DNA of 54,401 bases from Sulfurospirillaceae bacterium (GTDB taxonomy: Bacteria > Campylobacterota > Campylobacteria > Campylobacterales > Sulfurospirillaceae): contig JAQUWL010000014.1 in assembly GCA_028692875.1 (NCBI GenBank), positions 1 through 54,401 on the forward strand, read 5' to 3'. Shown piece by piece: positions 1 through 54,401 of the stretch (positions are counted from its first letter, which is position 1; each line of letters opens with the position of its first letter). The notes under the pieces were generated by a model. It was given only the letters and a program-made list of their open reading frames with translations. It made no database searches and had not been told where the DNA came from. Position numbers and translations under genes: made by a program.

Positions 1-1380
1 AAAAAGAATATTTCCAGCACTATCTTTTGGAAAAAAAGCACCAGCAAAAAGTACGTAAATCGGAAGTTTTGCTCCACAACTCATAAAGCCTATTATAAAA
101 AGAGTTGTCAGTCTATCTTTGTCATTTTTTAGTGTTCTTGCACTCATATATGCAGGAACTGAGCATCCAAAACCAGTCACAAGTGGTATAAAACTTTTTC
201 CGTGAAGTCCAAATTTGTGAAAAAAACCATCAAGCAAAAAAGCAACTCTTGACATGTAACCAGTTGTCTCCAAAAGAGCGATTCCTAAAAACAAAATCAT
301 AATATTTGGCAAAAACATAACAACTGCTCCAACTCCGCCTATCGCACCATCAGCAACGATAGAGCCGAGTTCGCCATTGCCCAAAACCGTTTTGGCATAA
401 TTTCCAACGGCAACAAAAAACGCATCTATCCACTCCATCGGAATAGAGCCAAGTGTAAATGTCATTTGAAACATAGACCACATAAAAAATATAAAAATGG
501 GTATGCCTAAAAATTTGTGCATCAAAATTGAGTCTACTTTTTCTGTTATGTTTTTGGAAATTTTTGTTTGAAACTCAACGGTTTCACGCACTGCACCTCT
601 CGCGAAAGATGCCTTCTCTTCGGAAAATATCTCCTCTATATCCTTGGTTTGATAGTGAATATAAAGATGATTTAGCGCCTCTCGAATTATAGGCAACATC
701 TCTATCCAAACTGGCTCATCATGCATAGCTAGGTATGTTTTTTTATCTTCTTGCAATAAATTTATGGCTAACTTTCTATAACTTGTCTTGCTTTTGTATT
801 TTTTCTCCTTCAAAAAAGAGACAATATTTTGTATCTCCTCTTCGACCGCATCACTATAAACTATTTTTGATGGCTCAAGATCAAAATGAACCATATCAAC
901 CACGCGATTTATAAGTTTTCCGATGCCCCTTTTTGTAACTGCGGAAACCTTAACACAAGGTGCTCCCAAGATGGAGCTTAACAACTCTTCGTTGATACAA
1001 ACCCCCTCTTTTTTTGCCTCGTCCATCATATTTAAAGCTACGATTATTTTTTTATCTAACTCTAAAAGTTGTGTAGTTAAAAAAAGGTTACGCTCCAAAT
1101 TTGTAGCATCAACAACATTTATAATAAGGTCATAATCCTCATTCTCTAAAAACTCCTTGGTAACTCTCTCGTCTTGAGTATAATCGCTTAGAGAGTATGT
1201 TCCAGGCAGGTCAACTATTTGTATCTCATGTCCTTGAAAAACAAAATTTACCTCGGCTTTTTCTACTGTAACACCAGAAAAATTACCAACTCTCAATCTT
1301 GAATTGCTGATAGAATTTATCAACATGCTTTTGCCAACATTGGGCTGTCCCACAAGTGCGACTTTAATTTTTTTATTCAT
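1..1380 (-). CDS. feoB: Ferrous iron transport protein B (partial, C-terminus outside window)
   Basis: This is the inner-membrane Fe2+ uptake protein with a cytosolic GTPase domain. Translating the minus strand from an ATG at 1380 gives 460 residues without a stop up to the window edge, so the C-terminal part is missing. The N-terminus has the G1 loop GQPNVGKS (about residues 10-17) and the G3 motif DLPGTYSL. After a helical linker, the protein enters the first Gate region with long hydrophobic segments (for example VVMFLPNIMILFLGIALLE) and GFGCSVPAYMSART. It lies 1 bp downstream of feoA, the usual feoAB order. The G1 loop reads QPNVGKS where many FeoBs have NPNSGKT. The family call is secure. 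Confidence 0.96.
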   Translation of the reverse strand, partial: MNKKIKVALVGQPNVGKSMLINSISNSRLRVGNFSGVTVEKAEVNFVFQGHEIQIVDLPGTYSLSDYTQDERVTKEFLENEDYDLIINVVDATNLERNLFLTTQLLELDKKIIVALNMMDEAKKEGVCINEELLSSILGAPCVKVSAVTKRGIGKLINRVVDMVHFDLEPSKIVYSDAVEEEIQNIVSFLKEKKYKSKTSYRKLAINLLQEDKKTYLAMHDEPVWIEMLPIIREALNHLYIHYQTKDIEEIFSEEKASFARGAVRETVEFQTKISKNITEKVDSILMHKFLGIPIFIFFMWSMFQMTFTLGSIPMEWIDAFFVAVGNYAKTVLGNGELGSIVADGAIGGVGAVVMFLPNIMILFLGIALLETTGYMSRVAFLLDGFFHKFGLHGKSFIPLVTGFGCSVPAYMSARTLKNDKDRLTTLFIIGFMSCGAKLPIYVLFAGAFFPKDSAGNILF

Positions 1381-1381
1381 T

Positions 1382-1606
1382 TTAATCTTCTATTGAAATA
1401 GTGCGAGCCTCTTCTAGACGAATCGCTATACAAGTTTTGCCTATACAAACACTAATTGTACTCTTTTTGACACCAAGCATATTTACATGTACTTGAGTAC
1501 CTTTTCTTGCCCCAAAAGAGAGTAATCTTTTTTTCAACTCCCCAGTAGCCTCAATGCTTTTGATAACAGCTGTCTCGCCAATATTCAAATCGGCCAAAGT
1601 TTTCAT
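1382..1606 (-). CDS. feoA: Ferrous iron transport protein A
   Basis: A small SH3-like cytosolic partner of FeoB, 74 residues from the chosen start, the usual FeoA length. The sequence shows the family pattern: an N-terminal LADLNIGETAVIKSI, a central RLLSFGARKGTQVHV, and a C-terminal IAIRLEEARTI. I chose the ATG at 1606 because an AGGA lies 9 bases upstream of it; an in-frame ATG at 1615 would touch the AGGA, and longer starts have no ribosome site. It is followed directly by feoB. The inverted repeat just upstream suggests iron-dependent control. Confidence 0.93.
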   Translation of the reverse strand: MKTLADLNIGETAVIKSIEATGELKKRLLSFGARKGTQVHVNMLGVKKSTISVCIGKTCIAIRLEEARTISIED

Positions 1607-1617
1607 TGTGCACATTC

Positions 1618-1650
1618 CTATTATTTTGATAATCATCCTCAAAATAATAG
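1618..1650 (-). promoter_or_regulatory. 12-bp perfect inverted repeat with Fur-like core upstream of feoA
   Basis: CTATTATTTTGA (1618-1629) is the exact reverse complement of TCAAAATAATAG (1639-1650), with a 9-bp spacer. The left arm and spacer include TGATAATCA (1627-1635), which resembles the core of the Fur box. It sits 12 bases before the feoA start and its arm runs into the AGGA ribosome site. It could therefore be an operator, an mRNA hairpin that hides the ribosome site, or both. Fur binding is inferred. Confidence 0.6.
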
Positions 1651-1723
1651 TATCAATCACATTAAAAAATGATTAAAAAACCTCTACATGTAAAGCCAAA
1701 TAAAAATCTTTTTATGCGTTTAA

Positions 1724-1732
1724 TGATAAAAT
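1724..1732 (+). promoter_or_regulatory. Extended -10 promoter for the GGDEF/EAL gene
   Basis: TGATAAAAT fits an extended -10 element (TGn followed by TAAAAT). It is 30 bases before the ATG at 1763, and the ribosome site AGGAGAG lies between them. No clear -35 is visible, which is common in Campylobacterota. It is divergent from feoA. Confidence 0.45.
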
Positions 1733-1762
1733 GAACCTCGCTTTGTCAAAAGGAGAGTCTCA

Positions 1763-3532
1763 ATGTACACAAATATATATAATTTTGACAAATACGCCAG
1801 ATTTGTGATGGCGTTACTGCTCTTTTATATCTCTGGTTTTTCCCTTAACGTCTGGTTTATTTTTGGTTTTATTGTTCTCGCGAGTGCAATTGTCGGATTT
1901 TGTCCTATTTATCATTTTTTTGGCATAAACCAAAAGCTATTTGAAAAAAGTAAATACTTTGAGTACTTCACAAAAGCTAACACACAGCCTATTTTTATAT
2001 TTTCCAAAACTGGCGAGGTTGTTTTTCAAAACGAGATATCAAAAAAGTCTATTTTGAGCATTACTAACTTTTCTCTAATCTCCAAAGAAAGTGCAAAAAG
2101 CTACATTGAAAACAGTAAAAAATCAACAATAATTTATCGAGAAAATGGCAAATCCTATCAACTTAAGATGATAGGATTTAAACAATTTGAGCAGATTTTA
2201 GTCTATGCTTTTGATATCACAACTCTCGAAAAAACAGCACAAGAGCTAGTACACCAAAAAACAATAGACCCACTAACATCACTAGGAAATGGCAACAAAC
2301 TTCTTGAAGATATTAAAAAAATAGAAAAACACAATATCGCACTTATAGTTATAGATATTGTAGACTTTAACGAAATTGTAAGTTTTTTTGGGCACAAAAA
2401 AGCCGATAAATATCTAAATGTACTATCCGTAAAATTGCTTGATTTTTTAATGACCCTGAAACAAAAAACATATCTTTATAAACTTCAAGGCGATTCATTT
2501 GCAATACTTATAAATTATATGAACATCAGCGATAAAGAGCGAGAGATTAAAACAAAAAGCCTAGCAAAAGGACTTCTTGAGTACCTAGAGACAAATACTA
2601 TCAAAATACAACCCGTTGGTCTTTTTATTGAAGCTAGAGCTGGTATTTCAACCTCATACGACTGTTACAAAAAAACAAATCTTGCATCAGAGTTGATAAA
2701 CAATGCTCAAACGGCACTTTCAGAATGCAAAACACAAGGAAGAAACTATCTTTTTTACAAAGAAATACGATTAATTGGTGAAAAATATAAAGAAAATATC
2801 CAGTGGGCAAAAAAATTAAAAACTATCCTCAAGGGCAAGTCAGAAGCTCTTCTTTTAGCATATTTTCAACCGATATTAAATGTTAAAACAAATACTATTG
2901 AACAATTTGAAGCGCTCGCCAGAATCGAGGAAAAAGGCAATATCTACTTTCCAAACAAATTCTTGCATGTAGCAAAACACACTCACTTGCTACCAAAAAT
3001 AACTCATTTGATTTTAACTCAAACGCTTGAAAATTTTAAAAATTCAAATACCATCATCTCCCTTAATCTATCACAACAAGATTTGAAAAATAGCAATCTC
3101 GCCAATATATTAGCCTCTACATGTAAAGATTTTGAAAGAGAGCCTGATGGCGTGATTATCGAACTTCATCTAGACGATATTGAGCCTAAGTATCTAGACA
3201 CTATTGATTCACTCAAAATAGCGGGTTTTCGTATTGCCATTGACCATTTTGGTGTCGGCAATTGCGACCTTGAAGTTTTAGCAAAAATATCTCCAAACTA
3301 CCTAAAAATAGATAAAAAAATATCTTTTGGTGCTGATATGGATGACAAAAAACTCATATCAATAAACGCTATTTGTGCTTATGCTAAAACCATAAACGCT
3401 AAAACTGTTGCTATCAAAATCGAATCAAAAGAGCTTTTTGACAAACTAAAAAACACAGATATAGACTTCTTGCAAGGAAACTATATTGGCGCACCGTCTA
3501 AAGAGGTGCAATTTACCTTTAATGCGGAGTAA
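1763..3532 (+). CDS. Membrane-anchored PAS protein with degenerate GGDEF and EAL domains
   Basis: A 589-residue cyclic-di-GMP-type signalling protein that is probably not enzymatic. Residues 1-55 carry two hydrophobic segments ending in FCPIYHFFGI, the signature of the DUF2892/YgaP-like membrane domain. A PAS-like region follows (about 65-155). The GGDEF domain (about 165-325) has QGDSF at about residue 244 in place of GG[D/E]EF. The EAL domain (about 350-585) keeps FEALAR near 383 and SLNLSQ, but has DHFGVGN near 493 instead of DDFGTG and AIKIES near 551 instead of the usual VAEGVE stretch. Lost metal ligands suggest a receptor or scaffold role. The gene has its own ribosome site and ends 6 bp before the amidase gene, so the two are likely co-transcribed. 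Confidence 0.85.
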   Translation: MYTNIYNFDKYARFVMALLLFYISGFSLNVWFIFGFIVLASAIVGFCPIYHFFGINQKLFEKSKYFEYFTKANTQPIFIFSKTGEVVFQNEISKKSILSITNFSLISKESAKSYIENSKKSTIIYRENGKSYQLKMIGFKQFEQILVYAFDITTLEKTAQELVHQKTIDPLTSLGNGNKLLEDIKKIEKHNIALIVIDIVDFNEIVSFFGHKKADKYLNVLSVKLLDFLMTLKQKTYLYKLQGDSFAILINYMNISDKEREIKTKSLAKGLLEYLETNTIKIQPVGLFIEARAGISTSYDCYKKTNLASELINNAQTALSECKTQGRNYLFYKEIRLIGEKYKENIQWAKKLKTILKGKSEALLLAYFQPILNVKTNTIEQFEALARIEEKGNIYFPNKFLHVAKHTHLLPKITHLILTQTLENFKNSNTIISLNLSQQDLKNSNLANILASTCKDFEREPDGVIIELHLDDIEPKYLDTIDSLKIAGFRIAIDHFGVGNCDLEVLAKISPNYLKIDKKISFGADMDDKKLISINAICAYAKTINAKTVAIKIESKELFDKLKNTDIDFLQGNYIGAPSKEVQFTFNAE

Positions 3533-3538
3533 TTATTT

Positions 3539-4429
3539 ATGAAACACCACTCAACACTCAAAGTAGCACTTGTGCAACAAGCCATCGGAAAAAACAAAAA
3601 AGATACACTCAAAAAAACGACACAGATGATTGAAAAGGCTTCAAACCAAGGTGCACAGCTCGTTGTTCTGCAAGAGCTTCATCAAGATAGATACTTTTGC
3701 ATCAATGAAAATACGGCAAATTTTGACCTAGCATCGGACTTTGAAGAGGATGTAAAATTTTGGTCACATGTAGCCAAAGAACATAAGGTTGTTCTTGTAA
3801 CATCTCTTTTTGAAAAGCGTTCGGCTGGACTTTATCACAACACCGCCGTTGTCTTTGAAAAAGATGGCTCAGTCGCTGGCAAATACCGCAAAATGCACAT
3901 CCCTGACGACCCAGGGTTTTACGAGAAATTTTACTTTACTCCGGGAGATTTGGGTTATGAGCCCATCTCCACAAGTGTTGGAAAGCTCGGTCTGCTCGTT
4001 TGCTGGGATCAGTGGTATCCTGAAGCTGCACGTTTGATGGCACTCAAGGGTGCTGAAATGCTTATCTATCCTACTGCAATCGGATGGTTTGATGAAGACG
4101 CAGAAGATGAAAAAAAACGTCAATGTGATGCGTGGGAGACGGTGCAACGAGGTCATGCCATAGCAAATGGTTTACCCGTCATTAGCGTCAATCGTGTCGG
4201 AAAAGAGATGGATGACTTTGGGCATTTGGACGGCATTCGCTTTTGGGGCAACTCTTTTGTTGCGGGACCTCAAGGGGAAATCATAGTGCGAGCAAGTCAC
4301 GACAAAGAGGAGATTTTGCTCGTTGACGTTGACCTAAAACGATGTGAAGACGTCAGACGCATCTGGCCATTTTTACGAGATAGACGCATCGAAACCTACA
4401 AGGGGCTGACAAAAAGATTTATTGATTGA
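3539..4429 (+). CDS. aguB: N-carbamoylputrescine amidase (nitrilase superfamily)
   Basis: A predicted cytosolic C-N hydrolase that converts N-carbamoylputrescine to putrescine, CO2 and ammonia, the last step from agmatine to putrescine. The 296 residues carry the nitrilase triad: Glu in LQELHQDRY (about residue 46), Lys in YRKMHIPDD (about 119) and Cys155 in LLVCWDQWYPEAAR. The HQDRYFC stretch and CWDQWYPE segment fit the AguB branch better than beta-ureidopropionase. The length is typical. The expected partner, agmatine deiminase, is not in the window. GGAG of the ribosome site lies inside the end of the preceding gene. Confidence 0.9.
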   Translation: MKHHSTLKVALVQQAIGKNKKDTLKKTTQMIEKASNQGAQLVVLQELHQDRYFCINENTANFDLASDFEEDVKFWSHVAKEHKVVLVTSLFEKRSAGLYHNTAVVFEKDGSVAGKYRKMHIPDDPGFYEKFYFTPGDLGYEPISTSVGKLGLLVCWDQWYPEAARLMALKGAEMLIYPTAIGWFDEDAEDEKKRQCDAWETVQRGHAIANGLPVISVNRVGKEMDDFGHLDGIRFWGNSFVAGPQGEIIVRASHDKEEILLVDVDLKRCEDVRRIWPFLRDRRIETYKGLTKRFID

Positions 4430-4461
4430 TTTTTCTTACATGTAAAAAATAAAATTGCTCG

Positions 4462-4496
4462 AAAGTAACTTACTTTTGCGAATTTACTCGTATTAT
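4462..4496 (+). promoter_or_regulatory. Putative promoter and operator of the RusA/toxin-antitoxin operon
   Basis: A perfect palindrome AAAGTAACTTACTTT (4462-4476) is followed by TATTAT (4491-4496), a plausible -10 box 11 bases before the ATG at 4508. The palindrome would overlap the -35 zone, a common arrangement for autoregulated toxin-antitoxin operons. This is inference from position and symmetry only. Confidence 0.4.
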
Positions 4497-4507
4497 ATTT
4501 AAGATGA

Positions 4508-5371
4508 ATGACGATAGAAGAAAATGATGAAATTGAAAAGCATGGTTATGATTTAGGCAATAATCCAAACCATGGAGGATGGAAACAAAAATTCAATTTT
4601 CCACCAGTTTCGTATTCAAATCAATCAGAGTTAAGACAAGAATTCAAAATTAAATTACAATTAAGCATTTCTACAAATTATATTTACACACAACAAGTTC
4701 AACTTACAATTACTTTATATCTAAATGAAGAAAAAATGCTAAACACACCAGAATATGGTGATTTAGACAACTATGCTAAATCTATTTGTGATGCAATTAA
4801 AGGTAAAAATGGATTAATTATTGATGATTGCCAGATTCAAAGGCTTGATATATCTTGGATAGATATCCCAGATAATAAATCATATTTTGAAATTGAAATC
4901 CAATCAACTCCCGATGAGTATTGTTCTAGAGAATTGTCATTGTACGAAATGCCCAATAACAAGTACTACCCTATTCCAAATAAATATTGGAATAACAGTG
5001 TCTTCATTGAAAAGAATGAAGAAGAAATATTTTTGGCTCTCGTTCATTTTGTCTATTCAACAAAACTATCCAAAGACATCCAGCACAATGCTCGAAAAAA
5101 AGGAAAATCACAGACTGAATCATACTATGATACAAAACTATTACATCCTATTGTTTTAGGCTACCATAAAACTAGAATTATTGATTCAGGATTTAATATT
5201 GTCAAAAAAAATATTTGGCGGAGCAAACTTGAAAATTGGTTGTCCTCTGCTACTGATAGCCATATCAAACAAAAAATTATTAAAATACTAGATATATTAA
5301 AAAAAATAGTAATTTTTCAATATATTAGCTATAATTCTAATAGATTAAATCTAAAGGATATAAAATGCTAA
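4508..5371 (+). CDS. RusA-like endonuclease domain fused to an unknown C-terminal domain
   Basis: The first half (about residues 25-140 of 287) matches the RusA Holliday-junction resolvase fold: GDLDNYAKSICDAIKG followed by LIIDDCQIQRL keeps the family's spaced acidic residues (D-x-D-N, D, DD). RusA proteins are usually about 120-150 residues, so the last 140 or so residues are extra. They are polar and probably helical, and I do not recognise them. The gene is more A+T-rich than its neighbours and has no strong ribosome site; 4508 is the first possible start because TGA is just upstream in frame. Its end overlaps the antitoxin start (ATGCTAA), so all three genes are likely one operon. Role in recombination, defence or addiction is unknown. 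Confidence 0.72.
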   Translation: MTIEENDEIEKHGYDLGNNPNHGGWKQKFNFPPVSYSNQSELRQEFKIKLQLSISTNYIYTQQVQLTITLYLNEEKMLNTPEYGDLDNYAKSICDAIKGKNGLIIDDCQIQRLDISWIDIPDNKSYFEIEIQSTPDEYCSRELSLYEMPNNKYYPIPNKYWNNSVFIEKNEEEIFLALVHFVYSTKLSKDIQHNARKKGKSQTESYYDTKLLHPIVLGYHKTRIIDSGFNIVKKNIWRSKLENWLSSATDSHIKQKIIKILDILKKIVIFQYISYNSNRLNLKDIKC

Positions 5372-5613
5372 CATATGGTGTAACAGATATTCAAAATAAG
5401 CCTTCATTGATGAAAGCGATGGATATTGCCGAAATCGTAGATAGAAGAGCCCATGCGACTTTGGGATATTTTATCTCTTCAAAATACGAAAGTTATATAA
5501 AACCCTTACTCGAAAAAATCGACAGGGATGAGAAAATGAATAAACTCCATAGACTTAAAAGTCATCAAGATTTAGCATTTGTTGAAATAGGAGTTGATGA
5601 TGGCATTAAGTAG
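5365..5613 (+). CDS. Putative antitoxin of a MazF-type toxin-antitoxin pair
   Basis: An 82-residue protein that overlaps the RusA-like gene by 7 bp and the toxin gene by 14 bp. It has a good ribosome site (AAAGGA, 6 bases upstream). The N-terminal half (VTDIQNKPSLMKAMDIAEIV, then LGYFISSKYESYI) resembles the Phd/YefM way of meeting DNA: a short helix region followed by a strand and a Y-E-containing segment. The C-terminal part is charged and probably disordered, suitable for binding the toxin. The call rests mainly on the gene's position before a clear MazF-family toxin. Confidence 0.68.
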   Translation: MLTYGVTDIQNKPSLMKAMDIAEIVDRRAHATLGYFISSKYESYIKPLLEKIDRDEKMNKLHRLKSHQDLAFVEIGVDDGIK

Positions 5614-5935
5614 AGGCGATATCGTCATCGTCAATCTTAACCCAAAAAAAGGAGATGAAGTTGGGAAAATCAGACCAGCGGTTATTGTCTCGGGGGATGA
5701 TGAAAATGCGATTTTGGATACGATTATTCTTATGCCACTTTCTACGGACTTGATAAACGATATGCTCCCTTATCGCATGAGAATCACAAAAAGAGATAAG
5801 CTTAGAGAGGATTCTGACATCCTAATCAATCAAATTCGTACACTTTCCAAACAAAGAATTGGTAATAAAATTGCTCAATTGAGCGATGAAGAGTATGAAC
5901 TTCTTTTTCAGTCCCTTTGCAAGAACTTTAAATAA
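5600..5935 (+). CDS. MazF/PemK-family mRNA interferase toxin
   Basis: A 111-residue endoribonuclease toxin. The N-terminus SRGDIVIVNLNPKKGDEVGKIRPAVIVS is recognisable as the MazF/PemK barrel: the GDI[VI] strand, NLNP loop, GxExGKxRPAVIVS with the conserved Arg. Downstream PLSTD and DSDILINQIRTLSK also fit the family. I chose the ATG at 5600 because AGGAG lies 6 bases upstream; 5597 is also possible. It overlaps the antitoxin gene out of frame, so their translation is coupled. Members of this family cut single-stranded RNA at short sequences that vary between members and cannot be read from sequence alone. Confidence 0.9.
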   Translation: MALSRGDIVIVNLNPKKGDEVGKIRPAVIVSGDDENAILDTIILMPLSTDLINDMLPYRMRITKRDKLREDSDILINQIRTLSKQRIGNKIAQLSDEEYELLFQSLCKNFK

Positions 5936-5941
5936 ACAAAC

Positions 5942-6517
5942 CTATTTTTCGTAAGTTTTAAAGTACCACATCAGTGCAAACATCAAGCCTGAAGTCGTAG
6001 CGATGCCCTCATCAAACATAAAAGCCAAAGCATCTTCTTTCTTAAGATAGATAACCTCGATGGCTTCGTTGTCTATGCCACCGCCTTCGCTAACTTGCAT
6101 AGAGTCGTCAAGCACGGCAAAATAAAGAGTTTGACAACCTCCAGCAAAACCAACAGAAGTATAAAAAGAGGATATTTTTTCGATTTTATTCAAGGGCACA
6201 TCATAGCCCGTCTCTTCTAGTATCTCCTCTTTGGCAATTTCGATGAGGCTTTTGTTTTTATCGACAAGCCCTGCACAAAGCTCATAAGTAAAACCATCTT
6301 TATTTTTAAGATAAATGGAAGGGCGAAACTGCTTTACAAACACAAAACAATCACGCATCTGATGATACAAAAGTATAGCGACACTGTCGTGAGTATCTAC
6401 CAAATCCCATCTTTTTTCTATACTATTTTGAACATAAAACATACTCTTTGGCTTAATGTATTTAGAATTCAAACACTCTTTTATCTTGATGATTTTTATC
6501 TTGCCATCTATTGCCAT
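5942..6517 (-). CDS. NUDIX hydrolase, ADP-/UDP-sugar diphosphatase-like
   Basis: A predicted cytosolic hydrolase of nucleoside-diphosphate sugars, 191 residues from the ATG at 6517 (an in-frame TTG 15 bases earlier lacks a spaced ribosome site). The Nudix box reads GLVDKNKS...AKEEILEETGY: the catalytic EExG portion is intact, but the first conserved Glu is Lys and the usual Arg is Glu. From memory this pattern also occurs in NUDT14-like enzymes of Campylobacter. The stretch SFYTSVGFAGGCQTLYFA after the box is typical of ADP-ribose/UDP-glucose diphosphatases. It follows corA closely; exact substrate unknown. Confidence 0.85.
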   Translation of the reverse strand: MAIDGKIKIIKIKECLNSKYIKPKSMFYVQNSIEKRWDLVDTHDSVAILLYHQMRDCFVFVKQFRPSIYLKNKDGFTYELCAGLVDKNKSLIEIAKEEILEETGYDVPLNKIEKISSFYTSVGFAGGCQTLYFAVLDDSMQVSEGGGIDNEAIEVIYLKKEDALAFMFDEGIATTSGLMFALMWYFKTYEK

Positions 6518-6522
6518 AAAAC

Positions 6523-7482
6523 TTAAATCCAACCCTTCTTTTTAAATATAGCTATCGGCGTTATAGCTGAAAGCATCATTAAGCCTATTGAAAAAATATA
6601 GCCATATTTCCAATGAAGCTCTGGGAAAAAGTCAAAATTCATACCATAAACACTTGCTATAAGAGTTGGTGGCAAGAAAATAACATTTACGATAGTAAAG
6701 ATTTTTATGACTTTGTTTTGCTCAATATTCAACATGCCCACGAATATATTTTGAAGATAGTCCAAACGCTCAAAATTAAACTGCGTATAGTCTATCAACG
6801 ACTTAATATCCTTAAGCATTATAAGAATATCAGCACGCAAAGATACATCATATTTGTTGGATTTTAAAAAAGAGGTCAAAATCCTCTGTTTATCCGTCAA
6901 GTTTTCTCGGATGTTCATATTTAAATCTTCAAATGAAGAGATTTTCTCCAAGATATCCTCATCGTCAGTTGTGTAATCTGTAAAGACGTGTTTTCTAAGT
7001 TTTGTGATATCTTTTGAAAGTTTTTCGATAACATCCGCATCGGCATCTATCCTTATATCCAAAAGCTGTGAAAAGATATAGTATCCATTTTTAAACTCTC
7101 TAGGGGCATAGTAAAAGCGTTTACTAAACTCTTCAAACGCACGAAGCTCTTTATATCGGATTGATATCAGCAAATTGCCTTGCAAGATAAATGAAACGGT
7201 TTCATTGTGTGGATTTTCATCATTTACAATCAAAAAGTAGCTGTTAATCTCTATCTTTTTGTCTTCCTCCCAATAACGTGAAGATATCTCAATCTCCTCA
7301 CTCTCTTGCTTTGTAGGAAAGTCTATAGCAAAAGTTTTTTCAACAAAAATTATCTCTTCTTGTGTTGGCAAAAACATATCCAACCAAACAACCCTGCTCT
7401 TTTTGTCCTCGTTGTCTATTAGCTGACTCAAATCCGTGATAATATCTAGCTTGTTTCCATTTTTTATAAAACACTTTATCAT
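6523..7482 (-). CDS. corA: CorA family Mg2+/Co2+ channel
   Basis: An inner-membrane divalent cation channel of 319 residues, the normal length. The large N-terminal cytosolic domain is rich in charged helices. The C-terminus has the family signature YGMNF just after the first membrane helix (VIKIFTIVNVIFLPPTLIAS), then a short periplasmic loop and a second helix (YIFSIGLMMLSAITPIAIF) ending in a basic tail KKKGWI. Pentamers of this family import Mg2+. It ends 5 bp before the Nudix gene, so the two are probably co-transcribed. There is no strong ribosome site before the ATG. Confidence 0.95.
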   Translation of the reverse strand: MIKCFIKNGNKLDIITDLSQLIDNEDKKSRVVWLDMFLPTQEEIIFVEKTFAIDFPTKQESEEIEISSRYWEEDKKIEINSYFLIVNDENPHNETVSFILQGNLLISIRYKELRAFEEFSKRFYYAPREFKNGYYIFSQLLDIRIDADADVIEKLSKDITKLRKHVFTDYTTDDEDILEKISSFEDLNMNIRENLTDKQRILTSFLKSNKYDVSLRADILIMLKDIKSLIDYTQFNFERLDYLQNIFVGMLNIEQNKVIKIFTIVNVIFLPPTLIASVYGMNFDFFPELHWKYGYIFSIGLMMLSAITPIAIFKKKGWI

Positions 7483-7499
7483 GCAAGACTCTTTTTATT

Positions 7500-8678
7500 T
7501 TATTTTTCTTCTCTTTTTAAAGGCTCAAAAGATGCAAAACTCTCCTCTTTTTTAGGCACAAAATTGTTATCCAAAAGAGCTTTTTGAATACTTTCTTTGA
7601 CTTCGTTGGTGTATTGCAAAAACTTTGTAATCTCTTTGCCCGTAAGTAAATTTTTTGCTACTTGAATCACGCTAGCTGGATTTATGGCAACATTATTTTT
7701 ATATAAGCCAAAATGCAAATGCGGTCCCGTACTCATACCAGTATTTCCAACATATCCTATTACCTCCCCCTTTTTAACGCTTTTTCCATTTCTACTTTTT
7801 TTAGCAAAGCCATTAAGATGAGCATAAAGTGTTTTATACCCTGAAGAGTGATTTACGATGATGGTCTTTCCATACCCACCTTTTCTTCCAACAAAAGAAA
7901 TTTTACCATCTCCAGCAGAGCGAACAGGAGTACCCACACGTGCAGCATAGTCAATACCCAGATGTGCCCTATACTTTTTTAAAACAGGATGAAATCTCTT
8001 AGTTGTAAAAGGCGATGATATTCTTGTGTAATTCACAGGTCTTGCAAGCAAAAAGCCCTCAAGTTGAACACCTTTTTCATCATAATATTTACCATCTTCA
8101 TACAAAAAAGAGTATCTTTTTTTACCTCTTATCTCTATCATGGATGTGCTTATTTTTGGCGAACCATACTGCTTTCCAAGACGTGTTTTCATCGTATAAA
8201 AAATTGCTAACTTGTCACCTTTAGTAAGAGTTCTAAAGTTTAAACTATTTTTAAAAGAGTAAACAAACTCATTTGCCAAAAGATAGTTATTTGTTGCATC
8301 TACGATATCTTGATATGGTGATTTTTGGATATCCAGAACAAGGCTCAAGGACTCCTCTTGATATATAACAGGGATGATTTCAAGCACATACTCATCAATA
8401 TTTTTTTTAATATGTATCTGAAGCTCTTCGCCCACAGGAATCAAAACTTGCTCTATCTCGTTTGATTCACTTCTTAATATATGATAGCGAACATCTGACA
8501 TAATTTCAGTTGCAAGCTCCTGCTCTTCTTTGTCTAGATTGTAGTAGATTTTTAGTGGCAAGGAGTGTTTTTCAAGAAAAGATAAAAACGTCTCGCCGTT
8601 TGACCACCTCAGTTCTTCAACGTGTGAGCCAAACACACAAGAAACAAATACCAACACAAAAAACACAATTCTAACCAT
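7500..8678 (-). CDS. csd3: Csd3/Pgp3-like M23 peptidoglycan peptidase
   Basis: A 392-residue envelope peptidase. The first 17 residues are a hydrophobic signal peptide (VRIVFFVLVFVSCVFG). A long middle region corresponds to the inhibitory and OapA-like part of H. pylori Csd3. The C-terminal LytM domain keeps the zinc ligands: HLGID near residue 239 and HLH in GPHLHFGL near 320. In H. pylori Csd3 trims peptide cross-links and is needed for helical shape. The flanking pgbA-like gene and glcD occur next to csd3 in H. pylori, which supports orthology. The upstream ribosome site is GAGAGG. Activity of this copy is inferred. Confidence 0.87.
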   Translation of the reverse strand: MVRIVFFVLVFVSCVFGSHVEELRWSNGETFLSFLEKHSLPLKIYYNLDKEEQELATEIMSDVRYHILRSESNEIEQVLIPVGEELQIHIKKNIDEYVLEIIPVIYQEESLSLVLDIQKSPYQDIVDATNNYLLANEFVYSFKNSLNFRTLTKGDKLAIFYTMKTRLGKQYGSPKISTSMIEIRGKKRYSFLYEDGKYYDEKGVQLEGFLLARPVNYTRISSPFTTKRFHPVLKKYRAHLGIDYAARVGTPVRSAGDGKISFVGRKGGYGKTIIVNHSSGYKTLYAHLNGFAKKSRNGKSVKKGEVIGYVGNTGMSTGPHLHFGLYKNNVAINPASVIQVAKNLLTGKEITKFLQYTNEVKESIQKALLDNNFVPKKEESFASFEPLKREEK

Positions 8679-8783
8679 AATAACCTCTCAGATGGATGGG
8701 TCATTCTATCTTAAGAAATCTTCAAACTCGCTAATATGAGGCATGCTCAACAAATGATAAAAGTTTTTTAAATACTCTTGTTG

Positions 8784-8789
8784 TATAAT
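8784..8789 (+). promoter_or_regulatory. TATAAT -10 box for the pgbA-like gene
   Basis: A consensus TATAAT lies 29 bases before the TTG start of the pgbA-like gene, with AAGGAG between. The 140-bp gap to the divergent csd3 gene probably holds promoters in both directions; on the minus strand a weaker TAGAAT can be seen. Confidence 0.55.
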
Positions 8790-8818
8790 CGTTACACTAA
8801 AAAGAAAAAGGAGCTACA

Positions 8819-9538
8819 TTGAGAAGACCAATAGCGGTTGTTTTAGTCTTTGTTTTAAGTACATTTTTAAATGCGAAGAGTCTATTCAGCGAATACAAAA
8901 CAAAAATTTTAGAGGTTTCTGAAAAAAATGCCATTATAGAGGACTCTTCTGATATATTTATAGGCTCTAGCGGTATTGTGATTCACAAGATAGACAACAC
9001 AACCTCAACAATTGTAGCAAGAGTTGATGTGATAAGCAAATCTAACGGAAAAGCTATTTTACAGTTTGAAGTATTTGACATGTTGGCTCAAAAAGCATTT
9101 CCAGTATCTGGTGTTAGACCAAATGTGGGTGATGAGGTAATTATAAATTATCTTTACGATAGAGCCTTAATAGTTGCTCCAAATTATGAAGTCTACAACG
9201 AAATAACAAAACATTACAACACCATCACTTGGGTTCATCCAGATATTGTTGCAGGATATCTGCTTAAAGAGTATCGGCCAAACCCAGATAGGGAAATTTT
9301 TAAACTAACTTGTACACAAAATGCGGCTTCTCTAATCTTTTTTGCACTCAATCATCGTGGATATTTTGTAGACTGCAATAACTTTAGAGTTATAAAAGAA
9401 GTTCAAGCAGGAGAGGTAAAAGATGCTCAACTTCCTTTTTATGCTCGTCTTAAAGGAATAGAGTCAGCATGGCTTAGCTTTGATAGTGCGGATATAAAAG
9501 ATTATAACACTCACTACAACTCACTAATAAGAAAATAA
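8819..9538 (+). CDS. PgbA-like exported protein (plasminogen-binding protein N-terminal domain)
   Basis: A 239-residue exported protein with a basic start (RRP) and a hydrophobic signal segment ending in LNAKS. The start is TTG, supported by AAGGAG 5 bases before. The body alternates beta-like segments and matches what I remember of the N-terminal domain shared by H. pylori PgbA and PgbB; the gene sits between csd3 and glcD as pgbA does there. It lacks the long Lys-rich tail of PgbA, though it ends in Arg-Lys. Plasminogen binding is unlikely to be the native role in a non-host organism. It ends 2 bp before glcD. Confidence 0.72.
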   Translation: MRRPIAVVLVFVLSTFLNAKSLFSEYKTKILEVSEKNAIIEDSSDIFIGSSGIVIHKIDNTTSTIVARVDVISKSNGKAILQFEVFDMLAQKAFPVSGVRPNVGDEVIINYLYDRALIVAPNYEVYNEITKHYNTITWVHPDIVAGYLLKEYRPNPDREIFKLTCTQNAASLIFFALNHRGYFVDCNNFRVIKEVQAGEVKDAQLPFYARLKGIESAWLSFDSADIKDYNTHYNSLIRK

Positions 9539-9540
9539 CA

Positions 9541-10920
9541 ATGGATAAAAAACATATTGATTTTTTTGCAAACATCAGCGGAAAAGAGAATGTATTTGAC
9601 GACAAAGCACATCTTATAGCCTACTCATATGATGCAACAAGAGAAAAATACCAACCAGATGCGGTTGTATTTCCTAGAAATGAGCAAGAAGTAAGTAAGA
9701 TTTTAAAATACTGCAACGAAAACAGGATAATAATCACGCCTCGAGGTGCTGGTAGTGGGTTTACTGGCGGGGCTTTGCCTGCAAAAGGTGGCATTATTTT
9801 AGCACTTGAAAAACATATGAATAAGATACTTGAAATCGACATGGAAAATATGGTAGCTGTTGTTCAGCCAGGTGTTATAAATATGGACTTGCAACGTGCC
9901 GTTGAGGCAAAAGGACTTTTTTATCCACCAGATCCTGCAAGTCAAGAGTACTCAACTCTAGGTGGAAATGTCAGCGAAAATGCTGGCGGTATGCGTGCTG
10001 CAAAATATGGCATTACCAAAGATTTCGTGATGGCTCTTAAGGTAGTTATCCCAAATGGAGAGATTATTCGAGCTGGAAAACGCACCATCAAAGATGTTGC
10101 GGGTTACAATATCGCAGGCATCATTATAGCAAGCGAAGGCACACTCGGTGTCGTCACAGAAATAACGCTAAAACTTATCGCAAAACCTAAAATATCACAA
10201 ACCGCAATGGGAGTTTTTCCTACTGTTAAAGATGCGATGAACGCAGTTTTTAAAACTATGGCCGGCGGTGTAACACCAGTTGCAATGGAGTTTTTAGACA
10301 ATCTTTCCATTCAAGCGGTGGAGCAAAAATACAAAAAAGGTTTGCCAATTGATGCTGGGGCTATCTTGATAACAGATGTTGATGGAAACAAGCAAGAAGA
10401 CCTTGACGAACAACTCTCTCTCATTAGCGATGTTTTCAAAGCAAACGGTTGTGTGGATTTTAAAATAGCAACTACCAAAGAGGAATCCAACAATCTTTGG
10501 TTTGCTAGACGCAATGTCAGCCAATGCATTACTGTTTATGGAAGCAAAAAACTAAACGAAGACATCACGGTTCCCAGAAGCAAACTTCCTAATCTTCTTG
10601 ACGAAATATCCAAAATAGCAAAAAAATACGACGTAAAGGTGCCTTGTTTTGGACATACAGGCGATGGAAATGTACACACCAACGTCATGGTTGATGGCAA
10701 TGACCCTAAACAGGTTGAGATAGGGCATAAAGCTATTGAAGAGATTTTTAAGGCAACCATCGCACTAGAAGGCACTTTGAGTGGCGAACATGGCATAGGA
10801 CTAAGCAAAGCACCTTTTATGCACCTTGCATTTAGTAATGGCGAGATGGAACTTTTTCGCTCAATCAAAAAAGCATTTGACCCTAACAACATACTAAATC
10901 CCGCAAAAATGGGACTCTGA
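9541..10920 (+). CDS. glcD: FAD-binding glycolate/D-lactate oxidase subunit
   Basis: A 459-residue flavoprotein dehydrogenase that oxidises a 2-hydroxy acid such as glycolate or D-lactate. The N-terminal PCMH-type FAD domain has PRGAGSGFTGGALP and the downstream ADPASQEYS-like segment (PDPASQEYSTLGGNVSENAGG). The C-terminal cap has FGHTGDGNVHTNV and EGTLSGEHGIG, both typical of GlcD and D-lactate dehydrogenases. GlcE and the iron-sulfur subunit GlcF are not nearby, so it may work alone or with partners elsewhere. It is probably co-transcribed with the pgbA-like gene and yihY. Confidence 0.92.
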   Translation: MDKKHIDFFANISGKENVFDDKAHLIAYSYDATREKYQPDAVVFPRNEQEVSKILKYCNENRIIITPRGAGSGFTGGALPAKGGIILALEKHMNKILEIDMENMVAVVQPGVINMDLQRAVEAKGLFYPPDPASQEYSTLGGNVSENAGGMRAAKYGITKDFVMALKVVIPNGEIIRAGKRTIKDVAGYNIAGIIIASEGTLGVVTEITLKLIAKPKISQTAMGVFPTVKDAMNAVFKTMAGGVTPVAMEFLDNLSIQAVEQKYKKGLPIDAGAILITDVDGNKQEDLDEQLSLISDVFKANGCVDFKIATTKEESNNLWFARRNVSQCITVYGSKKLNEDITVPRSKLPNLLDEISKIAKKYDVKVPCFGHTGDGNVHTNVMVDGNDPKQVEIGHKAIEEIFKATIALEGTLSGEHGIGLSKAPFMHLAFSNGEMELFRSIKKAFDPNNILNPAKMGL

Positions 10921-10929
10921 GGAAAGATT

Positions 10930-11793
10930 ATGAACCTTAAAGAGAGCGTAGATTTTATCAAAAAATTCAAAGACCCAGAGCTTGGACACTACGCTTCTTC
11001 TTTAAGTTTTCATACCATTTTGGCACTTATCCCAATTTTGCTTATCACATTTAGTATTTTTACAAAAATGCCGAGTTTTAAAGACTACTACGAAAAGATA
11101 CAAAGCTTTATTTTTAGCTCACTTATTCCAACGCAACAAGAGCTTATATCCCAATACCTTAACCAATTTATGGACAACACTGGCAGTATGGGAGCAGTTG
11201 GATTGATTTTTGTTCTTTATATCTCGGTAATGTTTTTTTTGGATTATGAGAAGATTATAAGCAAACTTTTCAAGACAAAAACTCGCACGATTTGGGAGGC
11301 TCTTTCAACATATTGGACGATGCTAACCATGATGCCTTTGGGACTTGTTATCTCATTTTATCTCTCAAATATCGCTCAAGAGCTTTTTTCAAAAACAGGC
11401 GTTTCAACATCTATTAGCTTACTTAAAATAGTTCCTTTTTTGGTTATATGGTTGTTGTTTTTTGTTATGTTTACGATTTCAGCAAATGCCAAAATAAGAT
11501 TTAAAAGTGCCTTTATTTCATCATTTGTCACCTCTTTGGTTTGGTATATCTCTAAAAATATTTTCGTTTTTTATGTAGCATACAACAAAACCTATCTTAG
11601 CATTTACGGCTCATTTAGTATTTTGATGTTCTTCTTTTTGTGGATATATTTTTCATGGTTAATTTATCTTTATGGAGTAAAACTTTGTTATCTATTGAAT
11701 GAAAAACAGAGTGCCGCAAGCGAAGATGAGGCAGACATAACTCAAAAAACGCCACTTGATGCTAGCCAAACACAGGACAATATAGAGCGATAA
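10930..11793 (+). CDS. yihY: YihY/BrkB family inner-membrane protein
   Basis: A 287-residue membrane protein with about six hydrophobic segments. The family features are the start of the first helix YASSLSFHTILALIPILL, the region between, and the helix SFVTSLVWYISKNIFVFYVAYN followed by YGSFSILMFFFLWIYFSWLIYLYG. It was once called ribonuclease BN, which is wrong; the molecular function is unknown. The hydrophilic C-tail is rich in Ala, Glu, Asp and Gln. GAGG lies 7 bases before the ATG. The last 102 bp overlap the 3' end of comEC on the other strand. Confidence 0.88.
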   Translation: MNLKESVDFIKKFKDPELGHYASSLSFHTILALIPILLITFSIFTKMPSFKDYYEKIQSFIFSSLIPTQQELISQYLNQFMDNTGSMGAVGLIFVLYISVMFFLDYEKIISKLFKTKTRTIWEALSTYWTMLTMMPLGLVISFYLSNIAQELFSKTGVSTSISLLKIVPFLVIWLLFFVMFTISANAKIRFKSAFISSFVTSLVWYISKNIFVFYVAYNKTYLSIYGSFSILMFFFLWIYFSWLIYLYGVKLCYLLNEKQSAASEDEADITQKTPLDASQTQDNIER

Positions 11794-12951
11794 AAACTCC
11801 ATGGATACACTTAGTGAATAAACTGAAGAGTTGTAAGCTAAAAAAGTTTTTAAAAACTCATCTAAAACATCTCCAAAACCCACGACATGTAACAACATAG
11901 ACAAAGGGTAAAAAAGCACAAACAGTATGCTCAGTATGGGCGAAAAGAGTTGTAAAGGCGTAAAAACACTAAATATAAAATGAACAATGGGCATCATTAA
12001 AAGGTAGACCCAAACGTTGAGTACAAAAAAGATAAACCATTTGTTCTTATCTCCAAAGTGGTACAAAAAAAGAAAAATAAAATAAACACCACTTACTGAA
12101 AGCCAAAACGAAATAGAAAAAACTAGTTTTGGAGAAATGATAAGTGCGATAAAAATGGTTATAAGAAGATTTGAAAAAGACAAAATCTTAACAGACTTGC
12201 TTACAAGGTAAAATCCAACCAGACTCATTATAAAAGCTCTCAAAAAAGATGGCGTAAAATCAATAATATACATGTAGGCAAAAAGAGTTGTAAAAACAAC
12301 CGCAGAAATATCAAGTGTGCGATTGCGGTATGGAAAATAGCGGTCTTGAAAAAAACGATATATAGGATTGAGTAAAAAGTAGAGTAAAAAACTAAGCACA
12401 CCCAGATGAAAACCACTTATGGCAACAAGATGCGATATGCCCCATTTTTGGACATTGTCTCGATTTTCTTTGCTTATGGATTTGGCGAAAAATAACGCAT
12501 TGTACAACTCCGACATTCCACTATCGCTATGCTGTTTCTCAACCCATCCATAAAGTTTTTGACGAAGATTTTTAACAGTATCATCAGGCTCAAAAATATA
12601 AAATGATACTGCGAAAAAACCCTTTAAATAATCCACAAAATCAAGCTTTTCAACTTTGTATTTTACTTTAACACGAGCACCAACGCCGATATCTTTGTGC
12701 GTCCAAGATGTAGTATGAAACACTTCGCCAGATTCTACTTTAAGCTTATAAACATCATACAATCTGCCATTTTTCTTCTGTTTTTGATAGTGATTTAAAA
12801 CCGTTGCAAAGTCTACATGTAAGGACTCTTGAGTAAATCTTTGGTACTTAAAATACTCATATCCTAAAGAGAGACAAAAAAGAGAGATTGCCACGCAAAA
12901 TGCAATAAACTGCTCTTTTTTCGTGGCAAAAAGTGGTAGTGTCGCCAACAT
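11692..12951 (-). CDS. comEC: ComEC/Rec2 family DNA uptake channel
   Basis: A multi-pass inner-membrane protein that moves single-stranded DNA into the cytosol during natural transformation. The 419 residues contain the ComEC signature WGISHLVAISGFHLGVLSFL and about nine hydrophobic segments (for example SFLRAFIMSLVGFYLV). A short N-terminal soluble region precedes the channel, and the C-terminal metallo-beta-lactamase domain of Bacillus ComEC is absent, which is usual in Campylobacterota. The start lies 4 bp after dnaB. The 3' end runs antisense through the end of yihY. Confidence 0.88.
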   Translation of the reverse strand: MLATLPLFATKKEQFIAFCVAISLFCLSLGYEYFKYQRFTQESLHVDFATVLNHYQKQKKNGRLYDVYKLKVESGEVFHTTSWTHKDIGVGARVKVKYKVEKLDFVDYLKGFFAVSFYIFEPDDTVKNLRQKLYGWVEKQHSDSGMSELYNALFFAKSISKENRDNVQKWGISHLVAISGFHLGVLSFLLYFLLNPIYRFFQDRYFPYRNRTLDISAVVFTTLFAYMYIIDFTPSFLRAFIMSLVGFYLVSKSVKILSFSNLLITIFIALIISPKLVFSISFWLSVSGVYFIFLFLYHFGDKNKWFIFFVLNVWVYLLMMPIVHFIFSVFTPLQLFSPILSILFVLFYPLSMLLHVVGFGDVLDEFLKTFLAYNSSVYSLSVSMEFLSLYIVLCLASIKWRFLSYVCLIFACGTLFFIQ

Positions 12952-12955
12952 TTAT

Positions 12956-14383
12956 TTATAGTTGAGGCATATTTATTTTCGCCTCTTTTCTATCGACAAC
13001 AGAGTCCCCAAAAACAACCTCTATCGGAACTTTTCCAGCATCCACAAAACGAGTGCATGCCTTTTGAAAGATAAGATTTGCAACTCCAACAGGACCATTT
13101 CTGTTTTTGCCAACAATTACCTCAGCCAACTCTTCTGGCTTTTCAAAGAAGTTGCTTTTATACTCTTTTCCCTCAGCCCTAGCCTTTTGCTCTTTTTCTT
13201 TCTCTTCACGCATACGATACACATCATCTCGGTAAACAAACAAAATCATATCCGCATCTTGCTCAATAGCACCAGATTCTCTAAGGTCACTTAGCATTGG
13301 ACGCTTATCGCCACGACTTTCAAGTCCACGATTTAGTTGCGAAAGTGCGATGATAGGTATCTTAAGCTCTCTTGCCAAAAGCTTCAACCCTCGGCTAATG
13401 TCACTCACTTCCAAATGCCTATCTTTGCTTCCGCCAGAAGTCATAAGCTGAAGATAATCAATAATCGCCATTGAAACTTCAGGATGTTTAGTTTTTAATT
13501 TTCTTAGTTTCGCCCTTACCTTATGGATATCGACAGAGCCATTGTCATCGACAAAAAACTTTTTCCTAGCCATATCGTCGGTTGCAAAACTAAGTCTTGT
13601 CCACTCATCATCACTCAAATCTCCCACTTTTATCTTTTGCAAAGGTATTGAAGTTTTAGAGCTTAACATCCTTAGCATCAACTGCTCAGCTGGCATCTCA
13701 AGCGAAAATATAGCCACACCATTGTTTTTATCAAGTGCATTTTGAGCAAGGTTTAGACAAAAGGTGGTCTTCCCCATCGCTGGCCTCGCCGCCACAATGA
13801 TCAAATCCCCATCGCCAAAACCAGTAGTTAGCTTATTTATCTCTGCAAATCCAGTATCAACACCTACGACACCCGCATTTCCACGCTTTTTCATCTCGTG
13901 AATATGTGCTATAGTGGAGTGAATAATCTCCTCAGACTCCCTAAACTCGCCACCTTTTGTCTCTTGCGTAATGTTATATAGTTTTTGCTGAACCAAATCA
14001 AGCACTTCCGTAGATGGCAAATCTTTTTCAAGTGCTATCTCTTTGATGTCGCCTGTAAGTTTTATAAGCTCTCTTTTGATGGACTTTTCTCGTATCTCTT
14101 CGATATAAGCTTTAGTAGAAGGTAGCGGATTTGTGGACAAAATCTCCAAAAACGCCTCTTCATCAAACCTGCCTTGTTGCTTAAGCTTTTTTTGCAAAAA
14201 CTCTTCATCTATCGGCAGGTCTTCACGCTCACACTCCTCCATCGCTTCAAAGATGTATTTATGTGCAGGAAGATAAAAGTCACCAGCTTTGACGATAGAA
14301 GCCACATCTTCAAACAAGGCGGGGTTGAACAAGATAGAGCTAAGAACTGAACGCTCAATATTTGTATTGTGTAAATTATTCAT
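12956..14383 (-). CDS. dnaB: Replicative DNA helicase
   Basis: A hexameric 5'-3' helicase at the replication fork. From the ATG at 14383 it has 475 residues. The N-terminal domain begins [14 protein letters not shown]; the RecA-like domain has Walker [10 protein letters not shown], the segment [19 protein letters not shown], Walker [10 protein letters not shown], and the C-terminal [24 protein letters not shown] prefer this ATG over one 6 bp upstream because GGAG is 7 bases away. The start overlaps the end of ispG. No intein is present. Confidence 0.97.
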
Positions 14384-15443
14384 TGCCATACTCCGATGCT
14401 GCCTTTTCGACCTCTTCTAAAAATTTTTCCACAAGCTCATCCTCTTTCAATTTTGCCACAACTTCTCCCTTGACCATCACAAGCCCCTGCCCTTTACCAA
14501 AAGCTATGGCAACATCGGCATGTTTGGCTTCGCCGATGGCATTGACCACGCAACCCATCACAGAGATATTTAACGGCACTTTTATATGCTTTGTCTTCTC
14601 TTCAACTTCTGCAACCGCCTTGACAAGATTCGCCTCTATACGCCCACATGTAGGGCAAGATATGATATTTACACCTTGTTTTTCAACGCCTGTATCTTTA
14701 AGTATCGCTTTTGCAACACGTATCTCCTCTTCTAGCTCGCCTGTTATGGAAACCCTCATCGTGTCGCCGATGCCATCAAGCAACAACGCCCCCAATGCGA
14801 TGGAAGATTTGATGGTAGAGTGAAACAGTGTTCCAGCTTCCGTGACGCCCAAATGAAAAGGATACTCAACCAAAGGACGAAGGCTTCGATACGCCTCAAC
14901 GGTTCGCTCCACATCGCTTGCTTTGAGGGATATTTTTATGTTTGCAAAGCCCAAATCTTCAAGATATTTGATGTTATAAAGTGCTGATTCGACCATACCT
15001 TTTGAAGTCGCTCCATACTTGATGTCAAACTCTTTTTCCAAACTACCACTATTGACACCGATGCGGATGGGGATATTTCGCTCATTGCAAGCTTTTACAA
15101 CCTCTTTGACTCGCTCTTTTGCACCGATATTACCAGGGTTGATACGGATACAATCGACCACTTCTGAAGCGATTAATGCCAAACGATAATTAAAATGAAT
15201 ATCTGCAACAAGAGGTAAACTTATCTGCTCTTTGATGGCTTTCAAAGCATGTGCATCTTCATAATCAGGCACCGCCACACGAACGATATCGCACCCAGCA
15301 AAATGAAGTCTGCGTATCTGCTCCACCGTACCTTCAACATCATGTGTCTTTGAAAAAGTCATCGACTGTACAGGGATTTTGGCATCTCCTCCGATAGGAA
15401 CATTGCCAACAAAAATCTGCTTCGTAGGGTAGCGTTTTATCAT
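14376..15443 (-). CDS. ispG: 4-hydroxy-3-methylbut-2-enyl diphosphate synthase
   Basis: An iron-sulfur enzyme of the non-mevalonate isoprenoid pathway that converts MEcPP to HMBPP. The 355 residues include the TIM barrel start ([17 protein letters not shown]), IRINPGNIG, and the C-terminal cluster-binding cysteines in ISCPTCGR and [10 protein letters not shown]. The ATG is preceded by a weak GGA. The gene is linked to dnaB by an 8-bp overlap and is separated from priA by a 129-bp gap that holds a large inverted repeat. A second pathway gene, ispE, is at the far end of the window. Confidence 0.97.
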
Positions 15444-15476
15444 TTTTTAATCCAAAAATAGCTAATTTTTAAAAGA

Positions 15477-15551
15477 CATATTTCATATTATTTTCGTGAG
15501 GCTCAGACCGTAGGGAGGATTTGCCCTCTAAGAAAAAAATATGAAATATGT
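15477..15551. repeat. Long imperfect inverted repeat between priA and ispG
   Basis: The arm ACATATTTCATATT (15477-15490) is matched by AATATGAAATATGT (15538-15551), with extra A/T pairing inward. The interior, about 47 bp, holds a second small stem (AGGG...CCCT) in a G+C-rich stretch that differs from its surroundings. It could be an intergenic mRNA processing or attenuation structure within the priA-ispG transcript, a small RNA, or a MITE-like remnant. No target duplication or second copy was seen in the window. Confidence 0.6.
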
Positions 15552-15572
15552 TATATTATACAACTATAAGGA

Positions 15573-17411
15573 TTAAGAAAACGAAAGTGGGTCGATGTCA
15601 AACTCTACATGTAAGCCTTTTATGCTATGTGCAAACTCTAGCAAAGCCTTGGTTGAATCTGCTCTAACAAGCACTTCATAGCGGTATTTTCCAGCTATTT
15701 TTTGTATATTTGCCCGTCCATATCCTATGATTTCGACTTTGGGAAAAAGCTGTGAACGCTCAAAAATCTCATCGGCGATAGCTTTTGCCTTCTCCTCTTT
15801 AAGATTGACGATAATGATACGTAAAAGTTTTTTAAATGGCGGATACAAATCTGTTCTATTTTGAAGCTCGTCTTTTAAAAAATCTTCATAGTCGTTTATG
15901 TAGTATTTGAAAAAAGCCTCATTTTTACTCTGGATTAAAACCTCCGCATACCCTTTCCTACCAGCACGTCCTGCTATTTGAAGCGTTAAAGAAAGGGCTT
16001 TTTCTCGTGCTCGAAAATCAGACTGAGCCAACTGCGAATCCATCCCCATAACGACAGCCAAAGCAACATTGTGATAGTCGTGACCCTTGCTTATCATCTG
16101 CGTTCCTACCAAAACATCGATTTGGTTGGTATTGAACCGCTCTAAAATGCTTTTGAGTTTTCCATCTGTTGTCACTTCGTCTCTGTCGAACTTTTGGATA
16201 CTTTTTTCTGGAAAATACTCACTCAAAAGCTTTGCCACCTCTGCTGTTCCTATGCGATTTGCTACGATATCTTCACATCCACACTCTGGGCAAACACTTG
16301 GAATTCGCATTGCAAAGTTGCAATAATGGCACTTTAAAGCGTTGGACTTAAGATGCAAACTCATCCCTACACTACAGTAAGGACACTCAACATTTTTACC
16401 ACATTTGCTACATGTAATGTATTTGAAATTTGCCCTTGTTGGCAAGAAGACAACTGCCTGTTTGCCTTTAGACAAAACCTCTTCTAGTTTTTGCAACACC
16501 AAAGGCGTGAGTTCATTGTGCGAGTTCTCATAAAAAAAAGCACTCTTTGAGTCAAAATATGTTCCCTTAAGCCTTGCATATGGAATCTTATAAAAAGAGG
16601 ATAAAGATGGAGTCGCACTGCCAAGAAGAACTCTGCTATGTGTTTTCTGTCCAAAAAGCAATGCCAAATCCCTAGCGTTATAGCGAGGTCTGGAGCTTGA
16701 CTTGTAACTGTCGTCGTGTTCTTCATCCACAACGATAAGCCCTAGATTTGAAAGTGGGAGAAAAAGAGCTGAGCGTGTTCCAGCAACGATATAGACTTTT
16801 CCATCAGCGATATCTTGAAGAATCTCATCTTTTTTCTTCTTTGTTATCTTTGAGTGCCAAACAACCACTTTGTCGCCAAAATGGTGTTTAAGTCGGCTTT
16901 TCATCTGCGGAGTAAGTCCGATTTCGGGAAGTAAAAAAAGTGAGCTTTTGCCTTCTTGAATGGCTTTTTCAAAAAGTTTCATATAGATTTCGCTCTTTCC
17001 ACTTCCTGTATCGCCAAACAAAAGAGATGCACTGTGTTGCAATGCAAAATCATACGCCTCTTTTTGCTCGCAAGATAGCTTTATATCTGTTTCAAAATCA
17101 GGATTTTTAGCCAATACGTACGATGGCAAAGAGGTAAAAAGAGCAAGCGCTTCACCTAAGGAGCAGACATAATACTCGGCGATAAAACGTGCAAGCTCAA
17201 GCGTTGTTTTGTCGTATGTTTCATCAAAAACACTCAAGATATCTTCACATGTAAAAGAGGGTTTTTCAACCTCTTTGAGAACGACACCAAAACAGAGCCT
17301 TTTTTGCAAAGTCACTTCGACTTTTACTCCTACATGTAAAGGCGTGTCGCTTTTATAAGTCAAAGGCTCAAGGGGAGATTTTAAAAGACAGACGAGATAG
17401 TAAAAAGACAT
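15573..17411 (-). CDS. priA: Primosomal protein N' (replication restart helicase)
   Basis: A 612-residue superfamily 2 helicase that reloads the replisome at stalled forks. It has Walker A LLFGDTGSGKSEIY, the DEAH-type box VVDEEHDDSYK, SATPSLSSF, and a cysteine-rich zinc-binding insert with four CxxC-type pairs (CSKCG, CPYC, CHYC, CPECG). The C-terminal helicase part has VGTQMISKGHDY and QIAGRAGRKG. It is shorter than the E. coli protein (about 730) at the N-terminal side, as usual in this phylum. It follows a pilin-like gene by 4 bp. Three TACATGTA sites lie inside it. Confidence 0.96.
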   Translation of the reverse strand: MSFYYLVCLLKSPLEPLTYKSDTPLHVGVKVEVTLQKRLCFGVVLKEVEKPSFTCEDILSVFDETYDKTTLELARFIAEYYVCSLGEALALFTSLPSYVLAKNPDFETDIKLSCEQKEAYDFALQHSASLLFGDTGSGKSEIYMKLFEKAIQEGKSSLFLLPEIGLTPQMKSRLKHHFGDKVVVWHSKITKKKKDEILQDIADGKVYIVAGTRSALFLPLSNLGLIVVDEEHDDSYKSSSRPRYNARDLALLFGQKTHSRVLLGSATPSLSSFYKIPYARLKGTYFDSKSAFFYENSHNELTPLVLQKLEEVLSKGKQAVVFLPTRANFKYITCSKCGKNVECPYCSVGMSLHLKSNALKCHYCNFAMRIPSVCPECGCEDIVANRIGTAEVAKLLSEYFPEKSIQKFDRDEVTTDGKLKSILERFNTNQIDVLVGTQMISKGHDYHNVALAVVMGMDSQLAQSDFRAREKALSLTLQIAGRAGRKGYAEVLIQSKNEAFFKYYINDYEDFLKDELQNRTDLYPPFKKLLRIIIVNLKEEKAKAIADEIFERSQLFPKVEIIGYGRANIQKIAGKYRYEVLVRADSTKALLEFAHSIKGLHVEFDIDPLSFS

Positions 17412-17415
17412 CGAC

Positions 17416-17880
17416 CTAGCGGGTTAAGTCGTTGCATTTAGCGTCAGTATGGTTACAATCAAAAGTGCCATTTGTTTTGCTATAGTTAAATGTCACAGCT
17501 CCAGAGCTAAGGGTAATCGAATATGTTATCGGATCTGCGGTGTTTGCACTTGTTTTCATCCAGCCAGTCGCTCTTGCAATGATGGGATACTCAAGAACAT
17601 TGCCATTTCCGCCACCACTAAAAAGATTTGCTGGAGCAGTATTTGCCGCCGCAGTATCAAGCTCTTGAGGCATAGTAGTATTGCCTTCCATCATCCTTTT
17701 TGATTTTAACAATGAAAGACCACTTCGTATCGCAGAAATCTCGCTTTTGGCTTTTACAAATTCAGCATCATCACGAGTCACTGCAAGTTTAGGTATAGCA
17801 ACCGCAGCTAATATGCCTAAAACAACGATGACAAAGATAAGCTCAACCATGGTAAAACCATTTTTTAACGAATACGACAC
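17416..17880 (-). CDS. Type IV pilin-like/pseudopilin protein
   Basis: A 154-residue prepilin. It has the prepilin peptidase site GFTMVEL (cleavage before Phe, Glu at +5) and the hydrophobic helix IFVIVVLGILAAVAIPKL. The first seven residues form a short leader. The globular domain ends with two cysteines (FDCNHTDAKCND), probably a C-terminal disulfide loop as in pilins. It probably assembles into a type II/IV filament used for secretion, adhesion or DNA uptake. The priA start is only 4 bp away, so they are co-transcribed. Upstream is a terminator for the next pilin gene. Confidence 0.9.
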   Translation of the reverse strand: MSYSLKNGFTMVELIFVIVVLGILAAVAIPKLAVTRDDAEFVKAKSEISAIRSGLSLLKSKRMMEGNTTMPQELDTAAANTAPANLFSGGGNGNVLEYPIIARATGWMKTSANTADPITYSITLSSGAVTFNYSKTNGTFDCNHTDAKCNDLTR

Positions 17881-17914
17881 AAGAAACTCCGAATAAAATT
17901 ATTTGAAAGAAAAA

Positions 17915-17940
17915 TCAAGCGGACTAAAAAATCCGCTTGA
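17915..17940 (-). terminator. Rho-independent terminator of the upstream pilin gene
   Basis: TCAAGCGGA (17915-17923) and TCCGCTTGA (17932-17940) are a perfect 9-bp stem with an 8-base loop; on the minus strand the stem is followed by TTTTCTTTC. It separates the upstream pilin transcript from the following pilin-priA unit. Confidence 0.85.
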
Positions 17941-17964
17941 GTTAGTTTAAATGGCTACGCTACA

Positions 17965-18429
17965 TTAATTCCATGTAACGTTTGAACCCCCAAAAGTATG
18001 CGTTTTATTTGCATCGTCAGTTGGAACACCATCTTCTACTGTAACTCCGGTAATTTTAGCTGCTGCTGCTGCTATGCCTTTGCATACAGTACTTGCATCA
18101 GAACCTTTATATTCAACACTGATAGCATTTGCAGGGTTTCCTACAGAGGTAAAAGTAATACAATCACTATAAGTTGCAACTTCACCTGTTGTATTCAAAT
18201 CATTACTACCCCCAAAAACAACATTTGTCATTGCAGTAACAGTACCTAGAGCACCTTTTGCCGTATAGTACGAACTCATATCAGCTACTGCCATAGCAAC
18301 CTCTGTTGCACCTTTAGCGATATTTGCATCATCTCTTGTAGCTGCAAGTTTTGGTATAGCCACTGCTGCCAAGATACCTAAAATAACGATCACGAAGATC
18401 AACTCGATCATAGTAAAACCTTTTTTCAT
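17965..18429 (-). CDS. Type IV pilin-like major pilin candidate
   Basis: A 154-residue prepilin with the short leader MKKG, then FTMIEL and the helix IFVIVILGILAAVAIPKLAATRDDAN. It shares the first 40 residues with the downstream pilin, which suggests duplication, but the globular domains differ. This one is rich in Ala, Thr, Gly and Val and has two cysteines (SDC...STVC) that could form the disulfide loop. A strong ribosome site (AAGGAG, 6 bases) and its own terminator suggest high expression, so it may be the major subunit. Assembly genes (PilB, PilC, PilQ) are not in the window. Confidence 0.88.
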   Translation of the reverse strand: MKKGFTMIELIFVIVILGILAAVAIPKLAATRDDANIAKGATEVAMAVADMSSYYTAKGALGTVTAMTNVVFGGSNDLNTTGEVATYSDCITFTSVGNPANAISVEYKGSDASTVCKGIAAAAAKITGVTVEDGVPTDDANKTHTFGGSNVTWN

Positions 18430-18454
18430 GGTTTACTCCTTTTTGTTTTTTTGA

Positions 18455-18470
18455 TTGATACACTTATCAA
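18455..18470. promoter_or_regulatory. Small inverted repeat upstream of the pilin gene
   Basis: TTGATA-CACT-TATCAA is a perfect 6-bp inverted repeat 25 bases before the pilin ATG. It may be an operator or a 5' leader hairpin. No matching known regulator is implied. Confidence 0.35.
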
Positions 18471-18509
18471 CCCTAGAAACATTCTAATACAATAAATTTA
18501 AATTGTAAC

Positions 18510-18728
18510 TTAAATGTTCTCGACTAAAGCGATAAGTTTTTTTATATCTGTTTCAAGCAGAAAATTGTCATAGCTTTTTTGCACAAATGCCATCAAAAGC
18601 TCTTTTGGCTCTAGGCTCTTTTTTTCTTTAAATATCTCTTTAAAATCAGACTCAAACTTCAAAGCAAACTCACCCTCAAGCTTGATGTCGAAGTCTTTTC
18701 CGCCAACACAAACGGTTATCTTGCTCAT
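18510..18728 (-). CDS. Small conserved protein of unknown function
   Basis: A 72-residue protein with a beta-like start (KITVCVGGKDFDIKL) and an acidic helical remainder. It overlaps the preceding small gene by 4 bp (ATGA), so the two are translationally coupled. I remember two small genes at this place, between uvrB and a pseudopilin-priA pair, in Campylobacter jejuni. The beginning faintly resembles ZapA, whose partners are coiled coils, but the match is not enough for a name. Confidence 0.72.
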   Translation of the reverse strand: MSKITVCVGGKDFDIKLEGEFALKFESDFKEIFKEKKSLEPKELLMAFVQKSYDNFLLETDIKKLIALVENI

Positions 18729-18958
18729 CTTCCTAGCACAGCCTCTATCTTGCTGATGATATCATCAGATTCCATATCTTTTTTGCGAAGGTCCTCTTCT
18801 AGCTTGGCGATTTGAACATCTTTTGCCTCGCCTTGTGCTTTAACACGCACAACCTCTTGTCGCAACGACTCGTTTTCTGCCGACAAGTCTTTGTATTTTT
18901 GAACCAATTCACTTATCTTTACATGTAAAGAATTTAGAGAGCTTTGTGTTTCAAACAT
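18725..18958 (-). CDS. Small coiled-coil protein (ZapB-like)
   Basis: A 77-residue protein that is almost entirely heptad-patterned helix: LNSLHVKISELVQKYKDL, then ENESLRQEVVRVKA and IAKLEEDLRKKDM. This is the style of ZapB and other small cell-division coiled coils, but low-complexity coiled coil is weak evidence of function. The gene is divergent from uvrB, with 64 bp between them, and is coupled to the next small gene. A TACATGTA site falls inside it at 18920. Confidence 0.72.
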   Translation of the reverse strand: MFETQSSLNSLHVKISELVQKYKDLSAENESLRQEVVRVKAQGEAKDVQIAKLEEDLRKKDMESDDIISKIEAVLGR

Positions 18959-18981
18959 TCAATTACCCCATTAACATAGTT

Positions 18982-18990
18982 TGCTATAAT
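18982..18990 (+). promoter_or_regulatory. Extended -10 promoter of uvrB
   Basis: TGCTATAAT is an extended -10 with a perfect TATAAT (18985-18990), 32 bases before the uvrB start. The short divergent gap must also contain the promoter for the two small minus-strand genes. Confidence 0.6.
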
Positions 18991-19022
18991 TGTAACAAAA
19001 TATATTTGAAAAGTATCCAAAG

Positions 19023-20999
19023 ATGACCGAATTTGAACTCAAAAGCTCTTTTTTGCCCGCTGGCGACCAACCACAAGCTATAGAAAAATTGACCGCTTCT
19101 ATATACTCTGGCAATCGCTATCAAACACTTATCGGAGTTACCGGCAGTGGCAAAACATATACGATGGCACACATCATCCAAAAACTCAAGATGCCAACAC
19201 TCATCATGACTCACAACAAAACTTTGGCAGCTCAGCTTTACAGTGAGTTTCGTGGCTTTTTTCCCAACAATCACGTAGAGTATTTTATAAGTTACTACGA
19301 CTATTACCAGCCAGAGGCGTACATCCCTAGAAGTGACCTTTATATCGACAAAGACAGCTCCATCAATGAAGAGCTAGAGCGACTCCGCCTTAGTGCGACC
19401 GCTTCACTTTTAAGTTACGATGATGTCATCTGTGTAGCTTCTGTTTCGGCAAACTATGGTTTAGGCAATCCGCACGAGTATAAAAAAATGGTACAAGCCC
19501 TTGAGATAAAACAGTCCATCAACCAAAAAACACTTCTGCTAAGACTTGTAGACATGGGTTACAAACGCAATGATGCTTATTTTGACAGGGGCGACTTTCG
19601 AGTCAATGGCGACGTTATAGATATCTATCCAGCATACAGCGAAGAAGAGGCAGTGCGAATCGAGTTTTTCGGAGATGAGATAGAAAGCATCTACTACTTT
19701 GAAGCACTAACAAATAAAAAACTTCAAAATCTAGAAAAAATCGTCATCTACGCAGCAAATCAGTTTATCGTTGGCAAAGAGAGACTTGAACAAGCCATCA
19801 AACAAATCGAAGAGGAGCTGGAGCAAAGACTAGCCTTTTTTCAAACAGAAAATAAAATAGTAGAGTATCAGCGTCTAAAACAGCGTGTCGAATTTGACCT
19901 TGAGATGCTCAAATCCACAGGTGCATGTAAAGGTGTTGAAAACTATGCAAAATATCTCACAGGCATAAAAACAGGCGATACGCCCTACTCTCTTTTTGAC
20001 TACTTTGAAGCGATGGGCAAGGAGTATCTTGTTATCGTGGATGAGTCACATGTAAGCCTTCCACAGTTTCGTGGTATGTACGCAGGAGATAGGAGTCGAA
20101 AAGAGGTGCTTGTAGAGTATGGCTTTAGACTTCCTAGTGCACTTGAAAACCGTCCTTTGATGTTTGATGAGTTTATCAACAAAGCTCCTCGTTATCTTTT
20201 TGTAAGTGCCACTCCTAAAGAGCTTGAGTTAAATCTCAGCAAAGAAAATGTAGCCCAGCAGATAATCCGCCCAACGGGGCTACTTGACCCAAAAGTTGAG
20301 ATACTTAGTAGCAAATATCAGGTCGAAACACTCTTTGATGAGATTAAAAAAACTATCGCCCAAAATGAGAGAGTTTTGGTTACAACACTAACCAAAAAGA
20401 TGTCAGAAGAGCTGAGTCGTTACTATGGTGAGCTTGGCATCAAAGTCAAATATATGCACTCCGACATCGACGCAATAGAGCGAAACCAAATCATAAGGGC
20501 TTTAAGGATGGGCGATTTTGATGTGCTTATTGGCATCAACTTGCTTCGAGAGGGGCTTGATTTGCCTGAGGTTTCACTTATCGCCATCTTGGATGCCGAC
20601 AAAGAGGGCTTTTTGCGTAGTGAAACAAGCCTTATCCAAACGATGGGAAGAGCTGCACGTAACACAAACGGCAGAGTCATCATGTTTGCCCAAAAAATCA
20701 CTGAGTCAATGAAAAAAGCCATAGAAACGACAGAAAAAAGAAGGCTTGTTCAAGAAGCTTTCAATATTCAACACGGCATTACCCCTCAAAACACAACAAG
20801 AACTTTGGATGAAAATCTAAAAGTAGAAGATATGGGAGAGTTGTATCGAAGTTCAGACAAAAAAGACAAAATACCGCCATCTGAAAAACGCAAAATAGTT
20901 CTTCAAATGACAAAACAGATGCATGAAGCCGCAAAACAACTTGAGTTTGAAAAAGCTGCAAAGATACGTGACGAGATAGCAAGGCTTAAAAAATTGTAA
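19023..20999 (+). CDS. uvrB: UvrABC excinuclease subunit B
   Basis: The damage-verifying ATPase of nucleotide excision repair, 658 residues, normal length. It has Walker [11 protein letters not shown], the DNA-clamping beta-hairpin [12 protein letters not shown], the DEAD-like [10 protein letters not shown], the motif [20 protein letters not shown], and a C-terminal UVR motif ([20 protein letters not shown]) for UvrC contact. No clear ribosome site precedes the ATG; the upstream sequence is AAGTATCCAAAG. UvrA and UvrC are not in the window; mfd, which recruits UvrA at stalled RNA polymerase, is at 32505. Confidence 0.98.
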
Positions 21000-21023
21000 A
21001 TTTTTGAATTTTTAGCGTCAGCG

Positions 21024-21049
21024 TGATATAATTTAGACACAAGGGAGGT
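21024..21049 (+). promoter_or_regulatory. Promoter and strong ribosome site of the SprA-related gene
   Basis: TGATATAAT (21024-21032) is an extended -10 element and GGGAGGTG lies 5-6 bases before the ATG at 21055. This gene is therefore expressed from its own promoter and not only by read-through from uvrB. Confidence 0.55.
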
Positions 21050-21054
21050 GTAAG

Positions 21055-21597
21055 ATGGTAAATCTTCTAAGTGCTTCTTACATTCGGATTGACAAGCCTT
21101 TTGGAAGTGGATACTACACCCCAAAAGAGACCTTGGAAAATGACGAAAAAAATACACAAAATGCTGAAAAATTAACCGCAGAACAAAAGATACAAATAGC
21201 AAGACTTCAAGCCATGGACAGTGCTGTAAAAGCACATGAAAGAGCACATATATCCGCAGGTGCTGGGGTTATACTTAGCGGGGCAAATTTTGTCTATCAA
21301 AAAGCTCCGGATGAAAAACTCTATGCTATAGGTGGCGAAGTAACTATCGACACTTCAAAAGAGTCTACTCCGCAAGAGACGATTGCCAAAATGCAAATCG
21401 TCCGCACCGCAGCCCTTGCTCCAGCAGACCCCAGCAGTACGGATTATCAAGTGGCTTCAACAGCAACCATGATCTCAATGCAATCTCGGCTTGAAATTAT
21501 GCGAGAAATGCAAATGGAGCTTATCAAAAATGCTCGTGAAAAATACTCAAATGCCAACAATGAAGACACCTCATACTCTTTTTCTAACTATGCTTAA
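21055..21597 (+). CDS. SprA-related putative metalloprotease
   Basis: A 180-residue protein of the SprA-related family (called a putative metalloprotease in Campylobacter). The key feature is KAHERAHISAGAG, an HExxH motif (HERAH) followed by a Gly/Ala-rich stretch. Other family-like segments are YAIGGEVTIDTS, ETIAKMQIVRTAALAPADPS, and the C-terminal helix QSRLEIMREMQMELIK. There is no signal peptide or membrane segment. A third zinc ligand cannot be assigned by eye, and the substrate is unknown. Confidence 0.8.
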   Translation: MVNLLSASYIRIDKPFGSGYYTPKETLENDEKNTQNAEKLTAEQKIQIARLQAMDSAVKAHERAHISAGAGVILSGANFVYQKAPDEKLYAIGGEVTIDTSKESTPQETIAKMQIVRTAALAPADPSSTDYQVASTATMISMQSRLEIMREMQMELIKNAREKYSNANNEDTSYSFSNYA

Positions 21598-21672
21598 TTT
21601 GTAGTAAATTTTGTTGCTCTTTTTTGATACAATAAAACCCGAAAATACCCACCTACTTGAAAAGAGGTTAAA

Positions 21673-23775
21673 ATGCTTGACTTAAACGATTCGTCCTATT
21701 ATCTAAACAGAGAGATTTCATGGCTAAGATTCAATTCAAGGGTATTGACAGAATCAACTAGAAAAGAGCTTCCACTTTTGGAGCGATTAAAATTTTTAGC
21801 GATTTATGCTACAAACTTAGATGAATTTTACATGATACGTGTCGCTGGATTGAAACAGCTTTTTACCGCAGGAGTTATTGAGACAGGAACAGACCAAAAG
21901 ACTCCGCTAGACCAACTTCGAGAGATAAGAACATACCTTTCAAACGAAAAGGAGATTGTGGAAAATAGTTACAGCGAAATCATCTCAGAACTATCAAAAG
22001 AGGGGCTTTTTGTAAAAGATTATGGCGAACTTGATGAAAAACTTACACAAGCCTCAGATGAATACTTTTTTTCAAATATTTTACCCGTTATCGTCCCGAT
22101 AGCGGTCAATGCGACACACCCTTTTCCTCACCTAAACAATCTTAGTTTTTCACTCGCCGTAAAACTTCAAGATGAACAAAACGAAGAGCATTTTAAATTT
22201 GGAATGATACGCATACCACGGGTCTTGCCTCGATATTTTCAAGCGAGCGACAATACTTATGTGCCTATTGAGTCTATCGTTGAAAAACATGCTGAAGAGA
22301 TTTTTCCTGGATATAAACTCGTAGCATGTGCACCTTTTCGCATCACAAGAAACGCCGATATGGTCATCGAAGAAGAAGAGGCAGATGACTTGATGATGAT
22401 CATGGAGCAGGGATTGAAACTGCGACGAAAAGGGGCATTTGTAAGGCTAAATATACGAGAAGGTGCAGATCCAGACATCATCGAGTTTTTAAATTCTCAC
22501 ATGCAAATCTTTACCAAAGATATATATGAATACAAAATCCCTCTAAATCTTGGAGCACTTTGGCAAGTGGTTGGAAACAAGGATTTTGCTTCACTTTTAT
22601 TGCCTCCATACAATCCAAAACTCTTGCCACCACTTGATGACAATGAGTCGATTTTTAAGACTATTTCCAAAAACGATATTTTGCTATTTCATCCGTATGA
22701 GAGCTTTGACCCTGTTTTGAAACTTATAAAAGAGGCATCAAAAGACCCGAAAGTTATCTCGATACGCATGACACTTTATCGTGTTGAAAAAAACTCTCAA
22801 ATCGTTCAAGCACTCATTGATGCGGCAAACGATGGCAAGCAAGTAACAGCGATGGTTGAGCTAAAAGCAAGATTTGACGAAGAGAACAATCTTCACTGGG
22901 CAAGAGCACTAGAAACCGCTGGTGCACACGTTATATACGGCATTACAGGTTTTAAAGTACATGCAAAAGTAGCACAAATTATCCGTCAAGAAGACAATAA
23001 GCTCAAGTTTTATATGCATCTAGCCACAGGAAACTACAACGGCGGAACGGCTAAAATATATACAGACGTAAGTTACTTTACATGTAAAGAGGATTTTGCC
23101 AAAGATACAACCACGTTTTTCCATATCCTCTCTGGCTTTTCAAAAAACAGAAGACTTGAAAATCTCTCTATGTCGCCAACCCAAATAAAGCCAAAAATCA
23201 TCTCACTTATAAACAATGAAGCAAAAATGGGCAAAGATGGAAAAATCATCGCCAAAATGAACTCTTTGGTAGATCAAGATGTCATCAAAGCACTCTATAA
23301 CGCCTCTATGCAAGGGGTTAAAATCAACCTTATCATTCGCGGTATCTGTTGTTTAAAACCTGGCATTGAAGGCATAAGTGAGAACATAACAGTCAAATCC
23401 ATTATCGGCAAATACCTAGAACATGCTAGGGTTTTTTACTTCAAAAATTCCGAACCTACAATGTTCATCTCAAGTGCTGATTGGATGCCACGAAATTTGG
23501 AGCGAAGACTTGAGCTGATGACACCGATTTTCGATAGACCGTTGCAGCAAAAACTATTTGAGATTTTGCAACTCCAACTAAATGACAATATGCTTAGCTG
23601 GGAGCTTCAAAACAGCGGTGACTACACCAAAACACCACTAAAAGAAGAGGAAAAAGCGATAAACAACCATATAGTTTTGGAAAATTATATGAACAAAATC
23701 TACAAAGCACATCAAAAAGATGCACCACTTAACAAAGCGGAGAAACTTACAAAAAAACTATTCAAGGAGAGCTAA
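21673..23775 (+). CDS. ppk: Polyphosphate kinase 1
   Basis: The enzyme makes polyphosphate from the terminal phosphate of ATP, reversibly. The 700-residue protein shows the family order: N-terminal [38 protein letters not shown], the phospholipase D-like active site with [22 protein letters not shown], the phosphorylated His region in [25 protein letters not shown] and [12 protein letters not shown]-like [17 protein letters not shown] ribosome site precedes the ATG. Polyphosphate is used for stress survival in related species. The gene ends inside a shared terminator with the exonuclease. Confidence 0.97.
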
Positions 23776-23795
23776 GATAGGTTAAGCTCTCCTTG
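23763..23795. terminator. Bidirectional terminator between ppk and the exonuclease
   Basis: CAAGGAGAGCT (23763-23773) and AGCTCTCCTTG (23785-23795) are a perfect 11-bp inverted repeat with an 11-base loop. The stop codons of both convergent genes lie inside it, so it can end transcription from both sides. Confidence 0.85.
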
Positions 23796-24572
23796 TTTGG
23801 TCTCGTTTTTTGATTTTTTGCGAGGCGTTGGTTTTGAAAAATATATCAACTCCTCTACTGTTTGTACCTCTTTTGGAAGATTTTCTAAGCACTTTTGAAA
23901 AATAACACTCGTAGCCTTTGCGTCACACAAAGCTCTATGATGTTGTCCAAAAGAGAGATTGAAGTATTCCATCAAATATCCTAGCCCATATTTTTCAGCC
24001 TCAATAGTCTTTCTTGCCAAATCAATAGTGCAAAGTCTTCTATTTAGCAAAGGTCCAAAACCAGCTCTCTCTAAAGAATCAGAGATAAAAAAATAGTCAA
24101 AATTAACATTGTGTGCAACAAATACGGCATCTTTAATAAAAAGTCTAAAATCAGCCAAAACAGATTTTAAAGGTGGTGCGAACTCTAAGTCTTCAAGCCT
24201 AATGCCAGTTAGAAAACTGATAGACTCAGGCAAAATGTCGCAATGTATCAAAGAGTCAAAAATGGCTATCTCCTTGCCATCTTCAACCATAACAGCGCCT
24301 ATCTCGATAATCTGATTTTCGCTGGATTTGCTACCATTTGTTTCGATATCGACTATGCAAAACCTTTGGGCACTTATGGGCTTTACAATCGTCTCCAAAC
24401 TCAACGCACAATCGCTCTTTTTCATAATGGGCAAACCCAAAAATCTCAAGTTTTGCATCTTCTCAACATCAACATTTTCCAATGGCTTGCACTGCTTCAT
24501 CTTGGCTATAAAATCTTTATAAAACATTGGACGTTGAAGCAATTTTTGAATCACACCATCAACCAATCTCAC
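23772..24572 (-). CDS. DnaQ-like 3'-5' exonuclease
   Basis: A 266-residue DEDDh exonuclease. The three exonuclease motifs are visible: [10 protein letters not shown] (Exo I), [15 protein letters not shown] (Exo II) and [11 protein letters not shown] (Exo III with His and Asp). About 65 N-terminal residues precede Exo I, which is longer than the E. coli epsilon subunit start. It could be the proofreading subunit or a separate repair/RNA exonuclease; I recall a dnaQ annotation beside rpe in C. jejuni. The start overlaps the trpF end by 4 bp. Confidence 0.88.
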
Positions 24573-25156
24573 GCTTTTACCCTTTGGATAAATAAAGCCA
24601 CCTTGTCACTATCTTTAACACCCTTGCTTTTTTCAACGCCACTACTCACATCTACTCCATAAAATCCGTATGGCTTTACCTGCAAAATGTTCTGTGCATC
24701 CAGCCCTCCCGCCAAAATAATCTTAGAGCAATCCACGCCATCAAACCATCTCAAATCAATCCTCTTGCCCTCTCCACCATAGCTTTGCACCATCGCATCA
24801 ACTAGCCTATATTCATCCGAAAAACGCAAAACATCCTCTTTTTTGGAGGCTCTTACCACTTTAATATACGGCACTTGCAAAGCTTCAAAAAAAGCCTCAT
24901 CCGCTTCAAAATGTATCTGCGCCAACGTAAGTTTGCAATCCTTACATGTAGAGTTTACATGTAACGCATCGCAATCAACAAAAAGCCCTACTTTTTCAAC
25001 AAATGGAGGAAGTTTTGAGATGATTTGTTTTGCAATTTCTGGCGAAATATATCGGGGAGATTTTTCATAAAAAACAAAACCTAGTGCGTCAGCTCCACAT
25101 TTTATAGCATTTAGTGCATCTTCAAGTGTTGTAATTCCACAAATCTTAACCCTCAT
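24569..25156 (-). CDS. trpF: Phosphoribosylanthranilate isomerase
   Basis: Third step of tryptophan synthesis: an Amadori rearrangement of phosphoribosylanthranilate. The 195-residue TIM barrel starts VKICGITTLEDALNAIKCGADALGFVFYEKSPRYI with the catalytic Cys in KICGIT, and has the phosphate-binding GGLDAQN and GVDVSSGVE (catalytic Asp). The length is typical. It is separate from the other trp genes and directly abuts rpe (TAG then ATG). It carries two TACATGTA sites 13 bp apart. Confidence 0.94.
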   Translation of the reverse strand: MRVKICGITTLEDALNAIKCGADALGFVFYEKSPRYISPEIAKQIISKLPPFVEKVGLFVDCDALHVNSTCKDCKLTLAQIHFEADEAFFEALQVPYIKVVRASKKEDVLRFSDEYRLVDAMVQSYGGEGKRIDLRWFDGVDCSKIILAGGLDAQNILQVKPYGFYGVDVSSGVEKSKGVKDSDKVALFIQRVKA

Positions 25157-25798
25157 CTACACCCTTAGAGAGTCGATAGAGCGAGCATAATCGTCACTAC
25201 TAAAAACATAATTTCCAGCGACCACTATATCAACACCTGCGTTTTTAAGAGAAACTATATTTTCATTATTGACTCCACCATCGACCTCAATAAGAGTTTT
25301 AAGACCTTTTTTCACTATCATTTTTTTAAGTTTACGTGCTTTTTCCAACACGCTTGGAATAAATTTTTGACCGCCAAAGCCTGGATTTACACTCATCAGC
25401 AAAACCATATCCACATCGTCTAAAATATACTCTATCATCTCTGGCGGAGTGTGAGGATTTAGCACGATAGCAGGCGATATGCCGTACTCTTTTATTTTTT
25501 GAATCAAACGATGAGGATGCTTCTCCTCTTCTATGTGAAATGCAATATATCTTGGCTTACATGGAGCAAATAAATCAACAAAAAATGTGTTATTTTCAAC
25601 CATCAAATGGATATCTAAAGGCTTTGTAGCAGACTTTGCAACCGCATTAACCACAACTGGTCCAATGGTAAGATTTGGCACAAAATGTCCATCCATAACA
25701 TCTACATGCACAAGGTCGCAACCTGCATCACAGATAGCTTTAATCTCTTCATCAAGTTTGCCAAAATTGGCGGACAAAATACTAGGAGCAACTAACAT
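25157..25798 (-). CDS. rpe: Ribulose-phosphate 3-epimerase
   Basis: This pentose phosphate enzyme interconverts ribulose 5-phosphate and xylulose 5-phosphate. The 213 residues have APSILSANFGKL, HVDVMDGHFVPNLTIGP, the flexible loop MSVNPGFGGQKFI, IEVDGGVNNEN and VAGNYVF, all standard. His, Asp and metal ligands are in place (HVDVMDG, IHLMVE, VDGG). It is co-transcribed with the CheX-like gene upstream and trpF downstream. Confidence 0.97.
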   Translation of the reverse strand: MLVAPSILSANFGKLDEEIKAICDAGCDLVHVDVMDGHFVPNLTIGPVVVNAVAKSATKPLDIHLMVENNTFFVDLFAPCKPRYIAFHIEEEKHPHRLIQKIKEYGISPAIVLNPHTPPEMIEYILDDVDMVLLMSVNPGFGGQKFIPSVLEKARKLKKMIVKKGLKTLIEVDGGVNNENIVSLKNAGVDIVVAGNYVFSSDDYARSIDSLRV

Positions 25799-25815
25799 AA
25801 ACTTTCCTCATAAAA

Positions 25816-27204
25816 TTACTTTGTTAAAAACAGCGTCAATAGTTGTCCAGACACATCCAAATCAACTTGCACACCCTTGTTGTCTTTGTTTAGAGACAAA
25901 ACATTTGAAATTGTATCAAATGTTCGAGGCATAGTGATATCTATTTTGATATTTTGTCGCAATAGTTGATTTATGATTTTTCCACCTATGATATATACAA
26001 ACTCTCCCAAAGCATCTAGAAGATCAGCTTCGCTGGACTTTGAATCTTCTAACAAAATTCTACAGGCCTGTTGTGCTAACTTCTTATCAAAAATCAAAAC
26101 CAAAATACCATTAAAATCCCCATACATTCCTATGCAAGCACCCAAACTCAAATCGTGAGAGCCGATTTGCAAGAATTGAATTTGAAGACTTTTTTTTATC
26201 GCTTTCATATTCGAAAGGACTTCGACTGTTCGTATGGTTGCATCAGTGATATAAGGTAGAACATTAACTAGCTGTTTTGTGACTCCAATATTTTTACGTA
26301 TCGCAGAATGATTTTCTATCAAATCGGCAATGGCCTTTTTATCATCAAAAAATATTTTCATATCTCTATAAATCAAGACGCCAGAATCTTGAAGGTCTTG
26401 CTTAAGTGTTTTGGTAATTTTATTATTATCAAGCCCAGCAATCACAATAGTAGCACCATATTCGGCACAAGCATTTGAAAGTCTTGAAATATAATTAACA
26501 CCGTGAACATTGATAAAAGAGACACCTTGAGCATCAAATAAAAAGACTTTGAAACCAACTCTTAGTAAATTTTCGTGATATATTTCATCAAAACTTTTAG
26601 ATATATCAGAATCCACAAAGCTCTTTAGCGTATAAACAATAACATTGTTTTTAATAAAAATTGAAATGTTGCGCTCCATACTTCCCAAATACGAATTAAC
26701 AACACAATAATCAAACTCTTTTATCCCTCTTTTTGCTTCATTTAAATCTTTCGCTACATGTGGGGTATAGCCTCTTTCATACAGCTCCACAGCTTGTTGG
26801 TTTTTTTGATCTGCAAGTTCATTGTAGATCAAAATCTTAACCTCTTTTTCGCTTTTTTCTATTTTTCCTAAAAAAAGATTTACCACTTCCTCTGTTTCAA
26901 AAAGTGAAAAAAAGATATTGTGTGAAAACATCTCGCCAAAAAGATTAAATTTCTTAGCATCATAGTCGCAAAATCCTATAACCGCACCACAAGAATCGCG
27001 AATTTGAGTTAAATAATCCAGAGCAATAGAGATACCTTTTTTGTTGAAAAAAATTATTTTTTTCAATGAGATAAAAACGGCTATGGGCTTTATTGGCTTT
27101 AAAGCTTCAATCTCATATGGAGAAATTATCTCCAAAACATTTTCGCCATCAATAAAGCCCTGAGGATGGAAAAAAGCAATTTTATTTTTGACAATAGGCT
27201 TCAC
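25816..27204 (-). CDS. STAS and CheX-like chemotaxis phosphatase-type protein (degenerate)
   Basis: A 462-residue protein that I read as STAS-like (residues 1-85), a receiver-like middle with EVKILIYNELADQKNQQAVELYERGY, a second STAS-like stretch (about 190-300), and a C-terminal CheX-like domain (about 310-460). CheX and CheC remove phosphate from CheY; the active residues are Glu and Asn in an ExxN motif. Here it reads LGEFVYIIGG, with Tyr404 where Asn is expected. Loss of activity is therefore likely. I prefer the GTG at 27204 because AAAGG is 7 bases upstream; the longer TTG start at 27234 has no ribosome site. It follows an HDOD gene by 10 bp. Confidence 0.72.
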   Translation of the reverse strand: MKPIVKNKIAFFHPQGFIDGENVLEIISPYEIEALKPIKPIAVFISLKKIIFFNKKGISIALDYLTQIRDSCGAVIGFCDYDAKKFNLFGEMFSHNIFFSLFETEEVVNLFLGKIEKSEKEVKILIYNELADQKNQQAVELYERGYTPHVAKDLNEAKRGIKEFDYCVVNSYLGSMERNISIFIKNNVIVYTLKSFVDSDISKSFDEIYHENLLRVGFKVFLFDAQGVSFINVHGVNYISRLSNACAEYGATIVIAGLDNNKITKTLKQDLQDSGVLIYRDMKIFFDDKKAIADLIENHSAIRKNIGVTKQLVNVLPYITDATIRTVEVLSNMKAIKKSLQIQFLQIGSHDLSLGACIGMYGDFNGILVLIFDKKLAQQACRILLEDSKSSEADLLDALGEFVYIIGGKIINQLLRQNIKIDITMPRTFDTISNVLSLNKDNKGVQVDLDVSGQLLTLFLTK

Positions 27205-27214
27205 TTTAACACCT

Positions 27215-28015
27215 TTATGCCAAATTTTTTTCAATTAACTTAAAGAAGTTGCCAAGCATCTCTTCTGAAAAATCTAATTCAAACTCAAAAAAATCATTAA
27301 ATCCGCCTTGCATCATAGTTGGAGTGCTCATCTCTTGCAATAGCAACATTCTCAAATAAGCAACAGCTAAATGCTTTTCGTCAGACTTCACCTCTTTATT
27401 GCCCACATCCACAATAAAATCAACAATATCGGTTGAAAAATCCCACTTTTTTGCTACTAAAGCACATATATCAAAAAAAGTTTTTTGACTTGTTTTGTAC
27501 AAAATCTCCTCATAGCTTATCTGCTTTACTTCTCGCAATGGCAACACTATATCTAGCATATCTCTAAAAAGCATATCACAAAAAGCAAGGGATGCTGGAA
27601 TAATAGTAACAGCCATAGAAAGCTCTTCATTTTCTATATTGAGTGATTTTAGTATTTTTTCCCATTTGAAAATCAAACGTGCTTGAAAATCTTGAAACTT
27701 TTGGGTCGAAAAATCAAAAACTTCCCATTTTTTTGGTGTTATTAGAGATATATAGTACGAGTATAAAATCTGTTTTGCTCGCACAACACCCAAAATGGAA
27801 AAAATCTGACGAGGATTTGATATGTCGTTTCTAAAGCCAAAAATAGGCTTATTTACAATAGATGCAAGATAAAACATAAGTGCCTTGTCATGGCTAGCAG
27901 TATCTGCACAAAGCCCTAAATTTCCATCATCAAGATACTTTAGACACTCTCTTACATTTTTAGACAAAGACGGTATAGAGGCGACATAGGATTCTATTTG
28001 TTCACATGTTAGCAT
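27215..28015 (-). CDS. HDOD domain protein
   Basis: A 266-residue cytosolic protein of the HDOD family, HD-related proteins that lack the catalytic His-Asp and act as signalling scaffolds. The family-like start is YVASIPSLSKNVRECLKYL, then a region with FGFRNDISNPRQIFSILGVVRAKQILYSYYI, where HDOD proteins have a conserved helix. The rest is helical with no known domain. In C. jejuni an HDOD protein affects motility. It is followed by the CheX-like gene, so a shared signalling role is plausible. GAGGGAG gives a strong ribosome site. Confidence 0.78.
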   Translation of the reverse strand: MLTCEQIESYVASIPSLSKNVRECLKYLDDGNLGLCADTASHDKALMFYLASIVNKPIFGFRNDISNPRQIFSILGVVRAKQILYSYYISLITPKKWEVFDFSTQKFQDFQARLIFKWEKILKSLNIENEELSMAVTIIPASLAFCDMLFRDMLDIVLPLREVKQISYEEILYKTSQKTFFDICALVAKKWDFSTDIVDFIVDVGNKEVKSDEKHLAVAYLRMLLLQEMSTPTMMQGGFNDFFEFELDFSEEMLGNFFKLIEKNLA

Positions 28016-28156
28016 AGCACTCCCTCTTGTGAGCTTTTTGTGCCTAAATGCATTCTAACCTTAATTTCATAAAAGATTTATGAAATATTAGATATCATAG
28101 CCGATTGCAAACTATGTTTTTTGTGCAAATTAAGTATTTATTATGCTTTTTTTGTG

Positions 28157-28162
28157 TACAAT
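28157..28162 (+). promoter_or_regulatory. Putative -10 box of rpmB
   Basis: TACAAT, 26 bases before the rpmB start, follows a T-rich stretch and precedes AAGGA. The 170-bp divergent gap also serves the HDOD-CheX operon; nothing else stands out in it. Confidence 0.4.
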
Positions 28163-28187
28163 TCACAAAAATTTTAAGGATAGACTT

Positions 28188-28376
28188 ATGGCAAGAAGAT
28201 GTGCTATTACAGGAAAAGGCCCTATGGTCGGAAATAATGTAAGCCATGCAAATAACAAAACTAAAAGAAGATTTCTTCCTAACCTAAGAACTGTAAGAGT
28301 TACTTTGGAAGATGGAACATCTCAGAAAATTAGAATTGCGGCTTCAACTCTTCGCACAATGAAGAAAAACTCTTAA
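28188..28376 (+). CDS. rpmB: 50S ribosomal protein L28
   Basis: A 62-residue ribosomal protein, starting [28 protein letters not shown] and rich in Lys and Arg. The ATG at 28188 is chosen because AAGGA precedes it; an upstream in-frame start would add 15 non-family residues. Its stop is in a hairpin shared with the K+ channel start region. In H. pylori rpmB also lies beside the K+ channel gene. Confidence 0.97.
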
Positions 28377-28404
28377 TTCTCCTCAAACACTGAGGGGACT
28401 TAAG
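28372..28404 (+). promoter_or_regulatory. Hairpin between rpmB and the K+ channel gene hiding its ribosome site
   Basis: Two nested stems can form: CTTAA (28372-28376) with TTAAG (28400-28404), and CCTCA (28381-28385) with TGAGG (28391-28395). The GAGGGG ribosome site of the K+ channel gene lies in the right arm, and the start GTG at 28404 is at its edge. It could reduce channel translation relative to L28 or couple them. Confidence 0.5.
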
Positions 28405-29534
28405 TGTCTTTTTCTAATAAAGTTAAAACCCTTTTAAATTGGTCCAAAAATCCAGCCCCCAAAATCAATCTTAACAACGAATTATATCAAGAACTAAAAC
28501 CTTTTAGGCTACCAGTTATTTTAACTATTACCATGATGATGGTAGGCACACTAGGTTACATTGCCATTGATGGCTTTTCACTAAATGATGCTATCTACCA
28601 AACAGGAATTACTTTTACAACTGTTGGCTTTGGAGAGATGGCACCTATATCAACTGCCGGAAGATTTTTTACAATATCTCTTATCATTTTAGGATTTGGG
28701 GTTTTTTCGTTTTCTATTGGTATCTTAGTGGAAGTGCTCAATAAAGGTGAATTTGTTAAACTATTTAAGGAGCGTCAAATGCTTTACAAAATCGCAAGAC
28801 TCAAAAACCATTTTGTTATTTGTCATCACAATAACATTACCATAGAGCTATCTAAACAATTTCGTGAAAATCATATTCCTTTTGTTGTTATCGATGCCAA
28901 TGAAAATATAGAAAAAATAGCTCAAAAATATAAATATCCATATTTTATTCAAGAAGACCCTCACACCGAACTAGCACTTCAAAAAGCGTGTCTATCAAGT
29001 GCAAAAGGACTCATAACGCTAAGTGAAAATACGGCCGATAATATAGCTCAAATCGCTACAACAAGGCTTTATGAAAAAGAGCTCGGGCTTAAAAGAGCCT
29101 ACTTTATTATGGCGAATGCCAATGACGAATCAGACATCGACAAACTTACAAAGCTGGGTGCAAATACCGTCATATCTCCAACAAAACTCATGGCACAAAG
29201 GCTAAGTGCAGTAAGTATGAGACCAGATCTCAAACATATGATGGAAAATATTTTGTACCGCAAAGATAATCCGATTGACATCGAAGAGATAGAAGTACCA
29301 GAACACTCATGGATGGTTTCAAGGCAGTTAAAAGAGACTTATCTTAGGGATATTGTAAATGTAAGTGTCGTAGGCGTACGTGACAAAAAAGACAACTTTA
29401 CCTCGATGCCTAAAGGAAATTTTAAAATCGAAGAAGGCTTTAAGTTGCTTGTTATTGGAACAGGAGAGGGAATTAGAGGTGCTAAGAGAATTATTCGCAA
29501 AAAAGATAAACCGGAAGAGATAAAAGATGTTTAA
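28404..29534 (+). CDS. Potassium channel with RCK/TrkA-N domain
   Basis: A 376-residue K+ channel of the Kch/HpKchA type. Residues 30-115 form a two-helix pore: LTITMMMVGTLGYIAI, the filter TTVGFGEM (usual TVGYG with Phe in place of Tyr, as in many RCK channels), and the second helix TISLIILGFGVFSFSIGILVEV. Then a Rossmann-like RCK domain begins at HFVICHHNNITIELS, in which the usual GxGxxG is not obvious, so NAD may not bind. The C-terminus has a TrkA-C-like segment (PEHSWMVSRQLKETYLR). The start is GTG with GAGGGG. It helps set membrane potential. Confidence 0.9.
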   Translation: MSFSNKVKTLLNWSKNPAPKINLNNELYQELKPFRLPVILTITMMMVGTLGYIAIDGFSLNDAIYQTGITFTTVGFGEMAPISTAGRFFTISLIILGFGVFSFSIGILVEVLNKGEFVKLFKERQMLYKIARLKNHFVICHHNNITIELSKQFRENHIPFVVIDANENIEKIAQKYKYPYFIQEDPHTELALQKACLSSAKGLITLSENTADNIAQIATTRLYEKELGLKRAYFIMANANDESDIDKLTKLGANTVISPTKLMAQRLSAVSMRPDLKHMMENILYRKDNPIDIEEIEVPEHSWMVSRQLKETYLRDIVNVSVVGVRDKKDNFTSMPKGNFKIEEGFKLLVIGTGEGIRGAKRIIRKKDKPEEIKDV

Positions 29535-30717
29535 TGTTACCCCTTTAAAAAATGGACTAGATAATGTTTCAGGATTTTTCTGCCAAGGTGTTTCGGCAGG
29601 ATTTAAGCCAAATGGCAACAATGATGTTGCATTCATTCGCTCAAACGAACTTTGTGATGTTGAGGCTGTATTTACCTCAAATCTCTTTCAAGCCGCACCG
29701 ATAGCTCACTTTAAACGCTATCCTCAAGGCTTTAAAACAAATTTTATTTTAATGAACGCCAAAAACGCAAATGCTATGACAGGCGAAGAGGGAATTGAAG
29801 ATATTGATAAGATTTTTGAGGTATTGCGTCAAAAACTACCCAATATTACCAATCCTATTATGAGCTCAACTGGCGTAATTGGTGCTCGGCTAAATGTGCC
29901 TAAGCTCTGCTTGGCGTTTGAGCTTTTTGATTTTAATGCCAAAAACTCTGATGCCACCGCAAGAGCTATTATGACAACCGATAGCTTTAAAAAAGAGCTA
30001 TGTTTTAAAGTTGCCCTCGAAGATGGTTCGCATTTTCATATAGCTGCTATCTGCAAGGGAGCGGGCATGATAAATCCTGCAATGGCAACTATGTTATGTT
30101 TTATCTTGACAGATGCAAATATCCCAAAAGATGACATGCGACCGCTTTTGCTAAACGCAGTCGAAAACTCATTTAATGCCGTAAGTGTTGATGGCGATAC
30201 TTCAACTAACGATACTGCTTTATTGATAACAAGCAGACAGAGTAAAGCATATGACAAAGAGGCATTTAAAGAGGCGTTAAATCTTTTAACAAAAGAGTTG
30301 AGCTTAATGCTTGTGCGAGATGGCGAAGGCTCTAAAAAAGTGGTTGCTTTTGAGGTAAGTGGTGCCAAAACACTTGAAGATGCACAAAAAGCATCCAAAG
30401 CCCTTAGCAACTCCTTGCTCGTAAAAACTGCTCTTTTTGGCGAAGACCCAAACTGGGGGAGAATCGCCTCTACAATAGGTGCTTCAAGAGTTACATGTAG
30501 CGAAAAAACACTTACCATAAAATACGATGATGTACTTATTTACGACAAAGGTGCTTTGGTGTTTAATGAGAATACTGAAAAAAAAGCAGCCGAAGTTATG
30601 AAAAAAGAGTCTTTTAGAATTCATTGCGACTTAGGTCAGGGCGAGTACGCATACACAGCTTATGGATGCGATTTGGGATATGAGTATGTTAAAATAAACG
30701 CTGATTATCGAACATAG
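29527..30717 (+). CDS. argJ: Glutamate N-acetyltransferase / amino-acid acetyltransferase
   Basis: A 396-residue bifunctional or monofunctional ornithine acetyltransferase of arginine synthesis. The family hallmark is the self-cleavage site with catalytic Thr in MINPAMATMLCF, which yields alpha and beta chains. Other landmarks are NAKNANAMTG, MSSTGVIGARL, DGDTSTNDTALL and GEDPNWGRIASTIG. The start overlaps the channel gene by 8 bp. Bifunctionality cannot be judged from sequence. A TACATGTA site lies in it, and a small terminator follows. Confidence 0.96.
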   Translation: MFNVTPLKNGLDNVSGFFCQGVSAGFKPNGNNDVAFIRSNELCDVEAVFTSNLFQAAPIAHFKRYPQGFKTNFILMNAKNANAMTGEEGIEDIDKIFEVLRQKLPNITNPIMSSTGVIGARLNVPKLCLAFELFDFNAKNSDATARAIMTTDSFKKELCFKVALEDGSHFHIAAICKGAGMINPAMATMLCFILTDANIPKDDMRPLLLNAVENSFNAVSVDGDTSTNDTALLITSRQSKAYDKEAFKEALNLLTKELSLMLVRDGEGSKKVVAFEVSGAKTLEDAQKASKALSNSLLVKTALFGEDPNWGRIASTIGASRVTCSEKTLTIKYDDVLIYDKGALVFNENTEKKAAEVMKKESFRIHCDLGQGEYAYTAYGCDLGYEYVKINADYRT

Positions 30718-30723
30718 TAGTTA

Positions 30724-30740
30724 AAAAGTCAATGGCTTTT
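30724..30740 (+). terminator. Weak terminator after argJ
   Basis: AAAAGTC-AAT-GGCTTTT forms a 7-bp stem (one G-T pair) with a 3-base loop, 6 bases after the argJ stop; the following sequence is only partly T-rich. Confidence 0.5.
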
Positions 30741-30789
30741 CTAAGCACTTTTTTGATAAAATAAGATAAACACACAAGGAGTAACAAAT

Positions 30790-31017
30790 ATGCTACACGA
30801 ATATAGAGATATTATCTCAAAAATAAAAGTTGACAATGCACATTTTGCAAAAATTTTTGAAAAGCACAACGATTTGGATCAAAAAATTACAGACGTAGAA
30901 GAGGGAAGAGAACATATGAGCGACCTAGACCTTGAGACGATGAAAAAAGAGAAACTTCGCCTAAAGGATGAAGCTTATAGTATGATTGTTGCTTACAAAA
31001 AAGAGCACAACCTTTAG
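30790..31017 (+). CDS. DUF465 family small protein (YdcH-like)
   Basis: A 75-residue helical protein matching DUF465: HEYRDIISKI, HFAKIFEKHNDLDQKI, then LKKEKLRLKDEAY-like sequence (METMKKEKLRLKDEAYSMI). It is cytosolic and its function is unknown. GGAG lies 9 bases before the ATG, and the bidirectional terminator follows. Confidence 0.88.
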   Translation: MLHEYRDIISKIKVDNAHFAKIFEKHNDLDQKITDVEEGREHMSDLDLETMKKEKLRLKDEAYSMIVAYKKEHNL

Positions 31018-31023
31018 AAATTG

Positions 31024-31051
31024 TTAGGCTTGTAGAAAATTACAAGCCTAA
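31024..31051. terminator. Bidirectional terminator between the DUF465 gene and magIII
   Basis: TTAGGCTTGTA (31024-31034) and TACAAGCCTAA (31041-31051) are a perfect 11-bp inverted repeat with a 6-base loop. It follows the stop of the DUF465 gene and includes the end of magIII on the opposite strand. Confidence 0.85.
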
Positions 31052-31702
31052 ACTACTCACATCAACCTTTTTCCCATTGCTATTTTCCTTGCAAAACTCA
31101 ACTATTTTTCCGTGAAACCGTGCAAATATTTCATTGACGCTCATCTTTTTTCCATACAAAATATCTATCTTGTCAAGATGACTTTCAATGCCATCACGAA
31201 GCCACTCTTGCACTTCGCCATAGCTCTCAAACGTAAAACCAAAAGCCTCCAAAAGCCTTGCGCTGTAAGCGTCTGCCACCATAACATCTCTTTGGCACGC
31301 ATAGCACAATATCGAATCAGCACTCTCCTGCCCTATGCCTTTTCGCCTTAAAAGCCATTCACGCTCAACGCTTTCGCAAAAAGACTCAAAACTTGCAAAA
31401 TCCTCGATAATAGCCCTGCAAAGCATTTTTATATTTTTAGCTTTTGTGTTGTAAAAACCGCTCGGTCTAATCAACAAAGCAAGAGAGTCTATCGGCATAG
31501 CATCAATGCCCTCAAGTGTACATGTAGAGAGTTTTTTTATATTTTCAAGACTCTTTTCAACTTTTTCCCACTTGGCTTGCTGTGTCAATATCGCCCCCAA
31601 AACAACCTCAAAACTCTTTGAGTTTGGCCACCAAAGAGGGTCTCTCAACGAGGCATTGTAGCCATTTTCTTTGATAGCTTTAAGCAGTTCAAAACTATTC
31701 AT
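31040..31702 (-). CDS. magIII: 3-methyladenine DNA glycosylase MagIII
   Basis: A base-excision repair glycosylase for alkylated adenines, 220 residues from the ATG at 31702. It resembles H. pylori MagIII as I remember it: the start SFELLKAIKENGYN, PLWWPNSKSFEVVLGAILTQ, RPSGFYNTKAKNI, the helix-hairpin-helix RRKGIGQESADSILCYAC with the catalytic Asp in VADAYS, and the end ARFHGKIVEFCKEN. The iron-sulfur cysteine loop of endonuclease III is absent, as expected. It overlaps the ymdB stop by 8 bp, and its stop lies in the terminator with the DUF465 gene. Confidence 0.88.
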   Translation of the reverse strand: MNSFELLKAIKENGYNASLRDPLWWPNSKSFEVVLGAILTQQAKWEKVEKSLENIKKLSTCTLEGIDAMPIDSLALLIRPSGFYNTKAKNIKMLCRAIIEDFASFESFCESVEREWLLRRKGIGQESADSILCYACQRDVMVADAYSARLLEAFGFTFESYGEVQEWLRDGIESHLDKIDILYGKKMSVNEIFARFHGKIVEFCKENSNGKKVDVSSLGL

Positions 31703-32504
31703 AAAATGCCTTTTGGATAAACATCTCTTCAGCACCCTCATAAATACGCACCTTAAAAGCCTCTTTACATAGTCCATCTTCAAGAGTCATAACAACCATC
31801 TGAAAAATCTTTTTGCATTTTTTTGGCACATCCAAAGAGGCTGGAAGTCCTGTCAAAAACCTCTTTAAGGGAGCTTGAGCTTCCATCCCTATAACATTAT
31901 CCCTACATCCGCTCATGCCAACATCACTTACATAACAAGTGCCTTCTTGCACACTTAAGTCATCGGTGCCTATATGCGTATGAGTTCCCATAATCGCACT
32001 AACCTGCCCTTTTAAAAGCATATGCAACGCCCGTTTTTCTGCGGTTGATTCGGCGTGAAAATCTATCAAAATATTTTTTATACCATCGTTTCTTAATTTT
32101 TGCACACAACCCTTTAAGGCGATAAAAGGATTTTCCACCATCGGCATAGAAAAATGTCCCATAGCATTGATAACAGCAAGGCTTTCATCTCTTACATGTA
32201 AGAATCCAACACCCTTCCCCTCAACTCCTTCTGGATAGTTTAAAGGCCTAAGAATAGGCATTGTATCAAACAAAGGAATAATCTCCTTTCTATCCCACGT
32301 ATGGTTTCCGCCAGTAATCATATCCACGCCACTTGCAAACAACTCTTTGGCATTTTTTTGCGTCAATCCAAAACCATGTGAGGCATTTTCGCCATTTGCA
32401 ATGACCAAATCAATGCTAAACTCTCTTTTCAATTTAGACACATGCTCTTTTATCATGGCTCTTCCGGGAGAGCCTACAATATCGCCAATAAACGCTATTT
32501 TCAT
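31695..32504 (-). CDS. ymdB: YmdB-type metallophosphoesterase
   Basis: A calcineurin-like phosphoesterase of the YmdB family (TIGR00282), 269 residues. It has the metal-binding motifs GDIVGSPGR (Asp), ANGENASHGFG (Asn, Glu), TGGNHTWDRKE, and the C-terminal MGTHTHIGTDD. Bacillus YmdB acts on 2',3'-cyclic nucleotides. It directly abuts mfd, with only a stop codon between, and precedes magIII. Confidence 0.94.
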   Translation of the reverse strand: MKIAFIGDIVGSPGRAMIKEHVSKLKREFSIDLVIANGENASHGFGLTQKNAKELFASGVDMITGGNHTWDRKEIIPLFDTMPILRPLNYPEGVEGKGVGFLHVRDESLAVINAMGHFSMPMVENPFIALKGCVQKLRNDGIKNILIDFHAESTAEKRALHMLLKGQVSAIMGTHTHIGTDDLSVQEGTCYVSDVGMSGCRDNVIGMEAQAPLKRFLTGLPASLDVPKKCKKIFQMVVMTLEDGLCKEAFKVRIYEGAEEMFIQKAFYE

Positions 32505-35426
32505 CTATTTTTTCACTTTCGTTTTTAGATACGCCAATACTGTTGCTAAAATATCATCATCATCTTTACTTCTAGCGCTAAGCAACTCTTTTTTTTCATC
32601 ACTGTATTTGACTGTTATATTCTGAGCATAGTTAGAAATAAGCACGACTTTGCAATAAGTAGCTAAAATTTTTATGGTAATAATCTGCAAAAATTGTTTT
32701 GTGATGGCATCTATCTTGCCAAATCTATCTATCATTTCCTCTTCTATTTCAAGCACTTCAAGAACATTTGCACACTTGCTCAATCTTCGATATAGCTCTA
32801 GGCGAATCCTATCCTCGTGGATATAATCGCTTGATATATAAGCACTCACACTCAATTTTATATCAACCTCTTTGCTCTGAACAGGCAGTTTATTGAGAAG
32901 TTTATTGATGGCATCTTCAAGCATTTTAAGATACAAAGAGTATCCGATATTTTTGATATGCCCACTTTGAGCTTCACCTATAAGATTTCCTCCACCTCGT
33001 ATCTCCAAATCATGATATGCCAAAACGCTACCACTTCCCAAATAGGAGTTAGACTCAAGCGCTATAAGTCTCTTTTTTGCCTGCTCACTTAGAGCGGATT
33101 TATCCTCTACTAGAAAATAACAATATCCCCTTCTTTTTGACCTTCCAACCCTTCCTCTAAGCTGGTGCAAATCCGCCATCCCAAAATAATCAGACGCATC
33201 TACAATAATGGTATTTACATTTGGTATATGAATTCCTGATTCGATAATAGAAGTGCTTAAGAGCACATCGTATTTTCCATCTTCAAAATTTTTCATCTCT
33301 TTTTCTGTAAAAATAGCACTAACGTGCGAGTGCAATACTAACACTCTCAAAGAAGGCACCATTGCAAGTAGTTCTTTTTTTCGATTTTCAATACTTGCGA
33401 TGCGGTTATGAACAAAAAAGACCTGTCCTCCTCGTCTTATTTCTCGCAAAATAGCCTCTTTAATCGTCTTTTCATCCTGCTCTTTAACAAATGTACGAAC
33501 ATCTTCTCTCTCGCTAGGAGGCGTAAGCAACTGCGAATATTGCTTGATGGAGCTAAGTGCCATATTGAGGCTTCTTGGAATCGGGGTGGCACTCATGGAT
33601 AAAATATGGACATTTTCTCGCATGCTTTTTAATTTTTCTTTTTGTTTCACGCCAAACTTATGCTCTTCATCAATAACAATCAATGCTACATTTTTAAGCG
33701 TAGCATCAAACAAAGCATGTGTTCCAACACAAACTTGAACAGAGCCGTCCTTAAGCCCCTCAAGAGTCTCATCTTTTTGTTTAGAAGATGTAAATCTATC
33801 TAGTTGCGCTACATGTATACCATATGGCTTGAGTCTACTTCTAAGACTTTTAAAATGCTGAGAGCAAAGTAGTGTAGTAGGCGCTACAAAAATGGCTTGA
33901 TAGCCACTTTTTACCACTGCAAAAATAGCATTCATTGCTACTTCTGTTTTACCAAATCCAACATCGCCACTCAAGAGCCTGTCCATCATTTTTTGACTCT
34001 TAAAGTCTTCCACGATAGCCTTAATAACATCACTTTGGTCTTGAGTATACTCAAATCCTGCGTCATTTTGAAAAAGTTTCAACGACTCATTTGAAACACT
34101 AATAGGCAGAGATACAACCATCTCTCGCTTAGCAGCAGTTGCGACTATCTCGCTTGCAACCTCAAGCAGTTTTTCACTAGCTTTGGCTTTTAATTTTTGA
34201 AAACTTCCCTTTCCAAGCCTATCAACAACCGCCAAACTTCCGCTCTCGCCGATATATCGGTCTATAACATCAAGATTTTCAACAGGCAATAAAAGCCTAT
34301 CATCTCCTTGATACTCAATAACCACAAAATCTTTCATTGCACCCAAAACAGAGGTGTTTATAAGCCCCTTAAATATGCCTACACCATAGTTTTCATGCAC
34401 CACATAATCGCCACTTTTAAGCTCGTCCAAAACCATATTTGGAAGTTTTCTTCTCTTTTTTTGTAACGGTTTATTTAAAGATACAAAAACCTCTTCGCTA
34501 GAGGCTATATTTACAATCAAATCACTTTTAACAAAACAAGGGCTGAAAGATTCTAAGTTTTCTTGTCTTAGCAAAACCTCATCTTTGGCTAATATGCGTA
34601 TCTTTTTGTGTTTGTTAAAATTTAAAAATGAGTCTACATGTAAGGTTTCAATGGGCTTAAATCGCGAAGCCAAAGGCAACTTTTTTAACCCTCTAAATGG
34701 CTCCAAAAGATTCTTTTCTATCGAATCTATCTCGTCTATTTCACTCAAGGCAGTTTCATTAATGATGCACGAAAATTCTTTAATATAACAGTTTGCTCTA
34801 TCTTTTAATGCCCAAAGTCCGAGCGAATGCATACTCTTCATAAAACTATCGCTAGGAATAAGAGCTATCTTTTTTTCCATCTCTTCATAAAGTGCCTTAT
34901 CAAGTCCAAATAGTGCTGGCTTGATAACAACAAACTCTTTTTCTTCAGGAAAACTCTTTTGAGTCTCACACTGAAAAAATCTAATGCTCTCAATCTCATC
35001 GCCAAAAAGAGATATTCTCACAGGATTTTCAAAATCTATCGGAAAAATATCTACAATATCGCCCCTAAAAGATATTTCTGACTTACCTTGCACTACATCT
35101 ACAACTTGATAGCCCCAATAAAACATCTCTTCTTTAAAAGCATTGAGATTAAGTATATCACCAAAAGAGAGTTTTATTTGTTTGAAAAATTCCTTTGGAA
35201 GAAGTGGCGTAAAGAGAGTTCTTAATGGAGATATAACTACTTTTTTGGGAGATTGGTCTGCGTAAAAACGCCCTAAAACAGTTATTAAATCTATAAGTTC
35301 ATCTGAAAAAGGGAGCAAATCATCGCCATAAACCGCCCTAAAATCTGGCAATACATAGCTCTTTCTACCCGATAAATTTATAGCGTGAGAGGCTAAAAAA
35401 GCCTCCTTGTCGTTTGCAACACACAA
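32505..35426 (-). CDS. mfd: Transcription-repair coupling factor
   Basis: It removes stalled RNA polymerase and recruits UvrA. Given here from a TTG at 35426 (973 residues). It has the UvrB-like beginning [13 protein letters not shown], the CarD-like polymerase-interaction domain (GDYVVHENYGVGIFKG), Walker A GDVGFGKTEVA, VIDEEHKFGVKQKEKL, SATPIPRSL and LRGRVGRSKRRGYCY, and the C-terminal TRCF domain. The TTG has no ribosome site, and the same frame stays open 18 more codons to just after the ccmA stop codon; the real start may be CTG at 35480, 7 bases after AAAGGA (see findings). Protein lengths near 990 are usual in this phylum. Confidence 0.95.
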   Translation of the reverse strand: MCVANDKEAFLASHAINLSGRKSYVLPDFRAVYGDDLLPFSDELIDLITVLGRFYADQSPKKVVISPLRTLFTPLLPKEFFKQIKLSFGDILNLNAFKEEMFYWGYQVVDVVQGKSEISFRGDIVDIFPIDFENPVRISLFGDEIESIRFFQCETQKSFPEEKEFVVIKPALFGLDKALYEEMEKKIALIPSDSFMKSMHSLGLWALKDRANCYIKEFSCIINETALSEIDEIDSIEKNLLEPFRGLKKLPLASRFKPIETLHVDSFLNFNKHKKIRILAKDEVLLRQENLESFSPCFVKSDLIVNIASSEEVFVSLNKPLQKKRRKLPNMVLDELKSGDYVVHENYGVGIFKGLINTSVLGAMKDFVVIEYQGDDRLLLPVENLDVIDRYIGESGSLAVVDRLGKGSFQKLKAKASEKLLEVASEIVATAAKREMVVSLPISVSNESLKLFQNDAGFEYTQDQSDVIKAIVEDFKSQKMMDRLLSGDVGFGKTEVAMNAIFAVVKSGYQAIFVAPTTLLCSQHFKSLRSRLKPYGIHVAQLDRFTSSKQKDETLEGLKDGSVQVCVGTHALFDATLKNVALIVIDEEHKFGVKQKEKLKSMRENVHILSMSATPIPRSLNMALSSIKQYSQLLTPPSEREDVRTFVKEQDEKTIKEAILREIRRGGQVFFVHNRIASIENRKKELLAMVPSLRVLVLHSHVSAIFTEKEMKNFEDGKYDVLLSTSIIESGIHIPNVNTIIVDASDYFGMADLHQLRGRVGRSKRRGYCYFLVEDKSALSEQAKKRLIALESNSYLGSGSVLAYHDLEIRGGGNLIGEAQSGHIKNIGYSLYLKMLEDAINKLLNKLPVQSKEVDIKLSVSAYISSDYIHEDRIRLELYRRLSKCANVLEVLEIEEEMIDRFGKIDAITKQFLQIITIKILATYCKVVLISNYAQNITVKYSDEKKELLSARSKDDDDILATVLAYLKTKVKK

Positions 35427-35483
35427 AAGGGAAACATCGTTTTTTTGAGCAAAAAACTCATAACAAGAGGCTTGTAACAGTAT

Positions 35484-35873
35484 CTAATCCTTTAACTCGA
35501 CTTGCTTAGGCTCAAATGTATCTGTTTTAATACGACTCTCACCCTCAAATACAGCTTTGGCTTCAACCACAAGCTCTCTGGAGATAACTTTACCCAAAAA
35601 TTTTCCACCCACAAGTATCTCTACATTATCACAATCTGCCTCGCCCTCAAAAAAGCCATTAACAATAAGCCTTTGGGAGTGGATAGCACCATATATCCTG
35701 CCTTGCTTGCCTATAGTTACAATGCTTTCAGATACTATTGTACCCTTTACTTCTCCGTCTACATGCAAACGAGACTTGCAATTAAAAACACCCTCTACTG
35801 TTGCACCTGAGGCAATGATAGTTGTCTCTGAAGAGGATACTGTCGGTTGATCATTTTTATTAAAGACTCCCAT
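35484..35873 (-). CDS. ccmA: Bactofilin CcmA (cell shape)
   Basis: A 129-residue bactofilin that forms filaments and, in H. pylori, helps place the peptidoglycan peptidases that make the cell helical. The repeated short beta segments are visible: IASGATVEGVFNCKSRLHVDGEVKGTI, SIVTIGKQGRIYGAIHSQRLIVNGFFEGEADCDNVEI. The start overlaps the M23 gene upstream by 79 bp, so translation is coupled. GGAG lies 11 bases before the ATG. The stop TAG is in the same frame as mfd. Confidence 0.92.
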   Translation of the reverse strand: MGVFNKNDQPTVSSSETTIIASGATVEGVFNCKSRLHVDGEVKGTIVSESIVTIGKQGRIYGAIHSQRLIVNGFFEGEADCDNVEILVGGKFLGKVISRELVVEAKAVFEGESRIKTDTFEPKQVELKD

Positions 35874-36718
35874 GTAACTCTTTTCTCCTTTTTAAATATT
35901 TCAGCAAAATTAGCACTACTCCAATTTAAAAAATTAATCGGATCCAGCGGTCTCGACACAAAGCGTATCTCATAATGCAAATGAGGACCTGTTGACATTC
36001 CGCTATTACCAGTATATGCGATAAGATCGCCTTTTTTAACAAACTGTGCCTCTTTTACCACCTCCTTAGAGGAGAGATGCGCAAATTGTGTTTGAAAACC
36101 AAAGTTGTGCCTAACAATAAGCATATTTCCAAAACCACTACCTTTGTGAAAACCAACATATTCCACCACTCCATCGGCTGGTGCATAAACGGGTGTATTT
36201 AACTTTGCCCTTAAATCTATACCTTTATGAAACTCTTTGCTTTTTAAAATTGGATTGATTCTCCATCCAAATTTTTCGCTTATTCCAATATCTTCTATTA
36301 CAAAACCATTGGGTATATTTTCAAAAAATTCCTTCTGCTGAGAAGCTGCCATCTCAATCTCATCAAGCCTAACTTCGATATTGTCCTCCTCAATAGGCTT
36401 AAGTCCTATCAACTCTTCCATATCGCTTACTTTTTCCTTAACACTCTCATAGTCTTGAGTTGTTTTAGCTATGGATATTTGTAAGTCTTGATTTATCTTT
36501 TCTAGCTTTTCCTGTTCTTTTAAGGCAACCTCTTTTTTATTCTCCAAAGCTGAAATATTATCTTTTAGAAAAGATATATACAATGCACCCAAAACAATAA
36601 CCAAAGCCACTCCAAGGGTAAAATACAAAATAAACTTCTTGATAATCTGATGCAATAAATAGTGCTTTGATCCATTAATATCAGATAGGGTAATCGTAAA
36701 CTTATTTTTCAAAACCAT
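35795..36718 (-). CDS. csd1: M23 peptidoglycan endopeptidase, Csd1/Csd2-like
   Basis: A 307-residue membrane-anchored LytM peptidase. One N-terminal helix (FILYFTLGVALVIVLGALYISF) is followed by a coiled-coil linker (about residues 55-105), then a LytM domain with FHKGIDL (zinc His and Asp), YTGNSGMSTGPHLHYE (HLH). All zinc ligands are present, so it should be active. In H. pylori two such genes (csd1, csd2) precede ccmA; here there is only one. The gene has an unusually close ribosome site (AGG directly before ATG), probably relying on coupling to folC, which it overlaps by 17 bp. Confidence 0.9.
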   Translation of the reverse strand: MVLKNKFTITLSDINGSKHYLLHQIIKKFILYFTLGVALVIVLGALYISFLKDNISALENKKEVALKEQEKLEKINQDLQISIAKTTQDYESVKEKVSDMEELIGLKPIEEDNIEVRLDEIEMAASQQKEFFENIPNGFVIEDIGISEKFGWRINPILKSKEFHKGIDLRAKLNTPVYAPADGVVEYVGFHKGSGFGNMLIVRHNFGFQTQFAHLSSKEVVKEAQFVKKGDLIAYTGNSGMSTGPHLHYEIRFVSRPLDPINFLNWSSANFAEIFKKEKRVTWESLIKMINRQYPLQRQLSLPQVQQ

Positions 36719-37856
36719 CCTTTAAAAATGCTTCAGCAACAGCAAAAGAGCCGAATACCAAATACGTTTCTTTTTTTTCTATTTTACTAAACAAACAGTA
36801 GTTCATCCCTAAAAGTTTCAAAACGGCAATTATATCCTCTTGTTGTGCTACTCTTTTTCCAACAATAGAAATAATCTGCACCTCTTTAACAATAGGTTTC
36901 AGGATGGACAAAATCTTCGCATAATCCTTGTCTTTAAAACTATTATATACTAAAATTACTTTTTTGCCCTCAAAATGTTTAGCTATTGCATATGCGGACA
37001 TCGGATTGTGTCCCACATCAAGAGTGACATTTGGAGCAATTGTTTGACATCTTCCTTTGATTTCAAGAGCTCTTAAAAACCTTATACTGTCTTTGAAGCC
37101 GAGCTTGCGAAATGCACACAAGGCTGTTGTTAGATTGTCTTTTAGAAAACTAGCATAATCACAACGCTTTACAATCTCATCAATCACTAAACAATCATTT
37201 TTATCCAAAAAGTTTTCCGCCAAAATAACACATTTGCCTAACTCATAAGCCTTTTTTTGAGCTATATCATAAACCTCCTGCTCGCATTGTTTTGCCAAAA
37301 CAAAATCGCTTTTTACACTGTTGATTTTTGTTGTAGCTATTGAGGCGATAGTGTTTCCCAAAAAATCCTGATGGTCATATCCGATAGGCGTTACCACAGA
37401 GAGAATTTTTTCAAAAACATTTGTAGCATCCCACTCTCCACCAAGACCCGCTTCAAGCACAACATAATCACACTTCTGGCAAAAAATAAGCATCGATAAA
37501 AGTGTTGTATATTCAAAATAAGAGAGTGTTTGTAAAAAAATTGGCGAAAGAGCATTTTGCAGTTTTTGATGAGCCAACTCCAAACTAACATCATCCACAT
37601 CAAAACCATCTATCCATACTCTCTCGTTAAAGTTTAAAATGTGCGGAGAGGTATAATGCCCTACATGTAGACCTTGCTCAAACAACATTTGAGCCAAAAA
37701 GCGCCCTGTCGTTCCCTTGCCATTAGTACCAACAATATGTATGATTTTGGGCAATTTGTATAAAGTTTTGATGCTCTCATACGCCAAAGGCATACGATTA
37801 TAGTCGATATCATCATAGTACAGAGGCTTTTCGTCTAAAAACTCAACTAATTTCAT
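36702..37856 (-). CDS. folC: Dihydrofolate/folylpolyglutamate synthase
   Basis: It adds glutamate to folates; in many bacteria it also makes dihydrofolate. From the ATG at 37856 it has 384 residues. The nucleotide-binding site IVGTNGKGTTGRFLAQML, the substrate loop YTSPHILNFNERVWIDG, EAGLGGEWDATN and LDVGHNPMSAYAIAKHF are typical Mur-ligase-like features. Longer starts would add unrelated residues overlapping the diguanylate cyclase. It overlaps that gene by 14 bp and the M23 gene by 17 bp. Confidence 0.94.
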   Translation of the reverse strand: MKLVEFLDEKPLYYDDIDYNRMPLAYESIKTLYKLPKIIHIVGTNGKGTTGRFLAQMLFEQGLHVGHYTSPHILNFNERVWIDGFDVDDVSLELAHQKLQNALSPIFLQTLSYFEYTTLLSMLIFCQKCDYVVLEAGLGGEWDATNVFEKILSVVTPIGYDHQDFLGNTIASIATTKINSVKSDFVLAKQCEQEVYDIAQKKAYELGKCVILAENFLDKNDCLVIDEIVKRCDYASFLKDNLTTALCAFRKLGFKDSIRFLRALEIKGRCQTIAPNVTLDVGHNPMSAYAIAKHFEGKKVILVYNSFKDKDYAKILSILKPIVKEVQIISIVGKRVAQQEDIIAVLKLLGMNYCLFSKIEKKETYLVFGSFAVAEAFLKDGFEK

Positions 37857-39402
37857 TTGGAGCAAAAGGGATAACTCTATTTCTGCCAGACTCTTTGGCT
37901 TTATACAACATTGCATCGGCTTGCGAAACAGCATCTTCCATGGAACCCACAAGAGAACGCTGAGAAACCCCACAACTCAAAGTTACGTTTATTCGCTCAT
38001 TTTTGTATAAAAATTTGTACTGCTCAACAATACCTCTAATTTTCTCAGCAAAATAGACACCTTGTTTTGTATCTACGCTTGGCAAAATAACCAAAAACTC
38101 TTCGCCACCATAACGTCCAACAAAATCAACTCTTCGGATATATTTTTTCAAAATTTTACCCACAGTTGAGAGTATAACATCGCCCGCTTCGTGACCATAT
38201 GTGTCGTTTACTATTTTGAAGTGGTCGATATCTAAAAAGCAAAGTGTATAGTCAAGCTTATAACGCATAAAGGCATCTTCTGCTCGTGCCAACTCATCCG
38301 AAAGTGCTCTTTTGGTAGCAACTTGCGTAAGATAATCCTCTTTGACTTCTTGTTTTGCCACTGTTAAAGCACTCTCAAGCTTTGCAACCTTCATATGAAG
38401 TTTTTTTATCGTCTCTTGATCGCTAACCATCTTTTCGCTCAAAGATTTTGTCTCATTCTCTAGCGAAGAGGCGATTTTAACAAGTTTTGTATGCATAGAC
38501 TCAAAGCTATCTTGAGAAAAATTTATATTTTGCAAATCCGCCTTAATGTCCCTAACTTGCTGATTGCTAAGATTGCTGTTATTTATAAGGTCTACGATTT
38601 TTTTATTTATCTCATCTAGTAACTTATCTAGCGTAGAAACTTTTTTTTGAACCTCCGCTTTATCAAGCTCTATTCGTTTGGCTATAAAATTTCTAATCTC
38701 TTTTTGAATTGCTTGAGAGCCTAAAGACTCTGGAGAATTTCTAAGCTCATAGCTAATATTTGCCAAATCATCATTCATACTAGAAGCAATAGAAGGTGCC
38801 AAAGAGGCGATAATCAAAGGTGCCAAAGAGGCGTACAATTCACTACTGTTGTCTTTATTTAGAAGCTTAATAATATCTCTTATCATAAGCTCCAAATCTT
38901 CTTTGTTGATCTGTCCATAAATGTCTAATTTTTTAAGATAACTATCATCATAACTAGAGATAAAATCAAACCATTTCTCCTTAATCAAATCAATGGATTG
39001 AATATTTTGGTGAAAATCAAGCCTCTCCAAAGATGCATGTGCAAGCTTTGAAGCTTTAGAATCATGAAGCAAGGAGATGGCCTGTAAAACTCTTTTTGAA
39101 AGAATCGCTAAAGAGTTTACCATCTTGATAGAATCGCCCTCGTTAATACGATTGAGCTTAGCAACAAAGAAGGAGAGAAGTTCATCTACGGATGAAATGT
39201 TAAATCTTTTAAGGTCAGCCAAGCTGTTCGGGTCAAGTTTTTTAACATACTTATCGACTTTTTGACAATCCTCAATAATAACACCTTTTTGCTTGGCAAC
39301 TTTACAAAAAACCTTGCTGTAATTGTCAGGCGTCAGGTTTAGATGCTCGGACTTTATAGTCTCTAAACTCTCTTTGATGATTTCATTAATCGTGCTTGCC
39401 AT
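37843..39402 (-). CDS. Diguanylate cyclase with large N-terminal region
   Basis: A 519-residue soluble protein with an intact C-terminal GGDEF domain (about 355-510): DYLTQVATKRALSDEL, FLDIDHFKIVNDTYGHEAGD, and GRYGGEEFLVILPS. The inhibitory I-site RRVD is 5 residues before GGEEF, so product inhibition is expected. The N-terminal 350 residues are helical, with a coiled-coil stretch before the cyclase, and contain a short tandem repeat (SLAPLIIA, SLAPSIAS). I do not recognise a sensory domain. Its place between lptE and folC in an envelope operon suggests that c-di-GMP output is co-expressed with cell-surface genes. Confidence 0.9.
   Translation of the reverse strand: MASTINEIIKESLETIKSEHLNLTPDNYSKVFCKVAKQKGVIIEDCQKVDKYVKKLDPNSLADLKRFNISSVDELLSFFVAKLNRINEGDSIKMVNSLAILSKRVLQAISLLHDSKASKLAHASLERLDFHQNIQSIDLIKEKWFDFISSYDDSYLKKLDIYGQINKEDLELMIRDIIKLLNKDNSSELYASLAPLIIASLAPSIASSMNDDLANISYELRNSPESLGSQAIQKEIRNFIAKRIELDKAEVQKKVSTLDKLLDEINKKIVDLINNSNLSNQQVRDIKADLQNINFSQDSFESMHTKLVKIASSLENETKSLSEKMVSDQETIKKLHMKVAKLESALTVAKQEVKEDYLTQVATKRALSDELARAEDAFMRYKLDYTLCFLDIDHFKIVNDTYGHEAGDVILSTVGKILKKYIRRVDFVGRYGGEEFLVILPSVDTKQGVYFAEKIRGIVEQYKFLYKNERINVTLSCGVSQRSLVGSMEDAVSQADAMLYKAKESGRNRVIPFAPNEIS
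38793..38833 (-). repeat. 24-bp in-frame tandem repeat in the diguanylate cyclase gene
   Basis: AAGGTGCCAAAGAGGCG occurs at 38793-38809 and 38817-38833, a 24-bp period that encodes eight residues (SLAP...A). It is likely a slipped-strand duplication and could change length in steps of eight residues. Confidence 0.65.
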
Positions 39403-39904
39403 TTTGCATTCCTCTTACAGCTATCTTAGAGATAAATTCATTAATTGCATCTTCCGAGGAGTATTTTATAGCATTAAATCGCTTAGAATCAGACACAACG
39501 CTATTGGCTTCTATTGGGAAGTCATATTCACCGCTAGTTAAAATTCTCTCGATTTTTCCATCTTTTTTCTCATATCTGATATTTAGATTTACAATTGTTT
39601 TATAGGCTATGATATAACCTTTGTTGTCGTATACAGTTGGAGAGAAAGAGATACCTCCAACAGAGACCAATATCTTAGAATCTGCCTTTTCCTCAGTTGT
39701 TAATTTTCCACCCAATCTGCTAACAATCGCTTCACTAATAGCATCTTTAATCAAAACAGTATTTTTTGGATCAAGCCTGCTGATAATAACTTCTGCATAG
39801 ATATTTTGCCCTAAAACTTCTCTTGCATACTGAGCTTTTGGCTTATATCCGCATCCCACAAACAACATACAGCAAGAAAGTGCTATCAGGACAAAACGTA
39901 TCAT
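39386..39904 (-). CDS. lptE: LPS assembly lipoprotein LptE
   Basis: An outer-membrane lipoprotein that plugs the LptD channel for LPS export. The 172 residues begin with a signal peptide and lipobox LFVGC followed by GYKPKAQYAREVLGQNIYAEVIISR, which is LptE-like. A mixed alpha/beta body (about 25-165) follows. The sequence is very divergent in this family, so much of the call comes from its place directly after leuS, as in H. pylori and C. jejuni. It overlaps the diguanylate cyclase by 17 bp. Confidence 0.87.
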   Translation of the reverse strand: MIRFVLIALSCCMLFVGCGYKPKAQYAREVLGQNIYAEVIISRLDPKNTVLIKDAISEAIVSRLGGKLTTEEKADSKILVSVGGISFSPTVYDNKGYIIAYKTIVNLNIRYEKKDGKIERILTSGEYDFPIEANSVVSDSKRFNAIKYSSEDAINEFISKIAVRGMQNGKHD

Positions 39905-39905
39905 C

Positions 39906-42356
39906 TTATTTAACCACCAAATTTATGAGTTTATTTGGAACATAAATCTCTTTGAGAAGTTCCGAGTTTTCAAGCCATTTAGCAACACTCTTCTTACCAG
40001 CTTCTAAAATCTCATCTTTTGAGGCCGATGAAGAGACTTCAACTTCTGCTCTTTTTTTACCATTTACGGTTACCGCAAGAATCATACTATCTTCTACAAA
40101 AACCTCATCCAAAATCTCGATATTTTTAAAATTACCACAACCAAATAGTTTATCACTCATTTCCCAGCAGATATGAGGAACAATAGGCTCTAAAATATTT
40201 AGCAATACAAAATAACCTTCACTCCAAACAGACTTATCTTCTTGGTCACTTAGAGCATTTAAAGCCTCCATGCACGAGGCGATCAGCGTATTAAAAGCAT
40301 AGACACCACCGACATAAGTTTCGTTTGACTTTTTAAGTGCCTCGTAGACTTTTTTACGAGCGTATTGAGACTCTTTTGATAAAACATTATGATTTATAGA
40401 AGGTATCTTTGTACGTGTAGAGGCATTTTCGCTCTTTTGTGCAAATTTTTTCAAAAATCTAAATGAACCCTCCACGGCACTATCGTTCCACTCAAGCTCT
40501 TTTTGAGGAGGAGCAGCAAAAAGGATAAACAGTCTTGCTGTATCCGCACCATATTTCTTGATAATCGCATCAGGATCAACAGTATTGCCTTTAGACTTAC
40601 TCATCTTTGAGCCATCTTTTAGCACCATGCCTTGTGTTAAAAGATTTGAAAATGGCTCATCGCATTTTACATATCCTAGATCTCTAAGTACTTTAGTAAA
40701 AAAACGCGAGTACAAAAGATGCAAGATAGCATGTTCGATGCCACCTACATATTGGTCAACACTCATCCAATAATCAGCACTTTTTTTATCAAAAGGAGCA
40801 TCATTCCACATAGAAGGGTCTGTAGTGTAGCGCAAAAAGTACCAGCTTGACTGAAAAAATGTGTCCATCGTATCCGTTTCACGGACTGCTTCGCCCTTAC
40901 ATGTAGGACATGTTGTATGCTTCCATGTGGGATGTTTGTCTAGTGGATTACCCTCGCCAGATATCTCAACATCATCTGGCAATGCAACAGGGAGATTTTC
41001 AAAACTCTCAGGCACAAGTCCACATTTTGGACAATGAATCATAGGAATCGGCGCACCCCAATAACGCTGACGGCTAATACCCCAATCACGAAGTTTGTAA
41101 TTTATAACTTTATTACCTAGCTTTTTATCTTCAAAATATTCAATTATCTTTTTTTGAGCACTTTTAGAATCAAGTCCACTAAACTCTCCAGAATTTACCA
41201 ATGTGCCATATTCTGTAGTGGCAACACTGCCATCAAATGGTGTTTGAGTTTCAATGCTTTGAACAATCTTCAAATCGTATTTTTGAGCAAACTCAAAATC
41301 TCTCTCATCATGTGCTGGAACCGCCATAACCGCACCACCACCATATTCAATCAATACAAAATTTGCCACCCAAACTGGCACTTTTTCGCCCGTTAGAGGG
41401 TGGATAACATCAAGCTCTAACGATAAGCCCTCTTTTGGTGCTTGTGCTCGCTCTCGTGAGCCTACACTTTGCATTTTTTTAATCTGAGCAATTTTATCAT
41501 CACTCAAAAGTTTATGTTCTACAAGATACTTAACAATGGCATGTTCAGGCGCAAGTGCTGTATAGCTAACTCCGTAAATGGTATCAGGGCGGGTTGTAAA
41601 AACCTTGTATTTATCAAATTTGTTATTGAGTTTTTGCTTTGATTCTTCACTCAATTCAAAATCAAACTCCAACCCTTCGCTTCTGCCTATCCAGTTTTCC
41701 TGCATTGTCAAAACCTGCTGTGGCCAACCCTCTTTAAGTTTTTCACAATCATCCAAAAGCTCTTGAGCATATTGAGTGATTTTGAGATAATAACTAGGCA
41801 TTAGACGCTGTTGCACAGGATTATCACATCGCCAACAACATCCCTCTTCTACTTGCTCATTGGCAAGAACTGTTTGACATGTATCACACCAATTTAGTGT
41901 TGCATTTTTTTGATAAACTAAGCCTTTTTGAAACATCTCTATAAAAATACGCTGTTCGTGCTTTGTGTAGAGTGAATCACTCGCTGCAAATTCTCGTGTT
42001 TTTGAAAAAGAGAGCCCCAAAGAAGATAGCTCTTTACGCATATAATCTATGTTTTCATATGTCCATTTTTTAGGATGAATGCCGTGTTTTATAGCCGCAT
42101 TTTCAGCTGGCATACCAAAACTATCCCAACCGATAGGATGAAGGACATTAAAATTTTGCTTACGATAATACCTAGCAATAGCGTCGCCTATCGTATAGTT
42201 ACGTACATGTCCCATGTGAATACGTCCGCTTGGGTAAGGGAACATACTTAAGATATATTTTTTCTGTTTTGAAAAATCCAAACTTGGTTCAAACGCCCTA
42301 TCTTCTTCCCAATGCGTTTGCCATTTTTTTTCTATTTCGCTTGGACAATATTCCAT
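39906..42356 (-). CDS. leuS: Leucyl-tRNA synthetase
   Basis: It charges tRNA-Leu. The 816 residues have the class I motifs [19 protein letters not shown] (HMGH) and [14 protein letters not shown] (KMSKS), the editing domain with [18 protein letters not shown], and zinc-type cysteines (CDTC, CWRCD; CPKCG, CPTC). Length and order are normal. It has a TACATGTA site in the zinc domain (40898). It lies 1 bp before lptE and 27 bp after the small membrane protein gene. Confidence 0.98.
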
Positions 42357-42383
42357 AAAACTCTCCGTAAATTTTTCAAATAA

Positions 42384-42722
42384 TTAAATTTCATCTCTGG
42401 TTCTAGCAGCTTCTATCAAAACAATAGCCACAGAAAAACCATTTGCAACAACAGCACCTATAGATAAGGCGATAGCTGTTTCCAAATCTCCTTGGATTTG
42501 CAAAAACAAAAATGCTGGAACTAGATGCAAATCCGCAACTAGCGAACTTGCAAATAGCTCTGCGGATAAAATATTTTTAACTCCAATTTTCAAAAGAGTA
42601 GAGATAAGATTGATGCTAGCTGCCACAAAAAGAGCTATGCCATTGTGGTCGTATAAAAAACCCGCTGTAGTCGTTAGACTCATCAATGCAAAAAATACGA
42701 ATATTACCTTACTCCAATCCAT
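42384..42722 (-). CDS. Small conserved membrane protein (DUF6394-like)
   Basis: A 112-residue protein with three or four hydrophobic segments: VIFVFFALMSLTTTAGFLYD, IALFVAASINLISTLL, and FASSLVADLHLVPAFLFLQI followed by AIALSIGAVVANGFSVAIVL. I recognise it only as the small membrane gene found between leuS and secF in Campylobacterota. No catalytic motif is visible. It could assist SecDF or be unrelated. Confidence 0.8.
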   Translation of the reverse strand: MDWSKVIFVFFALMSLTTTAGFLYDHNGIALFVAASINLISTLLKIGVKNILSAELFASSLVADLHLVPAFLFLQIQGDLETAIALSIGAVVANGFSVAIVLIEAARTRDEI

Positions 42723-42736
42723 AATCTACCCCTTTT

Positions 42737-43708
42737 TTAAACTATACCTTTTTCATACATGGCACGCATTTTCTCTTTTTCGGCTTTGCTCTTCTCTTTT
42801 AACGCAATTTTGGCTTTATATTTTTCAACACTAAAACCAATCAACATTAAAAATGGTGCTGAAATAAAGATAGAACTATAAGTTCCAATGATAACGCCTA
42901 GTAGCATCGTGAAACTAAACCCATGAATAATCTCTCCTCCAAAAACATAGAGGGTTAAAACCACAAAGAAAACCAGTAATGAAGTAATAGTCGTACGAGA
43001 AAGTGTTTTAGAAACACAGATATTGATAATTTCTGAGAAATTCATATTTTTTGTCTCTTCAAGCTCTTCACGAATACGATCGAAAATAATGATGGTATCG
43101 TTAAGAGAATATCCAATCAAAGTTAAAACGGCTGCTAAAACATCAAGGCTAAATTCTATATCAAATACAATCACCGCCCCTAATGTAATAATAATATCGT
43201 GTGCTAAGGCAATGATGGAAGCAACTGCAAATTTCCACTCAAAACGAACCGCTACGTAAATTAAAATACCAATCATCGCCAAAATAGCAGATAAAATACC
43301 TTTTGAGCGTAATTCACTTCCTATTTTAGGTCCGACAATATCCACTTTGCGAATATCAAATGAGCCTGTGTTTTTTAATAAAGCACGAATTTGATCCCCA
43401 ACATCTTGTCCTACGTTTTCACTAACCATGGCAAATCGTATAACAACTTCTTCAGGTGAGCCAAATTCTGTAATCAATGCACCGGCAAACAACTTATCAC
43501 TGGCAATGCTTTCACGGATTTTATCTATCGGTGCTTTTGTGTCATATTTGATTTGAACAACGGTACCACCTGAAAAATCAACCCCATAACTAAAACCTTT
43601 TGTGAAAACAAGAATTAAAGAAACAAAAGCCAAACAAAACGTCGTTACAACAAATAGACGACTGTACTTCATAAAATTATAAATTTTATCTTTAGAAAAA
43701 AATTCCAC
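42737..43708 (-). CDS. secF: Protein export membrane protein SecF
   Basis: Part of the SecDF proton-driven accessory of the Sec translocon. The 323 residues contain six membrane segments, the periplasmic YGVDFSGGTVVQI, and the conserved ALAHDIIITLGAVIVF and GYSLNDTIIIFDRIREE. The start is GTG, overlapping the secD stop by one base (TAGTG), with GAGGAG upstream. Partner of secD and yajC in one operon. Confidence 0.97.
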   Translation of the reverse strand: MEFFSKDKIYNFMKYSRLFVVTTFCLAFVSLILVFTKGFSYGVDFSGGTVVQIKYDTKAPIDKIRESIASDKLFAGALITEFGSPEEVVIRFAMVSENVGQDVGDQIRALLKNTGSFDIRKVDIVGPKIGSELRSKGILSAILAMIGILIYVAVRFEWKFAVASIIALAHDIIITLGAVIVFDIEFSLDVLAAVLTLIGYSLNDTIIIFDRIREELEETKNMNFSEIINICVSKTLSRTTITSLLVFFVVLTLYVFGGEIIHGFSFTMLLGVIIGTYSSIFISAPFLMLIGFSVEKYKAKIALKEKSKAEKEKMRAMYEKGIV

Positions 43709-45291
43709 TACAAACTCCTCTTCTTAATGCCAAACCAAAAGGTAACTCTTTTACTTTTTTCAATAAAAGGCATTAAAAGTTCATACATTCCATGTGTTCC
43801 CAAAATGGCCGTTAACATCGAAATCAAGTTACCAATAATCATAGTAATTGCAAATCCTTTAATTGGTCCCGTCCCATAAGCATAGAGAATAACCGAGGAA
43901 ACAAGAAGAGTCAAATTACCATCAACTATCGCACTCATAGCATTTTCATAACCCTTTTCTACGGACTGCTTTATAGCTACGCCATGTCGTAAAAGCTCAC
44001 GGATACGTTCATTGATTATAACGTTTGCATCAACGGCCATGCCAAGGCTTAAAACAATACCTGCCATACCTGGCAAAGTTAGTGTTGCTCCAAAAAGTGC
44101 CATAATGGAAACAAGCAAAAATAAATTTACCAACAGTGCAATACCTGCAAATACTCCCGCCATACGATAATACAGTACCAAAAATCCAACAATAAGCACA
44201 AAGCCAGAAACAAGTGCAATCAAACTTGCTTGAATACTATCTGCTCCCAAAGATGGACCGACACTTCGTTTTTCAAGAAGTGTAACAGGAGCCAAAAGCG
44301 CACCACTTCGCAATGCAATAGCTACATCGTGAGCCTCTTTGATACTAAAACCACCGCTAATCTGACCGCTTCCACCGCCAATCCTCTCTCTAATTACTGG
44401 GTCTGAGTAGACTTTATTGTCCAAAACGATAGCCAAACGATTGCCTATATTTTTAGCTGTAAAATCTCCAAATATCTTAGCTCCGGCACTATTTAGCGTA
44501 AAGTTGATAACAGGTTGCTGCATCTGAGAAAAACCAACCTTTGCATCAACCAGCATACTGCCATCCAAAATAGGAATCTCTTTCAAAAGATGTTTTTTAC
44601 TCTCTTCTCTGGCATCAAAAACGATAACATCACCATACTCTGCAACCTCTTTAGGACTCATCGTAGAAGCTCTGTCTTTTCGTTTCTCATCAACCGCCAT
44701 CAACTGTAAATGAGCAGCTTTTGCTATAAGCTCTCTAGCTCTTTTTTCATCATCTTGAGATTTAACACCAGGAAGCTCAACCAATATCTTGTCTTTTCCT
44801 TGCCTTGCGACATTTGGCTCTGCTAGTCCAAATTGGTCTAGCCTATTGCGAATGGTCTCAACGGCTTGATTTATGGCGTACTCTTTTGTTGCCTCTTTTT
44901 CCGCATCACTCAAGGTAAGCGTATATTTTAGCTTCTCTTTTTGAACTACCAAACCAGGAATTTTTCCCAACATTTCGTTTAGTTTTTTCTCTTCATCGCC
45001 ATCGAGTAGCGTCAAAGTTACCTCATTTTCCAATATTTTCAGATCATCAATAACAACATCTTCACTTTCACCGAAAAATTTGACGCTAGAAGCGATTGAT
45101 TTGATTTTGGATTTGATAGCTTCATCGGTTTTAACGCCCAAAAGCATATGCAAACCGCCCTGAAGATCAAGTCCGAGAGATATTTTTGCACCTTTTTCAC
45201 TCTGAAGAAGTGTAGGCATAGACATACCTACACCAAAAACAATGGCTATAAAAAAGATAACTAAACGGTAATTTAGACCGTTACTACTCAT
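43708..45291 (-). CDS. secD: Protein export membrane protein SecD
   Basis: The 527 residues have an N-terminal helix, a large periplasmic domain (LGLDLQGGLHMLLGV, RNRLDQFGLAEP), and six membrane helices with GMAVDANVIINERIREEL-like sequence (GMAVDANVIINERIREL), the conserved Asp of the proton path. It overlaps yajC by 8 bp. Confidence 0.97.
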   Translation of the reverse strand: MSSNGLNYRLVIFFIAIVFGVGMSMPTLLQSEKGAKISLGLDLQGGLHMLLGVKTDEAIKSKIKSIASSVKFFGESEDVVIDDLKILENEVTLTLLDGDEEKKLNEMLGKIPGLVVQKEKLKYTLTLSDAEKEATKEYAINQAVETIRNRLDQFGLAEPNVARQGKDKILVELPGVKSQDDEKRARELIAKAAHLQLMAVDEKRKDRASTMSPKEVAEYGDVIVFDAREESKKHLLKEIPILDGSMLVDAKVGFSQMQQPVINFTLNSAGAKIFGDFTAKNIGNRLAIVLDNKVYSDPVIRERIGGGSGQISGGFSIKEAHDVAIALRSGALLAPVTLLEKRSVGPSLGADSIQASLIALVSGFVLIVGFLVLYYRMAGVFAGIALLVNLFLLVSIMALFGATLTLPGMAGIVLSLGMAVDANVIINERIRELLRHGVAIKQSVEKGYENAMSAIVDGNLTLLVSSVILYAYGTGPIKGFAITMIIGNLISMLTAILGTHGMYELLMPFIEKSKRVTFWFGIKKRSL

Positions 45292-45556
45292 CTATTTTCT
45301 TTGCTATATAGTCTCTAGAAACCTTAATGATCACTTCCTCATTAAGCTTAACTTTGATAAAATCATCCTCAGGCTTTACCACTTCACAGATGATACCACC
45401 ATTGGTAATAACCTTGTCGCCTTTTTTCAAAGCGGCAATCATCTCTTTGTGCGATTTAGCCTGTTTTTGTTGAGGTCTGATGACCAAAAAGTAAAAAATA
45501 GCAAAAAGAACAATAAGTGGAAGCAAAGAAGCAAATACATTTCCATCGGCCTGCAT
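45284..45556 (-). CDS. yajC: Sec translocon accessory protein YajC
   Basis: A 90-residue protein with one N-terminal membrane helix (LLPLIVLFAIFYFLVIRPQQKQ), the family signature RPQQK, and a soluble tail with ALKKGDKVITNGGII. AAAGGATT precedes the ATG. It is the first gene of the minus-strand sec cluster and is divergent from lnt with a 26-bp gap. Confidence 0.96.
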   Translation of the reverse strand: MQADGNVFASLLPLIVLFAIFYFLVIRPQQKQAKSHKEMIAALKKGDKVITNGGIICEVVKPEDDFIKVKLNEEVIIKVSRDYIAKKIDE

Positions 45557-45582
45557 GTCAATCCTTTAATAAAAAATTTTTA

Positions 45583-46797
45583 ATGGATTATTCTAACACT
45601 TTAAATATAATAAAAGCCTTTTTTATAGCCCTTTGCTTGTGCTCTTCGTTCTATTTAGGCTATTTTTCGATTCATAGCACAATACTTAATTCGATCCTAG
45701 CCCTTATAGGTTTTTCTCTTTTGCTGGGTGCCAACAAAGGAGTATATTTTTGGTTTGGTTTTTTTACAGGTGCTTTGTGGTTTTATTGGATTAGTTTTAG
45801 CTTTATCTACTATGATTTAGCATATCTTATGCCTTTGATTGTCATAGGTATTGCTCTTTTTTACGGAGTTGTTTTTGGGCTTATTGGATGTTTTTCGCCA
45901 TCTCCTTTTTGGCAAGCTTTTTTTCTGTTTTTACTAACCTTTTTTGAACCATTTGGCTTTAATTGGCTCAAGCTTGAGTTGCCACTTGTGGAGAGCTATT
46001 TTGGAACTGAACATTGGCAATTTGCACTATTTTTATTTGGTATTGCACTATTAAAGTTAGAGCATAAAAAAATCTTTATCCTAGGCATAATACCTCTATT
46101 TTGCTCTGTATCGTGGACGCAAAATATTTATCAAAAACCCGACATAGATGTATATTTTCCAAACACAAACGTATCGCAAAAAGAGATTTGGAGTAAAGCT
46201 CATCAACAAAAAATCATATCCGAAAATTTTAAACATATTGAAGATGCTATTGAGGCTAAAAAAGAGTTGATTATTTTGCCAGAGAGTGCTTTTCCACTCT
46301 ACTTAAACCTAGAGCAACAACTACTAAATAGACTAAAAGAGTACTCAAAGCAAATCACTATCGTTGCAGGCTCGCTCACATACGAAAATAAAAATATGTA
46401 CAACTCCTCTTATCTTATCCAAAATACAAATGTTGAAATAGCCCACAAAGTGCTTCTGGTTCCTTTTGGCGAAGAGGTGCCTTTCCCAGAATTTTTAACA
46501 AAAATCATAAACGACATTTTTTTCAATGGTGCAAAAGACTATATCAGGGCAACAAAGCCTACTGATTTTAGGATTAAAGATATCATATTTAGAAATGCCA
46601 TCTGTTTTGAAGCGACCAAAGATAGGCTTTACGAGGGCAATCCATCTTACATGATAGCCATCAGCAACAACGGTTGGTTTAAGCCTTCTATCGAGCAGAC
46701 ATTGCAAAATAGACTTTTAAAGCTTTACGCCAAACGGTACAATACTGTGATTTTTCATAGTGCCAACAGTGGCATTAGCGGAGTCATTTTACCTTAA
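45583..46797 (+). CDS. lnt: Apolipoprotein N-acyltransferase
   Basis: It adds the third acyl chain to lipoproteins at the periplasmic side of the inner membrane. From the ATG at 45583 it has 404 residues: N-terminal membrane helices (about 10-180), then a nitrilase-like domain with Glu in ILPESAFPLYL, Lys region, and the catalytic Cys in RNAICFEATK. It is shorter than the E. coli protein (about 510), as usual for Campylobacterota. No strong ribosome site precedes the ATG. It is divergent from yajC, as I recall for C. jejuni. Confidence 0.92.
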   Translation: MDYSNTLNIIKAFFIALCLCSSFYLGYFSIHSTILNSILALIGFSLLLGANKGVYFWFGFFTGALWFYWISFSFIYYDLAYLMPLIVIGIALFYGVVFGLIGCFSPSPFWQAFFLFLLTFFEPFGFNWLKLELPLVESYFGTEHWQFALFLFGIALLKLEHKKIFILGIIPLFCSVSWTQNIYQKPDIDVYFPNTNVSQKEIWSKAHQQKIISENFKHIEDAIEAKKELIILPESAFPLYLNLEQQLLNRLKEYSKQITIVAGSLTYENKNMYNSSYLIQNTNVEIAHKVLLVPFGEEVPFPEFLTKIINDIFFNGAKDYIRATKPTDFRIKDIIFRNAICFEATKDRLYEGNPSYMIAISNNGWFKPSIEQTLQNRLLKLYAKRYNTVIFHSANSGISGVILP

Positions 46798-46827
46798 AGA
46801 GGAAGTGAAAAATTTCAACTTCCTCTT
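46797..46827. terminator. Bidirectional terminator between lnt and metK
   Basis: AAGAGGAAGT (46797-46806) and ACTTCCTCTT (46818-46827) form a perfect 10-bp stem, with a further GAAA/TTTC pairing inside after one bulged base. Both convergent genes end at it. Confidence 0.85.
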
Positions 46828-46836
46828 GCATGTAAG

Positions 46837-48051
46837 TTATTTTTTTAGTGCTTCAAAAAGCTCTAGTGAGTCGAGTTTTTCCCACGGATAGTCGCTCTGA
46901 CCAACTTGTCCACGAGCAGCAACATCAGCGTACAAAAATGTCTCAGAGCTAGGCTTGTCGAGGTTAAATTTGTTCGTAATCCACTTAGGCGTTAAGCTAA
47001 AAGATTTGATAACAAACTCTGAAAGCTCATCATCTCCAATACTCGTAAATGTACCAAATGTATCCACGGAAACAGAAACTGGTCTTGCAACACCGATGGC
47101 ATAAGAGAGTTGAACTGAACATTTTTTTGCCCAACCTGCTGCTACGATATGTTTTGCGATCCAGCGACCAGCATAAAGTCCGCTTCTATCTACCTTGGTA
47201 TAATCTTTTGAGCTTTGCGCACCGCCACCGATAGGAGCGTATCCTCCAAAACTATCTACGATAAGTTTGCGTCCTGTCAAGCCACTGTCATGAAGTGAGC
47301 TATGATTTACATAACGACCTGTTGGGTTGATATGGATAATGGTATCTTTTGGATCATAAAGCTCTGTTGGAAGACCCGTATCGTCAATCAGCCCCTTAAT
47401 AAGCTCTCGAACCTCATCAATCTTCATATCTTCAACAGATGGAGCTGATACTACGATAGTATGGATTTTTTGAGGTTTGCACTCTTCAAAATTTTGCTTC
47501 GTACCATAATCAATCGTAACTTGTGTTTTAATATCTACTCCTAGCTTATGGTTGTGAGTCAATGCGTAGTTATAAACTTTATCGCACAACATTCTTGCAT
47601 AAGTTATCGCTGCTGGCATAAAATCAGCTGTTTCGCTAGATGCAAATCCAAACATAATGCCTTGGTCGCCTGCACCAATTTCTCCATCTTCTTGGTCTAC
47701 GCCTTGATTTATATCAGACGACTGGTGGTTAAGTAAGACTTGTACTTCAACCTCATCAGGATACAAACACTGTTTTTTAGTAAAAGCGGATTTGCCATCA
47801 TAGCCTATCTTAATCAGTGCATCTTTGACGATTTTGACATAATCTTTTTTTGACATATCAGCACTCGTAGTAACCTCTCCACCGATGATAACATGTTTAC
47901 CTGCGACAAAAACCTCACTCGCAACACGAGAGTTTTTATCTGCAATCAAAAGCGTATCAACGATACTGTCTGCGATTATATCGGCACATTTGTCTGGATG
48001 CCCTGGGCTTACAACTTCACTTGTAAATAAGTAGTGTGTCTTGTTTTGCAT
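46837..48051 (-). CDS. metK: S-adenosylmethionine synthetase
   Basis: It makes S-adenosylmethionine from ATP and methionine. From the ATG at 48051 it has 404 residues: SPGHPDKCADIIADSIVD, GAGDQGIMFGFA, and the phosphate loop GGGAQSSKDYTKVDRSG, which differs from the usual GGGAFSGKDxTKVDRSA. The start is set by homology; an ORF extending upstream would encode a Lys-rich non-family stretch that overlaps the repeats in the leader. A GGA lies about 9 bases before. Confidence 0.95.
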   Translation of the reverse strand: MQNKTHYLFTSEVVSPGHPDKCADIIADSIVDTLLIADKNSRVASEVFVAGKHVIIGGEVTTSADMSKKDYVKIVKDALIKIGYDGKSAFTKKQCLYPDEVEVQVLLNHQSSDINQGVDQEDGEIGAGDQGIMFGFASSETADFMPAAITYARMLCDKVYNYALTHNHKLGVDIKTQVTIDYGTKQNFEECKPQKIHTIVVSAPSVEDMKIDEVRELIKGLIDDTGLPTELYDPKDTIIHINPTGRYVNHSSLHDSGLTGRKLIVDSFGGYAPIGGGAQSSKDYTKVDRSGLYAGRWIAKHIVAAGWAKKCSVQLSYAIGVARPVSVSVDTFGTFTSIGDDELSEFVIKSFSLTPKWITNKFNLDKPSSETFLYADVAARGQVGQSDYPWEKLDSLELFEALKK

Positions 48052-48055
48052 TTTT

Positions 48056-48141
48056 GTTTTCCATTTCTTTGTTTTCCCGCTTGCAAACACGCTTTTTAAG
48101 GCATAAAGTCTGCAAACCCGTTTTCCATCCTTTTGTTTTCC
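48056..48141 (-). repeat. Clustered short repeats in the metK leader
   Basis: On the minus strand the metK leader has four copies of GGAAAAC (at 48056, 48071, 48120, 48135, two pairs with 15-bp period) that flank two copies of GTTTGCA (48082-48088 and 48111-48117). The arrangement is symmetrical. The gap from metK to aat (48052-48306) otherwise shows nothing I can name, and no known SAM riboswitch pattern was recognised. Confidence 0.5.
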
Positions 48142-48306
48142 ATTTTTTAACAGAATGCTCACTTTAACAGTTTTGTGTTATGCTAAAGTATGTGTGAGAG
48201 TTAAAAATAAAATTTTAAAAGATCGAACCAGAACACATATCGTGCTCACCTCAAATTCAACAAGGTTGTATGGTACTACTTCTTTTCTAAAAAAAAGTTT
48301 ACAACA

Positions 48307-48990
48307 CTACCACAAAGCTACATGTAGCCCTTTTTTTAAGCTCACTTGTAAAGCCTCAATAAAATCCTCACGCTCCACAGAAACAGCTCCCAAAGAGCTA
48401 AGATGTTTAGTTGGCATTTGACAATCAATAAAATCTCCGCCGATGGATTGTATCTTTTCGCACAATCCCAAAAGTGCGACCTTTGAAGCATCTGTTTTTA
48501 GTGAAAACATCGACTCGCCACAAAAAACTCCGCCCAGATACAAACCATACAAACCACCTACCAAAATATCTTCCTCGTAACACTCAACGCTATGAGCCAA
48601 ACCCTTTACATGTAAAGAACAAAAAACATCTACAATCTCTTGATGTATCCACGTGCCTTGAGCTTTTCTTTTTGGGCTGTTCTGACAAAACGTAATAACA
48701 TCTTTAAAATTTTTATCAAAACAAAGAGTGTATTTTTTGATGTTTTTTTTAAGTGATTTGGATATTTTTATCTCAGCAGGATACAAAACAGCTCTAGGAT
48801 TTGGCGACCACCACAAGATAGGGTCGTTCTGGTTATACCACGGAAATATGCCTTGAAGATAAGCGTTTAAAACACGCTCCTCGCTCAAGCAACCACCCCA
48901 AGCCAACAAGCCTTTATCATCGGCTAAGAGAGGATTGGGGAAAGAGGTTTTATCATCAGTAAGTTTTGGAATAAAAACCTTATTTGCCAC
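48307..48990 (-). CDS. aat: Leucyl/phenylalanyl-tRNA-protein transferase
   Basis: It adds Leu or Phe to protein N-termini starting in Lys or Arg, marking them for ClpS-ClpAP. The 227 residues have FPNPLLADDKGLLAWGG, GIFPWYNQNDPILWWSPNPRAVL, GTWIHQEIVDVFCSLH, AHSVECYEEDILVGGLYGLYLGGVFCGESMFS and DCQMPTKHLSSLGA, all standard. The GTG start lies inside the clpA end (11-bp overlap). Next to clpA and clpS, this completes the N-degron pathway. Confidence 0.96.
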   Translation of the reverse strand: MANKVFIPKLTDDKTSFPNPLLADDKGLLAWGGCLSEERVLNAYLQGIFPWYNQNDPILWWSPNPRAVLYPAEIKISKSLKKNIKKYTLCFDKNFKDVITFCQNSPKRKAQGTWIHQEIVDVFCSLHVKGLAHSVECYEEDILVGGLYGLYLGGVFCGESMFSLKTDASKVALLGLCEKIQSIGGDFIDCQMPTKHLSSLGAVSVEREDFIEALQVSLKKGLHVALW

Positions 48991-51178
48991 TCACATACTC
49001 AAAGATTAATTTTTCTTTTTTAAATCCCAGCTTTAACTTTCCGCCATTTTTTAGCTTTCCAAAGAGTATCTCTTCGCTTAGTGGTGTTTTTACAAGCTCT
49101 TGAATAACTCTATGCATCGCTCTAGCACCCATCTCTTTACTGTACCCTTTGCTTGCCAAAAAGCGTTTCGCAGGCTCGCTCGCCTCAACAACAACACTCT
49201 TTTCAACAAGTTGCTCTTGAACCTCACGCAAAATCTTATCTACTACAAGCACTGCTATTTCTTGATTTAAATCGCTAAAATGGACTATCTCATCAAGTCT
49301 GTTTCTAAATTCTGGAGAGAAAAAGTCCTTAACAGCCTTATCTGTCTTTGAAGACTCATTTTTAGTAAAACCCATCATCGGTGCCTCTTTGGTGCCTAGA
49401 TTTGAGGTCATAATAATAATCACATTTCTAAAGTCTGTTTTCAAGCCATTATTGTCCGTTAAAACCGCATCATCAAAAATCTGCAACAAAATATTTATCA
49501 AATCTTGATGTGCTTTTTCAATCTCATCTAGCAACAAAACGCAATAAGGATGCTTTCGTATCGCCTCGGTTAGCTGACCGCCTTGCTCATAGCCAACATA
49601 ACCTGGAGGTGCACCTATAAGTCTGCTAACGGTATGTTTTTCCATATACTCACTCATATCGTATCGTTCAAAATGCACGCCCAACTCATAAGCTAACTGC
49701 TTTGCTACTTCTGTCTTACCCACACCTGTTGGTCCTGTAAACAAAAAGGAGCCTATCGGGGAGTGTGGATTGCCTAGTCCTGCGCGAGAGCGTTTGATAG
49801 CCTTGACAAGCGAAACAATAGCCTCATCTTGCCCAAAAACTTTGGTCTTAAGTCTTTGCTCTAACGTCGCCATCTGCTCAGCTTCACTTACGCCAACACT
49901 ACGAGATGGCATATTGGCAGTTTTTGCCAAAATCCCCTCCAAATCCTCAATCGTGACATTTTTTCTCTTCTTCTTAAGCAGATGAAAGGATGCACCAACC
50001 TCATCTATCAAATCAATAGCACTATCTGGCAAAAATTTGTCATTGATATATTTTTTAGCCAATTCTACAGAAGCTTTGAGAACTTCTTGAGTATACTTTA
50101 CGCCATGATGTTCTTCATATTTTGACTTTAACCCTTTGATGATTTCGTAGGAATCTTCGATATTTGGCTCTGAAATATCTATCTTTGCAAAACGTCTGCT
50201 AAGGGCTCTATCTTTTTCAAAAAAGTTTCTAAACTCACCATAAGTTGTTGCGCCGATACATTTGATATTTCCAGATGCCAAATGTGGTTTTAAAAGATTT
50301 GACAAATCCATTGACCCGCCACTAGTCGCACCTGCACCTACAATCGTATGAATCTCATCAATAAACAAAATAGCATTTTCTTTTGTCTCAAGCTCAGACA
50401 AAATATCTTTTAATCTTTTTTCAAAATCACCTCGATATTTTGTGCCAGAGAGCAAAGAGCCCATATCAAGAGCATAAAGCGAGGCATTTGCAAGTATCGC
50501 TGGAACTTTTTGCTCATAAATCGCTTTTGCCAAACCCTCTACGATAGCAGTTTTGCCAACACCTGGCTCGCCTACTAATATAGGATTGTTTTTCTTTCTG
50601 CGACACAAAACCTGCATCAACCTTAGGCTCTCTTGAGCTCTGCCGACAAGTGGGTCGATTTGCCCTTTTTTAGCCAAATCTATAAGGTCAATCGCATAAT
50701 TATCTAGTGCTCCGTCCTCTTTTTCTTTCTCTTCGCTTGATATTTCATGGGGCGATGTTATGGATGTAACCTCTTCTAGGATCATCAGCTTCTCAACCCC
50801 TTGTGCTTCCAAAAGCTCCACACAATACGCCTCTTTTTCTTCAAAAATAGAGATTAGCAAATCAAAAACACTTGCTTCGCTTTTTCCAGCACCCTTTGCA
50901 TGTACTATCATCGACTCAATAACTCTAGTCAAAGCAACCGTTTCAAACGGCTCATAATCATCTTTATCTGTCAAAATCTTAGTATTTAATTCAAAATAAC
51001 GATCAAGCTCCATTGATGTTGCCTCAATATCAACGCCACATTTTTTCAAAACATTTGCAACTTCTTCGTTGCCCAAAAGTGCGTAAAAAACGTGATCAAC
51101 AGTAATGTATTCGTGCTTGTATTTTCTAACAAACAAAATGGCATCGTTAAAAACATAATTCAAAGCTTGACTAACCAT
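48980..51178 (-). CDS. clpA: ATP-dependent Clp protease ATP-binding subunit ClpA
   Basis: The AAA+ unfoldase of ClpAP. The 732 residues have the Clp N domain, Walker [14 protein letters not shown] in the first ATPase and [13 protein letters not shown] in the second, Walker [10 protein letters not shown] and [12 protein letters not shown], and [10 protein letters not shown]. The ClpP-binding loop IGF/L-type may be in the tail of D2 ([13 protein letters not shown]). It is preceded by clpS with a 9-bp gap, and the aat start overlaps its 3' end. clpP is not in the window. Confidence 0.97.
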
Positions 51179-51187
51179 TTTTTATCC

Positions 51188-51490
51188 TCACTCCTCTTCC
51201 ATAATCGCTCTTAGCGGAAATTTTTCCTCTAATGCTTTTTTTCTCACTTGTGCCATTTTCGTTTCAGCAATCTCTCTAACATAAACGCCACACACACCCT
51301 TACCACTTTGATGAACCGAATACATAATCCGTGTCGCATTCTCTAAATCGTGATGAAAGATTCCCATCAATACAGCTATCACAAACTCCATGCTTGTATA
51401 GTCATCGTTTAGCAATAAAACTTTATAAAGCCTAGGCGTTATGGCTTTTTTCTTTGTCTTTTCTTCAAGTGCCTGTTTTGCGTGTGCCAA
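51188..51490 (-). CDS. clpS: ClpS adaptor protein
   Basis: The adaptor that brings N-degron substrates to ClpAP, 100 residues. It has the binding-pocket motifs LLNDDYTSMEFVIAVLMGIF, HHDLENATRIMYSVHQSGKGVCGVY and the end AQVRKKALEEKFPLRAIMEEE. The start is TTG, with AAAGG about 6 bases upstream. It is transcribed with clpA and aat. Confidence 0.97.
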   Translation of the reverse strand: MAHAKQALEEKTKKKAITPRLYKVLLLNDDYTSMEFVIAVLMGIFHHDLENATRIMYSVHQSGKGVCGVYVREIAETKMAQVRKKALEEKFPLRAIMEEE

Positions 51491-51499
51491 AATCTACCT

Positions 51500-52102
51500 T
51501 TATTGAAGTTTTATCTTGTCAATATCATCTTCAATAATCTTCAAATCGACCTTGCCAATATAAAATTTATTGTTTGGATTGGAGCTGTATATGTCGGTCA
51601 CTGTTTGATATTTGCCGTTTTTTATAACCACTTTAAAAGGCACCTGCAACGTCTGCTTGTAGGCAATATCCTCCAAAATAGTATTTATAATCTTTGTGTT
51701 CTCTTTGGCATTGCTTATAAAATAGTAGGCATTATAACGAGATGAAAAGTTTTCCACGACATACTCATCGCTTACCTCTTCAAAATAGTTAAGTCCTAAA
51801 ACAAAAATATCATTAGCATTTTGAAGCTGATAGTCCATCAATGCGGGTGCTTCATCTTGACATGTAGTGCAAAAAGTGCCGAAAATATCGACCAAAATAA
51901 TCTTGCCCTCTTCTCCCTCAATAACAAAACCACCGTTTTTACGAAGTAGCGTAACCTTGCTTCCCGTAACGCTTTTTAACTCTATTTTGTCGCCATCTTT
52001 GTAAACTTCTTTTGCCAATGGCGTAGAACTTTGCTTTTCTCCACCACATGCAACGAAAAACAACGTTACCACCAAAATCAATAATGCTTTATAAAATCTC
52101 AT
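51500..52102 (-). CDS. TlpA-like thiol-disulfide lipoprotein
   Basis: A 200-residue periplasmic thioredoxin-fold lipoprotein. The N-terminus is a signal peptide with lipobox FVACGG. The active site is FGTFCTTCQDEAPAL (CxxC with TT between), and a cis-Pro lies in QVPFKVVIKNG. It may keep cytochrome or other thiols reduced, as TlpA/ResA proteins do; the partner is unknown. From memory a thioredoxin-like gene also sits before clpS in C. jejuni. Confidence 0.86.
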   Translation of the reverse strand: MRFYKALLILVVTLFFVACGGEKQSSTPLAKEVYKDGDKIELKSVTGSKVTLLRKNGGFVIEGEEGKIILVDIFGTFCTTCQDEAPALMDYQLQNANDIFVLGLNYFEEVSDEYVVENFSSRYNAYYFISNAKENTKIINTILEDIAYKQTLQVPFKVVIKNGKYQTVTDIYSSNPNNKFYIGKVDLKIIEDDIDKIKLQ

Positions 52103-52169
52103 TTAATTTATCCTTTTGCTTATTTGTATAGTTATTGTATCTTCAGATTATTAATAATTACTAAATTTT

Positions 52170-52631
52170 CTACTGATAATCACGATTTTTAATCGCAACT
52201 TTTGCTTCACGCTCCGCATCTTTTTTCTTTAACGCTTCACGTTTATCGTGCAAAGCCTTGCCTTTTGCTAGAGCGATTTGCAACTTAACCAAATTTTTGT
52301 CACTCAAATAAACACTCAAAGCCACTATCGTCAAACCATCTTTATTGACTTTTGCATCAAGCTTTGCAATCTCTTTGGCGTGCAAAAGCAATTTTCTATC
52401 TCTTCTCTCCGTGGGTGCAAAATGACTATTTACACTCTCAAGATGAGATATATGGGCACCTATCAAAAAAGGTTCTCCCTTGAGAATTTTCACAAAAGAG
52501 TCTTTGAGATTTACTCTTCCTTTGCGAATCGCTTTAACTTCACTTCCTTGAAGTTGGATGCCTGCTTCGTATTTTTCCAAAATCTCATAATCAAATAGTG
52601 CTTTTTTATTTCTTGCTATCGTCTCACCCAT
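52170..52631 (-). CDS. smpB: SsrA-binding protein SmpB
   Basis: It delivers tmRNA to stalled ribosomes. The 153 residues have [46 protein letters not shown] and the basic C-terminal tail ([18 protein letters not shown]). The tmRNA gene was not found in the window. It follows ispE by 4 bp; the 67-bp gap to the TlpA-like gene is A+T-rich. Confidence 0.97.
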
Positions 52632-52635
52632 TAAA

Positions 52636-53403
52636 CTATTTCCTTATCCTAAAAAAACTACTTCCACTTCCACTAAAAAACCAACCCTCTTTTGAGTATG
52701 TTTTTATATCCTCGTGCAACATCTCGCAAGGCTCAAAAAGGTCGTTTAACTCTCTACATGTAAAGGTTTGCAACAAATCTTTTGAACTCATCTCTTCCAT
52801 GCTCTTTGCCAATGCCTCATCGGTGTTGTAAAAATGCTCTCTAAATGCCCTATAAACATCTTTTGTATCACAAAAAACAGATGGCGTAACCACCTCCAAA
52901 TCAAGAGGCTCTTCATCAAATAACACCACTTTTTCTCCAATGCCACTTACATTTGCACTAGAAAAATCATAAACAAAAAACGGCACATCAGCTCCCACTT
53001 TCGAGCCGATATTTGCAAGCTGTTCGACCGAAAGCCCAAGCTGGGCATTTTTGTTTGTCATATTTAGAAATGTTGCTGCATCGCTACTGCCACCACCAAG
53101 TCCCGCAAATGTAGGTATCTTCTTCTCTACATGTAGAGCATAGTGAGAGAAAAAATCATCAACTTTTTTTGCAAAACCATTTTCCCTCAAAGCCTGATAT
53201 GCTCTAAAAATGGTATTTTTTTCAAGCGGACAATCAAAATCTCCACGCAATTCAAAAACTTCTTGAGTCTTTTTTGGTGCAAAAATAAGCGTATCAAAAA
53301 GGTTTTCAACTCGCATAAAACGAGAAACAAGCTCATGATATTCGCCTCTCTTGCCAACTATTTTTAAAAAAATATTGACTTTTGCATACGCTTGTTGAAT
53401 CAT
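52636..53403 (-). CDS. ispE: 4-diphosphocytidyl-2-C-methyl-D-erythritol kinase
   Basis: Fourth step of the non-mevalonate isoprenoid pathway. The 255 residues belong to the GHMP kinases: [21 protein letters not shown] at the start, [17 protein letters not shown] as the ATP loop and GSGSSFFRI at the C-terminus. It is shorter than E. coli IspE (about 283), as in other Campylobacterota. Its ATGA overlaps the csrA stop. Confidence 0.95.
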
Positions 53404-53630
53404 TTTGTAAGTTTCTTGCTCAAGTCGACCAAAAGCTCTTCGCTTGCGTGCTTACTTGCCTCTACGTTGGCCGCCTTAACTGCTTCTTCAAGCTCTTCTC
53501 TGGAGATAAGAACCTCTTTGGGTGCATCTATACCAATCTTCACAACGCCCTTAGATATCTCCACTACACGTATCGTAATGTTCTTGTCAACCACTATCGC
53601 TTCGCCAACTTTTCTCGATAATACTAACAC
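53400..53630 (-). CDS. csrA: Carbon storage regulator CsrA
   Basis: A small RNA-binding dimer that blocks or stabilises mRNAs; in Campylobacter it controls flagellin with FliW. The 76 residues have LVLSRKVGEAIVVDKNITIRVVEI, VKIGIDAPKEV and a C-terminal tail longer than in E. coli, as in this phylum. The start is GTG inside the end of truB (7-bp overlap), and the stop overlaps ispE. Confidence 0.97.
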   Translation of the reverse strand: MLVLSRKVGEAIVVDKNITIRVVEISKGVVKIGIDAPKEVLISREELEEAVKAANVEASKHASEELLVDLSKKLTK

Positions 53631-54401
53631 GTTACTATCCTATTAAGTAAATATTTTACATTGTCTTCGCAAATCTCAACTACGGAAAACCATCCCTCGC
53701 TTGTGATTTTATAAATGCCTCTTTCTTTTTTTTCAAACATCTCTACATGTAGGACTCTCCCAAGCTCTACATCTTGCATATCTCCCAAATAACTATTGTC
53801 TGGTACATTTAAGTACTCTAGCGGATTGAGTGCTCTTTCATCATCATAGACAAATCTACCCTCGCTAAGCCTCTCAAGAGAACTCAAACAACCATCAAAT
53901 CCAAAACGCTTTGCCAAAAGTGAACCTATACTTCTAATATATCCGCCTTCACTAATAGCAATCTCAAATGTCAAAAAAGGGTGGCAATAGTGCAAAATCT
54001 TAAAATCATAAATGGTGCTTTTTATCTTTTTTAACTCAAAATCTTCGCCATTTCTTGCCAAAGCATAAGCTCTTTTGCCGTCTACTTTTTTAGCACAATA
54101 TTTTGGTGGCAAATACTCAATATCCCCCAAAAATCCTTTTGATGCTATCTCAATCGACTCTGGTGCAAATGGCATAATGGACTGTACAGACTCAACTTTT
54201 TCAATATCCAATGTTGGGCTATATGCCCCCAGCCACAAGGTTGCACGATATCGCTTTGGTGTTTTATCAAGAAACCTAAAAAGTTTAGTATATTGTCCAA
54301 ACGCAACGATAAGCACTCCGCTTGCAAAAGGATCAAGGGTGCCTGAAAAACCAGCTTTTTTAATGCCATATTTACGTTTAATGCTCCCCAAAAAACGATT
54401 T
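53624..54401 (-). CDS. truB: tRNA pseudouridine-55 synthase (partial, N-terminus outside window)
   Basis: It converts U55 of tRNA to pseudouridine. The frame is open to the window edge (the last visible codons read NRFLG), and the first 15-20 residues of the family are missing. The catalytic Asp lies in AGFSGTLDPFASGVL; YGIKKAG precedes it and KRAYALARNGEDFEL follows. An internal TTG at 54391 should not be taken as the start. It carries one TACATGTA site. Confidence 0.93.
   Translation of the reverse strand, partial: NRFLGSIKRKYGIKKAGFSGTLDPFASGVLIVAFGQYTKLFRFLDKTPKRYRATLWLGAYSPTLDIEKVESVQSIMPFAPESIEIASKGFLGDIEYLPPKYCAKKVDGKRAYALARNGEDFELKKIKSTIYDFKILHYCHPFLTFEIAISEGGYIRSIGSLLAKRFGFDGCLSSLERLSEGRFVYDDERALNPLEYLNVPDNSYLGDMQDVELGRVLHVEMFEKKERGIYKITSEGWFSVVEICEDNVKYLLNRIVTC

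Follow-up and report, generated by a model that had tools for sequence, protein, structure and literature searches.

Background

RusA resolvases are phage recombination enzymes, and a RusA gene next to phage methylases and a terminase is the usual setting for a phage resolvase. A search of the literature, covering open-licence papers only, retrieved no RusA-type defence system.

Here, we analysed a locus of a Sulfurospirillaceae bacterium (assembly GCA_028692875.1, genome size 1.94 Mb) in which a RusA-family nuclease gene precedes an antitoxin gene and a MazF toxin gene. It lies in a stretch of 54,401 bp (contig JAQUWL010000014.1, positions 1 to 54,401), hereafter called the window. We established the gene content of the locus, its position in a chromosomal hotspot, the presence of a conserved promoter sequence separate for mazEF, the foreign composition of the nuclease gene and the conservation of its C-terminal domain. 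Our preferred reading, in which we have moderate confidence, is that the nuclease is laterally acquired cargo directed against mobile genetic elements and stands beside an independent mazEF pair, i.e. two modules in one hotspot.

Results and discussion

Organization of the locus

The features of the locus are collected in Table 1.

Table 1 Position of the genes and sequence features of the nuclease-mazEF locus in the window
Feature	Position	Strand	Size and remarks
RusA-family nuclease gene	4508..5371	+	287 aa; Pfam RusA, structure match, C-terminal conservation
Parts of the nuclease			RusA core, residues ~23-131; conserved C-terminal domain, ~132-240; helical tail; last 19 codons, mazEF leader
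Antitoxin gene	5365..5613	+	82 aa; adjoins MazF of this type
MazF/PemK-type toxin gene	5600..5935	+	111 aa; ATG within antitoxin gene; PemK_toxin match
mazEF promoter and leader	about 5313..5364	+	TATAAT-type -10, imperfect palindrome TAGATTAAATCTA, AAGGAT ribosome-binding site; inside nuclease ORF
Palindrome AAAGTAACTTACTTT	4462..4476		Upstream of nuclease; possible operator
aguB-like carbon-nitrogen hydrolase gene	3539..4429	+	Left wall of hotspot; abuts NUDIX gene where slot is empty
NUDIX-type hydrolase gene	5942..6532	-	Right wall of hotspot; named by eye; CorA-like gene next
Palindrome TTACATGTAA	4436..4445		Directly after aguB; repeated genome-wide, also at cargo edges in relatives
Copies of TTACATGTAA in the window	4436, 18919, 23078, 24955, 32192, 48606		10 bp each

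Two palindromes of the locus were surveyed for further copies. AAAGTAACTTACTTT has a single exact copy in the window, looser matches occurring at chance level; it was considered as a special operator and set aside on account of this one copy, its significance being unproven. The perfect 10-bp palindrome TTACATGTAA is present six times in the window against 0.11 expected and 265 times in the genome. Across most of the family it reaches 400 to about 1,500 copies per genome, with few in one genus, and its reversed control does not exceed 10. By analogy, this density and patchy loss resemble those of a DNA uptake sequence; the literature search that was made found no paper on such a motif.

A RusA core followed by a conserved C-terminal domain

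The nuclease matched the Pfam RusA family (PF05866) over residues 42-131 (E-value 2e-9; score 38.6 bits, curated cut-off 22.8), and a sequence search of the PDB gave no match to it. Its AlphaFold model matched E. coli RusA (1q8r) with a Z score of 12.6 and a deviation of 2.1 Å over 105 residues, and the match to solved structures was confined to residues about 22-137. Residues D85, D87, K91 and D106 reproduce, at a constant offset of 15, the catalytic spacing of E. coli RusA, whose catalytic residues we take to be D70, D72, K76 and D91; the corresponding alignment columns are nearly invariant. The profile score above the curated cut-off, the predicted fold and the spacing of the acidic residues and lysine all argue for membership of the RusA family.

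The C-terminal part aligns in ten family members belonging to the Pseudomonadota, the Bacteroidota, the Thermodesulfobacteriota and the window's own order. In this alignment, the mean top-residue fraction is 0.38 for residues 132-240 versus 0.51 for residues 23-131, and residues 241-268 (0.22) and 269-287 (0.19) are without conservation. His220 is invariant, Arg223, Gly199, Pro155 and Glu147 are mostly kept, and the domain holds conserved EMP..YYP and FHKTR regions. The predicted models have a pLDDT of 70.5 for the whole nuclease and 67.0 for the C-terminal domain alone. Fold searches with the whole protein returned only RusA, matching the core, and those with the C-terminal domain alone gave a best E-value of 1.8; with models of such low confidence, the absent match is no proof of a new fold.

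Among the window's 41 ORFs of more than 150 aa (mean G+C 37.3 %, standard deviation 3.3), the nuclease gene has the lowest G+C content, 27.9 %. Low G+C would be expected of a recent arrival, and lateral acquisition of a gene of foreign composition is our best reading of its origin.

A first-pass annotation, made from the DNA letters alone, had anticipated several of these features. The RusA motif that it saw in the N-terminal half and the base use that it found unlike that of the neighbours were both borne out. The extension of about 140 residues that it left unrecognised turned out to be conserved over ten relatives, which speaks against the unconserved region that it had named as a refuting outcome. 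The structure prediction that it proposed for this extension yielded a model of a conserved region and no credible fold match.

The aguB-NUDIX gap is a hotspot

Nine genomes of the family have an empty slot, the gap between aguB and the NUDIX gene measuring 2-126 bp. This gap is a hotspot, and the window carries a 1.5-kb insertion in it. Septu-like PDC-M62 pairs occupy the slot in nine relatives, as called by PADLOC (G060, G022 and G034) or recognized by sequence likeness (G002, G030, G026, G024, G033 and G031, the G031 copy being split by an insertion). Other cargo of the slot comprises AbiEi/AbiEii accompanied by a TonB-like operon in G019, a GHKL protein plus a DrmMII-type methylase in G028 and, as judged by eye, a small toxin-antitoxin-like pair in G010 and an acyltransferase-like gene in G036; G016 and G035 carry single genes without assigned role. 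Among the slots, PADLOC covered those of G060, G022, G019, G028, G016 and G035 and the HNH gene of G034.

The PDC-M62, AbiE and methylase cargo of relatives places the nuclease locus in a defence hotspot. Against a defence reading, some occupied slots carry cargo other than known defence, and no model of PADLOC-DB 2.0.0 matches any of the three proteins.

As a side observation, G060 has, next to its Septu-like cargo, a degraded second copy of the aguB 3' end (L065, reverse complement, 5358-5480). Both edges of this cargo bear TTACATGTAA, which, like the aguB remnant, is a hint at the mode of cargo gain.

Relatives of the nuclease in defence and phage settings

No copy of the nuclease was detected in the 59 other near relatives. 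In a sample of 399 genomes from the order, the only finds besides the window gene were two divergent tandem copies in G392; a solo copy occurs in G534, which belongs to the family of G392 and falls outside the count of that sample. Strict peptide patterns, which undercount, gave at least four relatives in 84,980 genomes, and four distant matches were found in 72,556 plasmids.

Several of these relatives stand among defence genes. On the X. citri plasmid pCuR, one lies directly between a complete Septu and a complete Gabija system. In a Bacteroidetes MAG (L087, 2211-7537), genes for DruA, a kinase-ATPase of the CARF6 class, a CARF6 protein and a RusA-like protein follow one another in overlapping order, the RusA-like gene being last. 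In G392 (L090, 7452-11211), the two tandem divergent RusA-like genes are located behind a ZorA/ZorB-like pair, an arrangement that is possibly a Zorya-like variant with RusA effectors. Together with the cargo of the hotspot, this proximity to Septu, Gabija, ZorAB-like and CARF genes lends support to a putative defence role. Other relatives are found behind tyrosine-recombinase modules on Paraburkholderia and P. aeruginosa plasmids, and in prophages of Rhodobacterales. Two of the Rhodobacterales prophage copies (L083 near 4836, and L086) have an in-frame stop in the RusA-like gene, and the L082 copy is intact.

The main reason for caution about a defence role comes from the tree, in which the window gene groups with those of the Paraburkholderia plasmid, of Syntrophobacterales and of two prophages (99/99), the defence-adjacent members falling outside. 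The setting of this closest clade is prophages or the vicinity of tyrosine recombinases, not known defence islands. The nuclease may therefore be a prophage-derived RusA relic or moron, i.e. an ordinary Holliday-junction resolvase that reached the hotspot by chance and has no defence role. The prophages of the closest clade contain portal, integrase, methylase and terminase-like genes; the RusA fold and the PHROG RusA resolvase families, which match eight of the ten family members, point the same way. However, the ORF is intact with its catalytic spacing kept, the insertion has no other phage gene, the C-terminal domain is kept across large distances, none of 50,697 phage records gave a match and several relatives lie among defence genes. 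Weighing both sides, we regard this alternative, itself tentative, as nearly as likely as the defence cargo.

mazEF is a separate module with its own promoter sequence

The toxin matched the Pfam PemK_toxin family (1.3e-25, 90.2 bits against a cut-off of 23.1). The antitoxin matched no family of Pfam, NCBIfam or the PDB at the thresholds used, its PDB sequence matches being at chance level, and resembles Phd/YefM by eye only. Most of the closest mazF loci encode a homologous antitoxin directly 5' of the toxin. The toxin domain and this conserved adjacent antitoxin are consistent with a MazEF/PemIK pair. Of 120 genomes of the order, the toxin was detected in 59 and the antitoxin in 39, and DNA matches to mazEF were found on Aliarcobacter/Arcobacter plasmids.

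The most informative comparison is with G060, another genus of the same family, where aguB, mazE, mazF, NUDIX and CorA genes are neighbours as in the window and an ATPase with an HNH nuclease (PDC-M62A/B for PADLOC, Septu-like) takes the place of RusA. DNA similarity between both loci restarts at position 5313, within the nuclease ORF, and 50 of the 52 bp from there to the mazE start are identical. The G060 counterpart of 5313-5364 is an intergenic mazE leader with its TATAAT -10, imperfect palindrome and ribosome-binding site; the TATAAT is also kept in most other mazE leaders. Since this leader is intergenic in G060 and conserved between the two loci, the final 19 nuclease codons are the mazEF leader read through.

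The ORF coordinates confirm the stop-start overlaps of the first-pass annotation, i.e. 7 bp between nuclease and antitoxin and 14 bp between antitoxin and MazF. The shorter overlap probably arose by accident on insertion, through the chance position of the mazE ATG. As the mazEF promoter lies inside the nuclease ORF, the overlap is no sign of an evolved operon. The same annotation had placed all genes behind one palindrome-bearing promoter, which the separate promoter sequence of mazEF contradicts. Across the genomes searched, its three-gene unit recurred nowhere outside the window, an outcome that the annotation itself had named as refuting. The nuclease is next to an older mazEF pair that travels without it. 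Four-fold sites are alike between the window and G060 in 34 of 59 cases for mazEF versus 84 of 214 for the flanks (Fisher p 0.017), so mazEF may have a more recent history of exchange than the flanking genes.

Could mazEF be a general companion guarding the defence cargo upstream, i.e. the nuclease here, the Septu-like system in G060 and type I-B cas genes elsewhere? This would be compatible with the preferred reading, and we consider it rather doubtful. In its favour, mazEF separates cas3 from cas4 in the type I-B operons of G003 and G085 and cas4 from cas1 in G056, and it is located behind the PDC-M62 pair in G060 and beside helicase and T5orf172 genes in G077. The association is only partial, as other copies neighbour HipA, a DUF4158 protein (Tn3-like transposase, by eye), efflux genes, transposases, gltX, and gyrA-type/topoisomerase and lepA-type genes. 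Copies within type I-B cas operons were seen at L071 6260-6830, L075 about 4180-4735 and L080 6010-6583, the cas genes of L075 and L080 being assigned from their similarity to the scanned genes of L071.

A co-expressed three-gene unit, in which mazEF guards or senses the nuclease, is very improbable and was rejected as an operon: the genes do share a strand, both overlaps and a single slot, but a conserved promoter sequence proper to mazEF lies within the nuclease ORF, and mazEF comes after the Septu-like system in G060 and, common as it is, was found beside this nuclease in no relative searched.

Proposed function

For the preferred reading, that of acquired cargo against mobile elements beside an independent mazEF, we infer a defence function, a nuclease substrate and a role for mazEF as follows. 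The mazEF module, common to G060, would consist of a mazE-like antitoxin and an mRNA-cutting MazF toxin under their own, autoregulated-looking promoter. The nuclease would have arrived or joined just 5' of it, such that its reading frame came to end in the mazEF leader. Its RusA core may cut branched DNA of invaders, i.e. phage replication or recombination intermediates, and its C-terminal domain may provide recognition, oligomerisation, activation or control. Acting separately, mazEF would cleave mRNA upon loss of the antitoxin, resulting in addiction or infection-triggered growth arrest and keeping the slot filled. Such a stabilising role for the slot, non-specific to the nuclease, is possible.

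More speculatively, RusA nucleases that share this C-terminal domain, with its FHKTR region and invariant His, might constitute an unrecognised anti-phage family that cuts branched phage DNA, either as solo cargo or as effector of ZorAB-like or CARF operons; this generalization is tentative. If this RusA branch truly recurs among defence genes, a phage tool would have been recruited against phages, and, if true, a branched-DNA-cutting nuclease would join the known immune effectors. Within this bacterial family, the hotspot itself offers a simple site to screen for new defence genes. The locus also illustrates that overlapping genes may mimic an operon after insertion beside a toxin-antitoxin module.

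Comparison with known systems

Zorya associates ZorAB with effectors, and G392 has its tandem RusA-like genes behind such a pair, with a short and weak ZorA match (5e-15), whereas the window locus is without ZorA or ZorB. Septu (PtuAB) and the Septu-like PDC-M62 are related to the locus by position, PDC-M62 occupying the same slot in nine relatives and once with the same mazEF, but they combine an AAA ATPase with an HNH nuclease and have no RusA domain. The window pair shares with MazEF/PemIK the PemK/MazF toxin, the antitoxin-first order, the overlapping genes and the promoter palindrome, and differs by an antitoxin outside the Pfam and NCBIfam antitoxin families at the thresholds used. Finally, the nuclease has in common with E. 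coli RusA (PF05866) the core fold and the D-x-D...K...D spacing, and is distinguished from it by about 140 extra C-terminal residues with their EMP..YYP and FHKTR region.
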